NCBI RefSeq assembly: GCF_000196895.1
Contig: NC_014297.1
Span: 1,184,119-1,248,118, forward strand
Source of the DNA: Halalkalicoccus jeotgali B3
GTDB lineage: Archaea; Halobacteriota; Halobacteria; Halobacteriales; Halalkalicoccaceae
DNA: 64,000 nucleotides
Direction of reading: 5' to 3'
Shown here: piece by piece, positions 1-64,000 of the stretch
Layout: each line of letters starts with the position of its first letter
Position numbering within the stretch: the first letter of the stretch is position 1
The notes under the pieces: generated by a model
Databases searched by the model: none
Seen by the model: only the letters and a program-made list of their open reading frames with translations
What the model was told of the DNA's origin: nothing
Translations under genes and position numbers: made by a program

Positions 1-1410
1 ATATCGGTGTCTGTGGCGTTCCGTACAGGCCTCTGCGCCACCGTAGACCTTGCTTGCGAGCGTGTTCGGTTGAATGTCGGTATTATGAGCGCCCAGTCGC
101 ATCGTTCCGCCCATGTCCTCGATTTCGTACTGTTCGGGCAGGATGTCGATCACCGGGTGGTCGGTCTGGGGATCGATCTCCGTCGAGTGGGCCCCCTCGA
201 GCCCGCAGACGTTCCGGGCGTACTCGACGACCGCCATCTGGAAGCCCAGACAAAGCCCCAGATAGGGAATCCCCTCCTCGCGGGCGTAGCGCACTGCTTC
301 GATCTTCCCGCGCGTCCCGCGCGAGCCGAAGCCACCGGGGACGACGACCCCGTCGGCCCCCTCGAGGCGCTCGCGGTGGGCGGCGGCCATCTCGTCGGAG
401 TCGACCCAGCGGACGTTGACCTCGACGTTGCGCTCTAGTCCGGCGTGTTTCAGCGCCTCGTGAATCGAGAGATAGGCGTCCTCCAGGGCGTACTTGCCGA
501 CGAGGGCGATGTCGATCTCCTGGTCGGCCTCCTGGGTGACCAGCTCGCGCCACTCGTTTTTCCGCTCGGCCTCGGGCAGGGCCTCCCCGGACAGCCCCAG
601 TCGCTCCATGACGTACTCGTCGAGGCCCTCCGATTCGACCATCAGGGGGACCTCGTAGATGTCCTCGACGTCGGGGTTCGAGAACACCGCCTCGGTGGGC
701 ACGTCCCCGAACAGGGCGATCTTCTCCTTGGTCTCGGGTTCGAGGCGGTCGTCACACCGCCCGACGACGATGTCGGGCTGGAGCCCGATCGAGCGAAGTT
801 CCTTCACCGAGTGTTGGGTCGGTTTGGTCTTCTGCTCGCCGTTTTTCGAGTACGGAACGAGGGTGACGTGGGCAAAGAGGATGTCCTCGTCGTCCTCCTC
901 GTGGGCGAACTGGCGCAGTGCTTCGAGATACGGCATCCCCTCGATGTCCCCCACTGTGCCCCCGACCTCGATGAGACAGACGTCTGTGCCCGCGGCGGCT
1001 TCCCGAATGCGCCGTTTGATGTCGTCGGTGATGTGGGGGATGATCTGGACGGTCTTGCCGAGGTAGTCCCCGGCGCGTTCCTTCTCGATGACGTGCTGGT
1101 AGGTCTTGCCCGTCGTGACGTTGTGGTCGAACGTCATGTCGATGTCGAGGAACCGCTCGTAGTTTCCCAGGTCGAGATCGACCTCGCCACCGTCCTTCAG
1201 GACGTAAACCTCGCCGTGCTGGTAGGGGTTCATCGTTCCGGCGTCGACGTTCAGGTAGGGGTCGATCTTCACTGCCGTCACCGAGAAGCCGGCGTTTTTT
1301 AGCAGGCGACCGGTGCTCGCGGCGGTGATCCCCTTTCCGAGCCCGCTCATCACGCCCCCGGTGACGAAAATGAACTTCCTCCCGAGGGAGGGATCGTAAT
1401 CGGTCGGCAT
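1..1410 (-). CDS. pyrG: CTP synthase (glutamine-hydrolysing), 3' end cut by window edge
   Basis: Makes CTP from UTP, ATP and glutamine in pyrimidine nucleotide synthesis; cytosolic. The 470 residues present begin with [20 protein letters not shown], then the synthetase P-loop region GVMSGLGKG (about residues 19-27). The linker is followed by the class I glutaminase domain with the nucleophile Cys in GLCLGFQ (about residue 390). CTP synthases are usually about 530-550 residues, so some 70-80 C-terminal residues, including the rest of the glutaminase triad, lie outside the window. The ATG at 1408-1410 is followed upstream by an A/T-rich stretch on the coding strand. The family call is firm. Confidence 0.98.
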
Positions 1411-1485
1411 ACTGACCCTGTGCGAAGGGGATAAAAAACGGTTTCGGAGGGGTGTCACCGGGACAGCGGTTGGCACGACCGGCCC

Positions 1486-2079
1486 CTACGGGCCGGTTCC
1501 GCCGGCGAAGAACTCAGCCACCGACTCGCCGATCCGCTCGTGCTTGCCGAGAAAGAAGTGATCCGCCGATAGCTCCTCGACGCTCGCCCCGCGTTCTCTC
1601 GCCGCATCCACGACCGACTCCCACTCGGCGGTGCTGTCGCGGGTGCCGTAGACCACTTGGAGGGGACAGTTGAGGTCCGCGACGGCGTCGACCACGTCGA
1701 GATCACCGCCGACCTGCGCTGCGGGCGCGAGCGCCGACACCCCGATCAGCGGTTCGTCAATCGAAGCCGCAGCGAGAATCGCCATCGCGCCGCCGAAACT
1801 GTAGCCGAAGACCCCCACCGAATCGTACTCCTCAGCGGCCCATCGGATCGCGTTGCGAGCGTCCTCTCGCTCGCCCCGACCCTCGTCCCACGCGCCGTAG
1901 TCGAAGCGCAGGCAGGCGACCCCCCGCCCTCCCAGCGCGTCGCTCACCGCCGTCAATCTGGGATCGCCCCGATGACCGCGATGCTGGGGATGGGGCGGGC
2001 AGGCAACCACGGCGGTCTCGCCCGCGCCGTCGAGGGTCCCGCGAACGTCCCTCGCTCCGGGAACGACCACGTCGGTCAT
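1486..2079 (-). CDS. alpha/beta hydrolase (dienelactone-hydrolase-like)
   Basis: A 197-residue soluble alpha/beta-hydrolase fold protein. The oxyanion region CPPHPQHRGHRGDPR is near residues 28-42, the nucleophile elbow GYSFGG gives Ser near residue 117, an acid candidate lies in VVYGTRDS, and the catalytic His is in SADHFFLG near residue 174. This architecture matches small hydrolases often annotated as 'dienelactone hydrolase' or KANL3/Tex30-like. The sequence gives no substrate. It is divergent from pspA, with only 50 bp between start codons, and converges on nothing; pyrG lies downstream on the same strand after 75 bp. Confidence 0.85.
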   Translation of the reverse strand: MTDVVVPGARDVRGTLDGAGETAVVACPPHPQHRGHRGDPRLTAVSDALGGRGVACLRFDYGAWDEGRGEREDARNAIRWAAEEYDSVGVFGYSFGGAMAILAAASIDEPLIGVSALAPAAQVGGDLDVVDAVADLNCPLQVVYGTRDSTAEWESVVDAARERGASVEELSADHFFLGKHERIGESVAEFFAGGTGP

Positions 2080-2097
2080 ACGCCCCGTTCGGCGGGG

Positions 2098-2107
2098 ATA
2101 TTTTTAA
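2098..2107 (+). promoter_or_regulatory. TATA-like box upstream of pspA
   Basis: An A/T-only decamer (atatttttaa) stands out in a GC-rich 50-bp divergent spacer and ends 22 bp before the pspA ATG. That spacing fits an archaeal TATA box serving a leaderless or nearly leaderless transcript. This is inference from composition and position only. Confidence 0.5.
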
Positions 2108-2129
2108 GCACTGGGCCGCAACTACGGCC

Positions 2130-2969
2130 ATGGGAATACTCTCGCGGATGTCGTACGTCATCCGGTCGAAGGTCAACGCCGTCCTCAATCGCTCGGAGGA
2201 CCCCCGGGAAACGCTCGATTACTCCTACGAGCAGATGCGCGACCGCCTGCAGGACGTCAAACAGGGGATCGCCGATCTGACCACGCAGAAAAAGCGCCTC
2301 GAAATGCAGAAACGACGCCTCGAGGAGAACGTCGAGAAACACAACGAACAGGCCCGCGAGGCCGTCGCTCAGGACCGCGATGATCTGGCCCGCCAGGCCC
2401 TCGAAAAGAAGAAGGCCAAAATGAGCCAGATCGAACAGCTCGAGGATCAGATCGCGGACCTCCAGAACAAACAGGAGAACCTCGTCGAACAGAAAAACGA
2501 ACTCCAGAGCCGCATCGAGCAGTTCCGCACCAAAAAGGAGACGATGAAGGCCCAGTACGAGGCCAGCGAGGCCAGCGTGCGCGTTTCGGAGGCGATGACG
2601 GGCGCGGGCGACGAAATGGAGGACGTCTCGCGGGCCATCGAGCGCGCCGAGGAGGACACCGAGGAGATGGAGGCCCGTTCGGCCGCGATGGACGAACTCC
2701 AGGACACCGGCGCCTTTGACGACGCACTCTCGGATCAGGACAGCATCGACCGCGAACTGGCGGCCGGCCGGACCGACAGCGAGGTTGAGGCCGAACTCGA
2801 AACCCTGAAAGGCGAGATGGGCAAGGAGACCGCCTCGGTCGAGGAGAGCGAGGACGACGGCGAGACCGAGACTGAAACGGAGACGAACGCGGACGTCGAC
2901 GTCGAAGAGGAGCTCCAATCGAGCGAGATCGACGAGGAGCTGGAGGAGATCCGCGACGAGCAGCGATAG
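2130..2969 (+). CDS. pspA: PspA/IM30 (ESCRT-III-like) membrane-stress protein
   Basis: A 279-residue protein of the PspA/Vipp1 family. It opens with MGILSRMSYVIRSKVNAVLN, the amphipathic helix that binds membranes. Residues 25-190 are almost continuous coiled coil rich in Q, E, K and R (for example EDPRETLDYSYEQM and ADLTTQKKRLEMQKRR). The C-terminal 60 residues are a very acidic haloarchaeal extension with an ETETET stretch. PspA proteins polymerise on stressed membranes and limit proton leakage. The neighbours are membrane proteins (HPP and the four-helix quartet), which fits a membrane-integrity role, but no PspB, PspC or PspF partner is visible. Confidence 0.93.
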   Translation: MGILSRMSYVIRSKVNAVLNRSEDPRETLDYSYEQMRDRLQDVKQGIADLTTQKKRLEMQKRRLEENVEKHNEQAREAVAQDRDDLARQALEKKKAKMSQIEQLEDQIADLQNKQENLVEQKNELQSRIEQFRTKKETMKAQYEASEASVRVSEAMTGAGDEMEDVSRAIERAEEDTEEMEARSAAMDELQDTGAFDDALSDQDSIDRELAAGRTDSEVEAELETLKGEMGKETASVEESEDDGETETETETNADVDVEEELQSSEIDEELEEIRDEQR

Positions 2970-3002
2970 TCCACGGCGCCCGCTTTCGAGCCGGCCCGGC
3001 AG

Positions 3003-3497
3003 TTACTCCCCGACCACCCGCTCGAACAGCGCGAGCACCACGGAGTGGATCTCGACGAGCACGACGACGCTGACGACGATTATCGCGACCTGCAACGGCG
3101 TCGAGAGCAGACCCAACGAAACGATCAGCGTGGTCGCACATGCCGGCGCGTGGTTCGTGTTCGTCGCGATCATCGCCCAACTCGTCAGGACGATCGAGCA
3201 GACGCCGCTTGCGGCGAGCCACAGCCCGTCGGGGGAGAACGCGGCGGGAGCGGGCGTGATCGAGACGCCGTGTGCGAGCAGGCTGTAGGAGAGCAATCCC
3301 ACAACGCCGCCGATGAGGTGGCCGCCGACGATACGGTAGGTCCGCGTGCGCTCGCCGCGCCGGTCGAACGCGAGGATGAACGCCGAGGGGCCGAGACTCG
3401 GGAAGACGAACGGCTGGCCGCTCGCCCAGGCGACCAGTCCCAGCACGGTAAACAGGACTCCCGCATAGAGGCTGGTCCCGACCCGTCGTCGTACCAT
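3003..3497 (-). CDS. HPP family integral membrane protein
   Basis: A 164-residue membrane protein with four hydrophobic segments (about residues 10-28, 55-75, 88-108 and 125-155). The family signature FPSLGPSAF is at residues 32-40; in many members this region contains the His-Pro-Pro motif that names the family. HPP proteins have been linked to nitrite transport in plastids and cyanobacteria, but most are uncharacterised. It is convergent with pspA (33 bp) and divergent from the first quartet gene. Confidence 0.8.
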   Translation of the reverse strand: MVRRRVGTSLYAGVLFTVLGLVAWASGQPFVFPSLGPSAFILAFDRRGERTRTYRIVGGHLIGGVVGLLSYSLLAHGVSITPAPAAFSPDGLWLAASGVCSIVLTSWAMIATNTNHAPACATTLIVSLGLLSTPLQVAIIVVSVVVLVEIHSVVLALFERVVGE

Positions 3498-3600
3498 GTC
3501 CGTTCTCCACCGGCACGTCGTAAAACCCTATTCAACCCGTCGGTGCTCACGGTTCCGTGATCGCCAGATTGAGGTGGGAACGCATCGACGCGGATGTACT

Positions 3601-4623
3601 GTGAGCGACTCCGACGACCTCGTGCCGCCCGCCGACACGATGCGCGAGCGGACCGACGAGAGCACGCTGAAGATCTGGTTTCTCGTCACGGCCAACCGCT
3701 GGCTCGTCACCGGACTCCTCTCGCTTTCGATGGTCGCCATCTTCGTCGGACTCTACTTCCTCGGACCGACCAACCTCCCGGGCGTCATGGGGGCGTCGTC
3801 GGTCGGAAACGTCTTCGGGTCGGTGATCATCGCCGTCGTTACCGGCGTCTCGCTCATTCTGGCCATCGCCCAACTGGTCCTCTCCGAACAGATGGGGCCG
3901 TTGGGCGAGAAACAGGCGGAGATGCGCGATCAGATCGAGTTCCGCGGCGAGGTCGAAGACCGGATCGACGCCGCCGTTGGCCCCGCGACCCCCTCGGCGT
4001 TCCTCTCGGCGCTCATTGAGGCGGTCGACCGGCAGGCGCGAGCGCTCAGGGAGTCGGTGGCCGACGACGACGTCACGGAACTCTACGAGTACGCCGACTC
4101 GCTTCTCGAACACGGGGAGGAGGTCAGCGACCAACTCGAAAGCACCGAATTCGGCTCTTTCGAGGTGATCCTCCCCGTCTTGAACTACAACTACTCCTGG
4201 AAGATCGTCGCCGGCCGGACGCTCGCGGCGCGATACGCCGACTCGATCGGTGACGACACCGAGCGACATCTCGAGAAGCTGATCGAGTCGCTTCGATTCT
4301 TCGCCCCGGCTCGCGAGTATTTCAAGATGCTGTACTTCCAGTGGGAGATCAACAACATCGCGCGGGGAGTGCTATACGCCTCGATCCCGTCGCTTGCGAT
4401 CGCCGCCTACATGATCCTCGCGTTCGACGCGACCCTGATCACGGGTTCGACGCTGGGGCTTCCAAACCGGTATCTCGCCGTCGGCCTCCTCTATTCTCTC
4501 GCGTTGTTGCCGTTTACGGTGGTGCTCGCGTACATCCTCAGGATCGTCACCGTCACGAAACGCACGCTGGCGCTCGGTCCGTTCATCCTCCGGGAGACAA
4601 AACAGGCCGGCGACGTGAATTGA
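3601..4623 (+). CDS. four-helix membrane protein, paralogue 1 of 4
   Basis: A 340-residue protein of a family I do not recognise. I chose GTG 3601 because the protein then begins VSDSDDLVPPADTMRER, matching the starts of paralogues 3 and 4; the longer upstream reading is basic and non-conserved. Predicted order: cytoplasmic head with DTMRER; TM1 (about 30-50) and TM2 (about 65-90, ending AQLVLSEQMG); a roughly 165-residue hydrophilic loop with NYNYSWK near residue 197 and FFAPAREYFKMLYFQ near 240; TM3 and TM4 (about 260-325); and the tail RTLALGPFILRE. It ends 7 bp from convergent paralogue 2. A channel or transporter is possible, but no function should be assigned. Confidence 0.85.
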   Translation: MSDSDDLVPPADTMRERTDESTLKIWFLVTANRWLVTGLLSLSMVAIFVGLYFLGPTNLPGVMGASSVGNVFGSVIIAVVTGVSLILAIAQLVLSEQMGPLGEKQAEMRDQIEFRGEVEDRIDAAVGPATPSAFLSALIEAVDRQARALRESVADDDVTELYEYADSLLEHGEEVSDQLESTEFGSFEVILPVLNYNYSWKIVAGRTLAARYADSIGDDTERHLEKLIESLRFFAPAREYFKMLYFQWEINNIARGVLYASIPSLAIAAYMILAFDATLITGSTLGLPNRYLAVGLLYSLALLPFTVVLAYILRIVTVTKRTLALGPFILRETKQAGDVN

Positions 4624-4630
4624 ACCGGTC

Positions 4631-5644
4631 TCAGTGTTCGGTCACGTCGGTCGAGGCCGCCGTCCCCTCCTCGACTTCCTTGTTCGGGACCATCGGCCCG
4701 ATCGAGGCCGTCCGACGGGTGACCGTCGCCGAGCGAAGCACGAACGCCGAGAGCAACGCCAGCGGCGAGAGCACTACGAGGATCAGCGGGATGATCACCT
4801 GTGGGGCGATCTCCGGCGAGACGGTCAACCCGCCGCGATCCCCGTAGAGCAGTCCCGTGCTCAACGCCGCGAGGATCGCCGGGATCCCGAGGTAGGTGAT
4901 CAGCCGCGACAGGCGCGAGAGTTCCCGTTCCATGTACGTCGTCTTGAAGTGCGAGCGGGCGACGTTGAACAGCTGGAGGGTTTCGAGCAGATCGGTCAGG
5001 GCCTCGTCGGTTTCCTCGTCGATCCCCTCCGCGTGTTCGTTCTGGAGGTAGCGCCCGGCGTAGATCTGCTGGGAGTCGTCGTAATCGATCGTCAGCGAAA
5101 CGGCGTGAAAGGTCCCGAAATCGGCGTCGTCGAGGCGATCGCGGGCATCGCCGGCGGCCTCGGCGACGGTCCGTGCGTACTCCGAGACCTCCCGCTCGCG
5201 TTCGTTTTCCTCCGCGACCGTCTCCCCGAGGCGGATCGCCCGGTCCTCGACCGCGCTCATCACCACTTCGAGCAGCGCGGTCGGTTCGGCGGGGCTGGCG
5301 TGGACGTCCGCTTTCTGTGCGATGTCCTCGCGCAGTTCCATCACGCCGTCGAGGCGCTCGCGCAGTTGACTGGCGGCGGCGAACTGCCGGGAGAGGATCA
5401 ACTGGTTGATCGTGATGACGATCGTGACGACGCTGAACGTTCCCGCGACCATCCCGTTCGCGAGGCGGTTGATCGAACTCTCGTTGGTGAATCCGACCAC
5501 GTCCGCGGCGGTGAGCGCCGCGAGTACGAGGCCGCTGACGGCGAGGATCCCTGCCGCAATGAGAAACCGGTTCCCGTCGAGGAGGATCCACCGCAGCAGT
5601 CCGCTTTCCGAGCCGGTCGTCGGTCCCGTTCGTTCCTCACCCAT
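4631..5644 (-). CDS. four-helix membrane protein, paralogue 2 of 4 (divergent member)
   Basis: A 337-residue protein with the same plan as its neighbours: two N-terminal helices (the second ending TINQLILSRQF), a long hydrophilic middle with FGTFHAV and LFNVARSHFKTTYM, two C-terminal helices and the tail RTASIGPMVP. It lacks the N-terminal DTMRER. The NYSWK block is replaced by DYDDSQQ, so it is the most diverged of the four. It is convergent with paralogue 1 and divergent from paralogue 3. The ATG is at 5642-5644. Function is unknown. Confidence 0.83.
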   Translation of the reverse strand: MGEERTGPTTGSESGLLRWILLDGNRFLIAAGILAVSGLVLAALTAADVVGFTNESSINRLANGMVAGTFSVVTIVITINQLILSRQFAAASQLRERLDGVMELREDIAQKADVHASPAEPTALLEVVMSAVEDRAIRLGETVAEENEREREVSEYARTVAEAAGDARDRLDDADFGTFHAVSLTIDYDDSQQIYAGRYLQNEHAEGIDEETDEALTDLLETLQLFNVARSHFKTTYMERELSRLSRLITYLGIPAILAALSTGLLYGDRGGLTVSPEIAPQVIIPLILVVLSPLALLSAFVLRSATVTRRTASIGPMVPNKEVEEGTAASTDVTEH

Positions 5645-5770
5645 CGCCTTTGCCTACTCGGCTCCAGGGTAAAAACCATCACCCGGCAGCGGCGAATCGA
5701 CGACACCCACACACAGCGCCGCCAGCCGAACAACCGCACGCTTTTGTGAGCACTCTCCTACAACCCCGTA

Positions 5771-6799
5771 ATGAGCGACGAGCCGAACGATACGATGCGC
5801 GAGCGCGCCGACGGAAGCGGGTTCCGGTTGTGGGTGTTGATGCGGATGAACCGATACGCGCTCGCCGGAGCGATCATGGTGGGGTTGTTCGCGACGATCG
5901 TCGCCCTCGGGTTCGTCGGATTGAACCCCCTCTCGGTGCTCTCGGTTCAGGACCCCGACGCGATTCAGACGCTCTTTAGCTCGATGGTTGGGCCGATCAT
6001 CACCGGCGTGACGCTGGTGGCGACGATCGGTCAACTGGTGCTCTCACAGGAGTTGGGCGCGGTCGGCGACCAGCGCGAGCGCATGCAGGAGGCCATGGAG
6101 TTTCGCCGCGACATCGAGTCCAAAACCGAACAGGACGTCAGCCCACCCGAGCCCGCCGCATTCTTGCGCGAACTCGTGGCGGGGATCGAGGACCACGCGG
6201 AAGCCCTCCGGGACGCCGTCGCCGGGAACTACGACGGGGAACTCGAAAGGGAGATCATCGAGTACGTCGAGGCCCTCGACGACCACGCGGAGGCGGTCCG
6301 CGAGAAGATCGAGAACACCCAGTTTGGCACCTTCGACGTGATCTGGACGGCGCTCGATTTCAACTACTCGTGGAAGATCTTCCAGGCGCGACAACTCCGC
6401 TCGGAGTACGGCGACTCGCTCTCGGAGGAGGCCGACGGCCTCCTCGATGAGTTGATCGTGACACTACAGTTCTTCGGACCGGCCCGCGAGCATTTCAAGA
6501 CGCTGTACTTCCAGCACGAACTGATCAACCTTTCACGGGCGCTGTTGTACACCGGCCCGCCCGCGCTGGTCGTGGTCGCTGCGATGATCATGTACGTCGA
6601 TCCGAACACACTGCCGGGAACGCTGTTCGGGATCGAGCGCATCTCCCTGCTGGTCAGCGGGGCGTTCGTCCTCACGCTCGCGCCGTTCGTCCTGCTTGTG
6701 AGTTTCGTCCTCCGGATCGCAACCGTCGCCCAACGGACGCTCGCGATGGGACCGTTTATCCTGCGGGAGTCGAGTCGCGACGCCGACAGCGACGTCTGA
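5771..6799 (+). CDS. four-helix membrane protein, paralogue 3 of 4
   Basis: A 342-residue protein beginning MSDEPNDTMRERADGSG, so the N-terminal DTMRER block is conserved. TM2 ends IGQLVLSQELG. The central domain carries FNYSWKIF near residue 199 and FFGPAREHFKTLYFQ near 240. Two C-terminal helices are followed by QRTLAMGPFILRE. By eye it is closest to paralogues 1 and 4. It is followed after 41 bp by the 63-residue gene on the same strand, so those two may be cotranscribed. No enzymatic motif is visible. Confidence 0.85.
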   Translation: MSDEPNDTMRERADGSGFRLWVLMRMNRYALAGAIMVGLFATIVALGFVGLNPLSVLSVQDPDAIQTLFSSMVGPIITGVTLVATIGQLVLSQELGAVGDQRERMQEAMEFRRDIESKTEQDVSPPEPAAFLRELVAGIEDHAEALRDAVAGNYDGELEREIIEYVEALDDHAEAVREKIENTQFGTFDVIWTALDFNYSWKIFQARQLRSEYGDSLSEEADGLLDELIVTLQFFGPAREHFKTLYFQHELINLSRALLYTGPPALVVVAAMIMYVDPNTLPGTLFGIERISLLVSGAFVLTLAPFVLLVSFVLRIATVAQRTLAMGPFILRESSRDADSDV

Positions 6800-6840
6800 A
6801 CCCAAGGGGGTTAACCCCGCGGGCCTCCCGGTAGGGACCG

Positions 6841-7032
6841 ATGGACCGAAACAACGCGTGGGAGTATCGAACGCTCGTTCCGCCGCGGGAGGCGACCCAG
6901 AAGGAGGCGGGCAATCCCGAAGAGGAGATGAACGATCTGGGCGCCGACGACTGGGAGTTCGCCGGGACGATCGATTACACCGGCGGCGGCACGAAATACC
7001 TGCTGTTCAAGCGGCCGGCCGGCGGGGACTAA
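6841..7032 (+). CDS. small DUF4177-like protein
   Basis: A 63-residue soluble protein beginning MDRNNAWEYRTLVPPR and containing MNDLGADDWEFAGTI. The pattern of an N-terminal WEY strand, a 'LN.LG..GWE' helix-turn and a final strand (KYLLFKR) resembles DUF4177, a family of small alpha/beta proteins of unknown role. It lies 41 bp downstream of paralogue 3 on the same strand, and its end almost touches convergent paralogue 4 (7034). Length, start context and acidic composition support a real gene. Confidence 0.7.
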   Translation: MDRNNAWEYRTLVPPREATQKEAGNPEEEMNDLGADDWEFAGTIDYTGGGTKYLLFKRPAGGD

Positions 7033-7033
7033 C

Positions 7034-8083
7034 TCACCCCTCGACGCGGTCGAGGTCCTCGGCATCGGCCTGCTCGCGGAGAATGAACGGACCGATGGTG
7101 AGCGTCCGCTGGGAGACGGTCACCATCCGCAGAACGAACGACAACAAAAGCGCGAAGGGAAACAGCGAGAGGACGATCACGACCGAGACGACCACGAACG
7201 CGCTGTCGAGTCCGAGGACCGTCCCCGCAAACGGTGCGACGTCGAAGGCAAACCCCATGAACGTCGTCAACCCCAGCGCGGGCATCGCGGTGTAGAGCAA
7301 CACCCGTGAGACGTCGATCAGTTCGTGCTGGTAGTACAGCAGCTTGAAGTACTGGCGGGCGGGGCCAAAGAGGCTGAGGTTCTTGACCAGTTCGTCGAGC
7401 AGTCGGTCGGTCTCGGGTGAGAGTTCGTCGCCGTGGCGATCGCGGAGGCGGCGGGCGGTGCGGGTCTTCCAAGAGTAGTTGAAATCGAGTACCGCCGACA
7501 GCGTCCCGAAGGTCCCGAACTCCGTGTCGTCAAGGTCGTCCATGACCTGCTGGCCGTGATCGGCGACGAGGTCCGCGAGCATTGTGACCTCCGTCGCTGC
7601 CGTCGAGTCGGGTTCCTCCGCGACCTGCTCGCGAAGCGCCGTGGCGCTCTGTTTGGCGCCCAGGAGTAACGTTCGGAGAAAGCCCGTCGGCGTCGCTGGT
7701 GGCACCCCGACGTCCATCGAGGTCTGGACGTCCTTTCGAAACTGGATCTCGTCTTGCATCCGGCTTCGCTGCTCGCCCAGATCCCCCATCTCCTCCGAGA
7801 GGATGAGTTGGCCGATCGTCAGGGTCAGCGCGATGCTCGTCACCGTCGCGAGGAAGATCGACTGAAACAGCGAGCGGATCGACGACGTGGTCAGGGCCGC
7901 CTCGAACGACCGCGGGAACGCGAGTCCCACGAGCATGATAACGAGAAACGAGACCACCAAAAGCAGGCCGGCAACGGCCCACCGGTTCCCGTCGATGAGA
8001 AACCAGACCTTGAGTCGGCCGTCGCCGACCCGTTCCCGCATCGTATCCGCCGGCGGCGACAGCGTTCCATCGGATTCGCTCAC
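7034..8083 (-). CDS. four-helix membrane protein, paralogue 4 of 4
   Basis: A 349-residue protein that starts with GTG at 8083 (no upstream ATG) and reads MSESDGTLSPPADTMRER, closely like the head of paralogue 1. TM2 ends IGQLILSEEMG. The middle carries FNYSWKTRTARRL near residue 206 and LFGPARQYFKLLYYQ near 248. The end is QRTLTIGPFILRE plus a short acidic tail. It is convergent with the small DUF4177-like gene. The two GTG-started members (1 and 4) share more of their N-terminus than either does with member 3. Confidence 0.85.
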   Translation of the reverse strand: MSESDGTLSPPADTMRERVGDGRLKVWFLIDGNRWAVAGLLLVVSFLVIMLVGLAFPRSFEAALTTSSIRSLFQSIFLATVTSIALTLTIGQLILSEEMGDLGEQRSRMQDEIQFRKDVQTSMDVGVPPATPTGFLRTLLLGAKQSATALREQVAEEPDSTAATEVTMLADLVADHGQQVMDDLDDTEFGTFGTLSAVLDFNYSWKTRTARRLRDRHGDELSPETDRLLDELVKNLSLFGPARQYFKLLYYQHELIDVSRVLLYTAMPALGLTTFMGFAFDVAPFAGTVLGLDSAFVVVSVVIVLSLFPFALLLSFVLRMVTVSQRTLTIGPFILREQADAEDLDRVEG

Positions 8084-8206
8084 GGCGGGTCGTTGTGGGG
8101 CGATGGTCTATAGTCGTTCCATCTCGACTCGCGAGACGACCCGCTTTCGGGCCGGGGTTTCGACGTCAAGGAGCAGATTCAAGCGCGCGCGCTTCGATCC
8201 TCCGAC

Positions 8207-8749
8207 ATGGATTCGAACGCGGCCCCCGATCGGGGGGAGTGCGAACGGACGGATCGCCACGACAGGATCGGCCGCCGTCGGTTCGCCACGCTCGTCGGCG
8301 CTGGCGGCCTGTTCGGCCTCGCGGGCTGTCTCGGGTCGGGGTCGTCGGGCCAGCCCTCCTACGAGTCGGGCGACGTCCCCGACGACATCAACGGCAGCGC
8401 GCGCAATACCAGCGAGGCGTCGGCCGCATACTCCGCCGGCAGCACGACCCCTCGCACCGACCTCGCCCCGCTGTCGGACCTCTCGATCACCGATCACGAG
8501 TTCGTCTTCGAGAGCGGGTACACCGGCTCGACGGTCCAGGGCACGGCGGAGAACGCCGGCAACACCCAGATCAACACCGCGGAGGTCCGCGTCCGGGTGT
8601 ACAACTCCGACGGCCAGCAGTTGGGAACGTACCTCGACTCGACGAGCGACCTCGGGACCGGCGAGGAGTGGTCCTTTCAGGTGATCATCCTCGAGTCGCC
8701 CTCGGACATCGCCGACTACGACATCGCGGTCGTCGGCCTGCCGGACTAA
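8207..8749 (+). CDS. Tat-exported lipoprotein with FxLYD-like domain
   Basis: A 180-residue secreted protein. A hydrophilic head is followed by the twin-arginine signal (RRRFATLVGAGGLFG, about residues 23-37) and the lipobox LAGC, so Cys near residue 41 would be lipidated, the usual haloarchaeal route. After a low-complexity S/G/T linker, residues 95-180 form a beta-sandwich like the FxLYD domain (VQGTAENAGNTQINTAEVRV, then GTGEEWSFQV). Such domains are thought to bind or scaffold at the cell surface, with no known enzyme activity. Its end overlaps the end of convergent dgcA by 4 bp. Confidence 0.82.
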   Translation: MDSNAAPDRGECERTDRHDRIGRRRFATLVGAGGLFGLAGCLGSGSSGQPSYESGDVPDDINGSARNTSEASAAYSAGSTTPRTDLAPLSDLSITDHEFVFESGYTGSTVQGTAENAGNTQINTAEVRVRVYNSDGQQLGTYLDSTSDLGTGEEWSFQVIILESPSDIADYDIAVVGLPD

Positions 8750-9774
8750 CGGACGCCGGTGCCGCGTTCGACCGCCGCGAGGTCGATCCCGCCGGCCGGC
8801 ATCCCGACCCCGTCGTAGGGGTCCTCGTCGAGCAACAGCGACCCGTCGAGGTCGGCGTAATCCAGAAGCGGCGCGAGGTGACACGCCGCCGCGATCGAGG
8901 CGTTCGATTCGTTCATACAGCCGAGCATCGTCTCCAGTCCGTTGGCACGCGCAGCCGCGAACATCTCGCGGGCCTCCCGGAGCGAGCCACACTTCATCAG
9001 CTTGACGTTCGCGATGTCGGCGATCTCCGCTACGCGGGGGATGTCCGCAAGCGTCACACAGGACTCGTCGGCGGCGATGGGAAGGGGCGCTCGCTCGCGG
9101 ACGAAGGCCATCCCCGCCGGATCCTCCGCGGGCACGGGCTGTTCGACGAACTCCACGTCGTGGGCGGCCAGCGCCTCGATCTTCCCCACGGCCTCGCGCG
9201 GGGCCCACGCCTCGTTGGCGTCGACCCGGATCGTCGCTTCGGGTGCTTCCTCACGGACCGTCTCGATGATCTCCTCGTCGCGATCGGTCCCGAGTTTGAT
9301 CTTCAGCGTCGAGTAGCCCCGTTTGCGGGCGACGGTGGTCTTCTCGCGCATCCGTTCGGTCCCGTCGATTCCGATGGTGTAGGAGGTCTCGGGCAGCTCC
9401 TCGGGATCGAGTCCCCAGTAGCGATACAGCGGGAGGTCGAGCCGTTTTGCGACCAGGTCGTGTAGCGCGATCGATATCGCACACCGCGCGGCGGGGTTTC
9501 GGTTCACCCGTGCCTTCATTCGACGCTCGATTCGCTCCAACTGGTGGGGCTCGCCGACCTCCTCAACGATGTCGAGAAGCGTGGGTAAGACGGCCTCGAC
9601 GGTCTCGACCGTCTCGCCGTAGTGCGGGGAGGGACCGGCCCCACCGAGCCCCGTGAACTCGCCGTCGCTCACCCGGACGATCACGTTCTCGGCGGTCTCG
9701 ACGGTCCCCCGGGAGATGGTAAAGGGAAACTCAAGCGGCAGCGAGACGCGCTCGAAGTCGGTCTCGAGGCTCAC
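8746..9774 (-). CDS. dgcA: enolase-superfamily epimerase, probable N-acetyl-D-glutamate racemase DgcA
   Basis: A 342-residue enolase-superfamily enzyme of the muconate-lactonising/dipeptide-epimerase subgroup. The N-terminal capping domain is followed by the barrel. The second-strand lysine pair is in LKIKLG (about 158-163), metal ligands are in RVDANEAW (Asp), FVEQPV (Glu) and AADESC (Asp), and the opposite-face lysine is in VKLMKCG. This two-base layout suits 1,1-proton transfer. The start is GTG 9774, sharing GTGA with the stop of dgcN, so the pair is translationally coupled. Pairing with a DUF1611 protein points to DgcA of the D-glutamate route rather than L-Ala-D/L-Glu epimerase. The family is certain; the substrate is inferred. 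Confidence 0.85.
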   Translation of the reverse strand: MSLETDFERVSLPLEFPFTISRGTVETAENVIVRVSDGEFTGLGGAGPSPHYGETVETVEAVLPTLLDIVEEVGEPHQLERIERRMKARVNRNPAARCAISIALHDLVAKRLDLPLYRYWGLDPEELPETSYTIGIDGTERMREKTTVARKRGYSTLKIKLGTDRDEEIIETVREEAPEATIRVDANEAWAPREAVGKIEALAAHDVEFVEQPVPAEDPAGMAFVRERAPLPIAADESCVTLADIPRVAEIADIANVKLMKCGSLREAREMFAAARANGLETMLGCMNESNASIAAACHLAPLLDYADLDGSLLLDEDPYDGVGMPAGGIDLAAVERGTGVR

Positions 9775-10784
9775 AGCAGCGCCTCCAGCACCTCCTCGGT
9801 GTCGAACCGGACGGGGTCCGTCGCGGGCACGCCCAGATCCGATCCGTACTCGGAGACGGCGTCGCGGGCGGGACCGTCGTCGGCGATCTCCATCGTGTTG
9901 AGCGCGCCCGCGGCGACCTCGGCCTCGTGGACCGGCCCGGCGAGCCCCTCGTAGAGGTCGACGTAGGTGTCGACCGGCGGGATCGAAAAGTCCTCGTAGC
10001 CGTGGATCGCTTCGCGCCCGGCAGCGTGACAGAGCACGAGTTTGTCGGGCATCGCGCCGTGGAGGATACCACACGTCACCGCCGAGTACGCCGGGTGGAT
10101 GATCGTCCCCTGGCCTTCGACGAACAGATAGTCGTGTTCGTCACCTTTCTCGAGGATCATCTCCTCGACGGCGCCCGCAGTGAAATCGCTGACGACCCGG
10201 TCGATCGGGTTGCCCCAGCCCTCGATCATGATTCCTGTCTGACCGGTGGGGATGAACCCGGCGTCGACGCCCTGGGCTTGGGCCGCACGTGCGAGTTCGA
10301 GCGAGACGGTCATCTTCCCGACCGAGCAATCGGTTCCGACCGTCAGAACCACCTCCGCATCGACGTCCTTTGCGATCCCTTGGCTGACGGTGAGGTCCTC
10401 GTCGGGTTTGCGGACGTCCCACAGTTCGCAGTCGTTCTCCGCCGCGAGCGAGACGAACTCCTCGTCCTCCGAAAGGAAGTAGTGCAGCCCGGAGATGACG
10501 TCACACCCTCTCGACAGGGCGTTCTCGACGTCCTCGCGCCAGCTCTCGTCGAATCCCCCTCCAATCGGTGCGATCCCGATCAGCAACGCGTCGGCGTTCT
10601 CGACGTCTTCCATCCCCTCGACGATGGGGGCGTCCGGGACGCCCGGCAGATACTCGTTGACCCGTCCGCCGGCGCGGTCGCGATCTAGAACGGCGGTCAC
10701 GTCGTAATCGGCGTATCGGAGGACGCCGACGGCTGTTTTCGCGCGCTCGGGAAACTTCTCGTGTGCGAGAACGGCGACTTGCAT
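9771..10784 (-). CDS. dgcN: DUF1611 P-loop protein, probable D-glutamate N-acetyltransferase DgcN
   Basis: A 337-residue DUF1611 protein. The N-terminal Rossmann-like half (about 1-125) is followed by a P-loop-type domain with VGTDCSVGKMT near residue 148, PTGQTGIMIEGWG near 185 and the acidic VEGQGTI near 220. Proteins of this family were shown in marine bacteria to acetylate D-glutamate (DgcN), with DgcA then racemising the product so that deacetylation yields L-glutamate. I chose ATG 10784; an upstream in-frame GTG adds only five residues. It is first in the two-gene operon with dgcA. The older label for such genes is 'conserved protein, dipeptide epimerase-associated'. Confidence 0.82.
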   Translation of the reverse strand: MQVAVLAHEKFPERAKTAVGVLRYADYDVTAVLDRDRAGGRVNEYLPGVPDAPIVEGMEDVENADALLIGIAPIGGGFDESWREDVENALSRGCDVISGLHYFLSEDEEFVSLAAENDCELWDVRKPDEDLTVSQGIAKDVDAEVVLTVGTDCSVGKMTVSLELARAAQAQGVDAGFIPTGQTGIMIEGWGNPIDRVVSDFTAGAVEEMILEKGDEHDYLFVEGQGTIIHPAYSAVTCGILHGAMPDKLVLCHAAGREAIHGYEDFSIPPVDTYVDLYEGLAGPVHEAEVAAGALNTMEIADDGPARDAVSEYGSDLGVPATDPVRFDTEEVLEALL

Positions 10785-10918
10785 ACCGGAGGGATGCACA
10801 ACGGGGTGTTAACCCTTTAGATGCCGACCGGCCCCACCCGCCCGCCGCCGACCCGCCGATTCCCGGCCCGTCGGCCCGGACCGCAACATATACCCCGATC
10901 TATTACGTAAGTTATCGT

Positions 10919-12094
10919 ATGGTTTCTGTACTTCTGGTTCTGGGGATGTTGGCGGCCGTGTTCGTCGGATTCAACATCGGCGGCTCCTCGACGGGCGTCG
11001 CGTGGGGGCCGTCGGTCGGCGCGAAGATCATCAACAAGACCGCCGCCGCGGCGCTGATGACGTTTTTCGTCTTTCTCGGGGGCTGGACGGTCGGCCGGAA
11101 CGTAATCGACACGCTTGGCGGGGACATCGTCCCGCAGACGATCTTTACGATCGAGGCGAGCATCATCGTCCTGTTTTTCATCGGACTCGGGATGATGGTC
11201 GCGAACGTCTACGGCGTACCCGTCTCGACCTCGATGACGGCCGTCGGTGCGATCTCGGGGCTCGGGCTGGCGACGGGTCAACTGGACATGGCGGTGCTGG
11301 GCGGAATCGTCATCTGGTGGCTCGTTGCCCCGATCACCGGGTTCTGGTGTGGTGCCGTCGTCGGGCGCTATCTCTATCCGCACCTCGACCGACGGTTCGC
11401 CCTCGAACAGTCCGAGGGCCCGCTTCTCGTCCTCGATCGCACGGGCGCGGTCCCGAAACCGACGCTGGGACCGGGCACGACCTCCCGAGAACTGATCAGC
11501 ACCGTGGTCGTCGTCCTGATCGCCTGTTACATGGCGTTCAGCGCCGGCGCGAGCAACGTCGCAAACGCTGTCGCGCCGCTGGTTGGGGGCGGACTCGTCG
11601 GGGTCGAGGGCGGAGTGGTCCTCGCGACGGTCGCGATCGGGCTGGGCGCGTTCACGATCGCCCGGCGGACGATGGACTCGGTGGGCAACGACCTGACGGC
11701 GCTCCCGCTCTTGGCGGCGATGATCGTCATGATCGTCGCCGCGAGCATCACGACCGTTCTCTCGTGGATCGGCATCCCGATCAGCCTCGCAATGGCGACG
11801 GTCATGTGTATCGTCGGGCTGGGCTGGGGACGGGCCACCCGTCAGGCGACCGCGCGCGACCTCGTGCGGGGCGACCTCGCGAGCGACATCTCCGTCGACG
11901 CGATCACGGCCGAAACTACGGAGGAAGTCCCGCGGGTCGGCGAGGAACGGCCCGAGGACCTCCGGGGCGTCGAGCAACTGTTCGACGGGTCGGCGGTGAT
12001 CCGGTTCGTCTCGTTTTGGATCATCGGGCCGTCGATGGCGACGATCCTCTCGTATCTGGCGTTCGTCCTCCTCCCGATCGCCGGCACACCGTAA
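10919..12094 (+). CDS. PiT family inorganic phosphate permease
   Basis: A 391-residue membrane protein with about ten helices. The duplicated PiT signatures are present: the N-terminal copy has GFNIGGSSTGVAWGPSVG (usually 'G.NDGANA.G') and the second has AFSAGASNVANAVAPLVGG near residue 205. A hydrophilic loop of about 50 residues lies between the halves and another precedes the last helix. PiT carriers import phosphate (often as metal-phosphate) with H+ or Na+. The ATG at 10919 directly precedes TM1. It is divergent from dgcN. A degraded relative lies at 53.4-53.7 kb. Confidence 0.92.
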   Translation: MVSVLLVLGMLAAVFVGFNIGGSSTGVAWGPSVGAKIINKTAAAALMTFFVFLGGWTVGRNVIDTLGGDIVPQTIFTIEASIIVLFFIGLGMMVANVYGVPVSTSMTAVGAISGLGLATGQLDMAVLGGIVIWWLVAPITGFWCGAVVGRYLYPHLDRRFALEQSEGPLLVLDRTGAVPKPTLGPGTTSRELISTVVVVLIACYMAFSAGASNVANAVAPLVGGGLVGVEGGVVLATVAIGLGAFTIARRTMDSVGNDLTALPLLAAMIVMIVAASITTVLSWIGIPISLAMATVMCIVGLGWGRATRQATARDLVRGDLASDISVDAITAETTEEVPRVGEERPEDLRGVEQLFDGSAVIRFVSFWIIGPSMATILSYLAFVLLPIAGTP

Positions 12095-12159
12095 GCGGGC
12101 GTCCGCGAGCATGCCGATCCCCTGTAGGCTTTTGCTTACCTCCGCCGTAGGACGAGATA

Positions 12160-14049
12160 ATGGTCCCCCTCGGGCGATCCCTCCTTGACGTGTTCTCTCT
12201 TTTCCAGATCGTCGGACGGGTCCCCGAGATCACGGCCGGCATGGTCGTCGTCTCCGGGATCGTCCTGTTCGCGCTCGTGGCGTTCATCACCGAACCCGTT
12301 CCGATCGACATCACCGCGATTACCGTGATGGTGCTGTTGATCGTCCTCGAACCGTGGACGACGATCTCGCCCGCCGAGGGCGTCTCTGGCTTTGCGAGTT
12401 CCGCGACCATCACCGTCCTCATGATGTTCGTCCTGAGCGAAGGGATCCGGAAGACGGGGGTCGTCCAGACCATCAGCGCGAGGATCGCCGCCTTCGCCGG
12501 TGACGACGGGCGAAAGCTGCTCGGGTCGATCGTCGGCGTCTCGGGGCTGTCTTCGGGCTTCATCAACAACACCCCTGTCGTCGCGATCATGATCCCGATG
12601 GCGAGCGATCTGGCTCGCCGGGCGAGCGTCTCGCCCTCGCGCTTTATGATCCCGCTTTCGTACGCCTCGATGCTCGGCGGCATGCTCACCCTGATCGGCA
12701 CCTCGACGAACATCCTCGCGAGCGACGTCTCCGCGCGCCTGATCGGGCGCCCCTTCTCGATGTTCGAGTTCACCGCGCTTGGCGCGCTCGTCTTGCTCGT
12801 CGGTTCGGCGTACCTGTTGGTGATCGCCCCGCGACTGCTTCCCGACCGGCTTCCCGCAGAGGGAGATCTCACTGCGGAGTTCGGCATGGCTGACTACCTC
12901 ACCGAGGTGATCGTCCGCGAGAACTCGCCGTTCGTCGGGCACACGGTCCGGGAGGCCATCGAGGACGCGGAGTTCGAGTTCGACCTCGTCCAGCTCATTC
13001 GCGAGGGCGAGGTGTTCGGCGAACCGCTCGCCCAGAAGACGATCCGACCCGACGACGTCCTCGTGGTGCGGACCGGTCGGGACACCGTGGTCGACCTCAT
13101 CGACGTCGAAGGGGTCGACCTGCTTCCCCACGTCGCCTTTACCGACGCCGATCTGGCCGCAGGCGAGGGGGGCCGCCGGACCGATTCCGGGGCCCGACAG
13201 GACCTCGTCGAGGTGATCGTCCCGCCGGACTCCTCGCTCGTGGGCGAGACCCTCGTTAGCGCGAACTTCCGGAGCAGTTTCGACGCGACCGTCCTCGCGC
13301 TCCGCCGGGGGCCGACGGTGCTTCATCGCCGGATGGACCACGTCGAACTGCGCGGTGGCGACACCATGCTCGTTCAGGCCAGTCGCGGCTCCATCGAGCG
13401 ACTGGGTGCGAACCGGGAGTTCATCCTCGGAAGCGAGGTCGCTCGCGCCGAGTACCGCCGCTCGAAGCTTCCGGTCGCGGTCGCGATCATCGCCGCCGTC
13501 GTCGGACTCGCAGCCCTGGAGATCTATCCCATCCTCGTCACCGCGATCGCCGGGGCGGTCGCGATGGTCGCGACCGGCGTGCTCGATCCCAACGAGATCT
13601 ACGACGCCGTCGACTGGTCCGTCATCTTCCTGCTGGCCGGGCTGATCCCGCTCGGAATCGCGATGGAGCGGACCGGTGCGGCGGCCTTTCTCGCGGGGAT
13701 CGTGGTCGCGAGTACGACCGCCTTCGACGCCGTGGTCGTCCTCGGGGTGTTCTACCTGTTTACGGCGCTGATAACGAACGTTATCAGCAACAACGCGAGC
13801 GTCGTGCTCATGATCCCCGTCGCCGTCGACGCCGCAAACCGGATCGGTGCCAACGAGTTCGCGTTCGTGCTGGCGGTCACGTTCGCGGCCTCCTCGGCGA
13901 TGCTCACCCCGATCGGCTACCAGACCAACCTCATGGTCTACGCCCCCGGCGGCTACCGGTTCACCGACTTCGCGCGCGTGGGAGCACCCCTTCAGTTGAT
14001 CCTCACGGTCGTCACCACGCTGGGGATCGCGACCATCTGGGGGGTCTAG
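12160..14049 (+). CDS. SLC13/DASS-type permease with two central TrkA-C (RCK_C) domains
   Basis: A 629-residue membrane protein. The N-terminal half (about 1-230) has helices with VSGLSSGFINNTPVVAIMIP (a re-entrant-loop signature with NNTP) and TLIGTSTNILAS. Two soluble TrkA-C repeats follow at about 245-325 (VIVRENSPFVGHTV) and 345-425 (VIVPPDSSLVGETL). The C-terminal half has TNVISNNASVVLMIPVA and TPIGYQTNLMVY. The layout matches sodium:sulfate or anion symporters of the SLC13 type. The RCK_C domains suggest gating by a small ligand such as a nucleotide or ion. Its stop overlaps that of the convergent Vms1-like gene by 4 bp. Confidence 0.92.
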   Translation: MVPLGRSLLDVFSLFQIVGRVPEITAGMVVVSGIVLFALVAFITEPVPIDITAITVMVLLIVLEPWTTISPAEGVSGFASSATITVLMMFVLSEGIRKTGVVQTISARIAAFAGDDGRKLLGSIVGVSGLSSGFINNTPVVAIMIPMASDLARRASVSPSRFMIPLSYASMLGGMLTLIGTSTNILASDVSARLIGRPFSMFEFTALGALVLLVGSAYLLVIAPRLLPDRLPAEGDLTAEFGMADYLTEVIVRENSPFVGHTVREAIEDAEFEFDLVQLIREGEVFGEPLAQKTIRPDDVLVVRTGRDTVVDLIDVEGVDLLPHVAFTDADLAAGEGGRRTDSGARQDLVEVIVPPDSSLVGETLVSANFRSSFDATVLALRRGPTVLHRRMDHVELRGGDTMLVQASRGSIERLGANREFILGSEVARAEYRRSKLPVAVAIIAAVVGLAALEIYPILVTAIAGAVAMVATGVLDPNEIYDAVDWSVIFLLAGLIPLGIAMERTGAAAFLAGIVVASTTAFDAVVVLGVFYLFTALITNVISNNASVVLMIPVAVDAANRIGANEFAFVLAVTFAASSAMLTPIGYQTNLMVYAPGGYRFTDFARVGAPLQLILTVVTTLGIATIWGV

Positions 14050-14924
14050 AGCCGGTAGAGCCGGGTTGTGAAGAACTCGCGAAGCGCCTTCTCGAGTGCC
14101 GCCTCGGGGTCACCCGTCGCGTCGACCGCCCGCCGGGCGTCGGCGTCGAACTCCTTGAGGAGGGTTCGCTGGCCGACGACGATCAACCGCTGTGCGTTCC
14201 GTGCGGCGATCGCCTCGTGGCACCTCTCGAGGTGGGCCGCGATCTGGTTGTCCCGGCGGCGCTCGAACCGGCCCTGTGAGAACCCGCCCTTCGAGTGGTC
14301 GCCTTTCACGTCGCTTTCGAAGGCCCGAACCGACTCGCGCTCGCTCCCGTCGTACTCGCCCATCGCAAACAGGTCCGAGCGAACGAGCGCGAACGCGAAC
14401 TCGCCCTCGGGGAGGAACCACCCGGGATCGATCTCGACTGCGTCGCTCCACACCTGGAAGGCCGCGGGAGCCAGCGGAGGGCGGAGCGCGACGCTCACGA
14501 GACCGGCGTCGTCGGTCACCGCCAGACAGGGCTCGACCCGCGAGAGCAACGGGGCGCGCTCGCCGAACGCCGCCGTGACCACCTCGGGGAGTTGCCCGTC
14601 GACCATCGCCGTGAGCACGCCCTCCTCGCCGGTTCGGAGGCTCTCGAGGCGAGCGAGGACCTCACGGAGGCGCCCCCCGCGGAGGGTCTCGACGCCGCGA
14701 AAGTCGAGTTCGCACTCCCCGTCGGTGCGCCCGAGGCGTCCCTCGAGGTCGCTGATTCGGTCCTCGAGGCGGTTCTCGCGCTCCTCGGCGGCCTGCTTCT
14801 CTCGGGTCGCCACCCGGCGGCGCTCGCGTTCGGCCTCGAAGCGCGCTTCGAGGCGCTCGCGCTCGCGTTCCAGCTCGGCGATCCGATCCCTGAGGGCGGT
14901 CCGACCGAGCAGGTCGTCGAGCAT
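14046..14924 (-). CDS. Vms1/ANKZF1-like peptidyl-tRNA hydrolase (VLRF1 domain)
   Basis: A 292-residue protein related to the eRF1-like release domain of yeast Vms1 and human ANKZF1, which free nascent chains from tRNA on stalled ribosomes. Residues 1-70 are a coiled coil rich in E and R. The VLRF1 domain follows, with the loop GDHSKGGFSQGRFERRR near residues 211-227; the Gln in GGFSQ matches the position of the catalytic Gln in Vms1 (GSQ-like loop). The start ATG 14924 gives MLDDLLGRTALRDRI. Unlike the eukaryotic proteins it lacks ankyrin repeats and a zinc finger. Archaeal homologues are known as a family; the activity of this one is inferred. Confidence 0.85.
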   Translation of the reverse strand: MLDDLLGRTALRDRIAELERERERLEARFEAERERRRVATREKQAAEERENRLEDRISDLEGRLGRTDGECELDFRGVETLRGGRLREVLARLESLRTGEEGVLTAMVDGQLPEVVTAAFGERAPLLSRVEPCLAVTDDAGLVSVALRPPLAPAAFQVWSDAVEIDPGWFLPEGEFAFALVRSDLFAMGEYDGSERESVRAFESDVKGDHSKGGFSQGRFERRRDNQIAAHLERCHEAIAARNAQRLIVVGQRTLLKEFDADARRAVDATGDPEAALEKALREFFTTRLYRL

Positions 14925-14950
14925 ACCGGATGGCGGCGGCGGGTCGGCTT

Positions 14951-15304
14951 TTATCTTCCGGCCCGTTCGGGGGAAACGATCTCCAGCAGTTGAGAGGCGC
15001 GATCCGCTTTCGCGAGCAGCACCTCGCGGGGGGCCGGGAGCGTATCGACGTAGCCGGGATCGAGCCCGTCGCGGGGGACCAACAGGGTGCGTTCGGGGAC
15101 GCCGTCGTCGCCGTGAACCGCGAAGTGCTGTTGGGAGAGCTTCATCACGAGCGGGAGGTCGAGCCGTTCTACGCCCTCGCCGGTGGCATAGAGCTGCTCG
15201 TTGACCAGCTCGTGGTGATCGCGGCGCAACACCGCCCGGTCCCCGTCGTAGGGCTCGACGAACAACCGGCCGACGTAGTAGCTTCGGGAGAATGTCTCAA
15301 ACAT
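14951..15304 (-). CDS. haloarchaeal conserved protein (possibly DUF5802)
   Basis: A 117-residue protein starting MFETFSRSYYVGRLFVEPYD; the ATG at 15304 is preferred over an upstream extension of five residues because the SYYVGRL start looks like the family N-terminus. It is a compact, acidic, probably all-beta then alpha protein with EQLYATGEGVERLDLPLVMK in the middle and no catalytic motif or membrane segment. From memory it resembles the haloarchaeal DUF5802 family; that link is uncertain. It is divergent from the DUF1405 gene, sharing a 48-bp spacer. Confidence 0.7.
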   Translation of the reverse strand: MFETFSRSYYVGRLFVEPYDGDRAVLRRDHHELVNEQLYATGEGVERLDLPLVMKLSQQHFAVHGDDGVPERTLLVPRDGLDPGYVDTLPAPREVLLAKADRASQLLEIVSPERAGR

Positions 15305-15331
15305 GCTATACGGTAGCACGTTAGAGGTGGC

Positions 15332-15341
15332 AGTATATAAC
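15332..15341 (+). promoter_or_regulatory. TATA-like box between divergent genes
   Basis: The spacer 15305-15352 contains agtatataac, an archaeal TATA-like element about 12-20 bp before the DUF1405 start codon, and a second A/T patch (gctatacggta) nearer the leftward gene. With only 48 bp between start codons, both transcripts must have very short leaders and their promoters must overlap. Confidence 0.45.
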
Positions 15342-15352
15342 GCTTTTGCGAC

Positions 15353-16048
15353 ATGTTTATGTCGAACCGCACTGCGGGGACAACGCCAGCGCTTTGGCCG
15401 TGGGGCCCGCGCTCACGGACGATGATCCCGCGGCGGTACGCCCGCTACTATCTGGAGAACGCCCCGAGTCTGTGCTGGCTCGTCGGCCTCAACGCCCTCG
15501 CGATGCTTGTCGGGGTTCGCTTCTACGTCGAGACGATGCCCTCGATGTCTACGTTCCTGTGGCCCCTCTATCTGGATTCGCCTGCGGCACTGTTTCTCGC
15601 GACGCTCTCGCTGGTGACGCTGCTTTCGACCCTCGGGCGCTCGCTCGATGAGGTCCCTCACAACCTCGCGCTCGCGTATCTCCACACGCTGGCGTTCGTC
15701 TGGCTCGTCAAGTACGGTCTGTGGACCGTTCTCGCGCTCAACCTGGGCTTCTGGGAGTACTTCCCCGATCTGTACGACTACTGGTTCATCGTCCTCACGC
15801 ATTCGGCGTTTGTCCTCGAGGCGTACCTGATACCCCACTACGGGACGACGACGCGGGGCGCGCTCTTACTCGCGCTCGCGCTCCTCTTGGCCAACGATAT
15901 CTTCGATTACGTTCTGGGGAACCACCCGCCGCTTCGGTACGAACCGGGGCTTGCGCTCGTTTTCGGGACTCTTCTGCTCTCGGTGCTCTCAGTGTGGGGT
16001 GCCTCACGGGCGTTCGAGCGTCTCGACCGATCGGCTGTGAGGCGCTGA
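15353..16048 (+). CDS. DUF1405 family membrane protein
   Basis: A 231-residue integral membrane protein with about six helices. Family-typical stretches are YYLENAPSLCWLVGLNALAM near residue 28, LDEVPHNLALAYLHTLAFVWLVKYG near 98 and YDYWFIVLTHSAFVLEAYLIP near 140, which match the DUF1405 family of Bacilli and haloarchaea. Function is unknown. The ATG at 15353 is used; ATG 15422 (MIPRRYARYYLENAP) is also plausible and would remove a 23-residue non-conserved head. The ArsR-type regulator lies 49 bp downstream on the same strand. Confidence 0.82.
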   Translation: MFMSNRTAGTTPALWPWGPRSRTMIPRRYARYYLENAPSLCWLVGLNALAMLVGVRFYVETMPSMSTFLWPLYLDSPAALFLATLSLVTLLSTLGRSLDEVPHNLALAYLHTLAFVWLVKYGLWTVLALNLGFWEYFPDLYDYWFIVLTHSAFVLEAYLIPHYGTTTRGALLLALALLLANDIFDYVLGNHPPLRYEPGLALVFGTLLLSVLSVWGASRAFERLDRSAVRR

Positions 16049-16097
16049 ACTCACGGGGAGACACCCTTTTCCGTTCCCATCGCATAGCGTCAGATAG

Positions 16098-16751
16098 ATG
16101 GACTCCGCGGCGTTGCTGGATCTCCTCGGTAACGAAAACCGACGGCGGATCCTCCGACTTCTCTCACAAAAGCCCTGCTACGTCACGGAGATCTCCGAGT
16201 ACCTCGGCGTCAGCCCGAAGGCGGTGATCGACCACCTCCGGAAGTTAGAGGAAGCGGGGCTAGTCGAGAGCCGCACCGACGACAGACGCCGCAAATACTT
16301 CCACATCGCGCGCAACCTCCGGCTCGAAGTGAGCGTTTCTCCCTACGGGTTCGCCTCGAAGAGCGCCTATCCTGCGAGTTCGAGCCTCGACATGACCAGT
16401 TCCTGTTCGCACCTGTCGATCAACGTCACCGCCACCGACGGGGGCGACGTCTGCGATCTGGCGGGGGAACTCCGGACCTTAGAGGAACTCGAAGACGAAC
16501 TCTCCTTGGCCCAGCGCTGGGTGCAGGGCCGGATCGCCGAGGCCCACGAGCGCATCAGCGAGGCGATCGGTGACGCCGAAAACAGCCGCCTGTACGCGGC
16601 CGTTCTGTCGGCGCTCGATGACGGGGCGACCGATACGGAGACGATCGCCCGCGAGGCGGAGTTGCCCCCGCCGGTCGCGGAGGACGCCCTCTCGGTGCTC
16701 GCGGATCACGGCGTCGTCGCGCGCACGGAAACCGGTTGGGCGCTCGATTAG
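16098..16751 (+). CDS. ArsR-family transcriptional regulator with two winged-helix domains
   Basis: A 217-residue DNA-binding regulator. Residues 1-75 are a winged helix of the ArsR type (MDSAALLDLLGNENRRRILR, recognition region LGVSPKAVIDHLRKL, wing DDRRRKYFHI). A middle section holds a Cys (SSSLDMTSSCSHLS) and a coiled coil from about 115 to 155. Residues 158-217 look like a second small winged helix (SALDDGATDTETIAREAELP, then VAEDALSVLADHGVVAR). This layout is common in a haloarchaeal ArsR subgroup. The ligand is unknown. It overlaps the convergent DUF456 gene by 4 bp. Confidence 0.88.
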   Translation: MDSAALLDLLGNENRRRILRLLSQKPCYVTEISEYLGVSPKAVIDHLRKLEEAGLVESRTDDRRRKYFHIARNLRLEVSVSPYGFASKSAYPASSSLDMTSSCSHLSINVTATDGGDVCDLAGELRTLEELEDELSLAQRWVQGRIAEAHERISEAIGDAENSRLYAAVLSALDDGATDTETIAREAELPPPVAEDALSVLADHGVVARTETGWALD

Positions 16752-17188
16752 ATCTCGCGGGTCAGCCCGTCGCGCAGGTCGGCCCCGAAGTACGCGCCGA
16801 GCGTACAGACGACGAACCCGACTGCCAGTCCCAGCGCCGCGATCGTCCGTCCGTTCCCGCCGACGAGCCACGGGAGGTAATCGAACGCCGTCGAGAGTCC
16901 CACCACTGCCGCGCCGGCCACTCCCGTCTCGATCATCGGGCGGTGTCGGCTCGCGACGCCGACGAGAAAGGCCCCGACGAACGCCCCGATGATCCCGCCG
17001 GCGACGGGAACGACCCCGCCGACCAGCGTCCCGGCGACGATCAGCGCGAGCGCGAACAGGAACCGTTTCGGGGAGAACAGCGTCCCGGCACGCTTGCGGA
17101 CCCGGCCGGTCCGCGAGGGCGGCTCCTCGAGGTCGAGTTCGTGGTCCGCCGAGCGGGCTTCGGTCAACTGGTCGGTTCGCTCGGCCAT
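16748..17188 (-). CDS. DUF456-like small membrane protein
   Basis: A 146-residue protein. A hydrophilic N-terminal 45 residues (MAERTDQLTEARSADHELDL, then basic TGRVRKRAGTLFSPKR) is followed by three or four helices rich in glycine (VVPVAGGIIGAFVGAFLVGV), which suits the DUF456/glycine-zipper-like group. The ATG at 17188 was chosen because the upstream reading (to 17305) is basic and overlaps the gatD leader. Divergent from gatD with 89 bp between starts. Function is unknown. Confidence 0.75.
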   Translation of the reverse strand: MAERTDQLTEARSADHELDLEEPPSRTGRVRKRAGTLFSPKRFLFALALIVAGTLVGGVVPVAGGIIGAFVGAFLVGVASRHRPMIETGVAGAAVVGLSTAFDYLPWLVGGNGRTIAALGLAVGFVVCTLGAYFGADLRDGLTREI

Positions 17189-17277
17189 ACTCTTCCTCCC
17201 GTTCGCAGGAGCAAGGACCTTTCGGCGGGGTCGGCCAAACGGGTGGATTGAAGTCCGATCGCCGGGAATCGCTCCGT

Positions 17278-18525
17278 ATGAACGCAGGCGACCGGGTCCG
17301 AGCACGGCGGGCCGAAACGACTTACGAGGGCGTCCTCCTGCCCTCCTCGAACGAGGACCACCTCGTACTCAAGCTCGACGGCGGGTACAACGTCGGGATC
17401 TCCCGCGACGGGGCGGACGTCGAGACGCTCGAATCGGGCGTCCACGAGATCGGGACCGAGAGCGACGGCGACAGCGAGGTCGCCTTCGACGAGGACCTCC
17501 CGACCGTCTCGCTGATCAGCACTGGGGGAACGATCGCCTCGACAGTCGATTACCGTACCGGGGCGGTCACGGCGCAGTTCGACGCCGAGGACGTCCTCCG
17601 GGCGGTGCCGGACCTGGCCGGCCTGGCGAACTACCGCGGGCGGGTCGTAGCGAACATCCTCTCGGAGAACATGACGCCCGACATCTGGCGGGAACTCGCC
17701 GAGGCGGTCTACGAGGAGATCGAGGCCGGCGCGGACGGCGTCGTCGTCATGCACGGTACCGACACGATGCAGTTCTCTGCGTCGGCGCTCGCGTTCATGC
17801 TCGACACTCCGGTTCCGGTGGTCTTCACCGGCAGTCAGCGTTCGGCGGATCGGCCCTCCTCCGACAACGTCATGAACGCGGTCTGTGCGGTCGAGGCCGC
17901 CAAAAGCGACCTCGCGGAGGTGCTCGTCTGTATGCACGCCACCGAGTCGGACGACCGCTGTGCGCTGCATCGCGGGACCCGAGTCAGGAAGAATCACACT
18001 TCCCGAAGGGACGCCTTCGAGACCGTCGGACGAAACCCGCTCGCCGAGGTCGACTACGAGAGCCGCGAACTCACGATCCGGGGCGAGCACGTGGCACGAG
18101 GCGACCGAGCGCTCGCGCTCTCACCCGCCCTCGAAGCCGACGTCGAGCTCTTGAAGTACACCCCCGGGATGGGTCCCGAAGCGCTGTCCCCCTACGAGGA
18201 CAGTGCGGGCCTCGTGATCGAGGGCACCGGGCTGGGGCACGTCCACACCGACTGGATCCCCCGGATCGCCGAACTCGTCGAGTCGGGGACACCCGTCGTA
18301 ATGACCAGCCAGTGTCTCGAAGGGCGGGTCTGTGACCGGGTCTATGACACTGGACGCGATCTGCTTTCGGCGGGCGTGATCGAGGCCGGCGACACCCTGC
18401 CCGGCACCGCGAAGGTCAAGCTCATGTGGGCGCTCGCGAACGCCGACTCGGCCGGGGCGGTCGAGGAGGCGATGGGGACCTCGGTCGCGGGCGAGCTCAC
18501 CGAGCGCTCGGTGCCATGGAACTGA
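17278..18525 (+). CDS. gatD: glutamyl-tRNA(Gln) amidotransferase subunit D
   Basis: A 415-residue asparaginase-like subunit of the archaeal GatDE enzyme, which turns Glu-tRNA(Gln) into Gln-tRNA(Gln). The N-terminal small beta-barrel (residues 1-75) is followed by the type I asparaginase fold with ISTGGTIASTVDYRTGAV near residue 81, VVMHGTDTMQFSASALAFML near 158 and FTGSQRSADRPSSDN near 184. The C-terminal part has SQCLEGRVCDRVYDTGRDLL. The first catalytic Thr lies in GGTIAS, and Thr-Asp in HGTD. The partner gatE is not in the window. The ATG at 17278 follows a TATA-poor leader. The 3' end overlaps the acetyltransferase start by 10 bp. Confidence 0.96.
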   Translation: MNAGDRVRARRAETTYEGVLLPSSNEDHLVLKLDGGYNVGISRDGADVETLESGVHEIGTESDGDSEVAFDEDLPTVSLISTGGTIASTVDYRTGAVTAQFDAEDVLRAVPDLAGLANYRGRVVANILSENMTPDIWRELAEAVYEEIEAGADGVVVMHGTDTMQFSASALAFMLDTPVPVVFTGSQRSADRPSSDNVMNAVCAVEAAKSDLAEVLVCMHATESDDRCALHRGTRVRKNHTSRRDAFETVGRNPLAEVDYESRELTIRGEHVARGDRALALSPALEADVELLKYTPGMGPEALSPYEDSAGLVIEGTGLGHVHTDWIPRIAELVESGTPVVMTSQCLEGRVCDRVYDTGRDLLSAGVIEAGDTLPGTAKVKLMWALANADSAGAVEEAMGTSVAGELTERSVPWN

Positions 18526-19415
18526 GGGACGCCCGACTGGAAGACCACGAGGCGGTCGCCGCCTTCACCCGGGACACCTGGCCCGACCGGGAGGCCGGCG
18601 ACTACCTGCCCGGGATCTACCCCGAGTGGATCGAGGGCGACAACCGCACCCTCGTGGCCGACGCCGGATCGGAGATCGCCGGGATCGCCCAGTGTGTGAT
18701 GCTTTCGGAAACGGAGGCGTGGTGCCAAGGGATGCGCGTGAACCCGGCGTATCGCGGCCGGGGAGTCGCCAGCCGGCTCACCCACGCCCTGTTCGAGTGG
18801 GCGCGCGATCAGGGGGCGCTCGTCGCCCGCAGCATGGTGTTCTCGTGGAACGTCCCCAGTCTGGGGCTCACGCGGAAGATCGGTTTCGACCCCGCGGCGG
18901 AGCTCCGCTGGGCCACGCCCGAACCGGACCCCGACGCCGAGCCCGGCCTCACGGTTACGGACGAGCCCGACGCCGCGTGGCACGCCTGGACCGACAGCGA
19001 CGCCCGCAGCCGGCTGGGCGGGCTCGCGCTCGATCGCGAGGAGACGTGGGCGGTCTCGGAGCTCACCCGCGAGAACCTCCGGCGGGCGGCCGACGAGACC
19101 GCGGTCCTCGTGGTGTGTGAGGACGGACTCCGGGCGATGAGCTACCGGGTACGCGACTACGAGCACGAACACGAGGACGGGACAGAGCGCTATGCCGAGT
19201 ACGGAATCGGCACCTGGGACGACCTCGAGGCGGGACGGGCGTTGTTCGCCGCGATCGCCCGAGACGCCGCCGAGGTCGGTGCCGACCGCACGCGGGTGTG
19301 GATCCCCGAGACCACGGGCTACGTCTCCGATGCGGCCTACCTCCGGGCCGGGGCCTCCGAAGAGCCCGATTTCGTGTTCGCGGCCGACCTGACCGCCGAC
19401 CGGACCCGCCGCTAA
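18516..19415 (+). CDS. GNAT family N-acetyltransferase
   Basis: A 299-residue protein. The N-terminal GNAT domain (about 1-130) has the acetyl-CoA loop region MRVNPAYRGRGVASRLTHAL (Q/RxxGxG/A form RGRGVA) near residue 70, preceded by the beta-strand IAGIAQCVML. The second half looks like a degenerate second GNAT unit (LFAAIARDAAEVGADRTRVW). The substrate is unknown. The start ATG 18516 lies inside the last codons of gatD, indicating coupled translation. Its 3' 350 bases are antisense to the read-through tail of the SAMP1-like gene. Confidence 0.88.
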   Translation: MELRDARLEDHEAVAAFTRDTWPDREAGDYLPGIYPEWIEGDNRTLVADAGSEIAGIAQCVMLSETEAWCQGMRVNPAYRGRGVASRLTHALFEWARDQGALVARSMVFSWNVPSLGLTRKIGFDPAAELRWATPEPDPDAEPGLTVTDEPDAAWHAWTDSDARSRLGGLALDREETWAVSELTRENLRRAADETAVLVVCEDGLRAMSYRVRDYEHEHEDGTERYAEYGIGTWDDLEAGRALFAAIARDAAEVGADRTRVWIPETTGYVSDAAYLRAGASEEPDFVFAADLTADRTRR

Positions 19416-19680
19416 CTGGGGGAAAGAGCGCGAGCTCGTCGCCCGATTCGAGCTCGGTGTCCAGTCCCGCCCCCTGAATGAAGACGTTCGATCCGTTGTG
19501 AAGCAGGTTGATGTGTTCTGCCAGTTGGCCTTCCCCGTCGAGTACGCGCTCTTCGAGCGCCGGCTGGGAGTCGAGCAGCGCCGCCAGCGCCTCCCCGACG
19601 GTATCGCCGGGCCCGGCGTCGACGGCGACCCGTTTCCCGCCGGCCAATTCGGCCAGGTCGGCGAAGAGTTTCCACTCCAT
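19063..19680 (-). CDS. samp1: SAMP1-like ubiquitin-fold protein with no stop after its diglycine
   Basis: Residues 1-92 (19680 down to 19405) are a MoaD/ThiS beta-grasp protein closely like Haloferax SAMP1: MEWKLFADLAELAG at the start, LAEHINLLHNG in the middle and ELALFPPVSGG at the C-terminal tail. SAMP1 normally ends at this GG, which UbaA adenylates for protein conjugation or for molybdopterin sulfur transfer. Here the codon after GGG is TCC, and the frame runs on for 113 Arg/Pro/Ser-rich residues to a stop at 19063, all antisense to the acetyltransferase gene. The tail looks like spurious antisense translation. Either the stop was lost, the precursor needs trimming, or there is a sequence error. 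Confidence 0.85.
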   Translation of the reverse strand: MEWKLFADLAELAGGKRVAVDAGPGDTVGEALAALLDSQPALEERVLDGEGQLAEHINLLHNGSNVFIQGAGLDTELESGDELALFPPVSGGSGRRSGRPRTRNRALRRPRPGGRPHRRRSPWSRGSTPACGRHRPRRRLGRSRRTTPVPPRGRPRCRFRTRHSALSRPRVRARSRVPGSSSPGVRPHTPRGPRSRRPPAGGSRG

Positions 19681-19827
19681 ACCCGCTATGGTCCCTCGGT
19701 CCGAATGAGGGTTCCGCTCGTCGCCTCGTCACACGTCACCATCGTACATTATGCCATTATATAACACACTTACGCATTATCCGATATATGGACTAGGTTT
19801 ATATTGGATGACAGACAGCAGTTGGGT
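19681..19827. promoter_or_regulatory. AT-rich divergent promoter region
   Basis: This 147-bp spacer separates divergent samp1 and the small HTH gene and is much more A/T-rich than its surroundings. A TATA-like tttatatt at 19798-19805 ends 22 bp before the HTH gene start at 19828. A second A/T patch (attatataa, near 19756-19764) could serve either direction. Several imperfect attat repeats occur. No transcript was mapped, so this is inference. Confidence 0.5.
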
Positions 19828-20055
19828 ATGAGCGCGACGACACTCACCCACGACCGCACCGAACTCCCGACCGAGATAGAATCGACCGGCTCGAAGCTCG
19901 TCTACCTCTACCTGCACACCGCCGGCGAAGCGACCATCGAGGAACTGCAGTCCTCGCTGGGAATGAAGCAACTCGCGCTGTTCCCCGTCCTCGATACGCT
20001 ATCGAGCGAGGGGTTCGTCGACCGCGACGGCGAGACCTACACCCTGACGGCCTGA
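19828..20055 (+). CDS. small winged-helix transcriptional regulator
   Basis: A 75-residue single-domain winged helix: MSATTLTHDRTELPTEIES, then helices SKLVYLYLHTAGEATIEELQ, MKQLALFPVLDTLSSEGFV and a wing DRDGETYTLT. It resembles small TrmB/MarR-like haloarchaeal regulators, which usually bind DNA as dimers near their own promoter. ATG 19828 is preferred to an in-frame start eight codons upstream because of the well-placed TATA box. Its 3' end overlaps the convergent RCK-type gene by 19 bp. It may regulate the adjacent ion-transport cluster, but nothing in the sequence proves it. Confidence 0.78.
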   Translation: MSATTLTHDRTELPTEIESTGSKLVYLYLHTAGEATIEELQSSLGMKQLALFPVLDTLSSEGFVDRDGETYTLTA

Positions 20056-21119
20056 TCCAGCACGTAGACCACCTCCTCGTTTTCCAGCCGCCGCCGGGGA
20101 TCGGGCAGCACCTCGAAGTCGGCCCCCTTGATCCCCAGTACGACCCGATCGAATTCGGCCACTCGACGACCCGCGAGCTCGGCGTCCACACGACGTTTCG
20201 TCACCGCGGACCTGAACAGCGCTCTTGCGGCCCGTTCGGCGCCGTTTCCTTCCGCGAGCGTCACCAGCCGGTACTCCTCGGGCGCGAGGGGCGTATCGTC
20301 CGAATCGAGTGCCACGGTCGCGACCGTTTCGGTCGCGTCCCGGAGTTCGCCCGTCGCGATCCGGTGGCCCTCACACCAGAGTTCGATCGCGTCGCCAGGG
20401 CTCGCGTCGGGTGCCGGATCGGCGCGGATCGCGAGTGCGACGGTCCCGGGCGCGAGCCGTGGTCCGAGCCCCGAGGCCCGTAGCCCGACCGCGAGGCTCG
20501 ATACCGTTCCATCCGTGCTGATCTCGCAGTCGACGTGGCCGATCCCGTAGTCGTCCCCGAGTCGACTTTCGAGGCGCTCGCGCAGTTCCGCGACGGTCAG
20601 TCCCCGCGGGAAGACGAACGTCGCCCCCGCCAGCGTCTCCTTGGTGTCCTTCGAGACCGGCTCGTAGCCCGGTGCGTCCTCGACCGTCGTCGGCAGCGTC
20701 ACGGTGAGCACGCGCCCGACGGCCTTGACCAGCGGGCTAACCTCCCCCTCGACCGAGCGCGCCCCCGCTAGCACCGAGGAGTTCGCCGCGAGCCGATCGC
20801 CTGCTCGACGACCCAGCTCCGCCGCCCCCGCGCTCGCGGCGAACACGAGGACGTTTCGCACCGCTCGGACGGGAGCCAGCGGGTCCGTCCCGGCGTCGAC
20901 GTACTGGGTCAGCGCGACGACGGTGTTGAGCCAGATCGCGACCGCGCTCAGTCCGACCAGAATCCCGAGGCGCGCCGGCATCGTTTCGCGGGCGTACAGC
21001 CGGTAACCCGCCGCGGCCGTCGCTGTCACCGCGCCTGCGAGCGCCGCGAGCGCGAGCGTCCGGACGGCGACCGAGAGCGCGGCGGCGATTTCGACCTGCA
21101 GCGCCGAGAGCGCGCTCAC
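20037..21119 (-). CDS. membrane-anchored TrkA-C-like (RCK_C) potassium-homeostasis protein, copy A
   Basis: A 360-residue protein with two or three N-terminal helices (about 10-110), then a soluble part. It contains VFPRGLTVAELRERLESRLG near residue 192 and a C-terminal region VAEFDRVVLGIKGADFEVLP that fits a TrkA-C or RCK_C fold. It lacks a TrkA-N Rossmann fold and any pore filter. The start is GTG 21119; no better start is visible. It is the last of three leftward genes (22804 to 20037) and lies 55 bp downstream of a similarly built gene. I infer a regulatory role in cation transport; the subunit partner is unknown. Confidence 0.75.
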   Translation of the reverse strand: MSALSALQVEIAAALSVAVRTLALAALAGAVTATAAAGYRLYARETMPARLGILVGLSAVAIWLNTVVALTQYVDAGTDPLAPVRAVRNVLVFAASAGAAELGRRAGDRLAANSSVLAGARSVEGEVSPLVKAVGRVLTVTLPTTVEDAPGYEPVSKDTKETLAGATFVFPRGLTVAELRERLESRLGDDYGIGHVDCEISTDGTVSSLAVGLRASGLGPRLAPGTVALAIRADPAPDASPGDAIELWCEGHRIATGELRDATETVATVALDSDDTPLAPEEYRLVTLAEGNGAERAARALFRSAVTKRRVDAELAGRRVAEFDRVVLGIKGADFEVLPDPRRRLENEEVVYVLDQAVRV

Positions 21120-21174
21120 GTGATCCCCCCCAAATCGAGGACCCGGCGTACTCGCGTTCGCTCGGGGCGCTCGC

Positions 21175-22287
21175 TCACGCGAGCACCTCCCGGAGACCGC
21201 GAAGCGTTTCTGGCGTTCCGACCGCGAGCAACTCCTCGTCGTCGGCTACCTCGAGCGATGCGCTCGGCACCCGAACGCCGCCGGTTCCACGGACCGCGAT
21301 CAGTTGGGCGCCGGTCTCGGCGCGGAGTTCGCCGGGATCGAGCGTCCGCGCGCGCCCGACCGGGACCGTCCGCACCCGGAACCCGGCCGCCTTCAACCGG
21401 CCGAGCAGGTCCCGACCGTTCGCCTCCCCGCGGACGCCGACCCGCACCTCGGAGTCGCCGAGGACTGCCTCGACGTCGGCCGGCGAGACGGCGACGGTCA
21501 GTCGTCGCGCAGGCGTCTCCTCGTCCTCGTTCCCGTCACCGACGCCGAGGACCTGTCCCTCGACGGTCCGCTCGGGAAACCAGAGGACGGCGCTGTCGCC
21601 CCGGTCGATCCCCTCGGGAACCAGCGCGTCGACCGAGACCGCACGCTGGCCGGCAGGGACCCGTCGGGAGAAACCCCCCAGGGCGGGTGCGGCGGTGACC
21701 GTCGCATTCGCCCGGCGATCCAGCGAGACGTCGACCGTCTCGAGGTCGTACGACGACAGCAGGCGGTCGCGGATCCGCGTTTCGAGTTCCGAAAGCGGCA
21801 GGTCGGCGGGCAGGGAGAACCGTTCGCCCTCGAGTTTCTCGCGCAGGCCCGATGGGAGGGGCGGATACCCCTCGACGTCCTCGACGCCCTTGACCGTCGC
21901 GTGGACCCGCCCGAAGCGACCGACCCGCTCGACGGCGTCCGCGGCGATGGTTCGCCTGCGGATCGAATCGAGGGTGATGCGACGCGGGAACACCTCGCCC
22001 ATCTTATCGCCCTGATTATGCGCCCAGAAGGAGGCCATCAACACGACCAGCGCGGCGACGATCCCGACTGGCGTCTCCGAGATCGCGGGATCGAGCAGGC
22101 CGAGCAGCCCCCCCGAGAGGCCGGCGATCGCCGCCGCGACGACGACGACCCCGAGCCCGGGGACGGTCACGCCGGTCACGTACCGAAACGAGAACCCGAG
22201 CGCCCACGAGACGAACGCCGGCAACACCCCGGTCAGAACGCCGAGATACAGGCCGACGAGTACCTGTGCGAGAAGGGACTCCGGCAT
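21175..22287 (-). CDS. membrane-anchored TrkA-C (RCK_C) potassium-homeostasis protein, copy B
   Basis: A 370-residue protein. Three helices (MPESLLAQVLVGLYLGVLTG, a glycine-rich second and IVAALVVLMASFWAHNQGDK) are followed by a linker with FPRRITLDSIRRRT. A domain like that of copy A (FSLPADLPLSELETRIRDRL) comes next, then a C-terminal RCK_C-type ending (TGAQLIAVRGTGGVRVPSAS). The overall layout matches its downstream neighbour, so the two look like diverged duplicates. ATG 22287 was chosen over an upstream in-frame start because it begins directly at the first helix. It sits 37 bp downstream of the antiporter regulator gene, probably in the same operon. Confidence 0.77.
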   Translation of the reverse strand: MPESLLAQVLVGLYLGVLTGVLPAFVSWALGFSFRYVTGVTVPGLGVVVVAAAIAGLSGGLLGLLDPAISETPVGIVAALVVLMASFWAHNQGDKMGEVFPRRITLDSIRRRTIAADAVERVGRFGRVHATVKGVEDVEGYPPLPSGLREKLEGERFSLPADLPLSELETRIRDRLLSSYDLETVDVSLDRRANATVTAAPALGGFSRRVPAGQRAVSVDALVPEGIDRGDSAVLWFPERTVEGQVLGVGDGNEDEETPARRLTVAVSPADVEAVLGDSEVRVGVRGEANGRDLLGRLKAAGFRVRTVPVGRARTLDPGELRAETGAQLIAVRGTGGVRVPSASLEVADDEELLAVGTPETLRGLREVLA

Positions 22288-22324
22288 ACAGGGCGCACCC
22301 GGCGACCGACCATAGGCCTGTCGG

Positions 22325-22804
22325 CTACGCCAGCAGCTCCTCAAGCCGGCGCTGGTTCTCCCGGGTACCGACCGCGACGGCGACGTCGCCCGCCCGGAGC
22401 GTGAAGTCGGCCTCGGGGCTGGGAAAGACCTCCTCGCCGCGCTCGACGGCGATGATCGTCGCGCCGGTCCGCCCGCGGATGTCGCTCTCTTCGAGGGGCT
22501 CCCCGACGATGGGGTCCTCGTCGTCGAGGGTGTACCACTCGAGGATGACGTCCTCTCCCAGCGTCGCCTCCGGGGATTCTGTCCGAACCGGCTGGAAGAA
22601 CGCCCCCTCGAGGATCGACCCCACCACCCGCGATTCCCGATCCGTCAGATCGAGCAGTTCCTCCCCGTCGGCGTCGGGCGATTCCCGATAGAACAGTTCG
22701 CGTCGGCCGCTGTTGTGGATGACGACGACCGCGACACCCCCCTCCTCGAGGGCGACCTCGAAGCGCTTGCCAACCCCTGGGAGATCGGTTTCCGAGACGT
22801 CCAT
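22325..22804 (-). CDS. KhtT-like cation:proton antiporter regulatory subunit
   Basis: A 159-residue soluble protein. The N-terminal half (MDVSETDLPGVGKRFEVALE, then VVVIHNSGRRELFYR) matches the KhtT N-terminal domain. The second half is a TrkA-C domain (GRTGATIIAVERGEEVFPSP, then RAGDVAVAVGTRENQRRLEE). KhtT/AmhM proteins gate a CPA2 antiporter in response to nucleotide or c-di-AMP. The likely partner is encoded divergently 129 bp away (22934-24145). The ATG at 22804 gives the family-typical start; the longer upstream reading is non-homologous. Confidence 0.88.
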   Translation of the reverse strand: MDVSETDLPGVGKRFEVALEEGGVAVVVIHNSGRRELFYRESPDADGEELLDLTDRESRVVGSILEGAFFQPVRTESPEATLGEDVILEWYTLDDEDPIVGEPLEESDIRGRTGATIIAVERGEEVFPSPEADFTLRAGDVAVAVGTRENQRRLEELLA

Positions 22805-22933
22805 ACAGCGCCTTCTGGCTTCGGCCGTATAAAGGTAGAACCCTCGCGCGGATGGAAAGGCTATTCTCCGGTCCCTCACATCGGGTAGGTATGTATCGTC
22901 GGTCGAGCGAGCGACGTCCCCGTCGGATGTAGA

Positions 22934-24145
22934 ATGGCCGCAGAGAACCACCTGCTCGAGGTCGGGGTCATGTTCGCGGCGGTCGCCGGCGCGGGCGTCC
23001 TCGCGAGCCGGATCGACCAGTCGGTCATCCCCTTTTACATCCTCACCGGGATGGTGCTGGGACCGAACGTCCTCGGCCGGGCCGGCCTTCCCTTCGTCGA
23101 GGAGACGACCTTCGTCGCGGTCGGCGCGGAACTCGGGATCGTCTTCTTGCTGTTTTTCCTCGGATTGGAGTTCAACCTCGACCGGCTCCTCGAAAGCAAA
23201 CACCGGATCGGCCGGGCCGGCACCGTCGATCTCCTGATCAACTTCGGGGCCGGACTCGTACTCGGGTATCTCGTCTTCGGGACGCTCCTTTCGGCCCTGC
23301 TGGTCGCCGGGATCGTCTACATCTCCTCGTCGGCGATCATCACCAAGTCGCTGATCGATCTGGGCTGGATCGCCAACCGCGAGAGCGACCCAATGCTCGG
23401 GACGCTCGTCTACGAGGACCTCTTCATCGCGGTCTATCTGGCGGTCGTCTCGGCGCTGGTGCTGGGCGGGGGCGGCCTGAGCGAGGCGCTCGGCTCGGTC
23501 GGTCTCGCGCTCGGGTTCATCCTCGCGTTGCTCCTCGTGGTCTACTTCGGCACCTCGTGGTTCGAGCGGGCACTCCACACCCAGTCGAACGAGTTCTTCG
23601 TCCTGCGGGCGGTCGGGATCACCGTCCTCGTCGCGGGGGCGGCACTCGCGGCGGGCGTGAGCGAGGCCGTCGCGGCCTTCTTCATCGGAATGGCCTTTAG
23701 CGCCACCGACTACGTCGACGAGATCGAGCACAACCTCGAGTCGATCCGGGACGTCTTCGCCGCCGTCTTTTTCTTCTGGATCGGCCTCGTGACCGATCCC
23801 TCGCTGTTTCCGGGGGTCGCCGGGTTGGTCGCGCTTGCAGTCCTCGTAACGACACCCACGAAGCTCGCCAGTGGCTTTCTCGCCGGGCGGATCTACGGTC
23901 TCGACGAGCGTCGGTCGACCCGCGTCGGGCTCGGCATGGTCACCCGCGGGGAGTTTTCGCTGATCATCGCGACCGTCGCCGCCGGCGGCGCGGGCCTAAC
24001 GATCCCCGAACCGGTCGCGGCGACGATTCAGGCCTTTGCGGTCGGCTACGTCCTCGTGATGAGCATCCTCGGGACGACCCTGATGCGCTACTCGTCGGTC
24101 TTCGAGGAGCGCGTCCTCGCCCGATTGCCCGAATCGACCGCCTGA
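22934..24145 (+). CDS. CPA2 family cation:proton antiporter (KhtU/KefB-like membrane subunit)
   Basis: A 403-residue protein with about twelve helices. Family landmarks are IPFYILTGMVLGPNVLG near residue 34, FLLFFLGLEFNLDRLLESK near 75, SSSAIITKSLIDLG near 130 (core crossing region) and LGMVTRGEFSLIIATV near 335. It has no C-terminal TrkA-N domain, so regulation probably comes from the divergently encoded KhtT-like protein. Such pairs expel K+ (or NH4+) in exchange for protons, here in a cell with very high internal potassium. The channel gene follows after 50 bp. Confidence 0.92.
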   Translation: MAAENHLLEVGVMFAAVAGAGVLASRIDQSVIPFYILTGMVLGPNVLGRAGLPFVEETTFVAVGAELGIVFLLFFLGLEFNLDRLLESKHRIGRAGTVDLLINFGAGLVLGYLVFGTLLSALLVAGIVYISSSAIITKSLIDLGWIANRESDPMLGTLVYEDLFIAVYLAVVSALVLGGGGLSEALGSVGLALGFILALLLVVYFGTSWFERALHTQSNEFFVLRAVGITVLVAGAALAAGVSEAVAAFFIGMAFSATDYVDEIEHNLESIRDVFAAVFFFWIGLVTDPSLFPGVAGLVALAVLVTTPTKLASGFLAGRIYGLDERRSTRVGLGMVTRGEFSLIIATVAAGGAGLTIPEPVAATIQAFAVGYVLVMSILGTTLMRYSSVFEERVLARLPESTA

Positions 24146-24195
24146 GAGGGAGCCGAACACGGGAGGTCTATAACGCCCACCCGGCGAATGGATGT

Positions 24196-25359
24196 ATGGA
24201 GTGGGGCGAACGACGGGGGCTGATCGGGACACACCTGACGGTCGTGCTGACGGGGACCGTCGCCGTTCTCTCGATCGTCACCGGGATCGCGAACATCAGC
24301 GCTCCCGCGGTCGGACTGCTCGACGATTGGATCGCCATCCCGGAGATCGTCCACCGTACCGCCGGATTTACCGGCGCGATGACCGGCTTTCTGATGTTGC
24401 TCTCGGCCTACGGCCTTCGCACTCGGCTTCGGGTCGCGTGGTGGTCGACGGCCGTGTTGTTGCCGATGACCGCGATCCAGGGATTGCTCCAGTCGAGCGT
24501 GCTCTCGATTCCGCTCATACTCGTTTCCGCGCTTGCGATGCCGAACCTGCTTGCGAACCGCGCGCGCTTCGACCGCGAACTCGAACTCACGAACACCCAG
24601 ATCGCCGCCGGCCTCGCGCTCGTCGGCGCACAGGCCTACGGCACGCTCGGCACCTACGCGCTGCGCGAGGAGTTCGGCGAGGTCGAGACGATCCTCGACG
24701 CTTTTTACTTCACGCTCGTAACCGCAAGCACCGTCGGCTACGGCGACGCGACCCCCCTCACCCAGCAAGCCCGGCTGTTCGGGATGTCGGTGCTGTTGGT
24801 CGGGACCGCGAGCTTCGCGGTCGCGCTCGGTGCCTTGCTCAGTCCCGTCATCGAAGCCCGCTTTGCGGCCGCACTCGGAAGAATGAACGACGCAGAACTC
24901 GCTTCACTGGACGATCACGTACTGGTTCTCGGCTACGGCGAACTCACCGAGCCGATCCTGCAGGAACTCGAATCGCGCGCACCCTTCGTCGTCGTTACCG
25001 AACACGACGAGCGCGCCGACCGGCTTGGCGAGCGCGATCTCCTCGTGCTCCGGGGTGATCCAAGCGACGAGGAGACCATCGAGCGCGCCGGCCTCGACCG
25101 GGCTCGGGCGGTCGTCGTCGCGACCGACACGGACGCCGAGGACGCCCTGACGGTGCTGACCGTCAGACAGCTTCGCCCCGACGTCCGTATCGTCTCGGCG
25201 GCGACCGACCGGGAGAACGTCCCGAAACTCAGACGCGCCGGGGCCGACGCCGTCATCAGCCCCGCGACCATCGGCGGCCGGCTCATGGTCCAGTCCGCGC
25301 TGGGACGGGACGACACCGAGGACGTCGCCGACAGGCTGCTCGGCGACCGTGACCGTTAG
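24196..25359 (+). CDS. potassium channel with RCK (TrkA-N) domain
   Basis: A 387-residue protein. Four N-terminal helices (about 10-120) precede a canonical 2-TM pore: FYFTLVTASTVGYGDATPLT near residue 178 holds the K+ selectivity filter TVGYGD. The inner helix is followed by a TrkA-N Rossmann domain beginning DDHVLVLGYGELTEPILQEL (GxGxxG form GYGELT) near residue 240, with RADLLVLRGDPSDEE-type segments after it. There is no clear C-terminal TrkA-C domain. It is probably cotranscribed with the antiporter. The 3' end overlaps that of the convergent AI-2E permease by 4 bp. Confidence 0.92.
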   Translation: MEWGERRGLIGTHLTVVLTGTVAVLSIVTGIANISAPAVGLLDDWIAIPEIVHRTAGFTGAMTGFLMLLSAYGLRTRLRVAWWSTAVLLPMTAIQGLLQSSVLSIPLILVSALAMPNLLANRARFDRELELTNTQIAAGLALVGAQAYGTLGTYALREEFGEVETILDAFYFTLVTASTVGYGDATPLTQQARLFGMSVLLVGTASFAVALGALLSPVIEARFAAALGRMNDAELASLDDHVLVLGYGELTEPILQELESRAPFVVVTEHDERADRLGERDLLVLRGDPSDEETIERAGLDRARAVVVATDTDAEDALTVLTVRQLRPDVRIVSAATDRENVPKLRRAGADAVISPATIGGRLMVQSALGRDDTEDVADRLLGDRDR

Positions 25360-26363
25360 AGCGCCTCGTAGTGCTCGTCGAAGATCTCGAGGACGACCTT
25401 CAGCGCACCGACGATCACGGGGCCGACGAACAGCCCCATAAAGCCGATCAGGTAGACCCCGCCGATCACGCCGATGATGATGATGCTGGGGTTGATCTTC
25501 GCGTGGCGGTCGACGACGATGGGTCGGAGGAAGTTGTCCGTCGCGTTGACGATGATCGTCCCGTAGAGCAACAACCCGACGCCGAAGACTGTCTGACCGG
25601 TCGCGACGAGGTAGATCGCCGCGGGCCCCCAGACGAGGAAGGACCCGATTATCGGGATCAGCGAGAGGACGATCATGATGAACGTCCACAGCGTGGCGTT
25701 CGGGATGCCGACGACGAACAGGCCGATCCCGGCGATCGCTCCCTGGACGATCGCGACCAGCACGTGGCCGAGCAACACCGCCCACGTGATCTCGTTGAGC
25801 GAGGCGTACAACTCGTCCTGGACCGTCGACGGGAGCGGCAGCGTCTCCCTGAGCCACCCCATCAGCTTGCTCCCGTCCTTCAACAGGTAGTACAGCACGA
25901 ACAGCCCGAGGCCGAGGCCGACGAACGCATGTGAGATCGTGCCGAACACGCCGGGGGCGCTCCCCGCGACGATCCCTGCGGCCTGTTCGGCGTACGCGCT
26001 TACCCGGGAGGCAAGATCGATCTGGAAGCCGGTGTACTGCTGAATTAGCGCCTCGACTTGGCCGAGGCCGAACCCGCTTACCCCGCCGCTCTGGAGTTGC
26101 TGGGCGAGTGCCATCGCGTCGCCGGCGACGGTCGCGCCGACCACGACGAAGGGGATGACGAACGCGATCAACGAGCCGACGATCAGGATCGCTGCCGAGA
26201 GCTGTCCGCCCACCTTCGGTTCGAGACGCTCGTGGAGCGGGTGGAGGACGAACGCGAGTAACAGCGCCAACAGGAGGTACTGGAGGAACGGCTGGACCAT
26301 CGCGAACGACACCGCGAGCAGCAACGCGATCAGCCCGAGCAAGAACCCCCGTCGCACGTTCAT
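25356..26363 (-). CDS. AI-2E family transporter, copy 1
   Basis: A 335-residue membrane protein with about eight helices: two at the N-terminus (MNVRRGFLLGLIALLLAVSF), a soluble section from 75 to 135, then C-terminal helices including VPGVFGTISHAF and LVWGPAAIYLVATGQ. The family covers the E. coli TqsA autoinducer-2 exporter and Na+(Li+)/H+ antiporters such as UPF0118 members, so quorum-sensing should not be assumed. The start ATG 26363 aligns with its neighbour's MDVSRGF. It is probably cotranscribed with copy 2 (42-bp gap). Confidence 0.88.
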   Translation of the reverse strand: MNVRRGFLLGLIALLLAVSFAMVQPFLQYLLLALLLAFVLHPLHERLEPKVGGQLSAAILIVGSLIAFVIPFVVVGATVAGDAMALAQQLQSGGVSGFGLGQVEALIQQYTGFQIDLASRVSAYAEQAAGIVAGSAPGVFGTISHAFVGLGLGLFVLYYLLKDGSKLMGWLRETLPLPSTVQDELYASLNEITWAVLLGHVLVAIVQGAIAGIGLFVVGIPNATLWTFIMIVLSLIPIIGSFLVWGPAAIYLVATGQTVFGVGLLLYGTIIVNATDNFLRPIVVDRHAKINPSIIIIGVIGGVYLIGFMGLFVGPVIVGALKVVLEIFDEHYEAL

Positions 26364-26405
26364 ACCGCCCCTGAACGCGCCCGCCGGATAAAATGCGGCC
26401 TTGCG

Positions 26406-27404
26406 TCACCGGTCGACGTAGTACGTATCGAAGGTCTCGATGGCGATCTTGAACGAGCCGACGATCACCGGCCCGAAGAACAGTCCCATCACGCCGAGCA
26501 GGTAGAGCCCGCCGACGACCCCGAGCATGATCGTCGCGGGGTTGAGTTGGGCCCGCCGATCGACGAGGATCGACCGCAGGTAGTTGTCCGAGAGGCCCAC
26601 GACCGTCATCCCGTAGAGAAACAGCCCGCCGCCCGCGACTGGATCGCCCAGCGCGACCAGATAGACCGCCGCCGGCCCCCAGACGAGAAACGCACCGACG
26701 ACCGGCAACAGCGCCAGCAACATCATCGCGACCGTCCAGAAGACTGCGTTGGGAATCCCGGTCACGGCCAGTCCAATCCCCGCGAGCAGGCCCTGGATCG
26801 CCGAGACGAGGACGTGGCCCACGAGCACCGCCCACATGAGGTCGTCGACGTTCGTGGCCAGTTCGCCCAGCACGACGTCGGGAAGCGGCGTGACCTCGAA
26901 GAGCCACTCGGTGAAGTACCGGCCGTCCCGCAGGAAGAAAAACAGGAGGAACGCCGAGAGGGTGATCCCGATCAGGGCGTGGGTGAACACGCCGACCAGA
27001 TCCGAGGCGTTCCCGACGAGCACGCCCGCGAAGTTCTCGCCGGCGGTGCCGAGCGTCGTCGAGAGGTCGACCTCTCGGCCCGTCGAGGCGGCGATGACGC
27101 TCTCGACTTCCTCGAGGTCGATGTCGCTGTCGCTCAGACGCTGGGCCAGATCGAGCGCGTCGCTCGCGACGACCGATAGCAACGCCGCAAACGGCAGGAT
27201 CACCACGCCGGTCGCAGCCCCCATCAACGCCAGCGCACCCCCCGTCTCGCCGGTGACGGGTACCAGCCGGCGATAGACCGGCGTGAGCAGGTACGCGATC
27301 AGCACCGCCAACAGCACGTACTGGCGGAAGGGCCAGACGATCGCAAGCGACAGCGTCCCGAACGCGCCGATCACGACCAGCATAAATCCCCTGCTGACGT
27401 CCAT
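26406..27404 (-). CDS. AI-2E family transporter, copy 2
   Basis: A 332-residue paralogue of the next gene downstream, with matching landmarks: MDVSRGFMLVVIG start, LVWGPAAVYLVALGDPV near residue 245, and RAQLNPATIMLGVVGGLYLLG near the end (copy 1 has HAKINPSIIIIGVIGGVYLIG). ATG 27404 was chosen because it aligns with copy 1; an in-frame ATG four codons upstream is possible. The soluble section between helices 2 and 3 is the most divergent part. Tandem duplication is the simplest origin. Confidence 0.88.
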   Translation of the reverse strand: MDVSRGFMLVVIGAFGTLSLAIVWPFRQYVLLAVLIAYLLTPVYRRLVPVTGETGGALALMGAATGVVILPFAALLSVVASDALDLAQRLSDSDIDLEEVESVIAASTGREVDLSTTLGTAGENFAGVLVGNASDLVGVFTHALIGITLSAFLLFFFLRDGRYFTEWLFEVTPLPDVVLGELATNVDDLMWAVLVGHVLVSAIQGLLAGIGLAVTGIPNAVFWTVAMMLLALLPVVGAFLVWGPAAVYLVALGDPVAGGGLFLYGMTVVGLSDNYLRSILVDRRAQLNPATIMLGVVGGLYLLGVMGLFFGPVIVGSFKIAIETFDTYYVDR

Positions 27405-27445
27405 GCGAGATGACACGCCCGCAAGCGAGATAAAACGATCCGGCG

Positions 27446-28174
27446 CTACGAGAGCGCGAGGACGGCGTCGAGGCTGATACCGATGGCGCGCTCGACGTTG
27501 TCTTTCGCCTTTTCAGGCAGTTCCTCGTCGTCGGTCTCGCCCTTCTGGGTCCCCTCGACGAGGTTGCCGTCGACGGTACAGATCGCACCCGCACGCATCC
27601 CCTTGCGCCGCGCGAGGGTGAAGACGGCGGCGGCTTCCATCTCGACGGAAAGGATCCCCGCCCGCTCCCAGCCCTCGACGTACTCGTCGGTTTCGGCGTA
27701 GAAGGCGTCATCGGAGGCGATCGGGCCGACGTGGACCGCCTCGCCCCGGCCCTCCGCACCGTCGACCAGCGCCGAGAGCACCTCGAAATCGGGGACGGCG
27801 GGGTAGGTGACCGACTCGTAGCGCTTCGAGGTCCCCTCGTCCTTCGCGGCACCCGTCGCGACGATCATGTCGCCGATCTCGATGTCGTTCTGCAGGGCAC
27901 CCGTCGTGCCCACGCGGATCACCGTCTCCACTCCTACTCGCTCGAGTTCCTCGATCGCGATGGCCGCGGAGGGACAGCCGATCCCCGTCGAGCAGATGGT
28001 CAGGTCGGTCCCCTCGTAGGTCGCGTTGACGAGTTTGTACTCGCGGTTCTCGGCGACGACCTCGGAAGACTCACAGAGGCCGGCGATCCGGTCGACGCGA
28101 CCGGGATCGCCGGGAATCAGCGCGATATCGTTGAGGTCGCCCTCCTCTACCAGCAGATGTGGCTGTTTCGCCAT
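27446..28174 (-). CDS. udp: uridine phosphorylase / purine-or-uridine nucleoside phosphorylase
   Basis: A 242-residue nucleoside phosphorylase of the PNP/UDP family, which splits nucleosides with phosphate to base and ribose-1-phosphate. Phosphate-binding glycine is in LIPGDPGRVDRIAG near residue 20, the central strand reads STGIGCPSAAIAIEEL near 62, VIRVGTTGALQ near 85, and the ribose-binding SVEMEAAAVFTLA near 175. These match the uridine phosphorylase subgroup best. deoC follows 0.9 kb away and would feed on related sugar phosphates. The ATG at 28174 is clear. Confidence 0.92.
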   Translation of the reverse strand: MAKQPHLLVEEGDLNDIALIPGDPGRVDRIAGLCESSEVVAENREYKLVNATYEGTDLTICSTGIGCPSAAIAIEELERVGVETVIRVGTTGALQNDIEIGDMIVATGAAKDEGTSKRYESVTYPAVPDFEVLSALVDGAEGRGEAVHVGPIASDDAFYAETDEYVEGWERAGILSVEMEAAAVFTLARRKGMRAGAICTVDGNLVEGTQKGETDDEELPEKAKDNVERAIGISLDAVLALS

Positions 28175-28214
28175 ACGCGCGAGTCTCGGGGGCCGGACAA
28201 AAGCCGTGCGGTCC

Positions 28215-29006
28215 TCAGCCCCCGACCGCGAACAACAGCAGGTTGTGGACGCCGGGACCGAACCCGACGGCGGCGATCAGCGCGAGCAACAGAAAGCCCT
28301 CGTTCGGTTCGTCCTCGACGTACTCGGCCATGAGCCAGACAATCACGCAGGCCAATGCGAGTTTTACGAGGACGAACAGCCACCCGACGCCGATGGTTTC
28401 GGCGGTGGGAAGTCCCTCGGCGACCCCCATGATTGCCCGCGGCAGGGGCGAGCGTTCGGTGACCTCGAGTACGTCGATTCCCACGGCCGTCGAGATCCCG
28501 TCAAGGGCGTGTGCGAGGACGACCAGCGCGCCGGCCACACCGGTCGTCGCCGCGACGCCCGGGAGCGCACGCCGAAACAGCCCCCACGTCCCCGCCGCGA
28601 GGACGATCGAGAGCACGAGCGCGACGAGCGGCCAGTAGGGTGTGATCGTTCCGCGCCCGTAGCCGACGCCGAAGGCTGCCCCGACCGCCAACAGCGCCGC
28701 GAGCGTGCCCGCGAGTGCGAGGAACCGGTCGTCCGTGACCGTCCAGATCGCCCCCGCGAGGACGAACGTGCTGACGTAGACGCTCGGGGTCCCCAGCAAG
28801 GGCGCGAAGGCGGGGGGAACGGCCTCGATCACTTCGAGGACGTGACACGCCGCACCGGCGACCATCCACGGGACGAACGCCAGCACCGTCGCCTCCCGGA
28901 CGGGTGGTCGCCGCCGCCACAGCGCCGTCGCGACCGCCGCCGCCGCCACGAGCAAGACGAGGAGATATGAGAGCGGGGGCAACGAAAAGCCGTCGGGCAG
29001 GACCAT
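28215..29006 (-). CDS. DUF63 family membrane protein
   Basis: A 263-residue protein with about seven helices and few charged residues. The start [20 protein letters not shown], the block [20 protein letters not shown] near residue 45, and [20 protein letters not shown] near 170 fit DUF63, a euryarchaeal family of unknown function. The ATG at 29006 was chosen because an in-frame reading to 29117 adds a non-conserved basic leader. It may share an operon with the phosphorylase gene (40-bp gap) and is divergent from deoC. Confidence 0.83.
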
Positions 29007-29088
29007 ACGCGGACCTCTCGGCGTGAAACGGAAAGCATTGCGATACGATTCCCCGTGGTATTTAGTCCCTCGCCACCATCCACCGCTG

Positions 29089-29721
29089 ATGGAACGAACG
29101 GAGTTCGCTGCGGCCATCGATCACACCGTCCTCGGGCCGGAGACGACCCGCGAGGACGTCCGGGGAACCGTCGAGGAGGCCGCCGAATACGGGATGAACG
29201 CCTGTATTCCGCCGTGTTACGTCGAGGACGCCGCCGAGTACGGCGAGGTCACGCTCGTGACCGTCGTCGGGTTCCCCCACGGCCAGAACTCGCCCGGGGC
29301 GAAGCGAAAGGAGGCCGTCGAGGCCTGGAAGGCGGGCGCGGACGAACTCGACGTGGTCTGTAATCGGGGACGGCTCCTGGGCGGGGAGGACGAACGGTTC
29401 CACGACGAGCTCGCCGAGATCGTCGCCGCGGTGCCGGTCCCGGTGAAGGTGATCGTCGAAGCCAGCGAACTCGACGAGGCCGAACTCAGGCGGGCGGCCG
29501 AACTTGCCGTCGAGGCCGACGCCGCCATGCTCAAGACCTCGACCGGGTTCGCCGAGGGCGGGGCGAGCGTCGAGGCCGTCGAAATCCTCGCGGAGTACCT
29601 CCCTGTGAAAGCAAGCGGCGGGATCGGCGACTACGAGACCGCACGGACGATGCTTGCGGCCGGTGCCGAGCGGATCGGCGCCTCCTCGGGGGTCGCGCTG
29701 GTCGAGGGGTTCGACGGCTGA
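29089..29721 (+). CDS. deoC: deoxyribose-phosphate aldolase
   Basis: A 210-residue TIM-barrel class I aldolase that splits 2-deoxyribose-5-phosphate into glyceraldehyde-3-phosphate and acetaldehyde. It has [15 protein letters not shown] at the N-terminus, [10 protein letters not shown] near residue 58, [10 protein letters not shown] near 83 (the Asp of the proton relay), the Schiff-base lysine in AMLKTSTGF near residue 146, and the second lysine in PVKASGGIG near 174. The ATG at 29089 gives the family-typical start. With the nearby nucleoside phosphorylase it forms a nucleoside salvage pathway, although the two genes are on opposite strands. Confidence 0.96.
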
Positions 29722-29868
29722 CCTCGACCCCCGCCGGGTGGCGCTTGGCCGCCTTCGAACGTGTTAAGGAGCCTCCTCGAAAAGAAGGGCCATGTCATAC
29801 CCTCCGAGTCATACGGATCGGGATCGCGACAGGACGGGCCAGCCCACCGTCGGCAGGCGCGACCGATA

Positions 29869-32124
29869 ATGGCTGACGAAGAACTCGCGAAGGACCTCGG
29901 ACTTCTGTCGGCGCTCACCATCGGTATCGGGACGATGATCGGCGCGGGCATTTTCGTCCTCCCGGGGGTGGCGGTCAGCGATGCCGGCCCGCTGGCGGCC
30001 GCGTCGTTCGTCCTCGGTGGCGTCATTGCGCTGTTTACCGCCCTTTCGGCCAGCGAACTCGGCACGGCGATGCCGAAAGCGGGTGGGGCGTACTTCTATA
30101 TCAACCGTGCGCTCGGGCCGCTCTTCGGCTCGATCGCGGGCTGGGGCAACTGGATCGGGCTGACCTTCGCTTCTGCCTTCTACATGTTCGGCTTCGGCGA
30201 GTACGTCGCCGCGTTCGTCGCCGTCCCCGGGATATCGCTCGGCCCGCTCGCGCTTGCGGGTCCGGAGATCATCGCGCTGCTCGGCGCGACGTTTTTCACC
30301 ACCGTCAACTACGTCGGCGCCAAGGAGACCGGCAAACTCCAGAACGTCATCGTCGGCGTTCTGGTCCTGATCCTCGCGGTGTTTACCCTCTTTGGCGTGT
30401 TCAACGCCGACCTCCAGACGCTGCGGCCGATCGCCCCGGAGGGCTTTTCGGCGCTGTTGCCCGTTACGGGCCTGATCTTCGTCTCGTATCTCGGCTTCGT
30501 CCAGATCACCTCCGTCGCAGAGGAGATCAAGAACCCCGGGAGGAACCTCCCGATCGCCATCGTGGGCAGCGTCGTCGTCGTGACCACGATCTACGCGCTG
30601 GTGTTGGTGGTGGTGCTCGCGGCGGTGCCAAACGAGATCGTCGCCGGCAACGATACCGCCGTGGTGCAGGTCGCGGAGATCCTCATCGGCCCGCTCGGCG
30701 CGGGCGCGATGTTGCTCGGCGGCCTGCTCGCGACGGCATCCTCGGCGAACGCCTCGATCCTCTCCTCGTCGCGGATCAACTTCGCGATGGGACGCGACAG
30801 GCTCGTCAGCCCGGCGCTGAACGAGATCCACGGGAAGTTCGGGACACCGTATCGCTCGATCGCGATCACCGGGGGGTTGATCGTTCTGTTTATCGTCTTC
30901 GGCAACCTCGAGTTGCTCTCGACGGCCAGCAGCGTGCTTCATCTAGTGGTCTACGGGCTGTTGAACGTCGCGCTGATCGTCATGCGCGAGGCCCGCCCCC
31001 CCGAGTACGATCCCGATTTCACCGTCCCGTTATACCCGATCACGCCCATAGTCGGAGCCGTGCTCTCGTTTGCCCTGATCGGTTTCATCGAACCTACCGT
31101 GATCGTCCTCTGTGCGGTGTTCGTCGTTTTTGCGGCCCTCTGGTACCTACTGTACGCCCGGAGCAAGACCGAATCCGAGGGGGTTCTTTCGGAGTACGTC
31201 CGCTCGCGCTCGGAGGCGATGCCCGACGCGGCCGTCTCGGCCGCGGAAAGCGTCAAACCCGAGGCCGCCGACTACCGGGTGATGGTCCCGCTTGCGAACC
31301 CGCGGACCGAACAGCACCTGATCACGCTCGCCAGCACGCTCGCGAAGGCAAACGGGGGAGCCGTCCACGCGGTCCACATCGTGCAGGTGCCCGATCAGGT
31401 CCCCCTATCGGCCGCCACGGACCACATGGCCGATCTCGACGCGGACTCGGAGACGCTGCTCGATCGGGCCCGCGAGGATGCAGAGACCTTCGGCGTGCCA
31501 GTCGAGACCCACACCCTCGTCTCCCATCGCGGGTTCGAGGAGGTCTTCGAGGCCGCCCGGACCTACGAGGCCGACATGACGATCATGGGCTGGAGCGAGA
31601 ACGCCCACTGGTCGCCGGGGCGCGCCGAGAGCGCCTTCGACGAACTCGCCCACGACCTGCCGTGTGATTTCCTCGTCCTGAAAGACCGCGGGTTCGGCGT
31701 CGAACGCGTCCTCGTACCCACGGCGGGCGGGCCCGATTCCGACCTGAGCGCCGAGGTCGCCCGGACGCTTCGCGACGAGGTCGACTCGACCGTCTCGCTG
31801 CTGTACGTCGTCGATGGGCCGGAAGAACGGGTCGAGGGCGAGGCGTTCCTCACCGAGTGGGCGGAGAGCCACGGCCTCGCCGACGCCGAGATCCTGATCG
31901 ACGAGTCGGGTGAGGTCGAGGGGGCGATCGCTCGGGCGGCCGAGGACCACGATCTCGTCGTTATCGGTGCAACCGAGCGGGGCCTGCTCTCGCGGCTCGT
32001 GCGCGGTTCGCTCGCCTACGACGTGATCGACGAACTCGACCGGTCCGTGCTGCTGGCCGAGCGCCCGACGTCCCGGTCGATCCGTGAGCGCCTGTTCGGT
32101 TCGGGGAGCGGTTCGGACGACTGA
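29869..32124 (+). CDS. APC family amino-acid permease fused to two UspA domains
   Basis: A 751-residue fusion. Residues 1-425 form an APC-superfamily permease with about twelve helices: IGIGTMIGAGIFVLPGVAVS near residue 17, GGAYFYINRALGPLFGSIAG near 72 and SSSRINFAMGRDRLVSPALN near 302. Two Usp-like domains follow. The first (about 465-605) starts DYRVMVPLANPRTEQHLI. The second (about 617-740) contains VERVLVPTAGGPDSDLSAEV and a degenerate nucleotide loop near VIGATERGLLSRLVRGSLAY. Such fusions are common in archaea and suggest that nucleotide or stress sensing regulates transport. I used ATG 29869 because upstream residues are basic and non-conserved. Confidence 0.92.
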   Translation: MADEELAKDLGLLSALTIGIGTMIGAGIFVLPGVAVSDAGPLAAASFVLGGVIALFTALSASELGTAMPKAGGAYFYINRALGPLFGSIAGWGNWIGLTFASAFYMFGFGEYVAAFVAVPGISLGPLALAGPEIIALLGATFFTTVNYVGAKETGKLQNVIVGVLVLILAVFTLFGVFNADLQTLRPIAPEGFSALLPVTGLIFVSYLGFVQITSVAEEIKNPGRNLPIAIVGSVVVVTTIYALVLVVVLAAVPNEIVAGNDTAVVQVAEILIGPLGAGAMLLGGLLATASSANASILSSSRINFAMGRDRLVSPALNEIHGKFGTPYRSIAITGGLIVLFIVFGNLELLSTASSVLHLVVYGLLNVALIVMREARPPEYDPDFTVPLYPITPIVGAVLSFALIGFIEPTVIVLCAVFVVFAALWYLLYARSKTESEGVLSEYVRSRSEAMPDAAVSAAESVKPEAADYRVMVPLANPRTEQHLITLASTLAKANGGAVHAVHIVQVPDQVPLSAATDHMADLDADSETLLDRAREDAETFGVPVETHTLVSHRGFEEVFEAARTYEADMTIMGWSENAHWSPGRAESAFDELAHDLPCDFLVLKDRGFGVERVLVPTAGGPDSDLSAEVARTLRDEVDSTVSLLYVVDGPEERVEGEAFLTEWAESHGLADAEILIDESGEVEGAIARAAEDHDLVVIGATERGLLSRLVRGSLAYDVIDELDRSVLLAERPTSRSIRERLFGSGSGSDD

Positions 32125-32172
32125 CGTCGCCCGATCCGTCGTGCTTTTGGCCCCCGAGGCGCTCTCTCGGGT

Positions 32173-33417
32173 ATGGCCCGGTACCACATCGAGACCTACG
32201 GCTGCACCTCCAATCGGGGTGAGAGCCGCGCGATCGAGAGCGCGCTGCGCGACGCCGGCCACTACCGGGCGGCGGGTCCCGCGGAGGCGGACGTCGCCAT
32301 CCTCAACACCTGTACCGTCGTCGAGAAGACCGAGACGAACATGCTGCGGCGAGCCAAGGAACTAGAAGAGGAAACCACGGACCTCATCGTCACCGGCTGT
32401 ATGGCGCTCGCCCAGAGCGAGGCCTTTTCCGACGTCGACGCCCGCGTGATGCACTGGGACGAGGTGCCCCAAGCCGCGCTCAACGGCGAGTGTCCGACCC
32501 CCGGGCCGGGCGTCGAGCCCGTTTTAGAGGGCGTGGTCGGCATCCTCCCCATCGCCCGAGGCTGTATGTCGAACTGCTCGTACTGTATCACCAAGCACGC
32601 TACTGGACGGGTAGACTCCCCGACGATCGAGGCAAACGTCGAGAAGGCCCGCGCGCTGGTCCACGCCGGCGCGAAGGAACTGCGGATCACGGGCCAGGAC
32701 ACCGGCGTCTACGGCTGGGACGACGGGGAGCGTTCGCTCCCCGAACTGCTCTCGCGGATCTGTGCCATCGAGGGCGAGTTCCGCGTGCGGCTGGGCATGG
32801 CTAACCCCGGCGGGATCCACGGCATCCACGAGGAACTCGCCGAGGTCTTCGCCGAAAACGAGAAGCTGTATGACTTCATCCACGCCCCGGTCCAGTCGGG
32901 CAGCGACGAGGTATTGGAGGAAATGCGCCGCCAACACAAGGTCGAGAAGTTCAGGGAGATCGTCAAGACCTTCGATCGGGAACTGGACCACTGGACACTC
33001 TCGACGGACTTCATCGTCGGCTTTCCGACCGAAACCGAAGCGGACCACGAACTGAGTATGGATCTCCTACGCGAGATCCGCCCCGAGAAGGTCAACGTCA
33101 CGCGCTTTTCGAAGCGGCCCAAAACGGACGCTGCCGATATGAAGGGCCTCGGCGGGACGATCAAGAAGGAGCGCTCGAAGGCGATGAGCGAGGCAAAGAG
33201 AGAAATCGTCGGCGAGGTCTACGAGGGGATGGTCGGGGACACGTGCGAGGTGCTGTGCGTACAACCGGGCACCGGCGATTCGGTGAAGTGTCGCGATCCG
33301 GCGTACAGACAGGTGATCGTCCAGAACGCCTCCGAGTACGGGATCGAGCCCGGTGACTTCTTCGAGGCCGAGATCACCGCGAGCCAGACGATGTACGCGT
33401 TCGGAAAGCCGGTCTAA
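32173..33417 (+). CDS. archaeal tRNA N6-threonylcarbamoyladenosine methylthiotransferase (e-MtaB type)
   Basis: A 414-residue radical-SAM methylthiotransferase that converts t6A37 to ms2t6A37 in tRNAs reading ANN codons. The N-terminal MTTase domain has cysteines in ETYGCTSNRGES, LNTCTVVEKTE and VTGCMAL (first Fe-S cluster). The radical-SAM cluster motif CMSNCSYC is near residue 136. Later come TGQDTGVYGWD and FIHAPVQSGSDEVL. The last 60 residues form a TRAM domain (VCEVL-like GDTCEVLCV). The family (MtaB/CDKAL1 archaeal branch) is firm. It converges on mscS with a 4-bp overlap. Confidence 0.94.
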   Translation: MARYHIETYGCTSNRGESRAIESALRDAGHYRAAGPAEADVAILNTCTVVEKTETNMLRRAKELEEETTDLIVTGCMALAQSEAFSDVDARVMHWDEVPQAALNGECPTPGPGVEPVLEGVVGILPIARGCMSNCSYCITKHATGRVDSPTIEANVEKARALVHAGAKELRITGQDTGVYGWDDGERSLPELLSRICAIEGEFRVRLGMANPGGIHGIHEELAEVFAENEKLYDFIHAPVQSGSDEVLEEMRRQHKVEKFREIVKTFDRELDHWTLSTDFIVGFPTETEADHELSMDLLREIRPEKVNVTRFSKRPKTDAADMKGLGGTIKKERSKAMSEAKREIVGEVYEGMVGDTCEVLCVQPGTGDSVKCRDPAYRQVIVQNASEYGIEPGDFFEAEITASQTMYAFGKPV

Positions 33418-34292
33418 CGTTCTTTTCCTCCCGAGAACCGGTCTCTCGGTACGTCGCGCAGTTCGACACCCACCTCCCCGTCGAGTTCCGTCGGTCCGCC
33501 ATCTCCCAGTTCGATTCCGGCTTCGGGAAGCCGGGTTGCGATCTCGCGGGCGTACTCCGAGCGCACCCTGGCGAACGACGCGCGCGTCGGATCCGCGATC
33601 CAGATCCGCGCGGAGAGTCGAACCCTCTCGTCGACGCTGGTGATCCTGACCGATGGCTCGGGAGCGTCGAGTACGTCGGGGTGGTCCTCGGCCGCGCTCA
33701 CGAGCACCGCGACGGCGGTATCGAGATCGGCGTCGTGACCGAGTTCGAGCGGGAGGTCGATCCGCAGCCGGTCGTTCAACACGGGGTTGACGACGGTCGT
33801 GGTCGTGAGCGCGGCGTTCGGGACGGTGACGACCTCGTTGTCGAACGTGCGCACCCGGGTCGCCCGGAAATCGATGTCCTCGATGGTCCCCTCGCCACCC
33901 TCCCAGCGGATCCAGTCGCCGATGTTGAACTTCGGATCCGTGACGATGAAGGCGCCGCTGACGACGTTGCCGACGACGTCCTGGGCGGCAAACCCGAGTG
34001 CGACCGTCAGCGCCGCGACGACGATCGCCGAGCGATCCAACAGGTACCCCAGTCCGGCGACCCACAGTCCGGCGACGACGCTCGCGACGACCACGGCGAC
34101 CGCGAGCACCCGCTGGAGCCCCCGCCGGAGCGTCGGTTCCGTGCCCCGAAGTTCCATCAGGTAGCCAGCAGCGGGTTCGACGAGAAACCGACCGAGGGCG
34201 TACGCCAACGCGACCGTCAGGAGGAACGTCGCGACGTTGTCGAGAAGCGCGGCGTACCTCGCGAACAACCCGGCGAGTCGTGGCACGATCAC
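33414..34292 (-). CDS. small-conductance mechanosensitive channel (MscS family)
   Basis: A 292-residue channel that releases solutes on hypo-osmotic shock. Two leading helices are followed by the pore-lining helix TM3 (AALTVALGFAAQDVVGNVVSGAF near residue 93), a beta domain (KFNIGDWIRWEGGEGTIEDI) and VVTVPNAALTTTTVVNP (canonical 'VPN' segment). The C-terminal alpha/beta vestibule has an acidic tail. The start is GTG (34292), with a second in-frame GTG six bases further on. It is divergent from nothing; the CDF transporter gene lies upstream on the same strand after 72 bp. Confidence 0.93.
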   Translation of the reverse strand: MIVPRLAGLFARYAALLDNVATFLLTVALAYALGRFLVEPAAGYLMELRGTEPTLRRGLQRVLAVAVVVASVVAGLWVAGLGYLLDRSAIVVAALTVALGFAAQDVVGNVVSGAFIVTDPKFNIGDWIRWEGGEGTIEDIDFRATRVRTFDNEVVTVPNAALTTTTVVNPVLNDRLRIDLPLELGHDADLDTAVAVLVSAAEDHPDVLDAPEPSVRITSVDERVRLSARIWIADPTRASFARVRSEYAREIATRLPEAGIELGDGGPTELDGEVGVELRDVPRDRFSGGKER

Positions 34293-34364
34293 GCCCTCCC
34301 GAACGCATCGCTCCCCCTCAAACCTTGGCCCGGCATGCCCCTCGAACGGCCATCGGGCGGGATA

Positions 34365-35294
34365 TCAGCCTTCGCCCTCGCTGTCGAACTCTAGCAGTCG
34401 GTCGGCCGTCTCGTCCTCTTTCCACTCGCCGAGTTCCTTCGGGTCGATGTGGACGAACACGTCGTCGACCTCGGGCAGCTCGCGTACCGCCCGAACGATC
34501 TCGGTTTCGATCCCGTGGGCTTCGAGCAGGGTTCGATCCCCCTCGACCTCGATGTGGACGGAGACGTCGATCTCGGGGCCGACGTAGTGGGCGACCACGT
34601 CGTGGACGCCCTCGACGTCGGGGTGGGCGATGGTCCGCTTGACGATCTCGGCGTGGAGGTTCTCGGGCGGGGCACGTCCGATGAGGTAGTCGACGTTGTC
34701 CCTGAGGACCTCCCAGCCGGTATAGAAGACGCCCAGCGAGACGACGGCGGCGGCCAGCGGATCCAGAACCGGATAGCCCGCACGCGCACCGAGGACGCCG
34801 ATCAGCGCGGCACCGACGGTCAGGACGTCGTTTCTGCTGTCCAGTCCGGCCGCGACGAGCGCCGGCGAGTTGTAGTCGTTCCCGACCCGGAGACAATATC
34901 GGTAGAGTCCGAGTTTCGCGGCACCGGCCCCGACGAGGACGACGGCGGCGGCGGGACCGGTCGCGACCGCGATCTCCCCGGCGTACAGCGCTCGGGCGGC
35001 TCCCCAGAGGATCGCCCCGCCGGCGGCGAAGATCGCCATGGCGATGAAGAGCGACACCAGCGGCTCGATGCGCTCATGGCCGTGTGGGTGATCGACATCG
35101 GGGGGCTGGGTCGTCAGGTACAGCCCCGCGAGAACGACAGCACTGTAGATCGCGTCCGTGAGGCTGTTTACGGCCTCCGACCCGATCGCGAGACTCCCCG
35201 TCCGATACCAGACGAGTGCTTTCGCGACGACGAGCCCCAGGTTCACCCCGAGAATCAGGAATCCGACCCTGCGCACCGTCACGGCCCGGTTCAC
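34365..35294 (-). CDS. cation diffusion facilitator transporter
   Basis: A 309-residue CDF exporter with six helices (residues 5-200) and a cytoplasmic metal-binding domain (about 210-300, DVEGVHDVVAHYVGPEIDVS). The metal-site pairs are in TM2 (SEAVNSLTDAIYS, N-x3-D) and TM5 (AAGLDSRNDVLTVG, D-x3-D). This N/D set lacks the His of zinc-type members and is closer to manganese or iron types. A GTG start at 35294 is used. A histidine-rich PHGHERIEP loop follows TM2. The specificity call is inference. Confidence 0.88.
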   Translation of the reverse strand: MNRAVTVRRVGFLILGVNLGLVVAKALVWYRTGSLAIGSEAVNSLTDAIYSAVVLAGLYLTTQPPDVDHPHGHERIEPLVSLFIAMAIFAAGGAILWGAARALYAGEIAVATGPAAAVVLVGAGAAKLGLYRYCLRVGNDYNSPALVAAGLDSRNDVLTVGAALIGVLGARAGYPVLDPLAAAVVSLGVFYTGWEVLRDNVDYLIGRAPPENLHAEIVKRTIAHPDVEGVHDVVAHYVGPEIDVSVHIEVEGDRTLLEAHGIETEIVRAVRELPEVDDVFVHIDPKELGEWKEDETADRLLEFDSEGEG

Positions 35295-35332
35295 AGCGGC
35301 CGTTCACAGCGGGCGGGTATATGGCCTTCGGG

Positions 35333-35866
35333 CTATCCGAACCGAACGGCCCCATCGTCGCTCGCTTCCGCCCCATCGAGTCCCCCGAACGCGTCGTACA
35401 GCCGGTCGTAGGTCTCCTCTAGGGCCTGGACGATCACCTTCGTCTCCCCGATGACCGGCATGAAGTTCGTATCACCCTCCCAGCGCGGGACGACGTGGGC
35501 GTGGAGGTGATCGTCGATCGAACCGCCCGCACCCCGCCCGAGGTTGTAGCCCGCGTTGAACCCGTCCGGCGAGAACGCCGTCTCCATCGCTCGGAAGGTC
35601 CGTCGTTTCAATCGAGCGTGATCTAGCAGTTCCTCGTCGGAGAGGCCCGCGTATTCGCCGGTGTGGCGGGCGGGGATCACCATCACGTGACCGGGGTTGT
35701 ACGGGTAGTTGTTCAGGAGGACCAACCCGCGGTCGCTGCGGGCGACGACGCGGTTCTCCCGGTCGGCCTCTGCGGCCTCGAACGCACAGAACACACAGCC
35801 GGTCTCCTCGTCGGGCGCGTCGCGCTCGACCCACTCGATGCGCCACGGGGCGAACATCCGGTCCAT
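35333..35866 (-). CDS. HIT family hydrolase/transferase
   Basis: A 177-residue histidine-triad protein. The histidine triad HLHAHVVPRW (H-x-H-x-H) is near residue 110, preceded by GFNAGYNLGRGAGGSID and with PYNPGHVMVIPARHTGEYA near 50. The N-terminal CVFC and H pair could bind zinc. The long form with an N-terminal MDRMFAPWRIEWVERD resembles Ap4A phosphorylase/diadenosine-tetraphosphate-type HIT proteins. The start at 35866 removes a 17-residue leader (an in-frame ATG exists at 35917) because MDRMFAPWRIEW is the conserved start. No partner is adjacent. Confidence 0.88.
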   Translation of the reverse strand: MDRMFAPWRIEWVERDAPDEETGCVFCAFEAAEADRENRVVARSDRGLVLLNNYPYNPGHVMVIPARHTGEYAGLSDEELLDHARLKRRTFRAMETAFSPDGFNAGYNLGRGAGGSIDDHLHAHVVPRWEGDTNFMPVIGETKVIVQALEETYDRLYDAFGGLDGAEASDDGAVRFG

Positions 35867-35933
35867 GGCTCCGAATCGGTGATCGGACTCCTTAGTTGCA
35901 CCCGTCCCCGGTCGCACGCCCGTCCGTCGCCCG

Positions 35934-35996
35934 AGTTATATTATTAACAACCTAAAAAAGATAGATTTTTTTATGATTAGGTGGTGTACTATCGTA
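35934..35996 (+). promoter_or_regulatory. AT-rich promoter of the small zinc-ribbon gene
   Basis: A block of about 60 bp is markedly A/T-rich compared with its neighbours: attatattattaa near 35936, aaaaaagata near 35955 and tttttttatga near 35966-35976. The last run sits about 20-25 bp before the start codon at 35997, the normal distance of an archaeal TATA box for a short leader. The spacer serves divergent HIT and zinc-ribbon genes. Confidence 0.5.
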
Positions 35997-36197
35997 ATGG
36001 CCGCCAAAGAACCCTCCCCCCAAACGGTGCTCGAGCGCTGTTCGAACTGCGAGCGCGAGACCGAACACACGGTCTCGCTGGAGATACGGACCGAAGGATC
36101 GAACCCCGAGACGGACCACTACTCGCGGGAACCCTACCGTTTGACGCGGTGTCTCGGCTGTGGAACTCGCCGGAGCCAGCGGATGAACAACGCCTGA
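35997..36197 (+). CDS. small zinc-ribbon protein (DUF7835-like)
   Basis: A 66-residue protein with two CxxC knuckles, CSNC near residue 15 and CLGC near 53, separated by a 34-residue acidic loop ending PYRLTR. This is a single zinc ribbon, as in many short haloarchaeal proteins. I recall a DUF7835 label for such proteins but cannot confirm it. ATG 35997 was chosen over an in-frame start eight codons upstream because of the TATA spacing. Roles such as protein-protein or nucleic-acid binding are possible; nothing more can be said. Confidence 0.72.
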   Translation: MAAKEPSPQTVLERCSNCERETEHTVSLEIRTEGSNPETDHYSREPYRLTRCLGCGTRRSQRMNNA

Positions 36198-36260
36198 TTC
36201 GGTCGATTCGACCCGAGGGCGTCGAGAACGGCCCTCCCGTCGTCCGGGTCGTGGGGTCGA

Positions 36261-37160
36261 TCAGCCCCGCGTCGTCACTTCACAGCCCTCTTCGGTGACG
36301 ATGACGGTGTGTTCTTTCTGACTGACCAGTGTGCCGTCGCCCTCCTTGAGCACCGGATAACCGTGGACGAGCCCGTGGGTTTTCAGGCGGCGAAGCGCCA
36401 TCTTCGGACGGTCGGTATCGAGCCATCGAGCGGCAAAGGGGAGCGTCCGAAACTCCTCGGTGATCTGTTCGAGGGCCGCACGTGCGCCCCGGTCGCGGAC
36501 CGACCCCTCGCGGTCGAGCGCGAAGATCTCCTCGTCGTTGCCCTCGGTGACCTTCCCGCTGCCGTCGGTCGCGAACGGTTCGATCGCGACCACGTCGCCG
36601 ACTTCCAGAGTCGTGCTCTGGGAGACCCCTCGATTGGGAATGCTCGGTTCGGTGTGCTGGTCCCAGTGGCCAAGCCCGTGTCCCGAGAGGTTGACAACGG
36701 GGTTGAACCCGTAGCCCTCGATGGTCTCCTCGATGATCCGTCCGAGTTCGCCGGTCTCGACGCCCGGTTCGACAAGTTCGATCGCGGCCTCCAGCGCTTC
36801 CTCGGGGGCCGCCGCGAGGTCGTCGTGGCCCGAGAGGTCCACGGTGATCGCGGTATCGGCCAGCCAGCCGTCGCAGTGAACGCCGATGTCGAGGTTGATC
36901 ATCTCCTCGCCGAACGTCGCCTCGTCGTCGGCACTCGGGGTCGCGTGGGCGGCCTCCTCGTCGATAGAGATGTTGACGGGAAAGGCCGGCTCCCCACCGA
37001 GTTCGCGGATACGGTCCTCGGCGTACTCCGCGACGTCGAGGTGGCTCGCGCCGACCTCCACCCGGTCTGCGGTCTCCTCACGGACTTGCGCGAGGATCTC
37101 GCCGGCCTCGCGGACCTTCTCGTGTGCCTCGCTTCCCAGTTCGATCCGGCTGTCTGGCAT
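36261..37160 (-). CDS. map: type II methionine aminopeptidase
   Basis: A 299-residue metallopeptidase that trims N-terminal Met from nascent proteins. The fold's ligands are visible: NLDIGVHCDGWLADTAITVD (two Asp), NLSGHGLGHWDQHTEPSIPN (His), VAIEPFATDG (Glu) and QKEHTVIVTEEGCEV (C-terminal Glu). The insertion after residue 200 is typical of type II enzymes. The start ATG at 37160 is clear. The unusual intergenic element upstream (37200-37380) may lie in its 5' leader. Confidence 0.96.
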   Translation of the reverse strand: MPDSRIELGSEAHEKVREAGEILAQVREETADRVEVGASHLDVAEYAEDRIRELGGEPAFPVNISIDEEAAHATPSADDEATFGEEMINLDIGVHCDGWLADTAITVDLSGHDDLAAAPEEALEAAIELVEPGVETGELGRIIEETIEGYGFNPVVNLSGHGLGHWDQHTEPSIPNRGVSQSTTLEVGDVVAIEPFATDGSGKVTEGNDEEIFALDREGSVRDRGARAALEQITEEFRTLPFAARWLDTDRPKMALRRLKTHGLVHGYPVLKEGDGTLVSQKEHTVIVTEEGCEVTTRG

Positions 37161-37216
37161 AGGTGCGCTTCGGACGAGCGATCCAAAGCCCTTGCGTTGC
37201 GCGGTTCCGGCGGTGA

Positions 37217-37342
37217 CCGGCGCTGTAGCGAGTCGCCGGCGGTGCGGTGGCCGGCGCGAACGGGATCGCCATCTCCGGCGACCCCGTTCGCAGGGCGGGG
37301 AAAGGCTGGCTGACTCGGAAGCGGCGCGTAACTGCGCGCCGC
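37217..37342. ncRNA. candidate structured RNA element upstream of map (three hairpins)
   Basis: A 228-bp spacer (37161-37388) contains three consecutive inverted repeats. Hairpin 1 is ccggcg (37217-37222) with cgccgg (37234-37239). Hairpin 2 is cgaacggg (37257-37264) with cccgttcg (37283-37290), with an inner tcgcc/ggcga stem and a 6-base loop. Hairpin 3 is gcggcgcg (37321-37328) with cgcgccgc (37335-37342) around taactg, flanked by gactcgg direct repeats. No good reading frame explains it. It could be a ncRNA, a leader of map (leftward) or a genomic repeat; I cannot tell the strand. It is not a tRNA, and I could not match it to RNase P or SRP RNA. Confidence 0.45.
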
Positions 37343-37388
37343 GACTCGGCGGTGCCTGGCTGGAAATGAAAAGGGCGAACGAGGGACG

Positions 37389-38291
37389 TCAGTCCCGAGT
37401 GAGGGCTTTCGTTTGCATGAGCTCGCTGTTGTAGGCACTGCCCGTTTCACCGGCCCGATCGCAGACGATGACCCCTGCAGTCGAGTCGGTGAGGTCGGCG
37501 AACTCTCCGATAGCGCGGTCGGCGGCGTTTTGGGCGCTCGCGCCGTCCTCGAGATACGAGACCGCCTGCCGCGAGAGGGTCACGCGTGCGATGTCCTCGC
37601 CCGCACCCGTGGCGCTCGCACCGCCTGCCGGGGTGCAGTAAAACCCGCCGCCGATCTGCGGGACGTCACCGACCCGTCCCGCGAGTGCGAGCCAGCGCCC
37701 GCCGGTCGACGTCGCCGCCGCGACGTGCTCGCCGTCGCTTGCGACCGCACCCACCGTATCGTGGTCCTTTGGATCCCCGTCGATATCGCGGCCGTCCGGA
37801 TCCTCGGCGCTCTCACCGAAACGGTCTTTCACCCACTCTAACTGCTCTCGTGGGCCGCCCGACGGTGGTTCGAGATCGTCCCAGTGTTCGCGTGTGCGTG
37901 AAGACCAGAGGTCCTGTTCGACCTCGATCCCGTGGTCGGCGGCGAAGTCGACGGCGTGAACACCCGAGAGGAGGACGTGGGGCGTCTCCTCCATCACTGC
38001 GCGTGCGACGTCGACCGCGTGGGTCACGCTGGGCATCGAGCAGGCCGCGCCCGCCTCCCTGCGGCCGGTCATGATCCCCGCGTCGGTCCTGACGATCCCG
38101 TCGCTCTGGACCGCCCCGCCGATGCCGGCGTTGAATCGGGGTGACTCCTCCAGAACCGCGATGGCCCCGCAGACTGCCTCGACCGGCGAGGCGGTCGCCG
38201 TCCCCGTTCTCGCGGCCTCGTCGAGGACCGTCTGCCGCGATTCGGGATCCTCGGGTGTGCTCCCGGCACCGCCGTGGACGATTACGTTCAC
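37389..38291 (-). CDS. Ntn-type isoaspartyl peptidase / L-asparaginase
   Basis: A 300-residue N-terminal-nucleophile hydrolase. MNVIVHGGAGSTPEDPE at the start and FNAGIGGAVQSDG near residue 53 match the family. The autocleavage site is before Thr in DPKDHDTVGAVASDG near residue 180, so mature alpha and beta chains are expected. TGAGEDIARVTLSRQAV near 225 lines the substrate site. The enzymes hydrolyse beta-aspartyl peptides and asparagine. A GTG start at 38291 is used. Directly after the stop the coding-strand sequence has a hairpin and a cccttttc run that could end transcription. Confidence 0.92.
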   Translation of the reverse strand: MNVIVHGGAGSTPEDPESRQTVLDEAARTGTATASPVEAVCGAIAVLEESPRFNAGIGGAVQSDGIVRTDAGIMTGRREAGAACSMPSVTHAVDVARAVMEETPHVLLSGVHAVDFAADHGIEVEQDLWSSRTREHWDDLEPPSGGPREQLEWVKDRFGESAEDPDGRDIDGDPKDHDTVGAVASDGEHVAAATSTGGRWLALAGRVGDVPQIGGGFYCTPAGGASATGAGEDIARVTLSRQAVSYLEDGASAQNAADRAIGEFADLTDSTAGVIVCDRAGETGSAYNSELMQTKALTRD

Positions 38292-38510
38292 GGCTACGGA
38301 TCCGACCCGATGCGCTTAACACTACCTCCTGAAAAACAATCAGAATATATATGTAATCCGAATGTGTATTGAAGGTTGAACGTGAGACGGTGAGAACCGT
38401 CCCCGTCACGTCTGGCGGTTACCGGCGGGTAAGTGGTGGCCGTTACCGATATATTGGCTGAATTATATATGTGTTCCTCGGTCAAATGTGAGTGTACTCG
38501 GAGCCCACCA
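38292..38510. promoter_or_regulatory. AT-rich divergent spacer with TATA-like patches
   Basis: This 219-bp non-coding spacer lies between divergent asparaginase and the unrecognised gene at 38511. It contains agaatatatatgt near 38342 and gaattatatatgtg near 38460, both good TATA-like stretches. The second lies about 40 bp before the start codon at 38511. An imperfect inverted pair, gtgagacgg/ccgtcacg, brackets gtgagaaccgt near 38390-38412. No known gene or RNA was recognised. Confidence 0.45.
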
Positions 38511-39194
38511 ATGAACTCCCAACCCCTCGATACCACGGCCGGTCAGTTCGGAACGCCCACCGACGCCGAAGGATACGACATCGACGCCGACGCCTTCGGC
38601 GAGGCCGACGAACGCGAACTCGCCCGCTTCATGTCCGAACAGACCTGCCTCGGTTTCATCTACCACGACCGCCGCGAGTACGAGGCCGCCGTCGAGGCGT
38701 TCTATCAGGTCGACCGCCACCAGTTCGCCCACCTCACCGACGAGGAGGCACGCGAGGCTGCACGAGCGCTCACGGATGCGTTTTGGGCGAAAGACGACGT
38801 CGAACAGGCTCACATCGACGGCGCGGACGTCGATCCCGAACTCGACGAAGCCGACTGGAGCCCTGTCGAGGACGCCCTGTCGCGCCGTGCCGGGATCGTC
38901 GGCATGGACCCCGAATACGCGCCCAAAACCACTGAAGCGTGGCGAAACCACAAGACCGGCGGGGATTACTGGACCCCGACGATGGTCGCCCAGAGCCACG
39001 AGATCGACGCGGCGATCGGCTCTCCCCAGGAGAAACCCAAGTACGGCCGATCGGGCTACGGCCACCTCACCACCCGGTATCTGACCGGACTCGAACTCCA
39101 CGATATGCACACTGAACGCCACTGGAAGGAAGCAGCGGACGTGATGACCGACTACTACGCCGAGATCCTCGGCGCCCAGGAGGCCGACCGATGA
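38511..39194 (+). CDS. unrecognised acidic protein, first of a coupled pair
   Basis: A 227-residue soluble, strongly acidic protein I do not recognise. Helices seem to dominate residues 35-105 (DERELARFMSEQTCLGFIYH, AVEAFYQVDRHQFAHLTDEE). A C-terminal section has WRNHKTGGDYWTP near residue 142 and KPKYGRSGYGHLTTRYLTG near 178, rich in aromatic residues. There is no signal peptide or membrane segment. The ATG at 38511 has ccacca before it. Its stop shares ATGA with the next gene, so translation is coupled. It could be an accessory or mobile-element gene, but no mobile marker is adjacent. Confidence 0.7.
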   Translation: MNSQPLDTTAGQFGTPTDAEGYDIDADAFGEADERELARFMSEQTCLGFIYHDRREYEAAVEAFYQVDRHQFAHLTDEEAREAARALTDAFWAKDDVEQAHIDGADVDPELDEADWSPVEDALSRRAGIVGMDPEYAPKTTEAWRNHKTGGDYWTPTMVAQSHEIDAAIGSPQEKPKYGRSGYGHLTTRYLTGLELHDMHTERHWKEAADVMTDYYAEILGAQEADR

Positions 39195-39625
39195 GCGCCA
39201 ACGACCGCACGTTCGATGACGCCATCACCGAGGCGAAGGCCATCCTCGAAGGTCACGACGAGGCCGAATACGAGGCACTGTCCCCGAGCGCGAAGGCGAA
39301 CTACCAGGAGGCCCTGGAATTCCTCTTGCGGCTCGAGGACTCAATCGAGGACGACACGGCGGACCGAGGCGACTCCGCTGGGTCAGCGACCGGCGGACGG
39401 TCCCCGAAGGAGGCCGAAACGGCGGACGACCCGGAGTTCGAGATCGATACGGATCTCGAATCGACGATGGGCGACGATGGCGACCGGGTCGGTCCCTTCG
39501 GCGACGATGGCGACCGGGTCGGTCCCTTCGGCGGCGACGACGTGGTCGTCTACGATCCCAAGGACGACGACGGGTGGCTCTCGATGCGCTACGACGCGAC
39601 GATCCCCATCGAAAACATGCGTTGA
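39191..39625 (+). CDS. unrecognised acidic protein, second of a coupled pair, with tandem 10-residue repeat
   Basis: A 144-residue, extremely acidic protein starting MSANDRTFDDAITEAKAILE. Residues 1-55 are helical (SPSAKANYQEALEFLLRLED). The middle is a D/E/S/G-rich low-complexity linker containing a perfect tandem repeat of GDDGDRVGPF (about residues 94-113). The last 25 residues (DVVVYDPKDDDGWLSMRYDA) may be folded. It overlaps its partner as ATGA. No domain family is recognised. It may function together with the upstream protein. Confidence 0.68.
   Translation: MSANDRTFDDAITEAKAILEGHDEAEYEALSPSAKANYQEALEFLLRLEDSIEDDTADRGDSAGSATGGRSPKEAETADDPEFEIDTDLESTMGDDGDRVGPFGDDGDRVGPFGGDDVVVYDPKDDDGWLSMRYDATIPIENMR
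39471..39530 (+). repeat. perfect 30-bp tandem duplication inside a coding region
   Basis: Two identical 30-bp units occupy 39471-39500 and 39501-39530, each starting gcgacgatggcgaccgggtc and encoding GDDGDRVGPF. Because 30 is a multiple of three the frame is kept. Identity at all bases suggests a recent slippage or unequal-recombination event. Confidence 0.95.
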
Positions 39626-39699
39626 ACTGACGACCGGCCGATAGCTCCGAGGGCGAATACGTAGGTCTTTTACCGCCGATTGCCGACCGTCTAGGTGAT

Positions 39700-40939
<1,240 letters not shown>

Positions 40940-40959
<20 letters not shown>

Positions 40960-41010
40960 GCCATCTCTTCAAGCAATCAGACGCCTTCTGCGTCTGATCA
41001 CATCGAAGAG
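40940..41010 (+). repeat. hairpin element flanked by an 11-bp direct repeat at the icd 3' end
   Basis: The 11-mer acatcgaagag occurs at 40940-40950 and again at 41000-41010. The 49 bp between the copies hold most of a perfect 26-bp palindrome (40945-40970, half-site gaagagatggcct, centred on the icd stop codon) and a 9-bp hairpin atcagacgc/gcgtctgat (40976-40998) with loop cttct. After the second copy come ttggcg and taa, which translate like the icd tail (IEELA, stop). The arrangement looks like a small inserted element with target duplication; a terminator role is also possible. Confidence 0.75.
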
Positions 41011-41108
41011 TTGGCGTAAACAACGGTTCGGGCTCTCACGGCATCGCCACGAGAACGAACCGGCATAACCAGTTTCTCTGACCTCCGAGCGAACCTCGAG
41101 AACGGTTC

Positions 41109-41951
41109 TCAGTCCGCCGTCATCAGTTCCCTGTCGGCGATGCTCGCCACGAACGCTTTCAGCCTCCCGTTGAACTTCTCGGACTCCTCCCAGAACGGGC
41201 TATGTCCGCTCGCCGCAAACGTTACGAGTTCGGAGTCGGGGATCTGCTCGTGCATCCATTCGCCCACCAGTCCGGGGAAGACCGCGCTGTGTTCGCCGTA
41301 GCAGAGCAGCGTCGGAACCGCGATCGTCGGGAGGAATTCCCTGAAGTCCCGCGGAACCATGTCGTTCAACATCGCCGTCGCGACCGAGGTCGGCGTCAGC
41401 ATCGTCCGGGCGTAGATCTCGGCGAGGCGCTCCTCGGAGCGGGGCTCGGCGAAGAAGGCCTGGATGATCGGCTTGACTGTCTCGGAACGGTTGGCCTCGA
41501 TACCACCGACCAACCCGGCGAGCGCCTCCTCTGAGAACTCGCCCATGAGCGGGAACTCCCAGCCGTCGTCGGAGTAGAACTTCGGGGTTTGGTCGATCAG
41601 GCCGATCGCTCGAACCCGTTCGTCACCGATCTCATCGAGGTACGTCATGACGATCGGCACGCCCATCGACCAGCCGACGAGCGTCGCGTCATCCAGATCG
41701 AGCGACTCCATGAGGAATTCGAGATCCGCCGCGTAGCCCGAGAGGGTGTGGCCGTCGTCGGTCTTCCCCGAGAGCCCGTGGCCTCTGAGGTCGTAGGTGA
41801 CGAGGTGGTGATCCATCGCGAGCACGTCGGCGTTCTTCTGCCACCAGAACTCGGAGTCACCCGTCCAGCCGTGGACGAGTACGATCGTCTCGCCCTCGCC
41901 GCGTTCGTTGTAGTACAGCGATACCCCATCCGGTGTCTCGATATGAGTCAT
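41109..41951 (-). CDS. alpha/beta hydrolase
   Basis: A 280-residue alpha/beta hydrolase of the broad haloperoxidase/epoxide-hydrolase-like group. The oxyanion motif is VLVHGWTGDSEFWW near residue 25. The nucleophile elbow GWSMGVPIVM gives Ser near residue 94. The acid is likely Asp or Glu in LLCYGEHSAVFPG, and the catalytic His lies in FAASGHSPFWEE near 252. MTHIETPDGVSLYYNERGEG at the start is typical. No substrate can be assigned. The short spacer 41952-42056 upstream is A/T-rich and probably carries its promoter. Confidence 0.88.
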   Translation of the reverse strand: MTHIETPDGVSLYYNERGEGETIVLVHGWTGDSEFWWQKNADVLAMDHHLVTYDLRGHGLSGKTDDGHTLSGYAADLEFLMESLDLDDATLVGWSMGVPIVMTYLDEIGDERVRAIGLIDQTPKFYSDDGWEFPLMGEFSEEALAGLVGGIEANRSETVKPIIQAFFAEPRSEERLAEIYARTMLTPTSVATAMLNDMVPRDFREFLPTIAVPTLLCYGEHSAVFPGLVGEWMHEQIPDSELVTFAASGHSPFWEESEKFNGRLKAFVASIADRELMTAD

Positions 41952-42056
41952 ACTATTATAATGATCGATAATTAGAAATACGTTTTCGTCTTTTCGGCGG
42001 AATATTCGGTATGGGATGTATGCAACGCTCGGCTAGGAACGTCGAGGCGGACCGGG

Positions 42057-43001
42057 CTAGCTCGCCACGTCTTCGATCTCCTCGCGGATCTCCTGGACGT
42101 CCTCGAACGATTCTGCCTTCGAGCCCAGCACGTCGACACAGACCTCGACGAGTTCGTCCTCGCCGAAGGCGACCTGCCCTTCGGCGATCATGACCGCTGC
42201 GCGCGTCCCGACGTGGAGTTCGAGGCGATCACGGAGCTCGCGGACGATATCGACGATCTCCTCGATCTCTCCGTCGTCGAGATCCGAGACGCGCGACGAG
42301 ACGATCTCGATCTCGGTGTCGCGCTCGTAGTAATCGAGGTGAACACCGATGAACCGGTCAAGCAGGGCGTCCTGCGGGCGGTGGACGCCGGCGTATTCCG
42401 TCGAGTTCGAGGTGAAGATCGCACGAAAGTCGGAGTCGACCTCGACGATCCGGTTTTCGCCGCGCTGGCCGGGCCGGTCGAGGACGCCCTCCTCGAAGAC
42501 CGAGAGGAGAACGTTGTGGGCGGCGGGTTTCGTTCTCGAAAACTCGTTGTAGACGAGCGTCGCGCCGTTCTGGACGGCGACGGAGAGCGGGTTGTCGACC
42601 CACCGATCCCGGATGATCGACTTCTTCTTCATCACGCCCCGGACGAAGTTGTCCCGCTCTTTGTACTGGGCCTTGCCGGCGTGTTCGCCGACGAGTGATC
42701 CGGTGTCGATCAGTTCGTCGCCGTTGACCCAGACGACGGGCTGGTCGCGGGCGGCCGCGATCGAGAGTGCGAGTGCGGTCTTCCCACAGCCGGTCGGCCC
42801 GACGATGTGGACCGGTCGGGGGACGTCGAGCCAATTGCGCACGCGGTCCTGTATCGACTCGATCTCGTCGGTCTCGACGAACGAGCCGCCGATCGCCTCC
42901 TCGACGCTCGTCGGCGCGAACGTCGCGCCGTCCTCCCCATGCTCCCGTACGAACCGTTCGAGTTGGCGTTCTTCCTTGTCCATGGCTGTGTTCTCGGCCA
43001 T
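42057..43001 (-). CDS. gvpN: GvpN-like MoxR-type AAA ATPase (orphan)
   Basis: A 314-residue AAA ATPase. The Walker A motif is VHIVGPTGCGKTALALSIAA near residue 70, the GvpN-type stretch QPVVWVNGDELIDTGSLVGE follows, Walker B-like is LVYNEFSRTKPAAHNVLLSV near 152, and sensor 1/arginine-finger regions are FRAIFTSNSTEYAGVHRPQD and ALLDRFIGVHL. These fit the gas-vesicle protein GvpN, which is needed for full gas-vesicle growth. No other gvp gene is in the window, so gas vesicles cannot be concluded. ATG 43001 was chosen; ATG 42983 (MDKEERQLERF) is also possible. Confidence 0.85.
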   Translation of the reverse strand: MAENTAMDKEERQLERFVREHGEDGATFAPTSVEEAIGGSFVETDEIESIQDRVRNWLDVPRPVHIVGPTGCGKTALALSIAAARDQPVVWVNGDELIDTGSLVGEHAGKAQYKERDNFVRGVMKKKSIIRDRWVDNPLSVAVQNGATLVYNEFSRTKPAAHNVLLSVFEEGVLDRPGQRGENRIVEVDSDFRAIFTSNSTEYAGVHRPQDALLDRFIGVHLDYYERDTEIEIVSSRVSDLDDGEIEEIVDIVRELRDRLELHVGTRAAVMIAEGQVAFGEDELVEVCVDVLGSKAESFEDVQEIREEIEDVAS

Positions 43002-43063
43002 CCCCGCTGATGAACGTGTGGATCGACAGTCGGCCGGTGACGGGAAAAAGGGCTGTGCTTGCG

Positions 43064-43396
43064 TCACTCGCCCCAGTCGGGGTTCGGGCGCGGCGGGCTG
43101 AAGACGTCCACCCCCCGGACGATGCTCTCGCCCCGATTCTCCGCGCCGTGGACCTCCTTGCCCGCGATAACGTACGACTCGCCCGCGTTTACCGTCTGCT
43201 CGCCGTCCTCAAGCAGGAAGGTCAACTCACCCTCGTAAATAAAGCCCGTCTGCTCGTGGTGATGGTCGTGTTTTGGGACCGTCGCGCCGGGCTCGAACTC
43301 GAAATGCTGGACGCTCATCTCCTCGCCCGCAGCGAGTTGGGCGAGGTGGACGTTCTCGACGGCCTCGGTCGTCTCCGCGAGTGGAACGTGCTCCAT
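43064..43396 (-). CDS. cupin-fold protein
   Basis: A 110-residue small cupin. The metal site shows as PGATVPKHDHHHEQTGFIYEG (His cluster with Glu near residue 47) and the second motif as GESYVIAGKEVHGAENRG. The final FSPPRPNPDW is usual for small single-domain cupins. Substrate unknown. The start ATG is 43396. The divergent zinc-ribbon gene starts 53 bp away, with a TATA-like cttatatatcgc in between. Confidence 0.88.
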   Translation of the reverse strand: MEHVPLAETTEAVENVHLAQLAAGEEMSVQHFEFEPGATVPKHDHHHEQTGFIYEGELTFLLEDGEQTVNAGESYVIAGKEVHGAENRGESIVRGVDVFSPPRPNPDWGE

Positions 43397-43449
43397 ACCG
43401 TCTGCTCGCGCGGACGGATCTTATATATCGCCCTCTCCAATCCGGAGGC

Positions 43450-43962
43450 ATGTACGCCGTCGTCGGCTGTACCGATTGCAACGCCCTCTGGCTCATTGAG
43501 GGGCGCCAGGAAACGGTCCGGTGTCGGGGCTGCGGGAGGACCCACCAGTACGGAAAGTTAAAACAGTTCGTCGAGACCGAGGACGCGAACCACGCCCGCG
43601 AGGTGCGCGCCTCGATGCTGGCAAGCCGGGGCGGGCACGCCGACGCCTTCGCCGCAGTCGATTCGTTCGCCGACCTCGATTCGCAGGTCGAGCGGTCCGT
43701 CATCGACGACGACGAACTGCTTGAGGGGGCGGGTATCGACGCCACGGCGGCGGCCGCGGCCGGAACCACCGAAAGCGCCTCGAAGGACCGCAGGGAGGTC
43801 GTCCTCGACGCCGTCGAACACTACGAGGAGCCGACGGCGCGGGCCGTCGTGGACTACGCCACGGAGCGGGGCATCCCGGAGGGCTACGTCGAACGGGCGC
43901 TCGAGAAACTGGTCCGCGCCGGGGAACTCACGGAGTCCGACGGCCGGTACCGCCGCCTCTGA
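43450..43962 (+). CDS. zinc-ribbon DUF5817-like protein with winged-helix C-terminus
   Basis: A 170-residue protein. It starts MYAVVGCTDCNALWLIEGRQ, and the cysteines CTDC and CRGC form one zinc ribbon (residues 7-30). A helical linker rich in Ala and acidic residues follows. The last 60 residues resemble a winged helix (DAVEHYEEPTARAVVDYATE, then PEGYVERALEKLVRAGELTE), typical of the haloarchaeal DUF5817 proteins. A nucleic-acid role is likely, but the target is unknown. ATG 43450. Confidence 0.8.
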   Translation: MYAVVGCTDCNALWLIEGRQETVRCRGCGRTHQYGKLKQFVETEDANHAREVRASMLASRGGHADAFAAVDSFADLDSQVERSVIDDDELLEGAGIDATAAAAAGTTESASKDRREVVLDAVEHYEEPTARAVVDYATERGIPEGYVERALEKLVRAGELTESDGRYRRL

Positions 43963-43980
43963 GTTTCCTCGTCGAATTAG

Positions 43981-44018
43981 CCTGTCGGTAACTAAATACT
44001 TATACGCATAGTTACAGG
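43981..44018 (+). promoter_or_regulatory. operator-like inverted repeat over the promoter of the receiver-HEAT-GT2 operon
   Basis: An imperfect inverted repeat brackets the likely promoter: cctgt-cg-gtaacta (43981-43994) and tagttacagg (44009-44018), whose 10 bases read cctgtaacta on the other strand. Between them is a TATA-like aatacttatacg. The start codon at 44038 is 20 bp downstream of the repeat. A dimeric regulator could bind here and block TBP. No regulator is identified. Confidence 0.5.
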
Positions 44019-44037
44019 TATACATCCTTCGAGACCC

Positions 44038-44406
44038 ATGAACACGGACGTCTTTGTCGTCGACGACGAGCCCGAACTCCGGGAGCTAGTCTCGTTTCAC
44101 CTCGAGACGGCCGGGTACGACGTGGCGACGTATCCCGATGGCGAGGCCTGCTGGCAACAGCTACAGGGGACGGATTCACCCCCGGACGTGCTGCTCGTCG
44201 ACGTGATGATGCCGAACATGAACGGTTTCCAGCTGCTGAAGGCCGTTCGGGACGGCGAGGGTCTTTCGGAGCTGCCCGTCATCATGTTGACTGCCCGCGG
44301 AACCGAGACTGACGTGGTACAGGGATTCGACATCGGCGCGACGGACTACCTGACCAAACCGTTTCGCTCACAGGAACTGCTCGCCCGGATCGGGCGGTAC
44401 GTCTGA
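44038..44406 (+). CDS. stand-alone receiver-domain response regulator
   Basis: A 122-residue receiver domain with no output domain. The acidic pair is in VFVVDDEPELRELVSFHL, the phosphoacceptor Asp in VLLVDVMMPNMNGFQLL near residue 60, the Thr in MLTARGTETDVVQG near 87, and the Lys in TDYLTKPFRSQELLARIG near 110. All key residues are present, so it should be phosphorylatable. It heads an operon whose stop overlaps the ATG of the HEAT-repeat gene by one base. Such single-domain regulators often act by protein contact, here perhaps on the downstream synthase complex. Confidence 0.92.
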   Translation: MNTDVFVVDDEPELRELVSFHLETAGYDVATYPDGEACWQQLQGTDSPPDVLLVDVMMPNMNGFQLLKAVRDGEGLSELPVIMLTARGTETDVVQGFDIGATDYLTKPFRSQELLARIGRYV

Positions 44407-45497
44407 TGGCGCTCCCGCCCGGATTGGTATCCCGACCGTTCGTCTACGGCCTCTTAGCGGTCGTCCTCTGTTCGCTACTCGTCGTGGGACTGTTCACGGT
44501 CGGTCGTGCGATTCGGATCGAACGGCGAAACGAACGACGGGAAGCGGTCCGGCCGGCGGTTCGGGCTGCCCTGTTCGACCGGCTCGGGGGAGACGACCCC
44601 GATTGGGAGCCGTGGATAGAGGGGCTCACGCCGTCCGAGCGAGCGGTCCTCCGGGACCTGCTCGATACGCACCTCCGACTGCTCGACGGCGACGACCGCG
44701 AGCGCCTCCAACCGGCCGTCGCCGCCGTCGGAATCGATGAGTGGGCGATGCACATGGTACGGACGGGCGACCGATACGCGAAGCTCAGGGCCCTGAGTTG
44801 GCTCGCCTACGTCGACCATCGCCACGACCCAGCGCTGATCCGTCGGGCGTGTGCCGACGATCCCGCGCTCCAGGCCGCAGGGGCCCGCGTCATGGTCGAA
44901 CGCGCGTACCCAAAGGCTCCGGCACGCGGGATCGCACTCCTCCTCGACGATCCGCCCGAGTCGCTCTCGGCGTTCGGTCTCGACACTCTCTACGAACTCG
45001 CCCGCACGCGGCCGGGTTTCCTCGCCGAGTACGCGGAGGCGCGATACGAACGCTGGACGGACACACTCCTGATCCAGGTGTTTCGGGTACTCCGAGTGAC
45101 CGATTCGGGCGCTGCCGTCGATCGGTTCGACTGGGTCGTCGACCACTGTAGACACGATTCGCCGGACGTGCGGGCGGCCGCGATCAGAACCCTCGCCGAC
45201 GGTGGCTGGCGACCCGAACTGCGCTTGCAGGTGCCGATCGACGCTCTCACCGACGACCCCTCGCCGGCGGTCCGTGCGGCGGTCTACGAGATGCTAGGAG
45301 AATGGGGCGACGCGGAAAGCGTTCGGACGCTTGCTCGGGTTGCCCGCCGAGAGGAGGATTCACGCTGCCGTCTCCGGGCTGTCCGGGCCCTCGCCCGGGG
45401 TCGACCGGACGACGATCTCGAAGCGGCCGTCAGATCGGACTTCCCGTCGCTGTGGGGCTGGGCGGTCACCGGCGAGGACCGGGTGAGCGCTCGATGA
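44406..45497 (+). CDS. membrane-anchored HEAT-repeat protein
   Basis: A 363-residue protein. One N-terminal helix (PFVYGLLAVVLCSLLVVGLF, about residues 10-30) anchors it, followed by a basic patch (RIERRNERREAVRP). Residues 50-350 are helical HEAT/ARM-type repeats, recognisable in ALSWLAYVDHRHDPALIRRA, DSPDVRAAAIRTLADGGWRP and DDPSPAVRAAVYEMLGEWGD. The repeats probably form a scaffold for protein contact. Translation is coupled on both sides: TGATG with the receiver gene and ATGA with the glycosyltransferase. Nothing enzymatic is visible. Confidence 0.82.
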   Translation: MALPPGLVSRPFVYGLLAVVLCSLLVVGLFTVGRAIRIERRNERREAVRPAVRAALFDRLGGDDPDWEPWIEGLTPSERAVLRDLLDTHLRLLDGDDRERLQPAVAAVGIDEWAMHMVRTGDRYAKLRALSWLAYVDHRHDPALIRRACADDPALQAAGARVMVERAYPKAPARGIALLLDDPPESLSAFGLDTLYELARTRPGFLAEYAEARYERWTDTLLIQVFRVLRVTDSGAAVDRFDWVVDHCRHDSPDVRAAAIRTLADGGWRPELRLQVPIDALTDDPSPAVRAAVYEMLGEWGDAESVRTLARVARREEDSRCRLRAVRALARGRPDDDLEAAVRSDFPSLWGWAVTGEDRVSAR

Positions 45498-46911
45498 TCG
45501 ACGCTGCCACGTTCGTCGCACTCTCGGGGCTGTTCTTCCTCGGCTACTACCTCCTCGTGCACGCGAACTACCTGGTTCTTCACGTCCTCGCACTCGCGGA
45601 ACTGCGCGAGAGCACACGCCAACGGACCTACGAACCCGCCTACCAGCCCTTTGCCAGTCGGTTCCTCCCTGGCGTGGCGATCATCGCGCCGGCCTACAAC
45701 GAGGCGCCCACCATCGTCGACAGCGTCCGCTCGTTGCTGGCGGTAAAGTACGCCGACAAAGAGGTCATCGTAGTCAACGATGGTTCGACCGACGACACCT
45801 TCGCGAGACTCGACGAAGCCTACGATCTGCAGACGGTCGCGGACTACCCACTGGAGATACCGTCGGCGACGGTTCGCGGGGTCTATCGGTCAGCCGTCTC
45901 CGAGGAGCTGTTGGTGGTCGATAAGGAAAACGGCGGAAAGAGCGACGCGCTGAACGCCGCGGTCTGGATCACCGACCAGCCGCTGTTCTGTGCGGTCGAC
46001 GCCGACTCGGTGATCGACCGCGACGGGCTATTACAGGCCGTCGAGCCATTTCTCGAGGACCCGAACCGGACCGTCGCGACCGGCGGGACGATCTGGGCGG
46101 CAAACGGCTGTGAGATCGAACATGGCGTCATTCGGTCGTTCGCACTCCCCTCGAGCCTGCTCGCGAAGGTGCAGGTCGTCGAGTACCTGCGCTCTTTTTA
46201 CGCGGGGCGACTTGGATTGAGCCGGCTGAAGGGGTTGATCCTCATCTCCGGGGCCTTCGGCGTCTTCGGACCGACGTGGTCCGCGAGATCGGGGGGTATC
46301 GTCGCGACACCGTGACCGAGGACATCGACCTCGTGTTACGAATCCACCGCCACGCCGCCGAAATCGGGCGCGAATACCGCGTCCAATTCGTCGCCGAGCC
46401 CATCGTGTTGACGGAGGTACCCGAACGGCTGGGTGAACTGAGCCGACAGCGCCGCCGGTGGTATCGCGGATTGATCGAGACGGCCGTCGCCCATCGCGAT
46501 ATGATGGGACGCCGGTCTTACGGCCGCGCGGGATACGTCCTGCCCGTGTTCGTCGTCGTCGAGGTGTTCGGACCGCTCGTCGAGGGCCTCGGCTATGTAG
46601 TGGTCACGGTGGCCTTCGGCGTCGGTGCGCTGGATCTCGAGTTCTTCGTGCTGTATTTCGTGATCACGACCGGCATCGGTGTGTTGCTCTCGTGGTTCAG
46701 CGTCCTCACCATCGTCGGCGGTTTCAGCCGCTACGACCGGGTTCGACAGATCGTCGCGCTGCTCGGGATCGGCGTCCTCGAGAACCTCGGCTTCCGACAG
46801 TGGAAGGCGCTGGTTTCCTGGCACGGCCTCCTCGAGTACCTCCGAGGCGAGGACTCGTGGGGTGTCATGAGACGGAGTGGTTTCCGGGGCATCGAGGATA
46901 CGGAGAGTTGA
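45494..46911 (+). pseudogene. processive family 2 glycosyltransferase, frameshifted as written
   Basis: A GT-2 membrane synthase like those making cellulose, PNAG or hyaluronan. The first 274 codons (45494-46315) give a leading helix, AIIAPAYNEAPTIVDSVRSL, VVNDGSTDDTFARL and the DxD in FCAVDADSVIDRDG. The second part (from about 46270, ending 46911) gives VREIGGYRRDTVTEDIDLV (TED), LSRQRRRWYRGLIETA (QxxRW) and four helices. The two frames differ by one base. A missing base near 46268-46269 (ttcggaccgac, expected ttc-ngg-acc-gac) would restore FxTDVVREIGGY. It could be a real mutation or a sequencing error. It is coupled to the HEAT gene (ATGA). Confidence 0.88.
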
Positions 46912-46955
46912 GCGGTACGGTTCCGTCGTCTCGACCGCGAGCGCTCGCGGTCGCA

Positions 46956-49900
46956 TCACGCCCCCGAGTGACGCGTCCCCGGGTCGCCCTCCGTCGATGA
47001 CGGATGGACCGAGAACTCGAATCGAGCACCGCCGTCGGTGCCGTCCGTGACCGTCACCGTCCACCCGTGTGCCTCAACGATAGTGCTGACGATCGACAGT
47101 CCAAGGCCGGTGCCGGATTCGGTGGTGGTGTGACCGTATTCGAAGACCGCCTCACGGTCCTCCGCCGGGACCCCGGGCCCGTCGTCTTCGACGTAGAACC
47201 CGTCGGGTGTCGCGCCGACACGACACGTCACCCCCTCGCTTCCGTGTTCGATCGCGTTGCGAAACAGGTTCTCGAAGACCTCCTCCAGTCGACTCCCGTC
47301 GGCCGCGACACACCCCGGATCGCCATCGACGACGAGTCGTGCCTCAGCAGTCTCGACGTTCTCCCAGGCGTCCTCGACCACCTCCGCGAGCGAAACGGAT
47401 CGCGTCTCGCCGATGGCCTTTCCCTGGCGGGCGAGCGTCAGGACGTCCTCGATGATCCGTTCCATTCGGTCGTGAGCACTCTGAACCTTCCCGAGGAACT
47501 CGCGTTGTTCCTCCGGAACGTCGAGGACTTCGAGGTAGCCGCTGGCGACCGTCAGCGGGTTGCGGAGGTCGTGTGAAATCAGGCTCGCAAACCCTTCGAG
47601 GCGCTCGTTTTGCCGTTCGAGTTCCCGCTCGTGGTTCCGTCGTTCGAGTTCGCTTGTGACCCCGCGAACGAGGAGGTCGACGAACGCCAGTTCGAGGTTG
47701 GTGAAGTCCGACTCGCGCGGCGCGCGACTTGCGAAACAGACGAGGCCGTAGCGCTCGCCGTTGACGGCGAGTTCCGAGGTGACGTAGGAGTCGAACCCGA
47801 AGCGCCCGGCGACGGGATCGTCGTCCCACTCGGCGTCTACGACATTGGGGACGGCGACCGGTCCATCCCGGCCGATCGTCTCTTGACAGTACGACTCCGG
47901 TAGCGACCACTCCTCGTCCGGCCGGACGTTCCCGTCCGACCCGCGGACTTCGAGGATCCGGTGTCTGTCGTCCTCCAGACGCGTGAGGAAGGCCCCGTCG
48001 GCGTCGAGGTACTCGCGTCCGAGTTCGAGCGCACGCCCGATCCGGCCGTCGCCGACCGTGTCGGTGTCAGACCAGAGTTCGTACAGTCGGCGGCGGTACT
48101 CCTCGTGTCTGCGGTGTTCGCTGACGTCGGTGTAGATCCCGAACGCCTCTGTCCCCTCGGAGTCGATCGGGACGTTCCGGAAGAGGAACTCGTGGACGTC
48201 CCCGTCGGCCGTCCGCCGGTGGACCTCCGCCGTGATCTGCTCGCCCGCCATCGCCGTCCGGTCGATCTCGGCCGCCTCCTCCCTACGGTCGGGGGGAACG
48301 ATGAGGTCGTTCAGCGACCGGCCGACCGCCGTCTCGGCGTCGTAGCCGAACACCTCCTCGAAGCCATCGTTGACCGACGTGACGATCAGATCGCCGTCGC
48401 GGAAATCGACCGTCACGGCCGGATCCGGGATGTAGTCGAACAGCGCCGCGAACCGGTCGCGCTCGCGGGCGAGCCCGAGTTGGTGTTCGCGTAGGGCTTG
48501 CTCGCGATCCGAGCGATCGATCGCGACCTCGGCGTTGGCTGCGAGCACCTGTACCAGCCCGAGGTCCGACTCGTCGAACTCCCCGACCGCGGTCGATCCC
48601 ACGAGGACTACGCCGTGGTCACCGAGTGGTACGTACATCCCGCTTCGGATCGGCGTCTCGTGGTTGTACACTTCGCTTGTGGTACGGACGTCGTCGTAGA
48701 CGGCCGCCTCGCCCGTCTCGAAGGCTTCCCACGCCAATCCCGAACCGGCTTCAAAGGTCGGCGGCCGACCGATCATCTCCTCGGCCGCCGGCGTCAGGGC
48801 GATCGGGACGAGACCGTCGGTATCCGGATCGTGGTAGTGGACGCCGACCAACGGGTGATCGAGCACGTCGACGACCGTCTCGACGACGATATCGGCCACG
48901 TCTTCCGGCGTCCGAACGGCCATGAGTTCCCGCGTCGCGTCGTGGAGCGCCGCCAGCATCCGCTCGTGTCGCTTCTGTTCGGTGACGTCCTGGAACGCCC
49001 CACGGATCAGCACTGTCTCGCCGCTCTCCTGGTGGGGCTTTCCCGCGACTCGGACCCAGCGGACGTTCCCGTCCGCGGTCGTGATCCTGGCCTCGATGTC
49101 GAAGGGGTCGCCGTCTTTGATCGCGCGCTCGATGGCCTCCTCGATGGTCGGGACGTCCTCGGGATGGTAGTATCCGAGGACGCTCTCTCTATTTAGCTCG
49201 TCCTCGAACGACAACCCGTGGATCCGGTAGACCTCGTCGGTACACCGCAGCGTCTCCTCGACGAGGTCGAGTTCCCAGCCGCCGACGGTAGCCATTCGCT
49301 GTGTGTGTTCGAGCAGATCGGTCTTGCGGTCGAGTTCGCGCTGGCGTTCGCGGCGCTCCGAGACGTCGCGGATCGCGCCCACGACGCCGTTGAACTCCCC
49401 GTCGTCGATGCGGGGCGCCAAGTGGTCCTCACAGGGGATTCGCTCGCCGTCTTCGGTTCGGATCTCGAACTCGACGGTGGTCTCGTCGATTCCCGTAGAG
49501 AGCATCTCCCCGAGGACCCGCTCGAACATCGCGGTCGTCTCGGGGTCTTTGATACAGTCGACGCCCTCGCCGACGACGCTCGCGGCCTCGTAGCCCGTCA
49601 GTTCGGTGAACGCCCCGTTGACGAACTCGAAGCGGCCCCGCCCGTCGAGGACGTAGACCGCGTCGTCCATCGCCTCGATGATCGCCTCGTACTGTTCGAG
49701 GTCGCGCTGGTGGCGCTTTCGCTCGGTGATGTCGCGGATGACGCCCGTAAAGAGGTGGGATCCGTCCTCGACGTACTCTCCGAAGGAGATTCCGACGGGG
49801 AACTCGTGGCCGTCGCGGTGGCTCGCGGGCAGTTCGGTCCAGTCCCAGTCCAGCCGCCGATCGCCCTCGCGGAGATAGCGACTGACCGCCTCGAAGTGGG

Positions 49901-50498
49901 GCTGTTCGAGGCGGTCGGGAACGATCTTGTCCAGCGAGTCCCCGACCATCTCCTCGGGGGCGTAGCCGAACATCGCCTCGACGGCCTCGTTGGCGTACTG
50001 GACGACGTTGTCCTCGTCGATCGTGATCACGGAGAAGGCGGCGTTTTCGGCGAGCGACCGAAAGCGCGCGTCGGCGGTCCCGAGCGCGCAGGGCTCCTTC
50101 CGACGCGCTACGTGTTCGCGCGCCTCGACCGCGTCCGCGATCCGCGTTCCGAGAAGCGCTCCCCGACGGGGCTCGATCTCGGCCGGGAGGACGTCAGTGA
50201 CGCCTGCGGAGATGGCCGTCTCGACGGCGTCCTCGTCGTCGACTCGGAGGAACACGGGGAGGGCTGCGTCGACCTCACGAACCCGATCGAGGAGCGCGAG
50301 ACCGTCGGTTTCCGGTGGGTCGTGCTCGCCGAGGATGCAGTCGATACTCGATTCGGTGAGTCGCGTGAGGTCGTCGTCGGTGGCCGTCCGCACCTCGAAG
50401 GCGCGACGGTCGCTTTCGATGGCTCGACGCGTCCGGGCGGCTGCCTCGGGGTCGCCGACGTAGAGGACCTCTATCGGTACGTGCTCCGTCTCGCTCAT
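46956..50498 (-). CDS. multi-domain PAS/GAF hybrid sensor histidine kinase
   Basis: A 1180-residue soluble kinase. Order, with rough residues: degenerate receiver (8-125), PAS (150-265), PAS (275-390), PAS (400-515), GAF (525-670), PAS (690-800), GAF (815-960), HisKA (975-1040, phosphoacceptor His in FASLISHDLRNPLTVASGYL) and HATPase (1060-1165, N-box FENLFRNAIEHGSEG, VEDDGPGVP, ESGTGLGLSIVST). In the receiver the usual Asp before 'xDMP' is Glu (CILGEHDPPETDG), so it is unlikely to be phosphorylated normally. No membrane segment is seen. ATG 50498 starts MSETEHVPIEVLYVGD. The HalX regulator gene lies 50 bp upstream on the same strand. Confidence 0.9.
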   Translation of the reverse strand: MSETEHVPIEVLYVGDPEAAARTRRAIESDRRAFEVRTATDDDLTRLTESSIDCILGEHDPPETDGLALLDRVREVDAALPVFLRVDDEDAVETAISAGVTDVLPAEIEPRRGALLGTRIADAVEAREHVARRKEPCALGTADARFRSLAENAAFSVITIDEDNVVQYANEAVEAMFGYAPEEMVGDSLDKIVPDRLEQPHFEAVSRYLREGDRRLDWDWTELPASHRDGHEFPVGISFGEYVEDGSHLFTGVIRDITERKRHQRDLEQYEAIIEAMDDAVYVLDGRGRFEFVNGAFTELTGYEAASVVGEGVDCIKDPETTAMFERVLGEMLSTGIDETTVEFEIRTEDGERIPCEDHLAPRIDDGEFNGVVGAIRDVSERRERQRELDRKTDLLEHTQRMATVGGWELDLVEETLRCTDEVYRIHGLSFEDELNRESVLGYYHPEDVPTIEEAIERAIKDGDPFDIEARITTADGNVRWVRVAGKPHQESGETVLIRGAFQDVTEQKRHERMLAALHDATRELMAVRTPEDVADIVVETVVDVLDHPLVGVHYHDPDTDGLVPIALTPAAEEMIGRPPTFEAGSGLAWEAFETGEAAVYDDVRTTSEVYNHETPIRSGMYVPLGDHGVVLVGSTAVGEFDESDLGLVQVLAANAEVAIDRSDREQALREHQLGLARERDRFAALFDYIPDPAVTVDFRDGDLIVTSVNDGFEEVFGYDAETAVGRSLNDLIVPPDRREEAAEIDRTAMAGEQITAEVHRRTADGDVHEFLFRNVPIDSEGTEAFGIYTDVSEHRRHEEYRRRLYELWSDTDTVGDGRIGRALELGREYLDADGAFLTRLEDDRHRILEVRGSDGNVRPDEEWSLPESYCQETIGRDGPVAVPNVVDAEWDDDPVAGRFGFDSYVTSELAVNGERYGLVCFASRAPRESDFTNLELAFVDLLVRGVTSELERRNHERELERQNERLEGFASLISHDLRNPLTVASGYLEVLDVPEEQREFLGKVQSAHDRMERIIEDVLTLARQGKAIGETRSVSLAEVVEDAWENVETAEARLVVDGDPGCVAADGSRLEEVFENLFRNAIEHGSEGVTCRVGATPDGFYVEDDGPGVPAEDREAVFEYGHTTTESGTGLGLSIVSTIVEAHGWTVTVTDGTDGGARFEFSVHPSSTEGDPGTRHSGA

Positions 50499-50547
50499 CG
50501 GCGCGGAATGTGGGACCCGGTCGGCGGTGGTCGTGTCGTCGCGCCAG

Positions 50548-51144
50548 TCATCGCCGGTCCCGGAGCCCGTCCGACCCCGACCCGCCGTCGTTGCCCTCCA
50601 TCGATCCGGCGATGGTGTCGAGTTGCCCGGCGAGATCCGCCAGTCGCGATTCGAGGGTCGCGTACTCCTCGTTTGCGGCCCGGTCGGCCTCGGTCGTCTC
50701 CTCGGCCAGCAGGATCCGTTTGCGCGAGAGGGTCGAGAACTCCCGCAGCGTCGCGTGATAGCTCGCCATCGTGAGCGTCCGCCGGATCGCATCCCGGAGT
50801 TCCGCTCGCGTGATGGGTTTGCGGAGATAGCCGTCGAACTCCATGCTCACGAGGTCGAAATCCGGTTCGACGCCCGAGGCCACGAGGACCTGACAGGACA
50901 GATCTCGCTCGCGGATGACGTCGAGCACGTCGTCGCCCGAGAGCGACGGGAGCTGTCTGTCCAGTACGACTACGTCCGTCTCGGAGTCGATCAGCTCTAA
51001 GCTCTGCTCGCCGTCGGTCGCCGTCCGGACGCTGTTCACATCCGACAGCCACTGCGTATAGAGTGCGGCGAGATCGCGGTCGTCCTCGACTACGAGGACC
51101 GATACGTCGTCGAGGGCCGGTGAGTTCGGCGTTATCGTGGACAT
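50548..51144 (-). CDS. response regulator with HalX output domain
   Basis: A 198-residue regulator. The receiver domain (15-125) carries VLVVEDDRDLAALY, the phosphoacceptor Asp in VVVLDRQLPSLSGDDVLDVI near residue 62, and the Lys in FDGYLRKPITRAELRDAIRR near 109. The C-terminal HalX-type helical region (about 130-195: SYHATLREFSTLSRKRILLA) is rich in charged residues and is found in haloarchaea. The output mechanism of HalX is not settled. It is probably the partner of the downstream kinase. ATG 51144 starts MSTITPNSPALDDVSVLVV. Confidence 0.9.
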   Translation of the reverse strand: MSTITPNSPALDDVSVLVVEDDRDLAALYTQWLSDVNSVRTATDGEQSLELIDSETDVVVLDRQLPSLSGDDVLDVIRERDLSCQVLVASGVEPDFDLVSMEFDGYLRKPITRAELRDAIRRTLTMASYHATLREFSTLSRKRILLAEETTEADRAANEEYATLESRLADLAGQLDTIAGSMEGNDGGSGSDGLRDRR

Positions 51145-51283
51145 TCGGGGGGCACCAATCGGATACGTATTATCTTTCCGATGATTTATAATTTTCTCTA
51201 GTACATAATGGGACGCGATCGAACGGGAGCAACCAAAAAATATCGCCGGAACGTTTATTTCCGATTCGTTACTATCTTCTGAT

Positions 51284-52153
51284 ATGAGCGTTCGCGAACC
51301 GGTCGAGTGGCGGATCGATGCCGCCAGCTCGTGGGGACTGCGTGCGCTCGTCTACGTCGTCGTCGGGCTCTGGGGCGGCGGCGCGCTTCTGGTCGCCGTC
51401 GGGACGACGTTCCTGGGCGTTTCGATGGGGCTGGGCGGTGAGTACGGCTTTCTCGCCTTCCTCGGACTGCTCGCGCTGATCGGCGGGCCGCTCTCGGTGC
51501 TCTACCTTCTGCCGATACTCACGGACCGCGAGCAACGCCCGCCGCTCGCGGCGCTGTTCGCCGACGAGAGGGTCGCCGAGCGCTACACCGCCGCGTTCAC
51601 CCGGGGACGGCTGTTCGCGGCCGTCCTCGGTGGGGCGCTCGCGATCCTCGCGGCGCTCTCGGTCGATCCGCGGGCGCTGTTCGTGCTGGTCGTCGGGACG
51701 TTGTTGCTGATCCCGCTCGGATCGGGCGTGGTCTCCTGGGGTCGGATCGATCCCGAAGAGGGGACCCTGACCCACCGCTATCGGACGATCTCGCTCTCGC
51801 GGGTCGAGCGGGTCCGCCGGGTCGACGTCGGGGGCGTCTCGCTGTGCTGGCTCTCCTACCGTCCAGGCGCCGCTGACGTGACGAGCCCACGATTCCTCGC
51901 GACCAGTCCCGAAGCGGCCGACGCAATCGAGCGGGCGCTCGCCGCGATTCCCGATATCGACGACGAGTACGAACCGGATCGGGCGGTGCAGGCTGCGCTC
52001 GCCGTTCTCGCGCTGTGTTTCCTCGGCCTCGCAGGGGCGGTGTTCCTCGCCGAACCCGGCGGCGCGGGCGATCCCGTCCTCAAGTGGTACATCGTCGTCG
52101 GGTTCGGTTTTTTCGGGACGATGCTCGGGCTCGCCGCCCTCGTTTCGGGTTAG
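51284..52153 (+). CDS. haloarchaeal multi-pass membrane protein of unknown function
   Basis: A 289-residue protein with about six helices: RALVYVVVGLWGGGALLVAV, YGFLAFLGLLALIGGPLSVL, GRLFAAVLGGALAILAAL, FVLVVGTLLLIPLGSGVVSW, then a soluble beta-rich section (WGRIDPEEGTLTHRYRTISL, residues 160-220) and two C-terminal helices ending GTMLGLAALVSG. The soluble section recalls a PH-like or DUF-type domain. No family is recognised. It is divergent from the HalX regulator and converges on hmgA with a 4-bp overlap. An attattt-rich spacer upstream probably carries the promoter. Confidence 0.72.
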   Translation: MSVREPVEWRIDAASSWGLRALVYVVVGLWGGGALLVAVGTTFLGVSMGLGGEYGFLAFLGLLALIGGPLSVLYLLPILTDREQRPPLAALFADERVAERYTAAFTRGRLFAAVLGGALAILAALSVDPRALFVLVVGTLLLIPLGSGVVSWGRIDPEEGTLTHRYRTISLSRVERVRRVDVGGVSLCWLSYRPGAADVTSPRFLATSPEAADAIERALAAIPDIDDEYEPDRAVQAALAVLALCFLGLAGAVFLAEPGGAGDPVLKWYIVVGFGFFGTMLGLAALVSG

Positions 52154-53379
52154 CGCCCGAGGTCCTCGTGGGCACTGGAGAGGTGCCGCGAGGCGAGCGC
52201 AGCCAGCAGCGAGAGTTCGCCCGCGAGCGCGCCCGTCGCGATGATCTCCGCGAGCGCGTCGGCGTTCGAGCCGGGTGGGTCACCGCCGCCGCTCAGACCC
52301 AGAACGTCGAGTGCCTCGGCCTGCGTCGGCAGTTTCGTTCCGCCGCCAACCGTCCCGACTTCGAGGCTGGCGATCGAGAGGCTCGCGTACAGCGAGTCGT
52401 CCTTGACCTCGGCGGTCGTGATCGCGTTCGAACCTTCAACTACTTGGGCGGCGTCCTGGCCCGTCGCGAGAAAGGCCGCCGCGATCGTGTTCGCGGCGTG
52501 GGCGTTGAACCCCAGACTGCCGGCCTTCGCGCTCCCGATCAGGTTCTTTCTGGTGTTCGCCTCCGCGATCGCCTCGGGGGTGGTGTGGAGGCGCTCCTCG
52601 ACGACCTCACGGGGGATCGTCACGTCGGCGGTGACGCTCCTGCCGCGGCCCTCGATCGCGTTGATCGCGGCGGGTTTTTTATCCGAACAGAGGTTGCCCG
52701 AGAGCGCGACCAGCGATGCGGTGGTCTCCTCTTCGATCAGGTCGCACGCGGCCTGGGTCGCGATCGTCACCATATTCATCCCCATCGCGTCCTTCGAGTC
52801 GAACCGGAACCTGAGGAAGACGTTGTCGCCGACGACGTACGGCGTGATATCGAGTAGCTCGCCGTGATTCGTCGTCCCCTCCGCTTTCTCACACAATTTT
52901 TCGATACTGCCCTGGACCCATTCGACGATCTCGGCGGCCTCGGCGATCCCCGCGACGCGGAAGACGGGCGCACGGGTCATCCCCGACTTCGTGACGCGAG
53001 CGTTCGCGCCACCGGCGGTCCGAATGACCGAACAGCCCCGGTTGACCGAGGCGACGAGCGCGCCCTCCGTGGTCGCGAGCGGCAGGTAGTGCTCGCCCCC
53101 GGCCGCGCCGCCCGCCGAGTCGCCATCGGTATTGATCGGAACCGGGCCGACGACGCCCATTGGGAGCTGTGCGCCACCGATCATGTTCTCGATGTTGGGC
53201 TCGGCATCGCCCGCCGAAAAGGAGAAGTCGCCAACTGTGCCGAGGTCGGCGTCGGTTTCGGCTTCGAGCAGCTTCCGGCGGGCGGCGGCGGCCGTCTCGG
53301 GGTCGGCGTGCTCTTCGAGCTCGTGCAGGCGCAGGTCGCCCTCGCGGACGCGCGCCGCGAGGGCTGCTGGATCGTTCAT
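52150..53379 (-). CDS. hmgA: HMG-CoA reductase (class I)
   Basis: A 409-residue enzyme that makes mevalonate for the isoprenoid chains of archaeal lipids. ENMIGGAQLPMGVVGPVPI is near residue 64, the NADPH-binding region includes DAMGMNMVTIATQ near 200, the catalytic Lys is in GNLCSDKKPAAINAIEGRG, and GTVGGGTKLPTQ is near 350 (LPTQ is class-typical). The catalytic His lies in the last segment, ASRHLSSAHEDL. The ATG at 53379 starts MNDPAALAARVREGD. It is a good marker of an archaeal genome. Confidence 0.97.
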   Translation of the reverse strand: MNDPAALAARVREGDLRLHELEEHADPETAAAARRKLLEAETDADLGTVGDFSFSAGDAEPNIENMIGGAQLPMGVVGPVPINTDGDSAGGAAGGEHYLPLATTEGALVASVNRGCSVIRTAGGANARVTKSGMTRAPVFRVAGIAEAAEIVEWVQGSIEKLCEKAEGTTNHGELLDITPYVVGDNVFLRFRFDSKDAMGMNMVTIATQAACDLIEEETTASLVALSGNLCSDKKPAAINAIEGRGRSVTADVTIPREVVEERLHTTPEAIAEANTRKNLIGSAKAGSLGFNAHAANTIAAAFLATGQDAAQVVEGSNAITTAEVKDDSLYASLSIASLEVGTVGGGTKLPTQAEALDVLGLSGGGDPPGSNADALAEIIATGALAGELSLLAALASRHLSSAHEDLGR

Positions 53380-53422
53380 ACCGGCCCCTCTCGTCGGGCG
53401 GGCCTAAGAATGCCGATCCGGA

Positions 53423-53711
53423 CTACACGACGAACGCGAACATGAGATACGCACCGACGGTCGCGACCACCGGGATAACGTGTTGCATGGCGAAGACGTG
53501 GGTGGTTTTCGTCGGGTCGAGCGTCTCGACGACTCGCCGGCCGAGCGTACGCCCCCAGCTCGAAGAAGGTGGCCATCAGCAGGCCAGCGACGGACTTCGA
53601 GACGGGTGAGACACCGACCGCGGGGCCGAACGCGGGGGCGGTCGTCGCGCCGCCGATGTCGTAGCCGATGAACAGCGCGGCCAGCAGGATACCTACCAAG
53701 AGGAGGGGACT
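53423..53711 (-). pseudogene. remnant of a PiT-type phosphate permease
   Basis: On the minus strand, 53711-53557 translates as LLLVGILLAALFIGYDIGG then SVAGLLMATFFELG, which aligns with the N-terminus of the intact permease at 10919 (GMLAAVFVGFNIGGSST, AALMTFFVFLGG). The frame then changes at a G run (53552-53556 as C on the plus strand) and continues as RTLGRRVVETLDPTKTTHVF and HVIPVVATVGAYLMFAFVV before a stop at 53423. No good start codon remains. The middle of the protein (about 300 residues) is missing. It is best read as a degraded fragment. Confidence 0.75.
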
Positions 53712-53820
53712 TAACGAGACCTCTCCGGAGTTCGACAGTATGAACCCGTGTGACCCGCCAAGTACGTCACTGGATCGGCGACTTCGGAAGGCTTACCGCC
53801 CTCTCGGCGGTGGTCGGGGT

Positions 53821-55335
53821 ATGACGCACGCCGCGGATCTGCTGTTTCGAAACGCCGAGGTACACACACTCGTCGAGCCCGACGCGACCCACGAGGCACT
53901 CGCGATTCGGGACGGTCGGATCGTCCGCGTGGGTAAGACCTATGAGATCGAATTCCTCGAGGGCGTGGAGACGGATGTGATCGACTGTGAGGGCCGAGTC
54001 GTCCTCCCCGGGTTCGTCGACGCCCACACCCACATGGAGACGCTCGGGCGATACCTCGTCCACGCCGACCTCTCGGGGGCAGGTGGGCCCGACGACTGCG
54101 TCGAGCACCTCCGCGAGTCGGCCGACGAGCGAGGGGACCACGAGTGGATCCTCGGCTTTGGCTACGACGAGAGCCGGTGGGACGCGGGATATCTCACCAG
54201 CACGGACCTCGACCGCGTCAGCGGGGAGCGGCCGGTAGCGGCTTTTCGCGAGGACATGCACGTCGCCTCGCTCAACACCGTCGCCCGCGAGCGCTACGAG
54301 GACGACATGCCCACCGGGGACGTCAAGGGCGACGGCGTGATCGTCGAGGAGGCCGTCGACGTCGTCTACGAGGCGATCGCCCCCGGCCCCGAAGAGACAC
54401 GCGAGCTCCTCGTCGCCGCGGGTGAATACGCCAACGCCCGCGGGGTGACCGGTGTCCACGACATGGTCAGGAACTCCCACGCCCCGCGTGTCTACCGGGA
54501 CCTCGACGACGAGGACACCCTCACCCACCGGGTCCGCATCAACTACTGGAGCGATCACCTCGATGCCGTCTCGGAGGCCGGTTTGCGGACGAATCACGGC
54601 AGCGAGATGGTTCGAACGGGCGCGATCAAGACCTACACGGACGGGAGTTTCGGCGGCCGGACCGCGAAACTCACCGAGCCCTACGAGGGGGGCGGGACCG
54701 GCCAGTGGGTCGTCCCTCCGGAAGAACTGCGCGAACTGATCAAGCGCGCCGACGGCGAGGGATACCAGCTCTCAGTACACGCCATCGGGGATCGGGCGAT
54801 CGAGGAGACCCTCGACGCCATGGAAATACGCGACGACCCGGGCGCGGCGCGCCACCGGATCGAACACGCCGAACTCCTTTCCGAGGAGGCGATCGAGCGC
54901 TTTGCCGAGTCGGGAATCGTCGCGAGCGTCCAGCCGAATTTCCTCAAGTGGGCCGGAGACGGCGGGCTCTACGACGATCGACTCGGAGACGAACGCCGAA
55001 CGCGGACGAACCGCTATCGGGACCTGCTGGATGCGGGTGCACGCCTCGCCTTCGGCAGCGACTGTATGCCCCTCGATCCGCTTCTCGGGGTTCACCACGC
55101 CGTTACCGCCTCCGAACCGAGCCAGCGACTCTCGGTCACGGAGGCGCTTCGGGCCTACACCTCGGGGGCGGCCTACGCCGGCTTCGACGAACACCGTCTC
55201 GGCACGGCAGAACCCGGCAAACTGGCCGATCTCGTCGTCCTGGAGGAGTCGCCGTGGGAGAACGACGACCGGATCGACGACATCGAGATCGCGACGACCC
55301 TCGTCGACGGCACAGTCGTCTACGACGCCCGCTAA
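53821..55335 (+). CDS. YtcJ-like metal-dependent amidohydrolase
   Basis: A 504-residue amidohydrolase-superfamily protein. It begins MTHAADLLFRNAEVHTLVEP (beta-sandwich). The metal-binding motif VDAHTHMETLGRY is near residue 64 (HxH), with SVHAIGDRAIEETLDAM near 318, HRIEHAELLSEEAIERF near 345 and FGSDCMPLDPLLGVHHAV near 415 (Asp). The layout matches the YtcJ subgroup, often annotated as exoenzyme-regulatory or N-substituted formamide deformylase-like; the substrate is unknown. ATG 53821 was chosen since the 51 residues upstream are basic and non-conserved. Confidence 0.88.
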   Translation: MTHAADLLFRNAEVHTLVEPDATHEALAIRDGRIVRVGKTYEIEFLEGVETDVIDCEGRVVLPGFVDAHTHMETLGRYLVHADLSGAGGPDDCVEHLRESADERGDHEWILGFGYDESRWDAGYLTSTDLDRVSGERPVAAFREDMHVASLNTVARERYEDDMPTGDVKGDGVIVEEAVDVVYEAIAPGPEETRELLVAAGEYANARGVTGVHDMVRNSHAPRVYRDLDDEDTLTHRVRINYWSDHLDAVSEAGLRTNHGSEMVRTGAIKTYTDGSFGGRTAKLTEPYEGGGTGQWVVPPEELRELIKRADGEGYQLSVHAIGDRAIEETLDAMEIRDDPGAARHRIEHAELLSEEAIERFAESGIVASVQPNFLKWAGDGGLYDDRLGDERRTRTNRYRDLLDAGARLAFGSDCMPLDPLLGVHHAVTASEPSQRLSVTEALRAYTSGAAYAGFDEHRLGTAEPGKLADLVVLEESPWENDDRIDDIEIATTLVDGTVVYDAR

Positions 55336-55344
55336 CGTTCGAAT

Positions 55345-56928
55345 CTACGCTCGATCGATCAACAACGGCTCGCCCGTCATCGCCTCGGGTCGGTCGATCC
55401 CGATACGCTCTAAGAGCGTGGGTGCGAGGTCACAGAGCGATCCGCCCTCGCGGACGGCGTATTCGCCGCCGGTCCCGTCGGGATCGAGGTAGATCATCGG
55501 GACGGGGTTGTACGTGTGGGCAGTGTGTGGACTCTCTTCGGTACCCATGTCGTCGGCGTTGCCGTGATCCGCGGTGACGATGACGTGCGCGCTGTGGGCC
55601 GAGAGCGTTTCGAGCAGTCGGTCCAACTGAGCGTCGACGGCCTCGACGGCCTCGACCGCCGCTTCGAAATCGCCCGTATGGCCGACCATGTCGGGGTTCG
55701 CGTAGTTGAGTACGACGACGTCGGGTTCTTCGCCCTTGACGATGGAGATCGTGTTGTCGGTGAGTTCGGGGGCGCTCATCTGGGGCTGGAGGTCGTAGGT
55801 CGGCACGTCCGGACTCGAAACGATCTCGCGGATCTCACCGTCGAACTCGATTTCCCGTCCCCCGTTCAGGAAGTAGGTGACGTGGGCGTACTTCTCGGAT
55901 TCGGCGGTTCGAAGCTGTGTCTTTCCACGATCAGCGAGTACCTCCCCGAGCGTGTCCGCGGGCTGGTTTGGCGGGAAGGCAACGGGCACGTCGAAGGTCT
56001 TGTCGTACTGAGTCATCGCGACCAGATGCACGTCGGGCGCGGGCGTATCGACGTCCCATTCGGGGCGGATGTCCTGGAGCATGCGTGTGAGCTGACGCCC
56101 CCGGTCGCCCCGGAAGTTGAAGAAGATCGCCGCGTCATCGTCTCGTATCGCGAGACGGTCGCCAGCCGAACGCTGCTCGGTGCTGTCACCGTCCCGTGTC
56201 GTGGGACCGCTCTCTACGAGCGTCGGCTCGACGAACTCGTCGGTCTCGCCGCGGTCGTAGGCCGCCTCGACCGCCGCGGTCCCCGACGGGGCGGTGTACT
56301 CGGCCTCGCGATTCACCATCGCGTCGTAGGCTTTTCTGGTGCGCTCCCAGTTCGTGTCCCGGTCCATCGCGTAGTACCTGCCGGAAACGGTCGCGACCTC
56401 GCCCGTTCCTGCCTTTTCGATGACTTCCTCTAGCTCGCGCAGATAGCCCGCGCCGCTTTTCGGGTCTGTGTCCCGGCCGTCGGTAAAGGCATGGGTGACG
56501 GCCTCGACGCCCCGATCTGCGGCCCATTCGATCAGCGCGTGGAGGTGTTTCTGGTCGGAGTGAACCCCACCGGCACTGACGAGGCCGAGAAAGTGGACGC
56601 GGCCGCCTGACCCCTCTACATGGTCGAACACCCCGGCCAACGCCTCGTTCGTGCGAAATGCGCCGTCAGAAACTGCGTCGTTGATCCGGGTGTAGGCCTG
56701 TTTGACGACTCGGCCGGCGCCGATGTTGAGGTGACCGACCTCGCTGTTTCCCATCTGGCCCTCGGGGAGGCCGACGCGCCGGCCCGTCGGATCCAGCCGG
56801 CCGAACGCACCCGACTCCCGGATCCGGTCGAAGGTGGGTGTTTCGGCGCTTGCGACCGCATCCCGACCGCCGTCGTCGCCCGGTTCGCGAAGTCCCCAGC
56901 CGTCCAACACGATGAGTGCGCCGTCCAT
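55345..56928 (-). CDS. gpmI: 2,3-bisphosphoglycerate-independent phosphoglycerate mutase
   Basis: A 527-residue Mn-dependent enzyme interconverting 3- and 2-phosphoglycerate in the lower glycolytic/gluconeogenic pathway. MDGALIVLDGWGLREPG gives the first metal Asp. The phosphoserine loop LPEGQMGNSEVGHLNIGAGR holds Ser near residue 61. The phosphotransferase-domain His and Asp residues lie in VVLNYANPDMVGHTGDFEA and VIVTADHGNADDM near residues 405-460. Domain order is typical of the bacterial-type GpmI. It converges on the amidohydrolase gene with a 9-bp gap. Confidence 0.96.
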   Translation of the reverse strand: MDGALIVLDGWGLREPGDDGGRDAVASAETPTFDRIRESGAFGRLDPTGRRVGLPEGQMGNSEVGHLNIGAGRVVKQAYTRINDAVSDGAFRTNEALAGVFDHVEGSGGRVHFLGLVSAGGVHSDQKHLHALIEWAADRGVEAVTHAFTDGRDTDPKSGAGYLRELEEVIEKAGTGEVATVSGRYYAMDRDTNWERTRKAYDAMVNREAEYTAPSGTAAVEAAYDRGETDEFVEPTLVESGPTTRDGDSTEQRSAGDRLAIRDDDAAIFFNFRGDRGRQLTRMLQDIRPEWDVDTPAPDVHLVAMTQYDKTFDVPVAFPPNQPADTLGEVLADRGKTQLRTAESEKYAHVTYFLNGGREIEFDGEIREIVSSPDVPTYDLQPQMSAPELTDNTISIVKGEEPDVVVLNYANPDMVGHTGDFEAAVEAVEAVDAQLDRLLETLSAHSAHVIVTADHGNADDMGTEESPHTAHTYNPVPMIYLDPDGTGGEYAVREGGSLCDLAPTLLERIGIDRPEAMTGEPLLIDRA

Positions 56929-56973
56929 GCACGAGGTGAGACCCGCCGCCGGTAACTACTCTTCGCTACTCGC

Positions 56974-57507
56974 TCAGGTTCGTCCGGACTCGCCCTCCAG
57001 TACCGCCCGGCGTTCGCGGGCGGCTCGGGCTTCTTCGAGGGAGTCGTTCGAGACGAGACGATCGACCCGGCGTTCGAACTCGCGTTCGTCGATCTCGCCG
57101 TCGACGTACTGGCGTTTCAGCTCCGCGAGCGTCCGCTCGGCTCGCTCCTCGGGGGTCGGCTCGGGCGGGGAGAGCGACTCCGAGAGGCCAAGCGCTCCGA
57201 GCAGGGGGACCTCGCGTTCCGCTCGCCCGGCCACCGACGCCAGCCGGTCGTTTTTCGGAATCGAGGCGCGTTGCAGCAGCGACCACCCGAACCAGATCCC
57301 CGAGAGCACGACGAGGACGAGCAAGACGGCCACGACGGGGAGATACGGGACCGTCATATCGAGGAGGATCCCGACGATCGGCGTCCCCGTCATCAACGCG
57401 GAGTAGACGACGAGCCCGAGGTAGCCCAGTACGACTGCGAGCAGGCTGCTCGTGACGAGCAACACTACCAGCGAGATCCCGAGAGCGCGATTACTGAGCC
57501 AGCCCAT
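56974..57507 (-). CDS. membrane protein with C-terminal SHOCT domain
   Basis: A 177-residue protein. Two helices (NRALGISLVVLLVTSSLLAV and LPVVAVLLVLVVLSGIWFG) span residues 5-80. The C-terminal SHOCT motif is visible in ELKRQYVDGEIDEREFERRV near residues 127-146. SHOCT domains are short and thought to mediate oligomerisation or membrane association. The start at 57507 gives MGWLSNRALG. An upstream reading to 57786 is antisense to nurA and not credible. It is divergent from nurA (91 bp). Confidence 0.82.
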   Translation of the reverse strand: MGWLSNRALGISLVVLLVTSSLLAVVLGYLGLVVYSALMTGTPIVGILLDMTVPYLPVVAVLLVLVVLSGIWFGWSLLQRASIPKNDRLASVAGRAEREVPLLGALGLSESLSPPEPTPEERAERTLAELKRQYVDGEIDEREFERRVDRLVSNDSLEEARAARERRAVLEGESGRT

Positions 57508-57598
57508 TTCCTCCGGCCTATGACCGCTGTGAAGGTATATCTCTCGATCCCGGGCCGCCGACCGCAGCGTTTTTTTCGTCCCCGAAAGAGGCTCTTCT

Positions 57599-58849
57599 AT
57601 GACGCTGGATCCGGTCCACTTCGAGGGGATCGCTGCGCTGGCCCGGCAGGTCGGCCGCGAGGTCGACGACGCCTCCCACCGGGAGTTCGCCGAGCGCGTC
57701 TGGGAGTCGTTTCTCGACCCCCTCGAAGTCGACGGCCGTCGGGTGCTCGAACCGCTCGACCGCCAGTACCGAAAGCGCGTCGCCATCGAGGACGCCGCCC
57801 TCTGTGAACGGCCCTTCCCCGAGAGCTACGGGATCGACTCGGGGACGATCAACCCCACGACCTACAAGAACGGCGTCGTGATGGACGTCGCGCATGCCGC
57901 AATGGGCTGTGTACCGACGGATTTGGATTGTCACCGCTCTCGGACCGTGGTGATCGGGCTGCATATCGACGACGATGCGCTCACCTTCGATGAGGACTGG
58001 GTGATCTACGACGAGGGCTACAGCCGTCGGCGAGTCCTCTTGCTTCGGGATATCGAGCGCCGCCGGTACACCGAGGCGACCGTCCACGCCCTCTCGCTGT
58101 ACCTCGCAGAAAGCGAACACGCGCTCGCCAACGCCGACGGGATCAACGACCTACTGATCCTCGACGGGCCGCTCTACCCCAAGGGACTGCTGAGCTGGCG
58201 CGATCGCGAACCCGAACTCGCAGACCAGCTCGAAGCGAAAACACCACGCGAAGTGGTCGCGAGCTACGTCCAACTCGTCGAGGGGTTCTTAGAGAGGGGG
58301 GTGCCACTTGCGGGCTTCGTCAAAAACCCCGCGTCGAAGCGGATCACGAACGCCCTCGGCGAGCGCACGCCCGCACCCTGGACCGACGACGCGGCGCTGT
58401 TCGTGCGCCTGCTCGAACAGCACGAGGACGGCGAGCGGGTCCGGGACGAACTCACCTACACCAACTGGTTCGTCTCGCGGGCCGGCACGAACCGGATGTT
58501 CGCCAAGGACGGCGACGCCCTCGGCTTGGAACGGCGCCACACGGCGGCGGACTACGAGGTTACCTTCTTTGCGATCTACGATCCGCGCGACGACCTGCTC
58601 TACACCGTCGAGGCGCCCTACGGAGTGACGAAAGACGAGGAAACACGCACCGCACTCCAGACACAGATGCTCGCGGAGGTCGCCACCCAGCGTGACCCGC
58701 CGGAGGCGGTGGCGAAAGCCGACGAACTCGCACGCATCAGCGCCCGCGAGAAGGACTCGTTGCGCCGGATGATCGAGGACGAACTCGACACCGAACTCAC
58801 GCGGACCTACGACGACCGACGATGGGGCGGCGATGAGACCTTTTTCTGA
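57599..58849 (+). CDS. nurA: NurA 5'-3' nuclease
   Basis: A 416-residue nuclease that resects DNA ends together with the HerA ATPase and Mre11-Rad50. The first catalytic motif is YGIDSGTINPTTYKNG near residue 77 (Asp). Later motifs include LLILDGPLYPKGLLSWR near 182 (Asp) and AGFVKNPASKRITNALGE near 239 (basic, DNA-contacting). The C-terminal region VEAPYGVTKDEETRT contains the conserved aromatic/acidic stretch. The ATG 57599 overlaps nothing. herA starts 0.73 kb downstream, after two small leftward genes, a common haloarchaeal arrangement. Confidence 0.92.
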   Translation: MTLDPVHFEGIAALARQVGREVDDASHREFAERVWESFLDPLEVDGRRVLEPLDRQYRKRVAIEDAALCERPFPESYGIDSGTINPTTYKNGVVMDVAHAAMGCVPTDLDCHRSRTVVIGLHIDDDALTFDEDWVIYDEGYSRRRVLLLRDIERRRYTEATVHALSLYLAESEHALANADGINDLLILDGPLYPKGLLSWRDREPELADQLEAKTPREVVASYVQLVEGFLERGVPLAGFVKNPASKRITNALGERTPAPWTDDAALFVRLLEQHEDGERVRDELTYTNWFVSRAGTNRMFAKDGDALGLERRHTAADYEVTFFAIYDPRDDLLYTVEAPYGVTKDEETRTALQTQMLAEVATQRDPPEAVAKADELARISAREKDSLRRMIEDELDTELTRTYDDRRWGGDETFF

Positions 58850-58853
58850 TCCG

Positions 58854-59084
58854 CTAACCCTTGACGTACCCGATGGTCGGATCGTTACCGAGCCAGAACA
58901 GGAGGACGCCCACGCCCGCGATGATTCCGATCGGGAGGCTCACGGTCGGGGCGATGACCCCGCCCTCCGCGAGCATATCGACGAAGTAGAGCGCGCCCAT
59001 ACTGAGGAACCCCGCCATGGCGAACCATCCCAGCGGCCCGATCCGGTGCCCGCGACCGTCGACCGTCCTCGTCTTCGTTCCCAT
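58854..59084 (-). CDS. small two-helix membrane protein
   Basis: A 76-residue protein with a basic head (MGTKTRTVDGRGHRIGPLGW) and two hydrophobic segments (AMAGFLSMGALYFVDMLAEG and SLPIGIIAGVGVLLFWLGND). It ends DPTIGYVKG. I do not recognise the family; small membrane proteins of this kind are frequent in haloarchaea. It converges on nurA (4-bp gap). The start ATG at 59084 has a tatataattctagg-type A/T patch about 20 bp upstream on the coding strand. Confidence 0.68.
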   Translation of the reverse strand: MGTKTRTVDGRGHRIGPLGWFAMAGFLSMGALYFVDMLAEGGVIAPTVSLPIGIIAGVGVLLFWLGNDPTIGYVKG

Positions 59085-59162
59085 ACGTTCCCTATTCGAC
59101 CAGAGGTATATAATTCTAGGTTTTTGATAGGAAGATATAGTTCTCCGGAGGCCACGGGATCC

Positions 59163-59507
59163 CTATAGTTCCGCACCCGGTTCTGCCTTCTCGACGGCGA
59201 GTTCCACGTCGGCAGGGGGGATACCGATCCGGGCGAACTGCGTGCGGACGTGTTCTTTCGCGGCGGCGATCCCCTGTTCACGGGTGTCAAAGCCCCGTGG
59301 CATGGGCGACTCGAAGGCGACGTGCATCGTCCGACCGCCGACCTCCATCTCCGAACCGCCGCTTTCGACCTCGTAGAACTCGTCGCAGACCCAGACGTAG
59401 GGGGCGTCCTCGTCGGGCGCGCCCCGAAATGTGGGTGCGCGCTCGCCACGCTCGAAGAGCGTCCCGGTCAGCGTCGTGCCGCCCGCGCTACCCTGAATGA
59501 GAAGCAT
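59163..59507 (-). CDS. haloarchaeal conserved small protein
   Basis: A 114-residue soluble protein, acidic, beginning MLLIQGSAGGTTLTGTLFER and with PYVWVCDEFYEVESGG near residue 37. The beta-rich start and helical end (TREQGIAAAKEHVRTQFARI) suggest a compact alpha/beta fold. No motif points to a function. It lies between nurA and herA on the opposite strand and is divergent from herA (75 bp). The sequence looks like a conserved protein rather than noise, but I cannot name a family. Confidence 0.68.
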   Translation of the reverse strand: MLLIQGSAGGTTLTGTLFERGERAPTFRGAPDEDAPYVWVCDEFYEVESGGSEMEVGGRTMHVAFESPMPRGFDTREQGIAAAKEHVRTQFARIGIPPADVELAVEKAEPGAEL

Positions 59508-59582
59508 ACCTCACCTATCCAGCCAGCGGGCAAAAGCCCGTTGGCGGTAGTGTTTTCACGCTCGCTGCCCGATGGCGCAGAT

Positions 59583-61340
59583 ATGTCCGATCTCGGCGAT
59601 TTCACGCCCTCCACATCCTCCTCCGACGACTCAGCGACGGACCGGTTCGAGGAAAGTTCGCTCTCCGCGGCCGGCGACGACGTGGGAATCGGGGCCATCC
59701 CGACCGCCAGGGGACTGAAGATCGCCGAGGACGGCGACGACACGGAGATCCGCGCTTCGATCACCGCGGGCAACCGCTCGAACGTTCGCCTTGGAAAGTA
59801 CCTCCTGCTCTCGTATCCCGACGACGAGAAACTGTTCTGTCGGATCACGGGGCTCGAATACGACCAGGAGTTTCATACTGACGACGCGAGCGAGATCCAC
59901 GTCCGGCGGGCGATGCGAAACGGGGGGATCGAGGAGACTGACTACAAGTTCCTCGCGACGCTCGAACCCATCGCGGTCCTGTACAGCGACGGCGACGAGT
60001 TGAAACGGCGAATGGCCGACCGGGTCCCGAAACCCGAGACCGTAGTGCGAGAGGCGACCGACACCGAGGAGATCAAGACGGGGTTGAAGATGCCCGAAGA
60101 CGGTGTCTTCGTGGGCCATCTCGCGGTCGGGGGTGAGAAGGTCCGGACCGCCGCCGAACCGCCGACGATCGACTACCGCTTGAAGGACGACTACGGGGCG
60201 GGCGACCCGCTGGTCTTCCGTCACACGCTCGTCGCCGGCGGCACCGGCTCGGGCAAGACCCACGGTGCGAAGAACGTCCTCCGGCAGTACCTCGGTTCCG
60301 ACCGCGAGTACGAACTCGACGACGGTCGGACGATATCGCCGGCGGTCGTTCAGTTCGACCCGCAGGACGAGTACGCCCAGATGCACGACGACAACCCCGC
60401 CGTCGGGAGCGAGGACGAGCGCGCCTACGAGCGCGAGGGAATCGCCTACGGCGGGCATAGTGACACGAAAGCGTTCGTTCCGGCCGTCGGCGATTCCTCG
60501 TATGCGGCCGACGGGCACCACGCCGAACAGGTCGAGTTCACGATCCCGTTCTCGATGGTCCGGGCCAACAAGTGGCTTGTCGCCGGGAGCGACCTCAACG
60601 ACAACCAGTTCAACGCGCTGACCTACCTGCTCGATCGTTTCTTCAAACAGTACGGCGATTCGGGGACCTACCGGGCGTTCAAGAGCTTCCTCGACGACCC
60701 CGCGTTGCGCGAGGAACTCGACGAAAGCGGTCGCGTCCACGAGGCGACCTTCGACGCGGTTAAACGCCGCGCCTACGGGTTTGACAGCGTCTTCGATCAG
60801 GACGTCCCCGCGATCACCGACCTCGTCCACGAGTTCGTCCGTCCGGGCGGCCTCTCGGTGGTCCCGACCTACCACATCAACGACTCGCGAGCCACGGAGG
60901 TCGTCGTCCTCGCACTCGCGAGCCTGCTCGTCGACCAGAAACTCTCGAACGACCCCTCATTCGACCGAATCAAGGAGACGCCGCTCGTACTGGGGATGGA
61001 CGAGGCCCACAACTTCCTCAGCGGTGCGGAAAGCGCACAGGGCGGGAAAGTGATCGGGAAGTTCGCGGAGGCCGCAAAGCAGGGGCGCAAGGAACGGTTA
61101 GGGCTCTTTCTCATCACACAGGACCCACAGGACATCGCCGACGCCGTCTTCAAGCAGGTAAACACCAAACTCGTCCTCAACCTCGGTGACGAGGACGCCA
61201 TCTCGGCGGTGAACATCCCCACGAGCCTCGCGGGAAAGGTTCCTTACATGGAAAAGGGCCAGATGGTCGCCTACTCGCCGGACAACTCCGAACCCGTCGA
61301 ATTGATCGGTCTCTCGAAGTGTCTCACTAAACACGGTTAG
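59583..61340 (+). CDS. herA: HerA-type bipolar helicase/translocase (FtsK/HerA ATPase)
   Basis: A 585-residue ATPase that pairs with NurA in DNA-end resection. A beta-barrel N-terminal domain (about 45-170) is followed by Walker A in VAGGTGSGKTHGAKNVL near residue 222, then VVQFDPQDEYAQMHDDNPA near 258. Walker B is LVLGMDEAHNFLSGAE near 468 (DE). The motif FAEAAKQGRKERLGLFLITQ near 493 contains the arginine finger region and sensor Gln, and the end is NLGDEDAISAVNIPTSL. These fit the HerA family well. The ATG at 59583 was chosen because a longer upstream reading overlaps the small leftward gene and is non-homologous. Confidence 0.9.
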   Translation: MSDLGDFTPSTSSSDDSATDRFEESSLSAAGDDVGIGAIPTARGLKIAEDGDDTEIRASITAGNRSNVRLGKYLLLSYPDDEKLFCRITGLEYDQEFHTDDASEIHVRRAMRNGGIEETDYKFLATLEPIAVLYSDGDELKRRMADRVPKPETVVREATDTEEIKTGLKMPEDGVFVGHLAVGGEKVRTAAEPPTIDYRLKDDYGAGDPLVFRHTLVAGGTGSGKTHGAKNVLRQYLGSDREYELDDGRTISPAVVQFDPQDEYAQMHDDNPAVGSEDERAYEREGIAYGGHSDTKAFVPAVGDSSYAADGHHAEQVEFTIPFSMVRANKWLVAGSDLNDNQFNALTYLLDRFFKQYGDSGTYRAFKSFLDDPALREELDESGRVHEATFDAVKRRAYGFDSVFDQDVPAITDLVHEFVRPGGLSVVPTYHINDSRATEVVVLALASLLVDQKLSNDPSFDRIKETPLVLGMDEAHNFLSGAESAQGGKVIGKFAEAAKQGRKERLGLFLITQDPQDIADAVFKQVNTKLVLNLGDEDAISAVNIPTSLAGKVPYMEKGQMVAYSPDNSEPVELIGLSKCLTKHG

Positions 61341-61378
61341 GCACAGAGTATAATTGATGGGGCGGTGATGGGGGACGT

Positions 61379-61810
61379 ATGGCACAGCGCGTCCTTGTCC
61401 CGATCGATGGCTCGCCACAGGCACAGGAGTCGTTCGAATACGCTATCCGCGAGTTCCCCGACGCGACCCTGATCGCGCTCACCGTTCTCGATCCGGCGGA
61501 GATGAGTGCCGGCGGGACTGAGATGGGGATGGCATCGTACGCCGACCGCTGGATGGAGGTCGAAGAGGAGCGTGCCGAGGAACGGTTCGATCGGGTTCGC
61601 GCGCTCGCGGCCGACGGCGACGTCGCGCTCGAGACCCAAACCGTGCTCGGTCGACCCGCACGGGCCATCGTCGAGTACGCCGAGGACAACGACGTCGATC
61701 ACGTCGTCATGGGGAGTCATGGACGCGACGGCGTCTCGCGCATCCTGTTGGGGAGCGTCGCCGAAACCGTCGTTCGACGCTCACCGTGTCCAGTCACCGT
61801 CGTGCGGTAG
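61379..61810 (+). CDS. universal stress protein (UspA family)
   Basis: A 143-residue Usp domain. The start MAQRVLVPIDGSPQAQESFE and the ATP-binding end MGSHGRDGVSRILLGSVAET (G-2x-G-9x-GS pattern) show the nucleotide-binding type. LARPARAIVEYAE-like residues follow the first beta-alpha unit. Usp proteins are thought to buffer stress; the specific role is unknown. It lies 38 bp downstream of herA on the same strand, so cotranscription is possible. Confidence 0.93.
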   Translation: MAQRVLVPIDGSPQAQESFEYAIREFPDATLIALTVLDPAEMSAGGTEMGMASYADRWMEVEEERAEERFDRVRALAADGDVALETQTVLGRPARAIVEYAEDNDVDHVVMGSHGRDGVSRILLGSVAETVVRRSPCPVTVVR

Positions 61811-61878
61811 TCGCCGGCCATCGTTCGGCCCGGAGGCCCACCGGAGACGGTTTTACCTCTCGGTCCCCTTCTCGAGGT

Positions 61879-62127
61879 ATGGTCCGTCTCGATACCGCGA
61901 CCGTCGGCGGCGGGTTCGTCCTCGCCGGACTCACACACCTCCTCGCACCGCGACCGTTGCTCGCGGTCGCCCGTCGTGCCTACCGGCAAGTGCTGGCCGC
62001 GGAGTTCGATGGGGACGAGCGAACTGAACGGCGCGTCCGTGCGGTCGGTTTGGTGTTGCTCGCGATCGGGACCGTCGTGGCTCCGGCCCGGAGGTCGATC
62101 TCGATCGTGCTCGAGAAGTCGAGATAG
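61879..62127 (+). CDS. small membrane protein
   Basis: An 82-residue protein with two hydrophobic stretches (ATVGGGFVLAGLTHLLAPRP and VRAVGLVLLAIGTVVAPARR) separated by an Arg/Glu-rich loop. It ends SISIVLEKSR. No family is recognised. The start ATG at 61879 is preferred over an in-frame reading from 61786 that would overlap the Usp gene. It is plausible but could not be supported beyond its hydrophobic pattern and a good start context. Confidence 0.6.
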   Translation: MVRLDTATVGGGFVLAGLTHLLAPRPLLAVARRAYRQVLAAEFDGDERTERRVRAVGLVLLAIGTVVAPARRSISIVLEKSR

Positions 62128-62295
62128 GAACAACTAGCTCTGCTGAAAGTATAAACTTTCTTACTAGATCTACGCCAGTCGTGAAACGTCGTTAGTAGTG
62201 TATCAATTCGGTAAAATGAAGAAAAACGGAATGAAATCTCGTGTCATTATATGTACTTGTCTAACACATAGGAAAACAGACACGAGGTGTCCCCG
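62128..62295. other. AT-rich intergenic region, no gene seen
   Basis: This 168-bp spacer is much more A/T-rich than the window average. An inverted repeat gaaagt/actttc (62145-62160) around ataa suggests a terminator-like hairpin after the small membrane gene. A/T patches such as gtatcaattcgg, aatgaagaaaaacgg and cattatatgtac near 62200-62255 look like promoter material for the gene at 62296. No tRNA, CRISPR repeat or IS terminus was recognised. Confidence 0.5.
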
Positions 62296-62562
62296 ATGTC
62301 AGTACCCTCCATTCACACGGACAACACGTCCGGCTGCGCGGACCCCGAACAGCCCACCGATCATGCGAGTCGATTCGATGCCGCGGCCCTCGCCCGTCCG
62401 GTCGAGGCGGTCGCCTTCTGGAGCGCGATTGCCCTTCCGTTTCTGTATCTCCCGTTGTTGGTCAGCGGGCTCGGCTCGACGGCCCAACTCACCGCGTTTC
62501 TCGCGTTGCTCGCCGTTCACGCCGCTTCGATCGTTGGCGGTCACCGGTATAATCGACGCTAG
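62296..62562 (+). CDS. small two-helix membrane protein
   Basis: An 88-residue protein. A hydrophilic head (MSVPSIHTDNTSGCADPEQP) precedes two helices (VEAVAFWSAIALPFLYLPLL and TAQLTAFLALLAVHAASIVG) and a short basic tail HRYNRR. No domain family is recognised. It is a plausible real gene given the A/T-rich promoter region upstream. The spacer from 62563 to 62703 before the convergent ABC gene holds nothing recognisable. Confidence 0.62.
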   Translation: MSVPSIHTDNTSGCADPEQPTDHASRFDAAALARPVEAVAFWSAIALPFLYLPLLVSGLGSTAQLTAFLALLAVHAASIVGGHRYNRR

Positions 62563-62703
62563 ACGACTACTGTTCGTTCGTCGTATCGAGTGCGTTCCGG
62601 GGCGAAAAGTCGGACACTCCCTGGAGCCGGTTCGTCGGATCCGTCGAATCGTTCGCCGGGACAGTGACGTATGGCCGGACTGTTCGGTCGGGAAAACGAA
62701 CGT

Positions 62704-63509
62704 CTACCGGTCGTGTTCACGGGCGGTTTCGGGTTCTTCGTCTCCGGATGGTCTCTGATCCGGAACCGCCGCCTGTGGCGTCTCGTGGGTTACCTCGAGG
62801 AAGGCGTCCTCCAGACTCCGCTGTTTGCCGGTTTCCGCGCGCCGTTTCAGGTCGTCGGGCGACCCCTCCGCGACGAGACGTCCGTCGTGAATCACGCCCA
62901 CGGCGTCGGCGAGTTCGTCGACGACGGGGAGGATGTGCGTCGAGAGGAGGATCGTCATCTCCTGGGCGGCGAGCTCCGCGATGGTATCGCGCATGGTCCG
63001 GGCGGCCCGTGGATCCAGGCCCGTCGTCGGTTCGTCGAGGAATACGACCTGCGGGCGGTGGAGAACCGCCTGCATGATACCGAGTTTCTTTCGCATCCCC
63101 GTCGAGTACGAGTCGATGCGCTTGTCGGCGCCCTCGACGAGGTCGAAGCGCTCGAACAGTTCGGTCATCCGCTCGCGGGCTTCCGTCTCGGGGACGTCGC
63201 GGAGACCGGCGATATATGTCAACTGTTCGCGGCCCGTCAACTCGTCGTACAGGGGGGCTCGTCGGGCAAGTAGCCGATGTGGGGCGTGACGCTATCGCGG
63301 TGCTCGATAGAGGCCCCGGCGACGCGTGCGGTGCCGCTGGTGGGCCGGGTAAGCGTCGTGAGCATCCGCATCGTCGTCGTCTTTCCTGCGCCGTTGGGCC
63401 CCAGAAACCCATAGACGCTCCCCGATTCGATCGAGAGGGTGAGATCGTCGACCGCGGTTTCCTCGCCGTAGCGTTTGGTCAGTCCTCTCGTTTCGATAGC
63501 AGCGGTCAT
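62704..63509 (-). pseudogene. ABC transporter ATPase, frameshifted as written
   Basis: The N-terminal part (63509 to 63237) has [20 protein letters not shown], Walker [15 protein letters not shown] and IGYLPDEPP; the C-terminal part (frame from about 63251 down to 62704) has [16 protein letters not shown], the signature YSTGMRKKLGIMQAVLH, Walker B VFLDEPTTGLDP and the H-loop LSTHILPVVDELADAVGV. The frames differ by one base at a run of six G (63252-63257, plus strand); one more base in that run would restore [12 protein letters not shown]. It belongs to the CcmA/DrrA type. No permease gene is adjacent. It may be a true pseudogene or a homopolymer sequencing error. Confidence 0.88.
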
Positions 63510-63685
63510 GGCTCGTGTTACTCCCGGGCCCGTATATATTTTCTTGCTGACTTATTATGAAATATTGTGGCGGAGGGCGGCGTAAGCGTAGCCGACGGCC
63601 GAGGGAGCGTCGGCTCTCAGTACAGCGAAAAGCATTACATTTGTCCACTTTCAAATTTGAAATGCCAAAATCATAAGTATATAGG
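63510..63685. promoter_or_regulatory. AT-rich spacer upstream of the ABC gene
   Basis: A 176-bp spacer with no convincing gene. Its left end carries gtatatatttt (63532-63542), a TATA-like stretch in the right place for the leftward ABC gene. A/T-rich stretches such as ttcaaatttgaaatg and tcataagtatatagg lie near 63653-63685, just after the stop of the leftward DMT gene, where a terminator is expected. The sequence ttcaaatttgaa is a perfect 12-bp palindrome. Confidence 0.5.
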
Positions 63686-64000
63686 TTACAGTCGGTCGGT
63701 TATCGCGGCCCGCATCGCGGGGAGTTCAGCGACGAGTTGGCGGCGCTTGATCAGGCAAAAGCCGACGAAGATAATCAAAAAGCCCCCGATGGTCGCTGGA
63801 TCGAGCGCCTCGGCGAGCAACAGCCACCCGGCGATCGCCGTGACGACCGGAACGACGTAGGAGACGAGGTTGATCTCGATCGGTCCAAGCCGTTCGAGCA
63901 GGTCGAAATACAGGAGAAAGCCGACCGCGCTCGAGACGACCGCGAGGTAGGCGAGCGCGAGGACGGCCTCGGAACTCCACTCGACGGCCGCGAAAGCCTC
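63686..64000 (-). CDS. DMT (EamA) family permease, 3' part only
   Basis: The last 104 residues of an EamA-type drug/metabolite transporter, running off the right edge. In reading order: the helix AVLALAYLAVVSSAVGFLLY, LLERLGPIEINLVSYVVPVV (typical EamA block preceding the final helices), TAIAGWLLLAEALDPATIGG and FLIIFVGFCLIKRRQL. The stop codon is at 63686-63688. EamA repeats have about five helices each, so this covers most of the second repeat. The substrate is unknown. Confidence 0.88.
   Translation of the reverse strand, partial: EAFAAVEWSSEAVLALAYLAVVSSAVGFLLYFDLLERLGPIEINLVSYVVPVVTAIAGWLLLAEALDPATIGGFLIIFVGFCLIKRRQLVAELPAMRAAITDRL

What the first reader, a model, noticed from the sequence alone, without database searches (positions are those of the whole stretch)
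44038..46911. Receiver - membrane HEAT - processive glycosyltransferase operon as a possible regulated polysaccharide system
Three genes are translationally coupled (TGATG, ATGA). The first is a phosphorylatable receiver without output domain, the second a membrane-tethered HEAT scaffold, the third a GT-2 synthase with DxD, TED and QxxRW. No PilZ or c-di-GMP element is seen. The simplest model is phosphorylation-dependent control of polysaccharide synthesis through the HEAT scaffold, perhaps replacing the nucleotide signal used in bacteria. The nearby convergent histidine kinase could supply the signal.
Basis: partly seen in the sequence, partly recalled or inferred. Interest (0 to 1): 0.62.

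Follow-up and report, generated by a model that had tools for sequence, protein, structure and literature searches.

The report
Receiver-HEAT-synthase exopolysaccharide module, copy broken
This is a haloarchaeal copy of a gene set, shared by archaea and many bacterial phyla, in which a phosphorylation switch, a membrane scaffold and a sugar-polymer synthase travel together; the synthase gene in this particular sequence is interrupted by a shift of reading frame.

Summary
The operon is real: a stand-alone receiver (REC, 44038-44406), a membrane-anchored HEAT protein (44406-45497) and a processive GT2 synthase. It stops at 46315 and continues in another frame to 46911; full-length homologues read straight through this point.
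The three-gene order is conserved far beyond chance: complete in 64 of 67 haloarchaeal loci, and in bacteria HEAT-like gene 69/70 and REC 55/65, across many phyla. In a class sample the HEAT and GT2 families occur in exactly the same 61 of 391 genomes. In diderms a YaiO-type outer-membrane barrel joins. A secreted glycosidase-like protein without a Pfam family co-occurs almost exclusively (42 of 43 genomes carrying it). Histidine kinases sit nearby in 48/67 haloarchaeal loci.
In the window, 44.0-51.15 kb (triad, kinase, HalX regulator) is one ~7.1-kb block, absent at this site in same-genus genomes.
Best model: phosphorylated REC acts through the membrane HEAT protein to control synthesis and export of an exopolysaccharide. 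Gene partnership is shown; the signalling step is inferred. Bare REC is also the commonest bacterial form, so it is not an archaeal replacement for c-di-GMP. I found no published description.

The parts
44038..44406 (+). stand-alone receiver (REC) domain protein, 122 aa, phospho-acceptor D55 with T85 and K107
   Evidence: Pfam Response_reg E 1.3e-30 over 5-118; phospho-site conserved D in 65/65 haloarchaeal and 60/63 bacterial module RECs
44406..45497 (+). membrane-anchored HEAT-solenoid protein, 363 aa
   Evidence: HEAT_2; AF2 model pLDDT 90.6, helix 10-60 then solenoid; distinct full-length family; bacterial counterparts by profile-profile, prob 99.6, E 2.6e-24 over 306 columns
45494..46315 (+). 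N-terminal half of processive GT2 polysaccharide synthase (first TM helix, GT-A core, DxD); ends at a stop after the frame break
46270..46911 (+). C-terminal half of the same GT2 in another frame (TED, QRRRW, C-terminal TM helices)
46266..46269 (+). position of the reading-frame break relative to homologues that are open here
46956..50498 (-). convergent multi-PAS/GAF histidine kinase (HisKA + HATPase), part of the same inserted block
   Evidence: Pfam; no match at E<1e-100 in ten relatives; empty site in same-genus genomes
50548..51144 (-). REC-HalX response regulator, directly upstream of and head-to-tail with the kinase; same inserted block
   Evidence: empty site
43963..51283 (.). interval that replaces a short (about 230-270 bp) intergenic stretch in same-genus relatives; about 7.1 kb inserted between conserved flanking genes
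43993..44004 (+). AT-rich TATA-like stretch (taaatacttata) upstream of the REC start, possible promoter of the operon
   Evidence: read directly from the sequence; inference, not tested

Best explanation
The operon is a haloarchaeal member of a widespread receiver-HEAT-GT2 exopolysaccharide module. A histidine kinase phosphorylates the stand-alone REC. REC~P binds or releases the cytosolic solenoid of the membrane-anchored HEAT protein, which sits next to the GT2. The GT2 is a hyaluronan/cellulose-synthase-type enzyme that polymerises a nucleotide-sugar and moves the chain across the membrane. In diderm bacteria a TPR/YaiO barrel would then pass the chain through the outer membrane. In many haloarchaea and some bacteria a secreted glycosidase-like protein acts on the product. 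Shown here: gene order, co-occurrence, domain identity, conserved phospho-site, synthase fold. Inferred: that REC talks to HEAT, that HEAT controls the GT2, and the polymer (an amino-sugar polymer is a weak guess). In this genome the module came in as a ~7.1-kb block with its own kinase and HalX regulator, and as sequenced its synthase is broken, so it is either inactive here or carries an assembly error.
For: Order: complete triad in 64/67 haloarchaeal loci with the GT2. HEAT and GT2 families in exactly the same 61 of 391 class genomes. In bacteria HEAT-like gene directly upstream 69/70 and REC at -2/-3 in 55/65, versus 12/253 RECs among genes further downstream. REC phospho-site conserved. 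HEAT membrane-anchored in the model. GT2 of relative L114: full-length match to hyaluronan synthase (Z 29.3, 385 aligned, rmsd 3.0) and BcsA (Z 25.8); nearest NCBIfam model PgaC/IcaA (133 bits, below its cut-off). TPR/YaiO barrel between REC and HEAT in sampled diderms. Glycosidase-like partner in 43 genomes, 42 with the triad, Fisher p about 2e-40 before correcting for relatedness, including genomes where it is not adjacent, and in 13 bacterial loci. Histidine kinase at +1 in 37/66 haloarchaeal loci versus 0/65 at -5. GlmS- and GlmU-like genes divergently adjacent in about a dozen close relatives. Empty site for the whole block.
Against: No direct evidence of REC-HEAT or HEAT-GT2 contact: no complex could be modelled and I saw no REC-HEAT or HEAT-GT2 fusion. 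The window GT2 is not open. The window genome lacks the glycosidase-like partner. A few relatives have HEAT-GT2 without an adjacent REC (L103, L106; two Thermoplasmatota MAG loci), so REC is not strictly required. Polymer identity is unknown.
Confidence: 0.62

Rival explanations
1. The module makes a polysaccharide, but the REC does not gate the synthase: HEAT is an assembly or stability factor for the GT2, and REC acts elsewhere (phosphate sink for the kinase, or acting on another protein).
For: HEAT-GT2 is tighter than REC-HEAT-GT2: HEAT 69/70 versus REC 55/65 in bacteria; loci without an adjacent REC exist. A second regulator (HalX) sits with the kinase here.
Against: REC directly precedes HEAT, often overlapping it, in nearly all haloarchaeal loci; in multi-REC proteins the C-terminal REC, nearest the HEAT gene, usually scores best against the module REC profile.
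Confidence: 0.22
2. The GT2 makes a short glycolipid or an envelope glycan rather than a secreted exopolysaccharide.
For: The product is not known; the top structural match is the single-domain mannosyltransferase PcManGT (Z 31.4, 335 aligned).
Against: Full-length match including membrane helices to HAS and BcsA; outer-membrane TPR/YaiO barrel in diderms; secreted glycosidase-like partner.
Confidence: 0.12
3. For this genome (compatible with the best explanation for the family): the GT2 is a true pseudogene and the module is dead.
For: One-base frame break against homologues open at this point; broken copies elsewhere too (L069, L102, L105; fragmented remnant in G014); glycosidase-like partner absent.
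Against: REC and HEAT are open and keep their motifs; a second apparent frameshift in the window (ABC ATPase at 62704-63509) makes indel errors in the assembly plausible.
Confidence: 0.42
4. The frame break is a programmed frameshift.
For: Both halves keep good coding statistics (0.35 per codon each).
Against: No other locus examined carries a break at this place and no slippery site was noted; recent loss or error explains the coding signal equally well.
Confidence: 0.03
5. The receiver belongs to motility and its place beside HEAT-GT2 is accidental.
For: Stand-alone receivers are common in chemotaxis (general knowledge).
Against: REC is upstream of HEAT-GT2 across archaea and many bacterial phyla.
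Confidence: 0.02

Closest known systems
PgaC/IcaA poly-beta-1,6-GlcNAc synthase systems
   Same: Nearest curated GT2 model (133 bits); processive GT2 with DxD, ED and Q(Q/R)xRW; in diderms a TPR plus outer-membrane barrel export protein
   Different: Far below the family cut-off (422 bits); HEAT and REC partners; the barrel is of the YaiO family; substrate not shown
Bacterial cellulose synthase BcsA (PilZ, c-di-GMP)
   Same: Full-length structural match of catalytic core and membrane helices (Z 25.8)
   Different: No PilZ domain in the GT2 and no BcsB among the neighbours annotated; REC/HEAT instead
Hyaluronan synthase (Chlorella virus, Xenopus)
   Same: Best full-length structural match (Z 29.3, 385 residues, rmsd 3.0)
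   Different: About 16% identity; disaccharide polymer and no REC/HEAT partners in that family (general knowledge); substrate here unknown
E. coli YaiO/YaiP/YaiS locus
   Same: An outer-membrane YaiO barrel encoded near a GT2; YaiO domains in the diderm modules here
   Different: YaiP scores only 60 bits against the module GT2 profile; no REC or HEAT gene at that locus
NfrAB, c-di-GMP-controlled EPS synthase of E. coli (PMC8669469)
   Same: GT2-based exopolysaccharide synthase under dedicated local control
   Different: Controlled locally by c-di-GMP according to the paper's title; no REC-HEAT pair (general knowledge)

Membership tests
REC-HEAT-GT2 module (as defined here from relatives) | REC, HEAT and GT2 in this order on one strand, closely coupled | tested here: met
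REC-HEAT-GT2 module (as defined here from relatives) | REC phospho-acceptor Asp, Thr/Ser and Lys | tested here: met
   D55, T85, K107
REC-HEAT-GT2 module (as defined here from relatives) | HEAT protein of the specific family, not just generic HEAT repeats | tested here: met
   full-length match 486 bits; generic HEAT proteins score about 37 bits or less
REC-HEAT-GT2 module (as defined here from relatives) | GT2 of the linked clade | tested here: met
   N-terminal fragment falls in the haloarchaeal clade, support 100, FastTree
REC-HEAT-GT2 module (as defined here from relatives) | intact GT2 reading frame | tested here: not met
   frame break near 46266-46269
Processive GT2 membrane synthases (HAS/BcsA type) | DxD, (T/G)ED and QxxRW motifs | tested here: met
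   DAD and TED/QRRRW present, though split over two frames; conserved in 44 relatives
Processive GT2 membrane synthases (HAS/BcsA type) | membrane helices around the GT-A core as in HAS/BcsA | tested here: met
   for relative L114, Z 29.3 over 385 residues; not for the broken window copy
PgaC/IcaA (TIGR03937) | score above the curated cut-off | tested here: not met
   133 versus 422 bits, relative L008
BcsA cellulose synthase | C-terminal PilZ domain | tested here: not met
   no PilZ in Pfam scans; protein ends after the last membrane helix
c-di-GMP controlled EPS system | GGDEF or c-di-GMP receptor in the operon | tested here: not met
   no GGDEF or PilZ among the genes scanned between 42.1 and 51.1 kb; present in some bacterial versions
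any of the above | polymer identity | not testable with these tools
   needs biochemistry

The most novel reading that the evidence does not exclude
A so far undescribed, cross-domain class of exopolysaccharide secretion machine in which a two-component receiver, rather than c-di-GMP, controls the synthase post-translationally through a membrane-anchored HEAT solenoid, with a dedicated glycosidase-like family and, in diderms, a YaiO-type exit barrel.
Probability: 0.5. Interest if true: 0.82.

Novelty: new variant of a known kind. Interest (0 to 1): 0.66.

Why it matters
Known synthase-dependent exopolysaccharide machines (cellulose, PNAG, alginate, NfrAB) are switched on largely by c-di-GMP, which haloarchaea are generally thought to lack (general knowledge). 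A module shared by Halobacteria, two Thermoplasmatota MAG loci and many bacterial phyla, with a phosphorylatable receiver next to a membrane HEAT solenoid and a synthase, makes direct two-component control of a polysaccharide synthase testable. It also names a glycosidase-like family without a Pfam entry as its partner, and shows the haloarchaeal synthases as one clade among bacterial ones, with the module at differing genomic sites.

Tried and rejected
Window HEAT alone as a collection query found nothing; the GT alignment with the two window fragments gave no usable pattern, and without them worked. Generic HEAT matches of about 37 bits or less were set aside as unrelated. The motility reading was rejected on conserved adjacency. 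Membership in PgaC and BcsA was rejected on score and PilZ. The glycosidase-like partner had no Pfam or NCBIfam match at E<=0.001 and no convincing PDB match; a weak GH113 hint (E 0.016 to 0.17) covers the conserved AEFG segment. Fold search of the HEAT model gave only generic HEAT/ARM solenoids. No direct repeat of 8 bases or more at the block ends and no tRNA nearby. The ten literature searches gave no description of the module; only an open-access library was searched, and two papers looked into proved unrelated.

Full report
OBSERVATION. The window is from a haloarchaeal-type genome of 3.70 Mb in 7 contigs. ORFs and Pfam confirm a 122-aa receiver (44038-44406), a 363-aa HEAT protein (44406-45497) and GT2 motifs, with stop/start overlaps at both junctions. 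The GT2 is not one gene as sequenced: the frame from 45494 stops at 46315 and the TED/QRRRW half lies in another frame to 46911. The relatives first compared (L002-L009) read through in one frame at this point. The two fragments are the only GT2 of this type in the genome; other matches are E 3e-7 or weaker. Whether the break is real is open: broken copies also occur at L069, L102 and L105, but a second apparent frameshift lies in the same window, in an ABC ATPase (62704-63240 / 63237-63509), so indel errors in the assembly are plausible.

CONSERVATION IN HALOARCHAEA. A HEAT profile in 391 class genomes gave a clear gap: full-length matches (E 1e-50 or better) versus generic HEAT hits (E 4e-9 or weaker). 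The GT2 profile gave the same picture, and the two families occur in exactly the same 61 genomes. Of 67 loci read with flanks, 64 have the complete triad in order; of the three others, L102 has a REC beside a fragmented HEAT and L103 and L106 lack an adjacent REC. Distribution is patchy (61/391), and in the genus it is found in two of seven genomes.

CONSERVATION IN BACTERIA. A GT2-alignment scan of GTDB contigs returned 80 loci, the best by tblastn of at least 489 relatives, mostly bacterial: Gemmatimonadota, Symbiobacteriaceae, Solirubrobacter, Clostridium, Paenibacillus, Bacillaceae, Alphaproteobacteria, Bacteroidota, Bdellovibrio and others, plus two Thermoplasmatota MAGs. They were chosen by synthase similarity, not by neighbourhood. 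A same-strand gene of about 350 aa directly upstream was found in 69 of 70 evaluable loci and a REC gene at -2/-3 in 55 of 65, against 12 RECs among 253 genes further downstream. The upstream genes are homologous to the haloarchaeal HEAT protein by profile-profile comparison over 306 columns including the membrane segment (prob 99.6, E 2.6e-24), and two tested are HEAT repeats by Pfam. In a FastTree tree of 142 synthases the haloarchaeal ones form one clade, support 100.

ADDED PARTS. In diderms a gene between REC and HEAT encodes TPR repeats and/or a YaiO outer-membrane barrel (PF19413 in L167, L168, L178, L185; TPR in L127, L133, L172). Of 56 bacterial loci with a REC, 34 have a stand-alone REC and 22 a longer protein; many of the scanned longer ones are (Hpt-)REC-GGDEF-REC, in some with an intact GGEEF motif (L123, L144, L186, L191) and in others none was seen. 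The C-terminal REC, nearest the HEAT gene, usually scores best. So bare REC is the commonest form, and GGDEF is a lineage-specific addition. Histidine kinases lie within -5 to +2 genes in 48/67 haloarchaeal loci, at +1 in 37/66 and at -5 in 0/65. GlmS- and GlmU-like genes lie divergently beside the triad in about a dozen close relatives, a weak hint at an amino-sugar product. A secreted or lipoprotein-like protein of about 660-790 aa (cluster 4, alignment A7) is near the triad in 29 haloarchaeal loci, present in 43 of 391 genomes of which 42 carry the triad (Fisher p about 2e-40, not corrected for relatedness), including genomes where it lies on another contig or far away, and found in 13 bacterial loci. 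Conserved GIEW and AEFG segments and a weak GH113 match suggest a clan GH-A glycosidase; this is a lead only. The window genome lacks it.

STRUCTURE. The window HEAT protein is predicted with pLDDT 90.6 as one long N-terminal helix (10-60) and a solenoid; fold matches are generic HEAT/ARM solenoids. The intact GT2 of L114 (pLDDT 91.2) matches single-domain PcManGT (Z 31.4) and, over the full length with membrane helices, hyaluronan synthase (Z 29.3, 385 residues, rmsd 3.0) and BcsA (Z 25.8). No PilZ was found. The nearest curated model is PgaC/IcaA at 133 bits, below its 422-bit cut-off.

THE INSERTED BLOCK. In four same-genus genomes (G001, G002, G004, G006) the homologue of window 43450-43962 is followed after about 230-270 bp by the homologue of 51284-52153; in G003 the same flank leads to the homologue of 52150-53379, and its triad lies elsewhere. 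Hence the stretch from about 44.0 to 51.15 kb (REC, HEAT, GT2, kinase, HalX regulator) is absent at this site in these relatives, and the window lacks a short intergenic stretch that they have. The kinase has no match at E<1e-100 in ten relatives searched. G+C is like the surroundings (0.661 versus 0.657 and 0.649), with no direct repeat found at the ends and no tRNA. The kinase and its HalX partner therefore probably came with the triad, which favours a functional link, but they form a pair of their own.

MECHANISM. Best supported: two-component phosphorylation of REC, passed by the HEAT solenoid at the membrane to a processive synthase-translocase. Gene partnership, REC phospho-site and synthase fold are shown; direction and contacts of the regulation are inferred. 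Against known systems it works like Bcs or Pga, but it is a member of neither by the tests made.

LIMITS.

Noticed in passing
62704-63509 (-): ABC transporter ATPase apparently split in two overlapping frames (63237-63509 and 62704-63240), a second frameshift in this window; bears on the indel rate of the assembly.
   Followed up: partly
42057-43001 (-): Gene scoring above the cut-off for gas vesicle protein GvpN (335.6 versus 266.8 bits); neighbouring gene calls were not recognised as gvp genes. Conserved in all five same-genus genomes compared.
   Followed up: no
L066:4290-6266 (-) and cluster 4 homologues; L144:7386-10619: Glycosidase-like family without a Pfam match at E<=0.001 (conserved GIEW and AEFG segments), nearly confined to genomes with the triad and present in bacterial modules too.
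   Followed up: partly
L086, L089-L095, L098, L105 (gene upstream of REC): A 320-405 aa protein overlapping or abutting the REC gene in ten loci; the one scanned (L093) has no Pfam match, only weak regulator hits in NCBIfam. Possibly a degenerate kinase or phosphotransfer protein.
   Followed up: no
L068 and L069 (G384, C2): Two copies of the module about 470 kb apart in one genome with similar flanks; the second copy has a frame-broken GT2.
   Followed up: partly
L102, L105, G014:C15:91282-92105: Independently broken or remnant copies of HEAT or GT2, suggesting repeated loss or sequence errors.
   Followed up: partly
L236-L240, stretch after the DUF5817 gene: A conserved short reverse-strand ORF of about 40 aa (membrane-like) appears to lie in the stretch that the block replaces in the window.
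   Followed up: no
43450-43962 (+): DUF5817 protein (both Pfam domains) bordering the block; conserved in all same-genus genomes searched.
   Followed up: no
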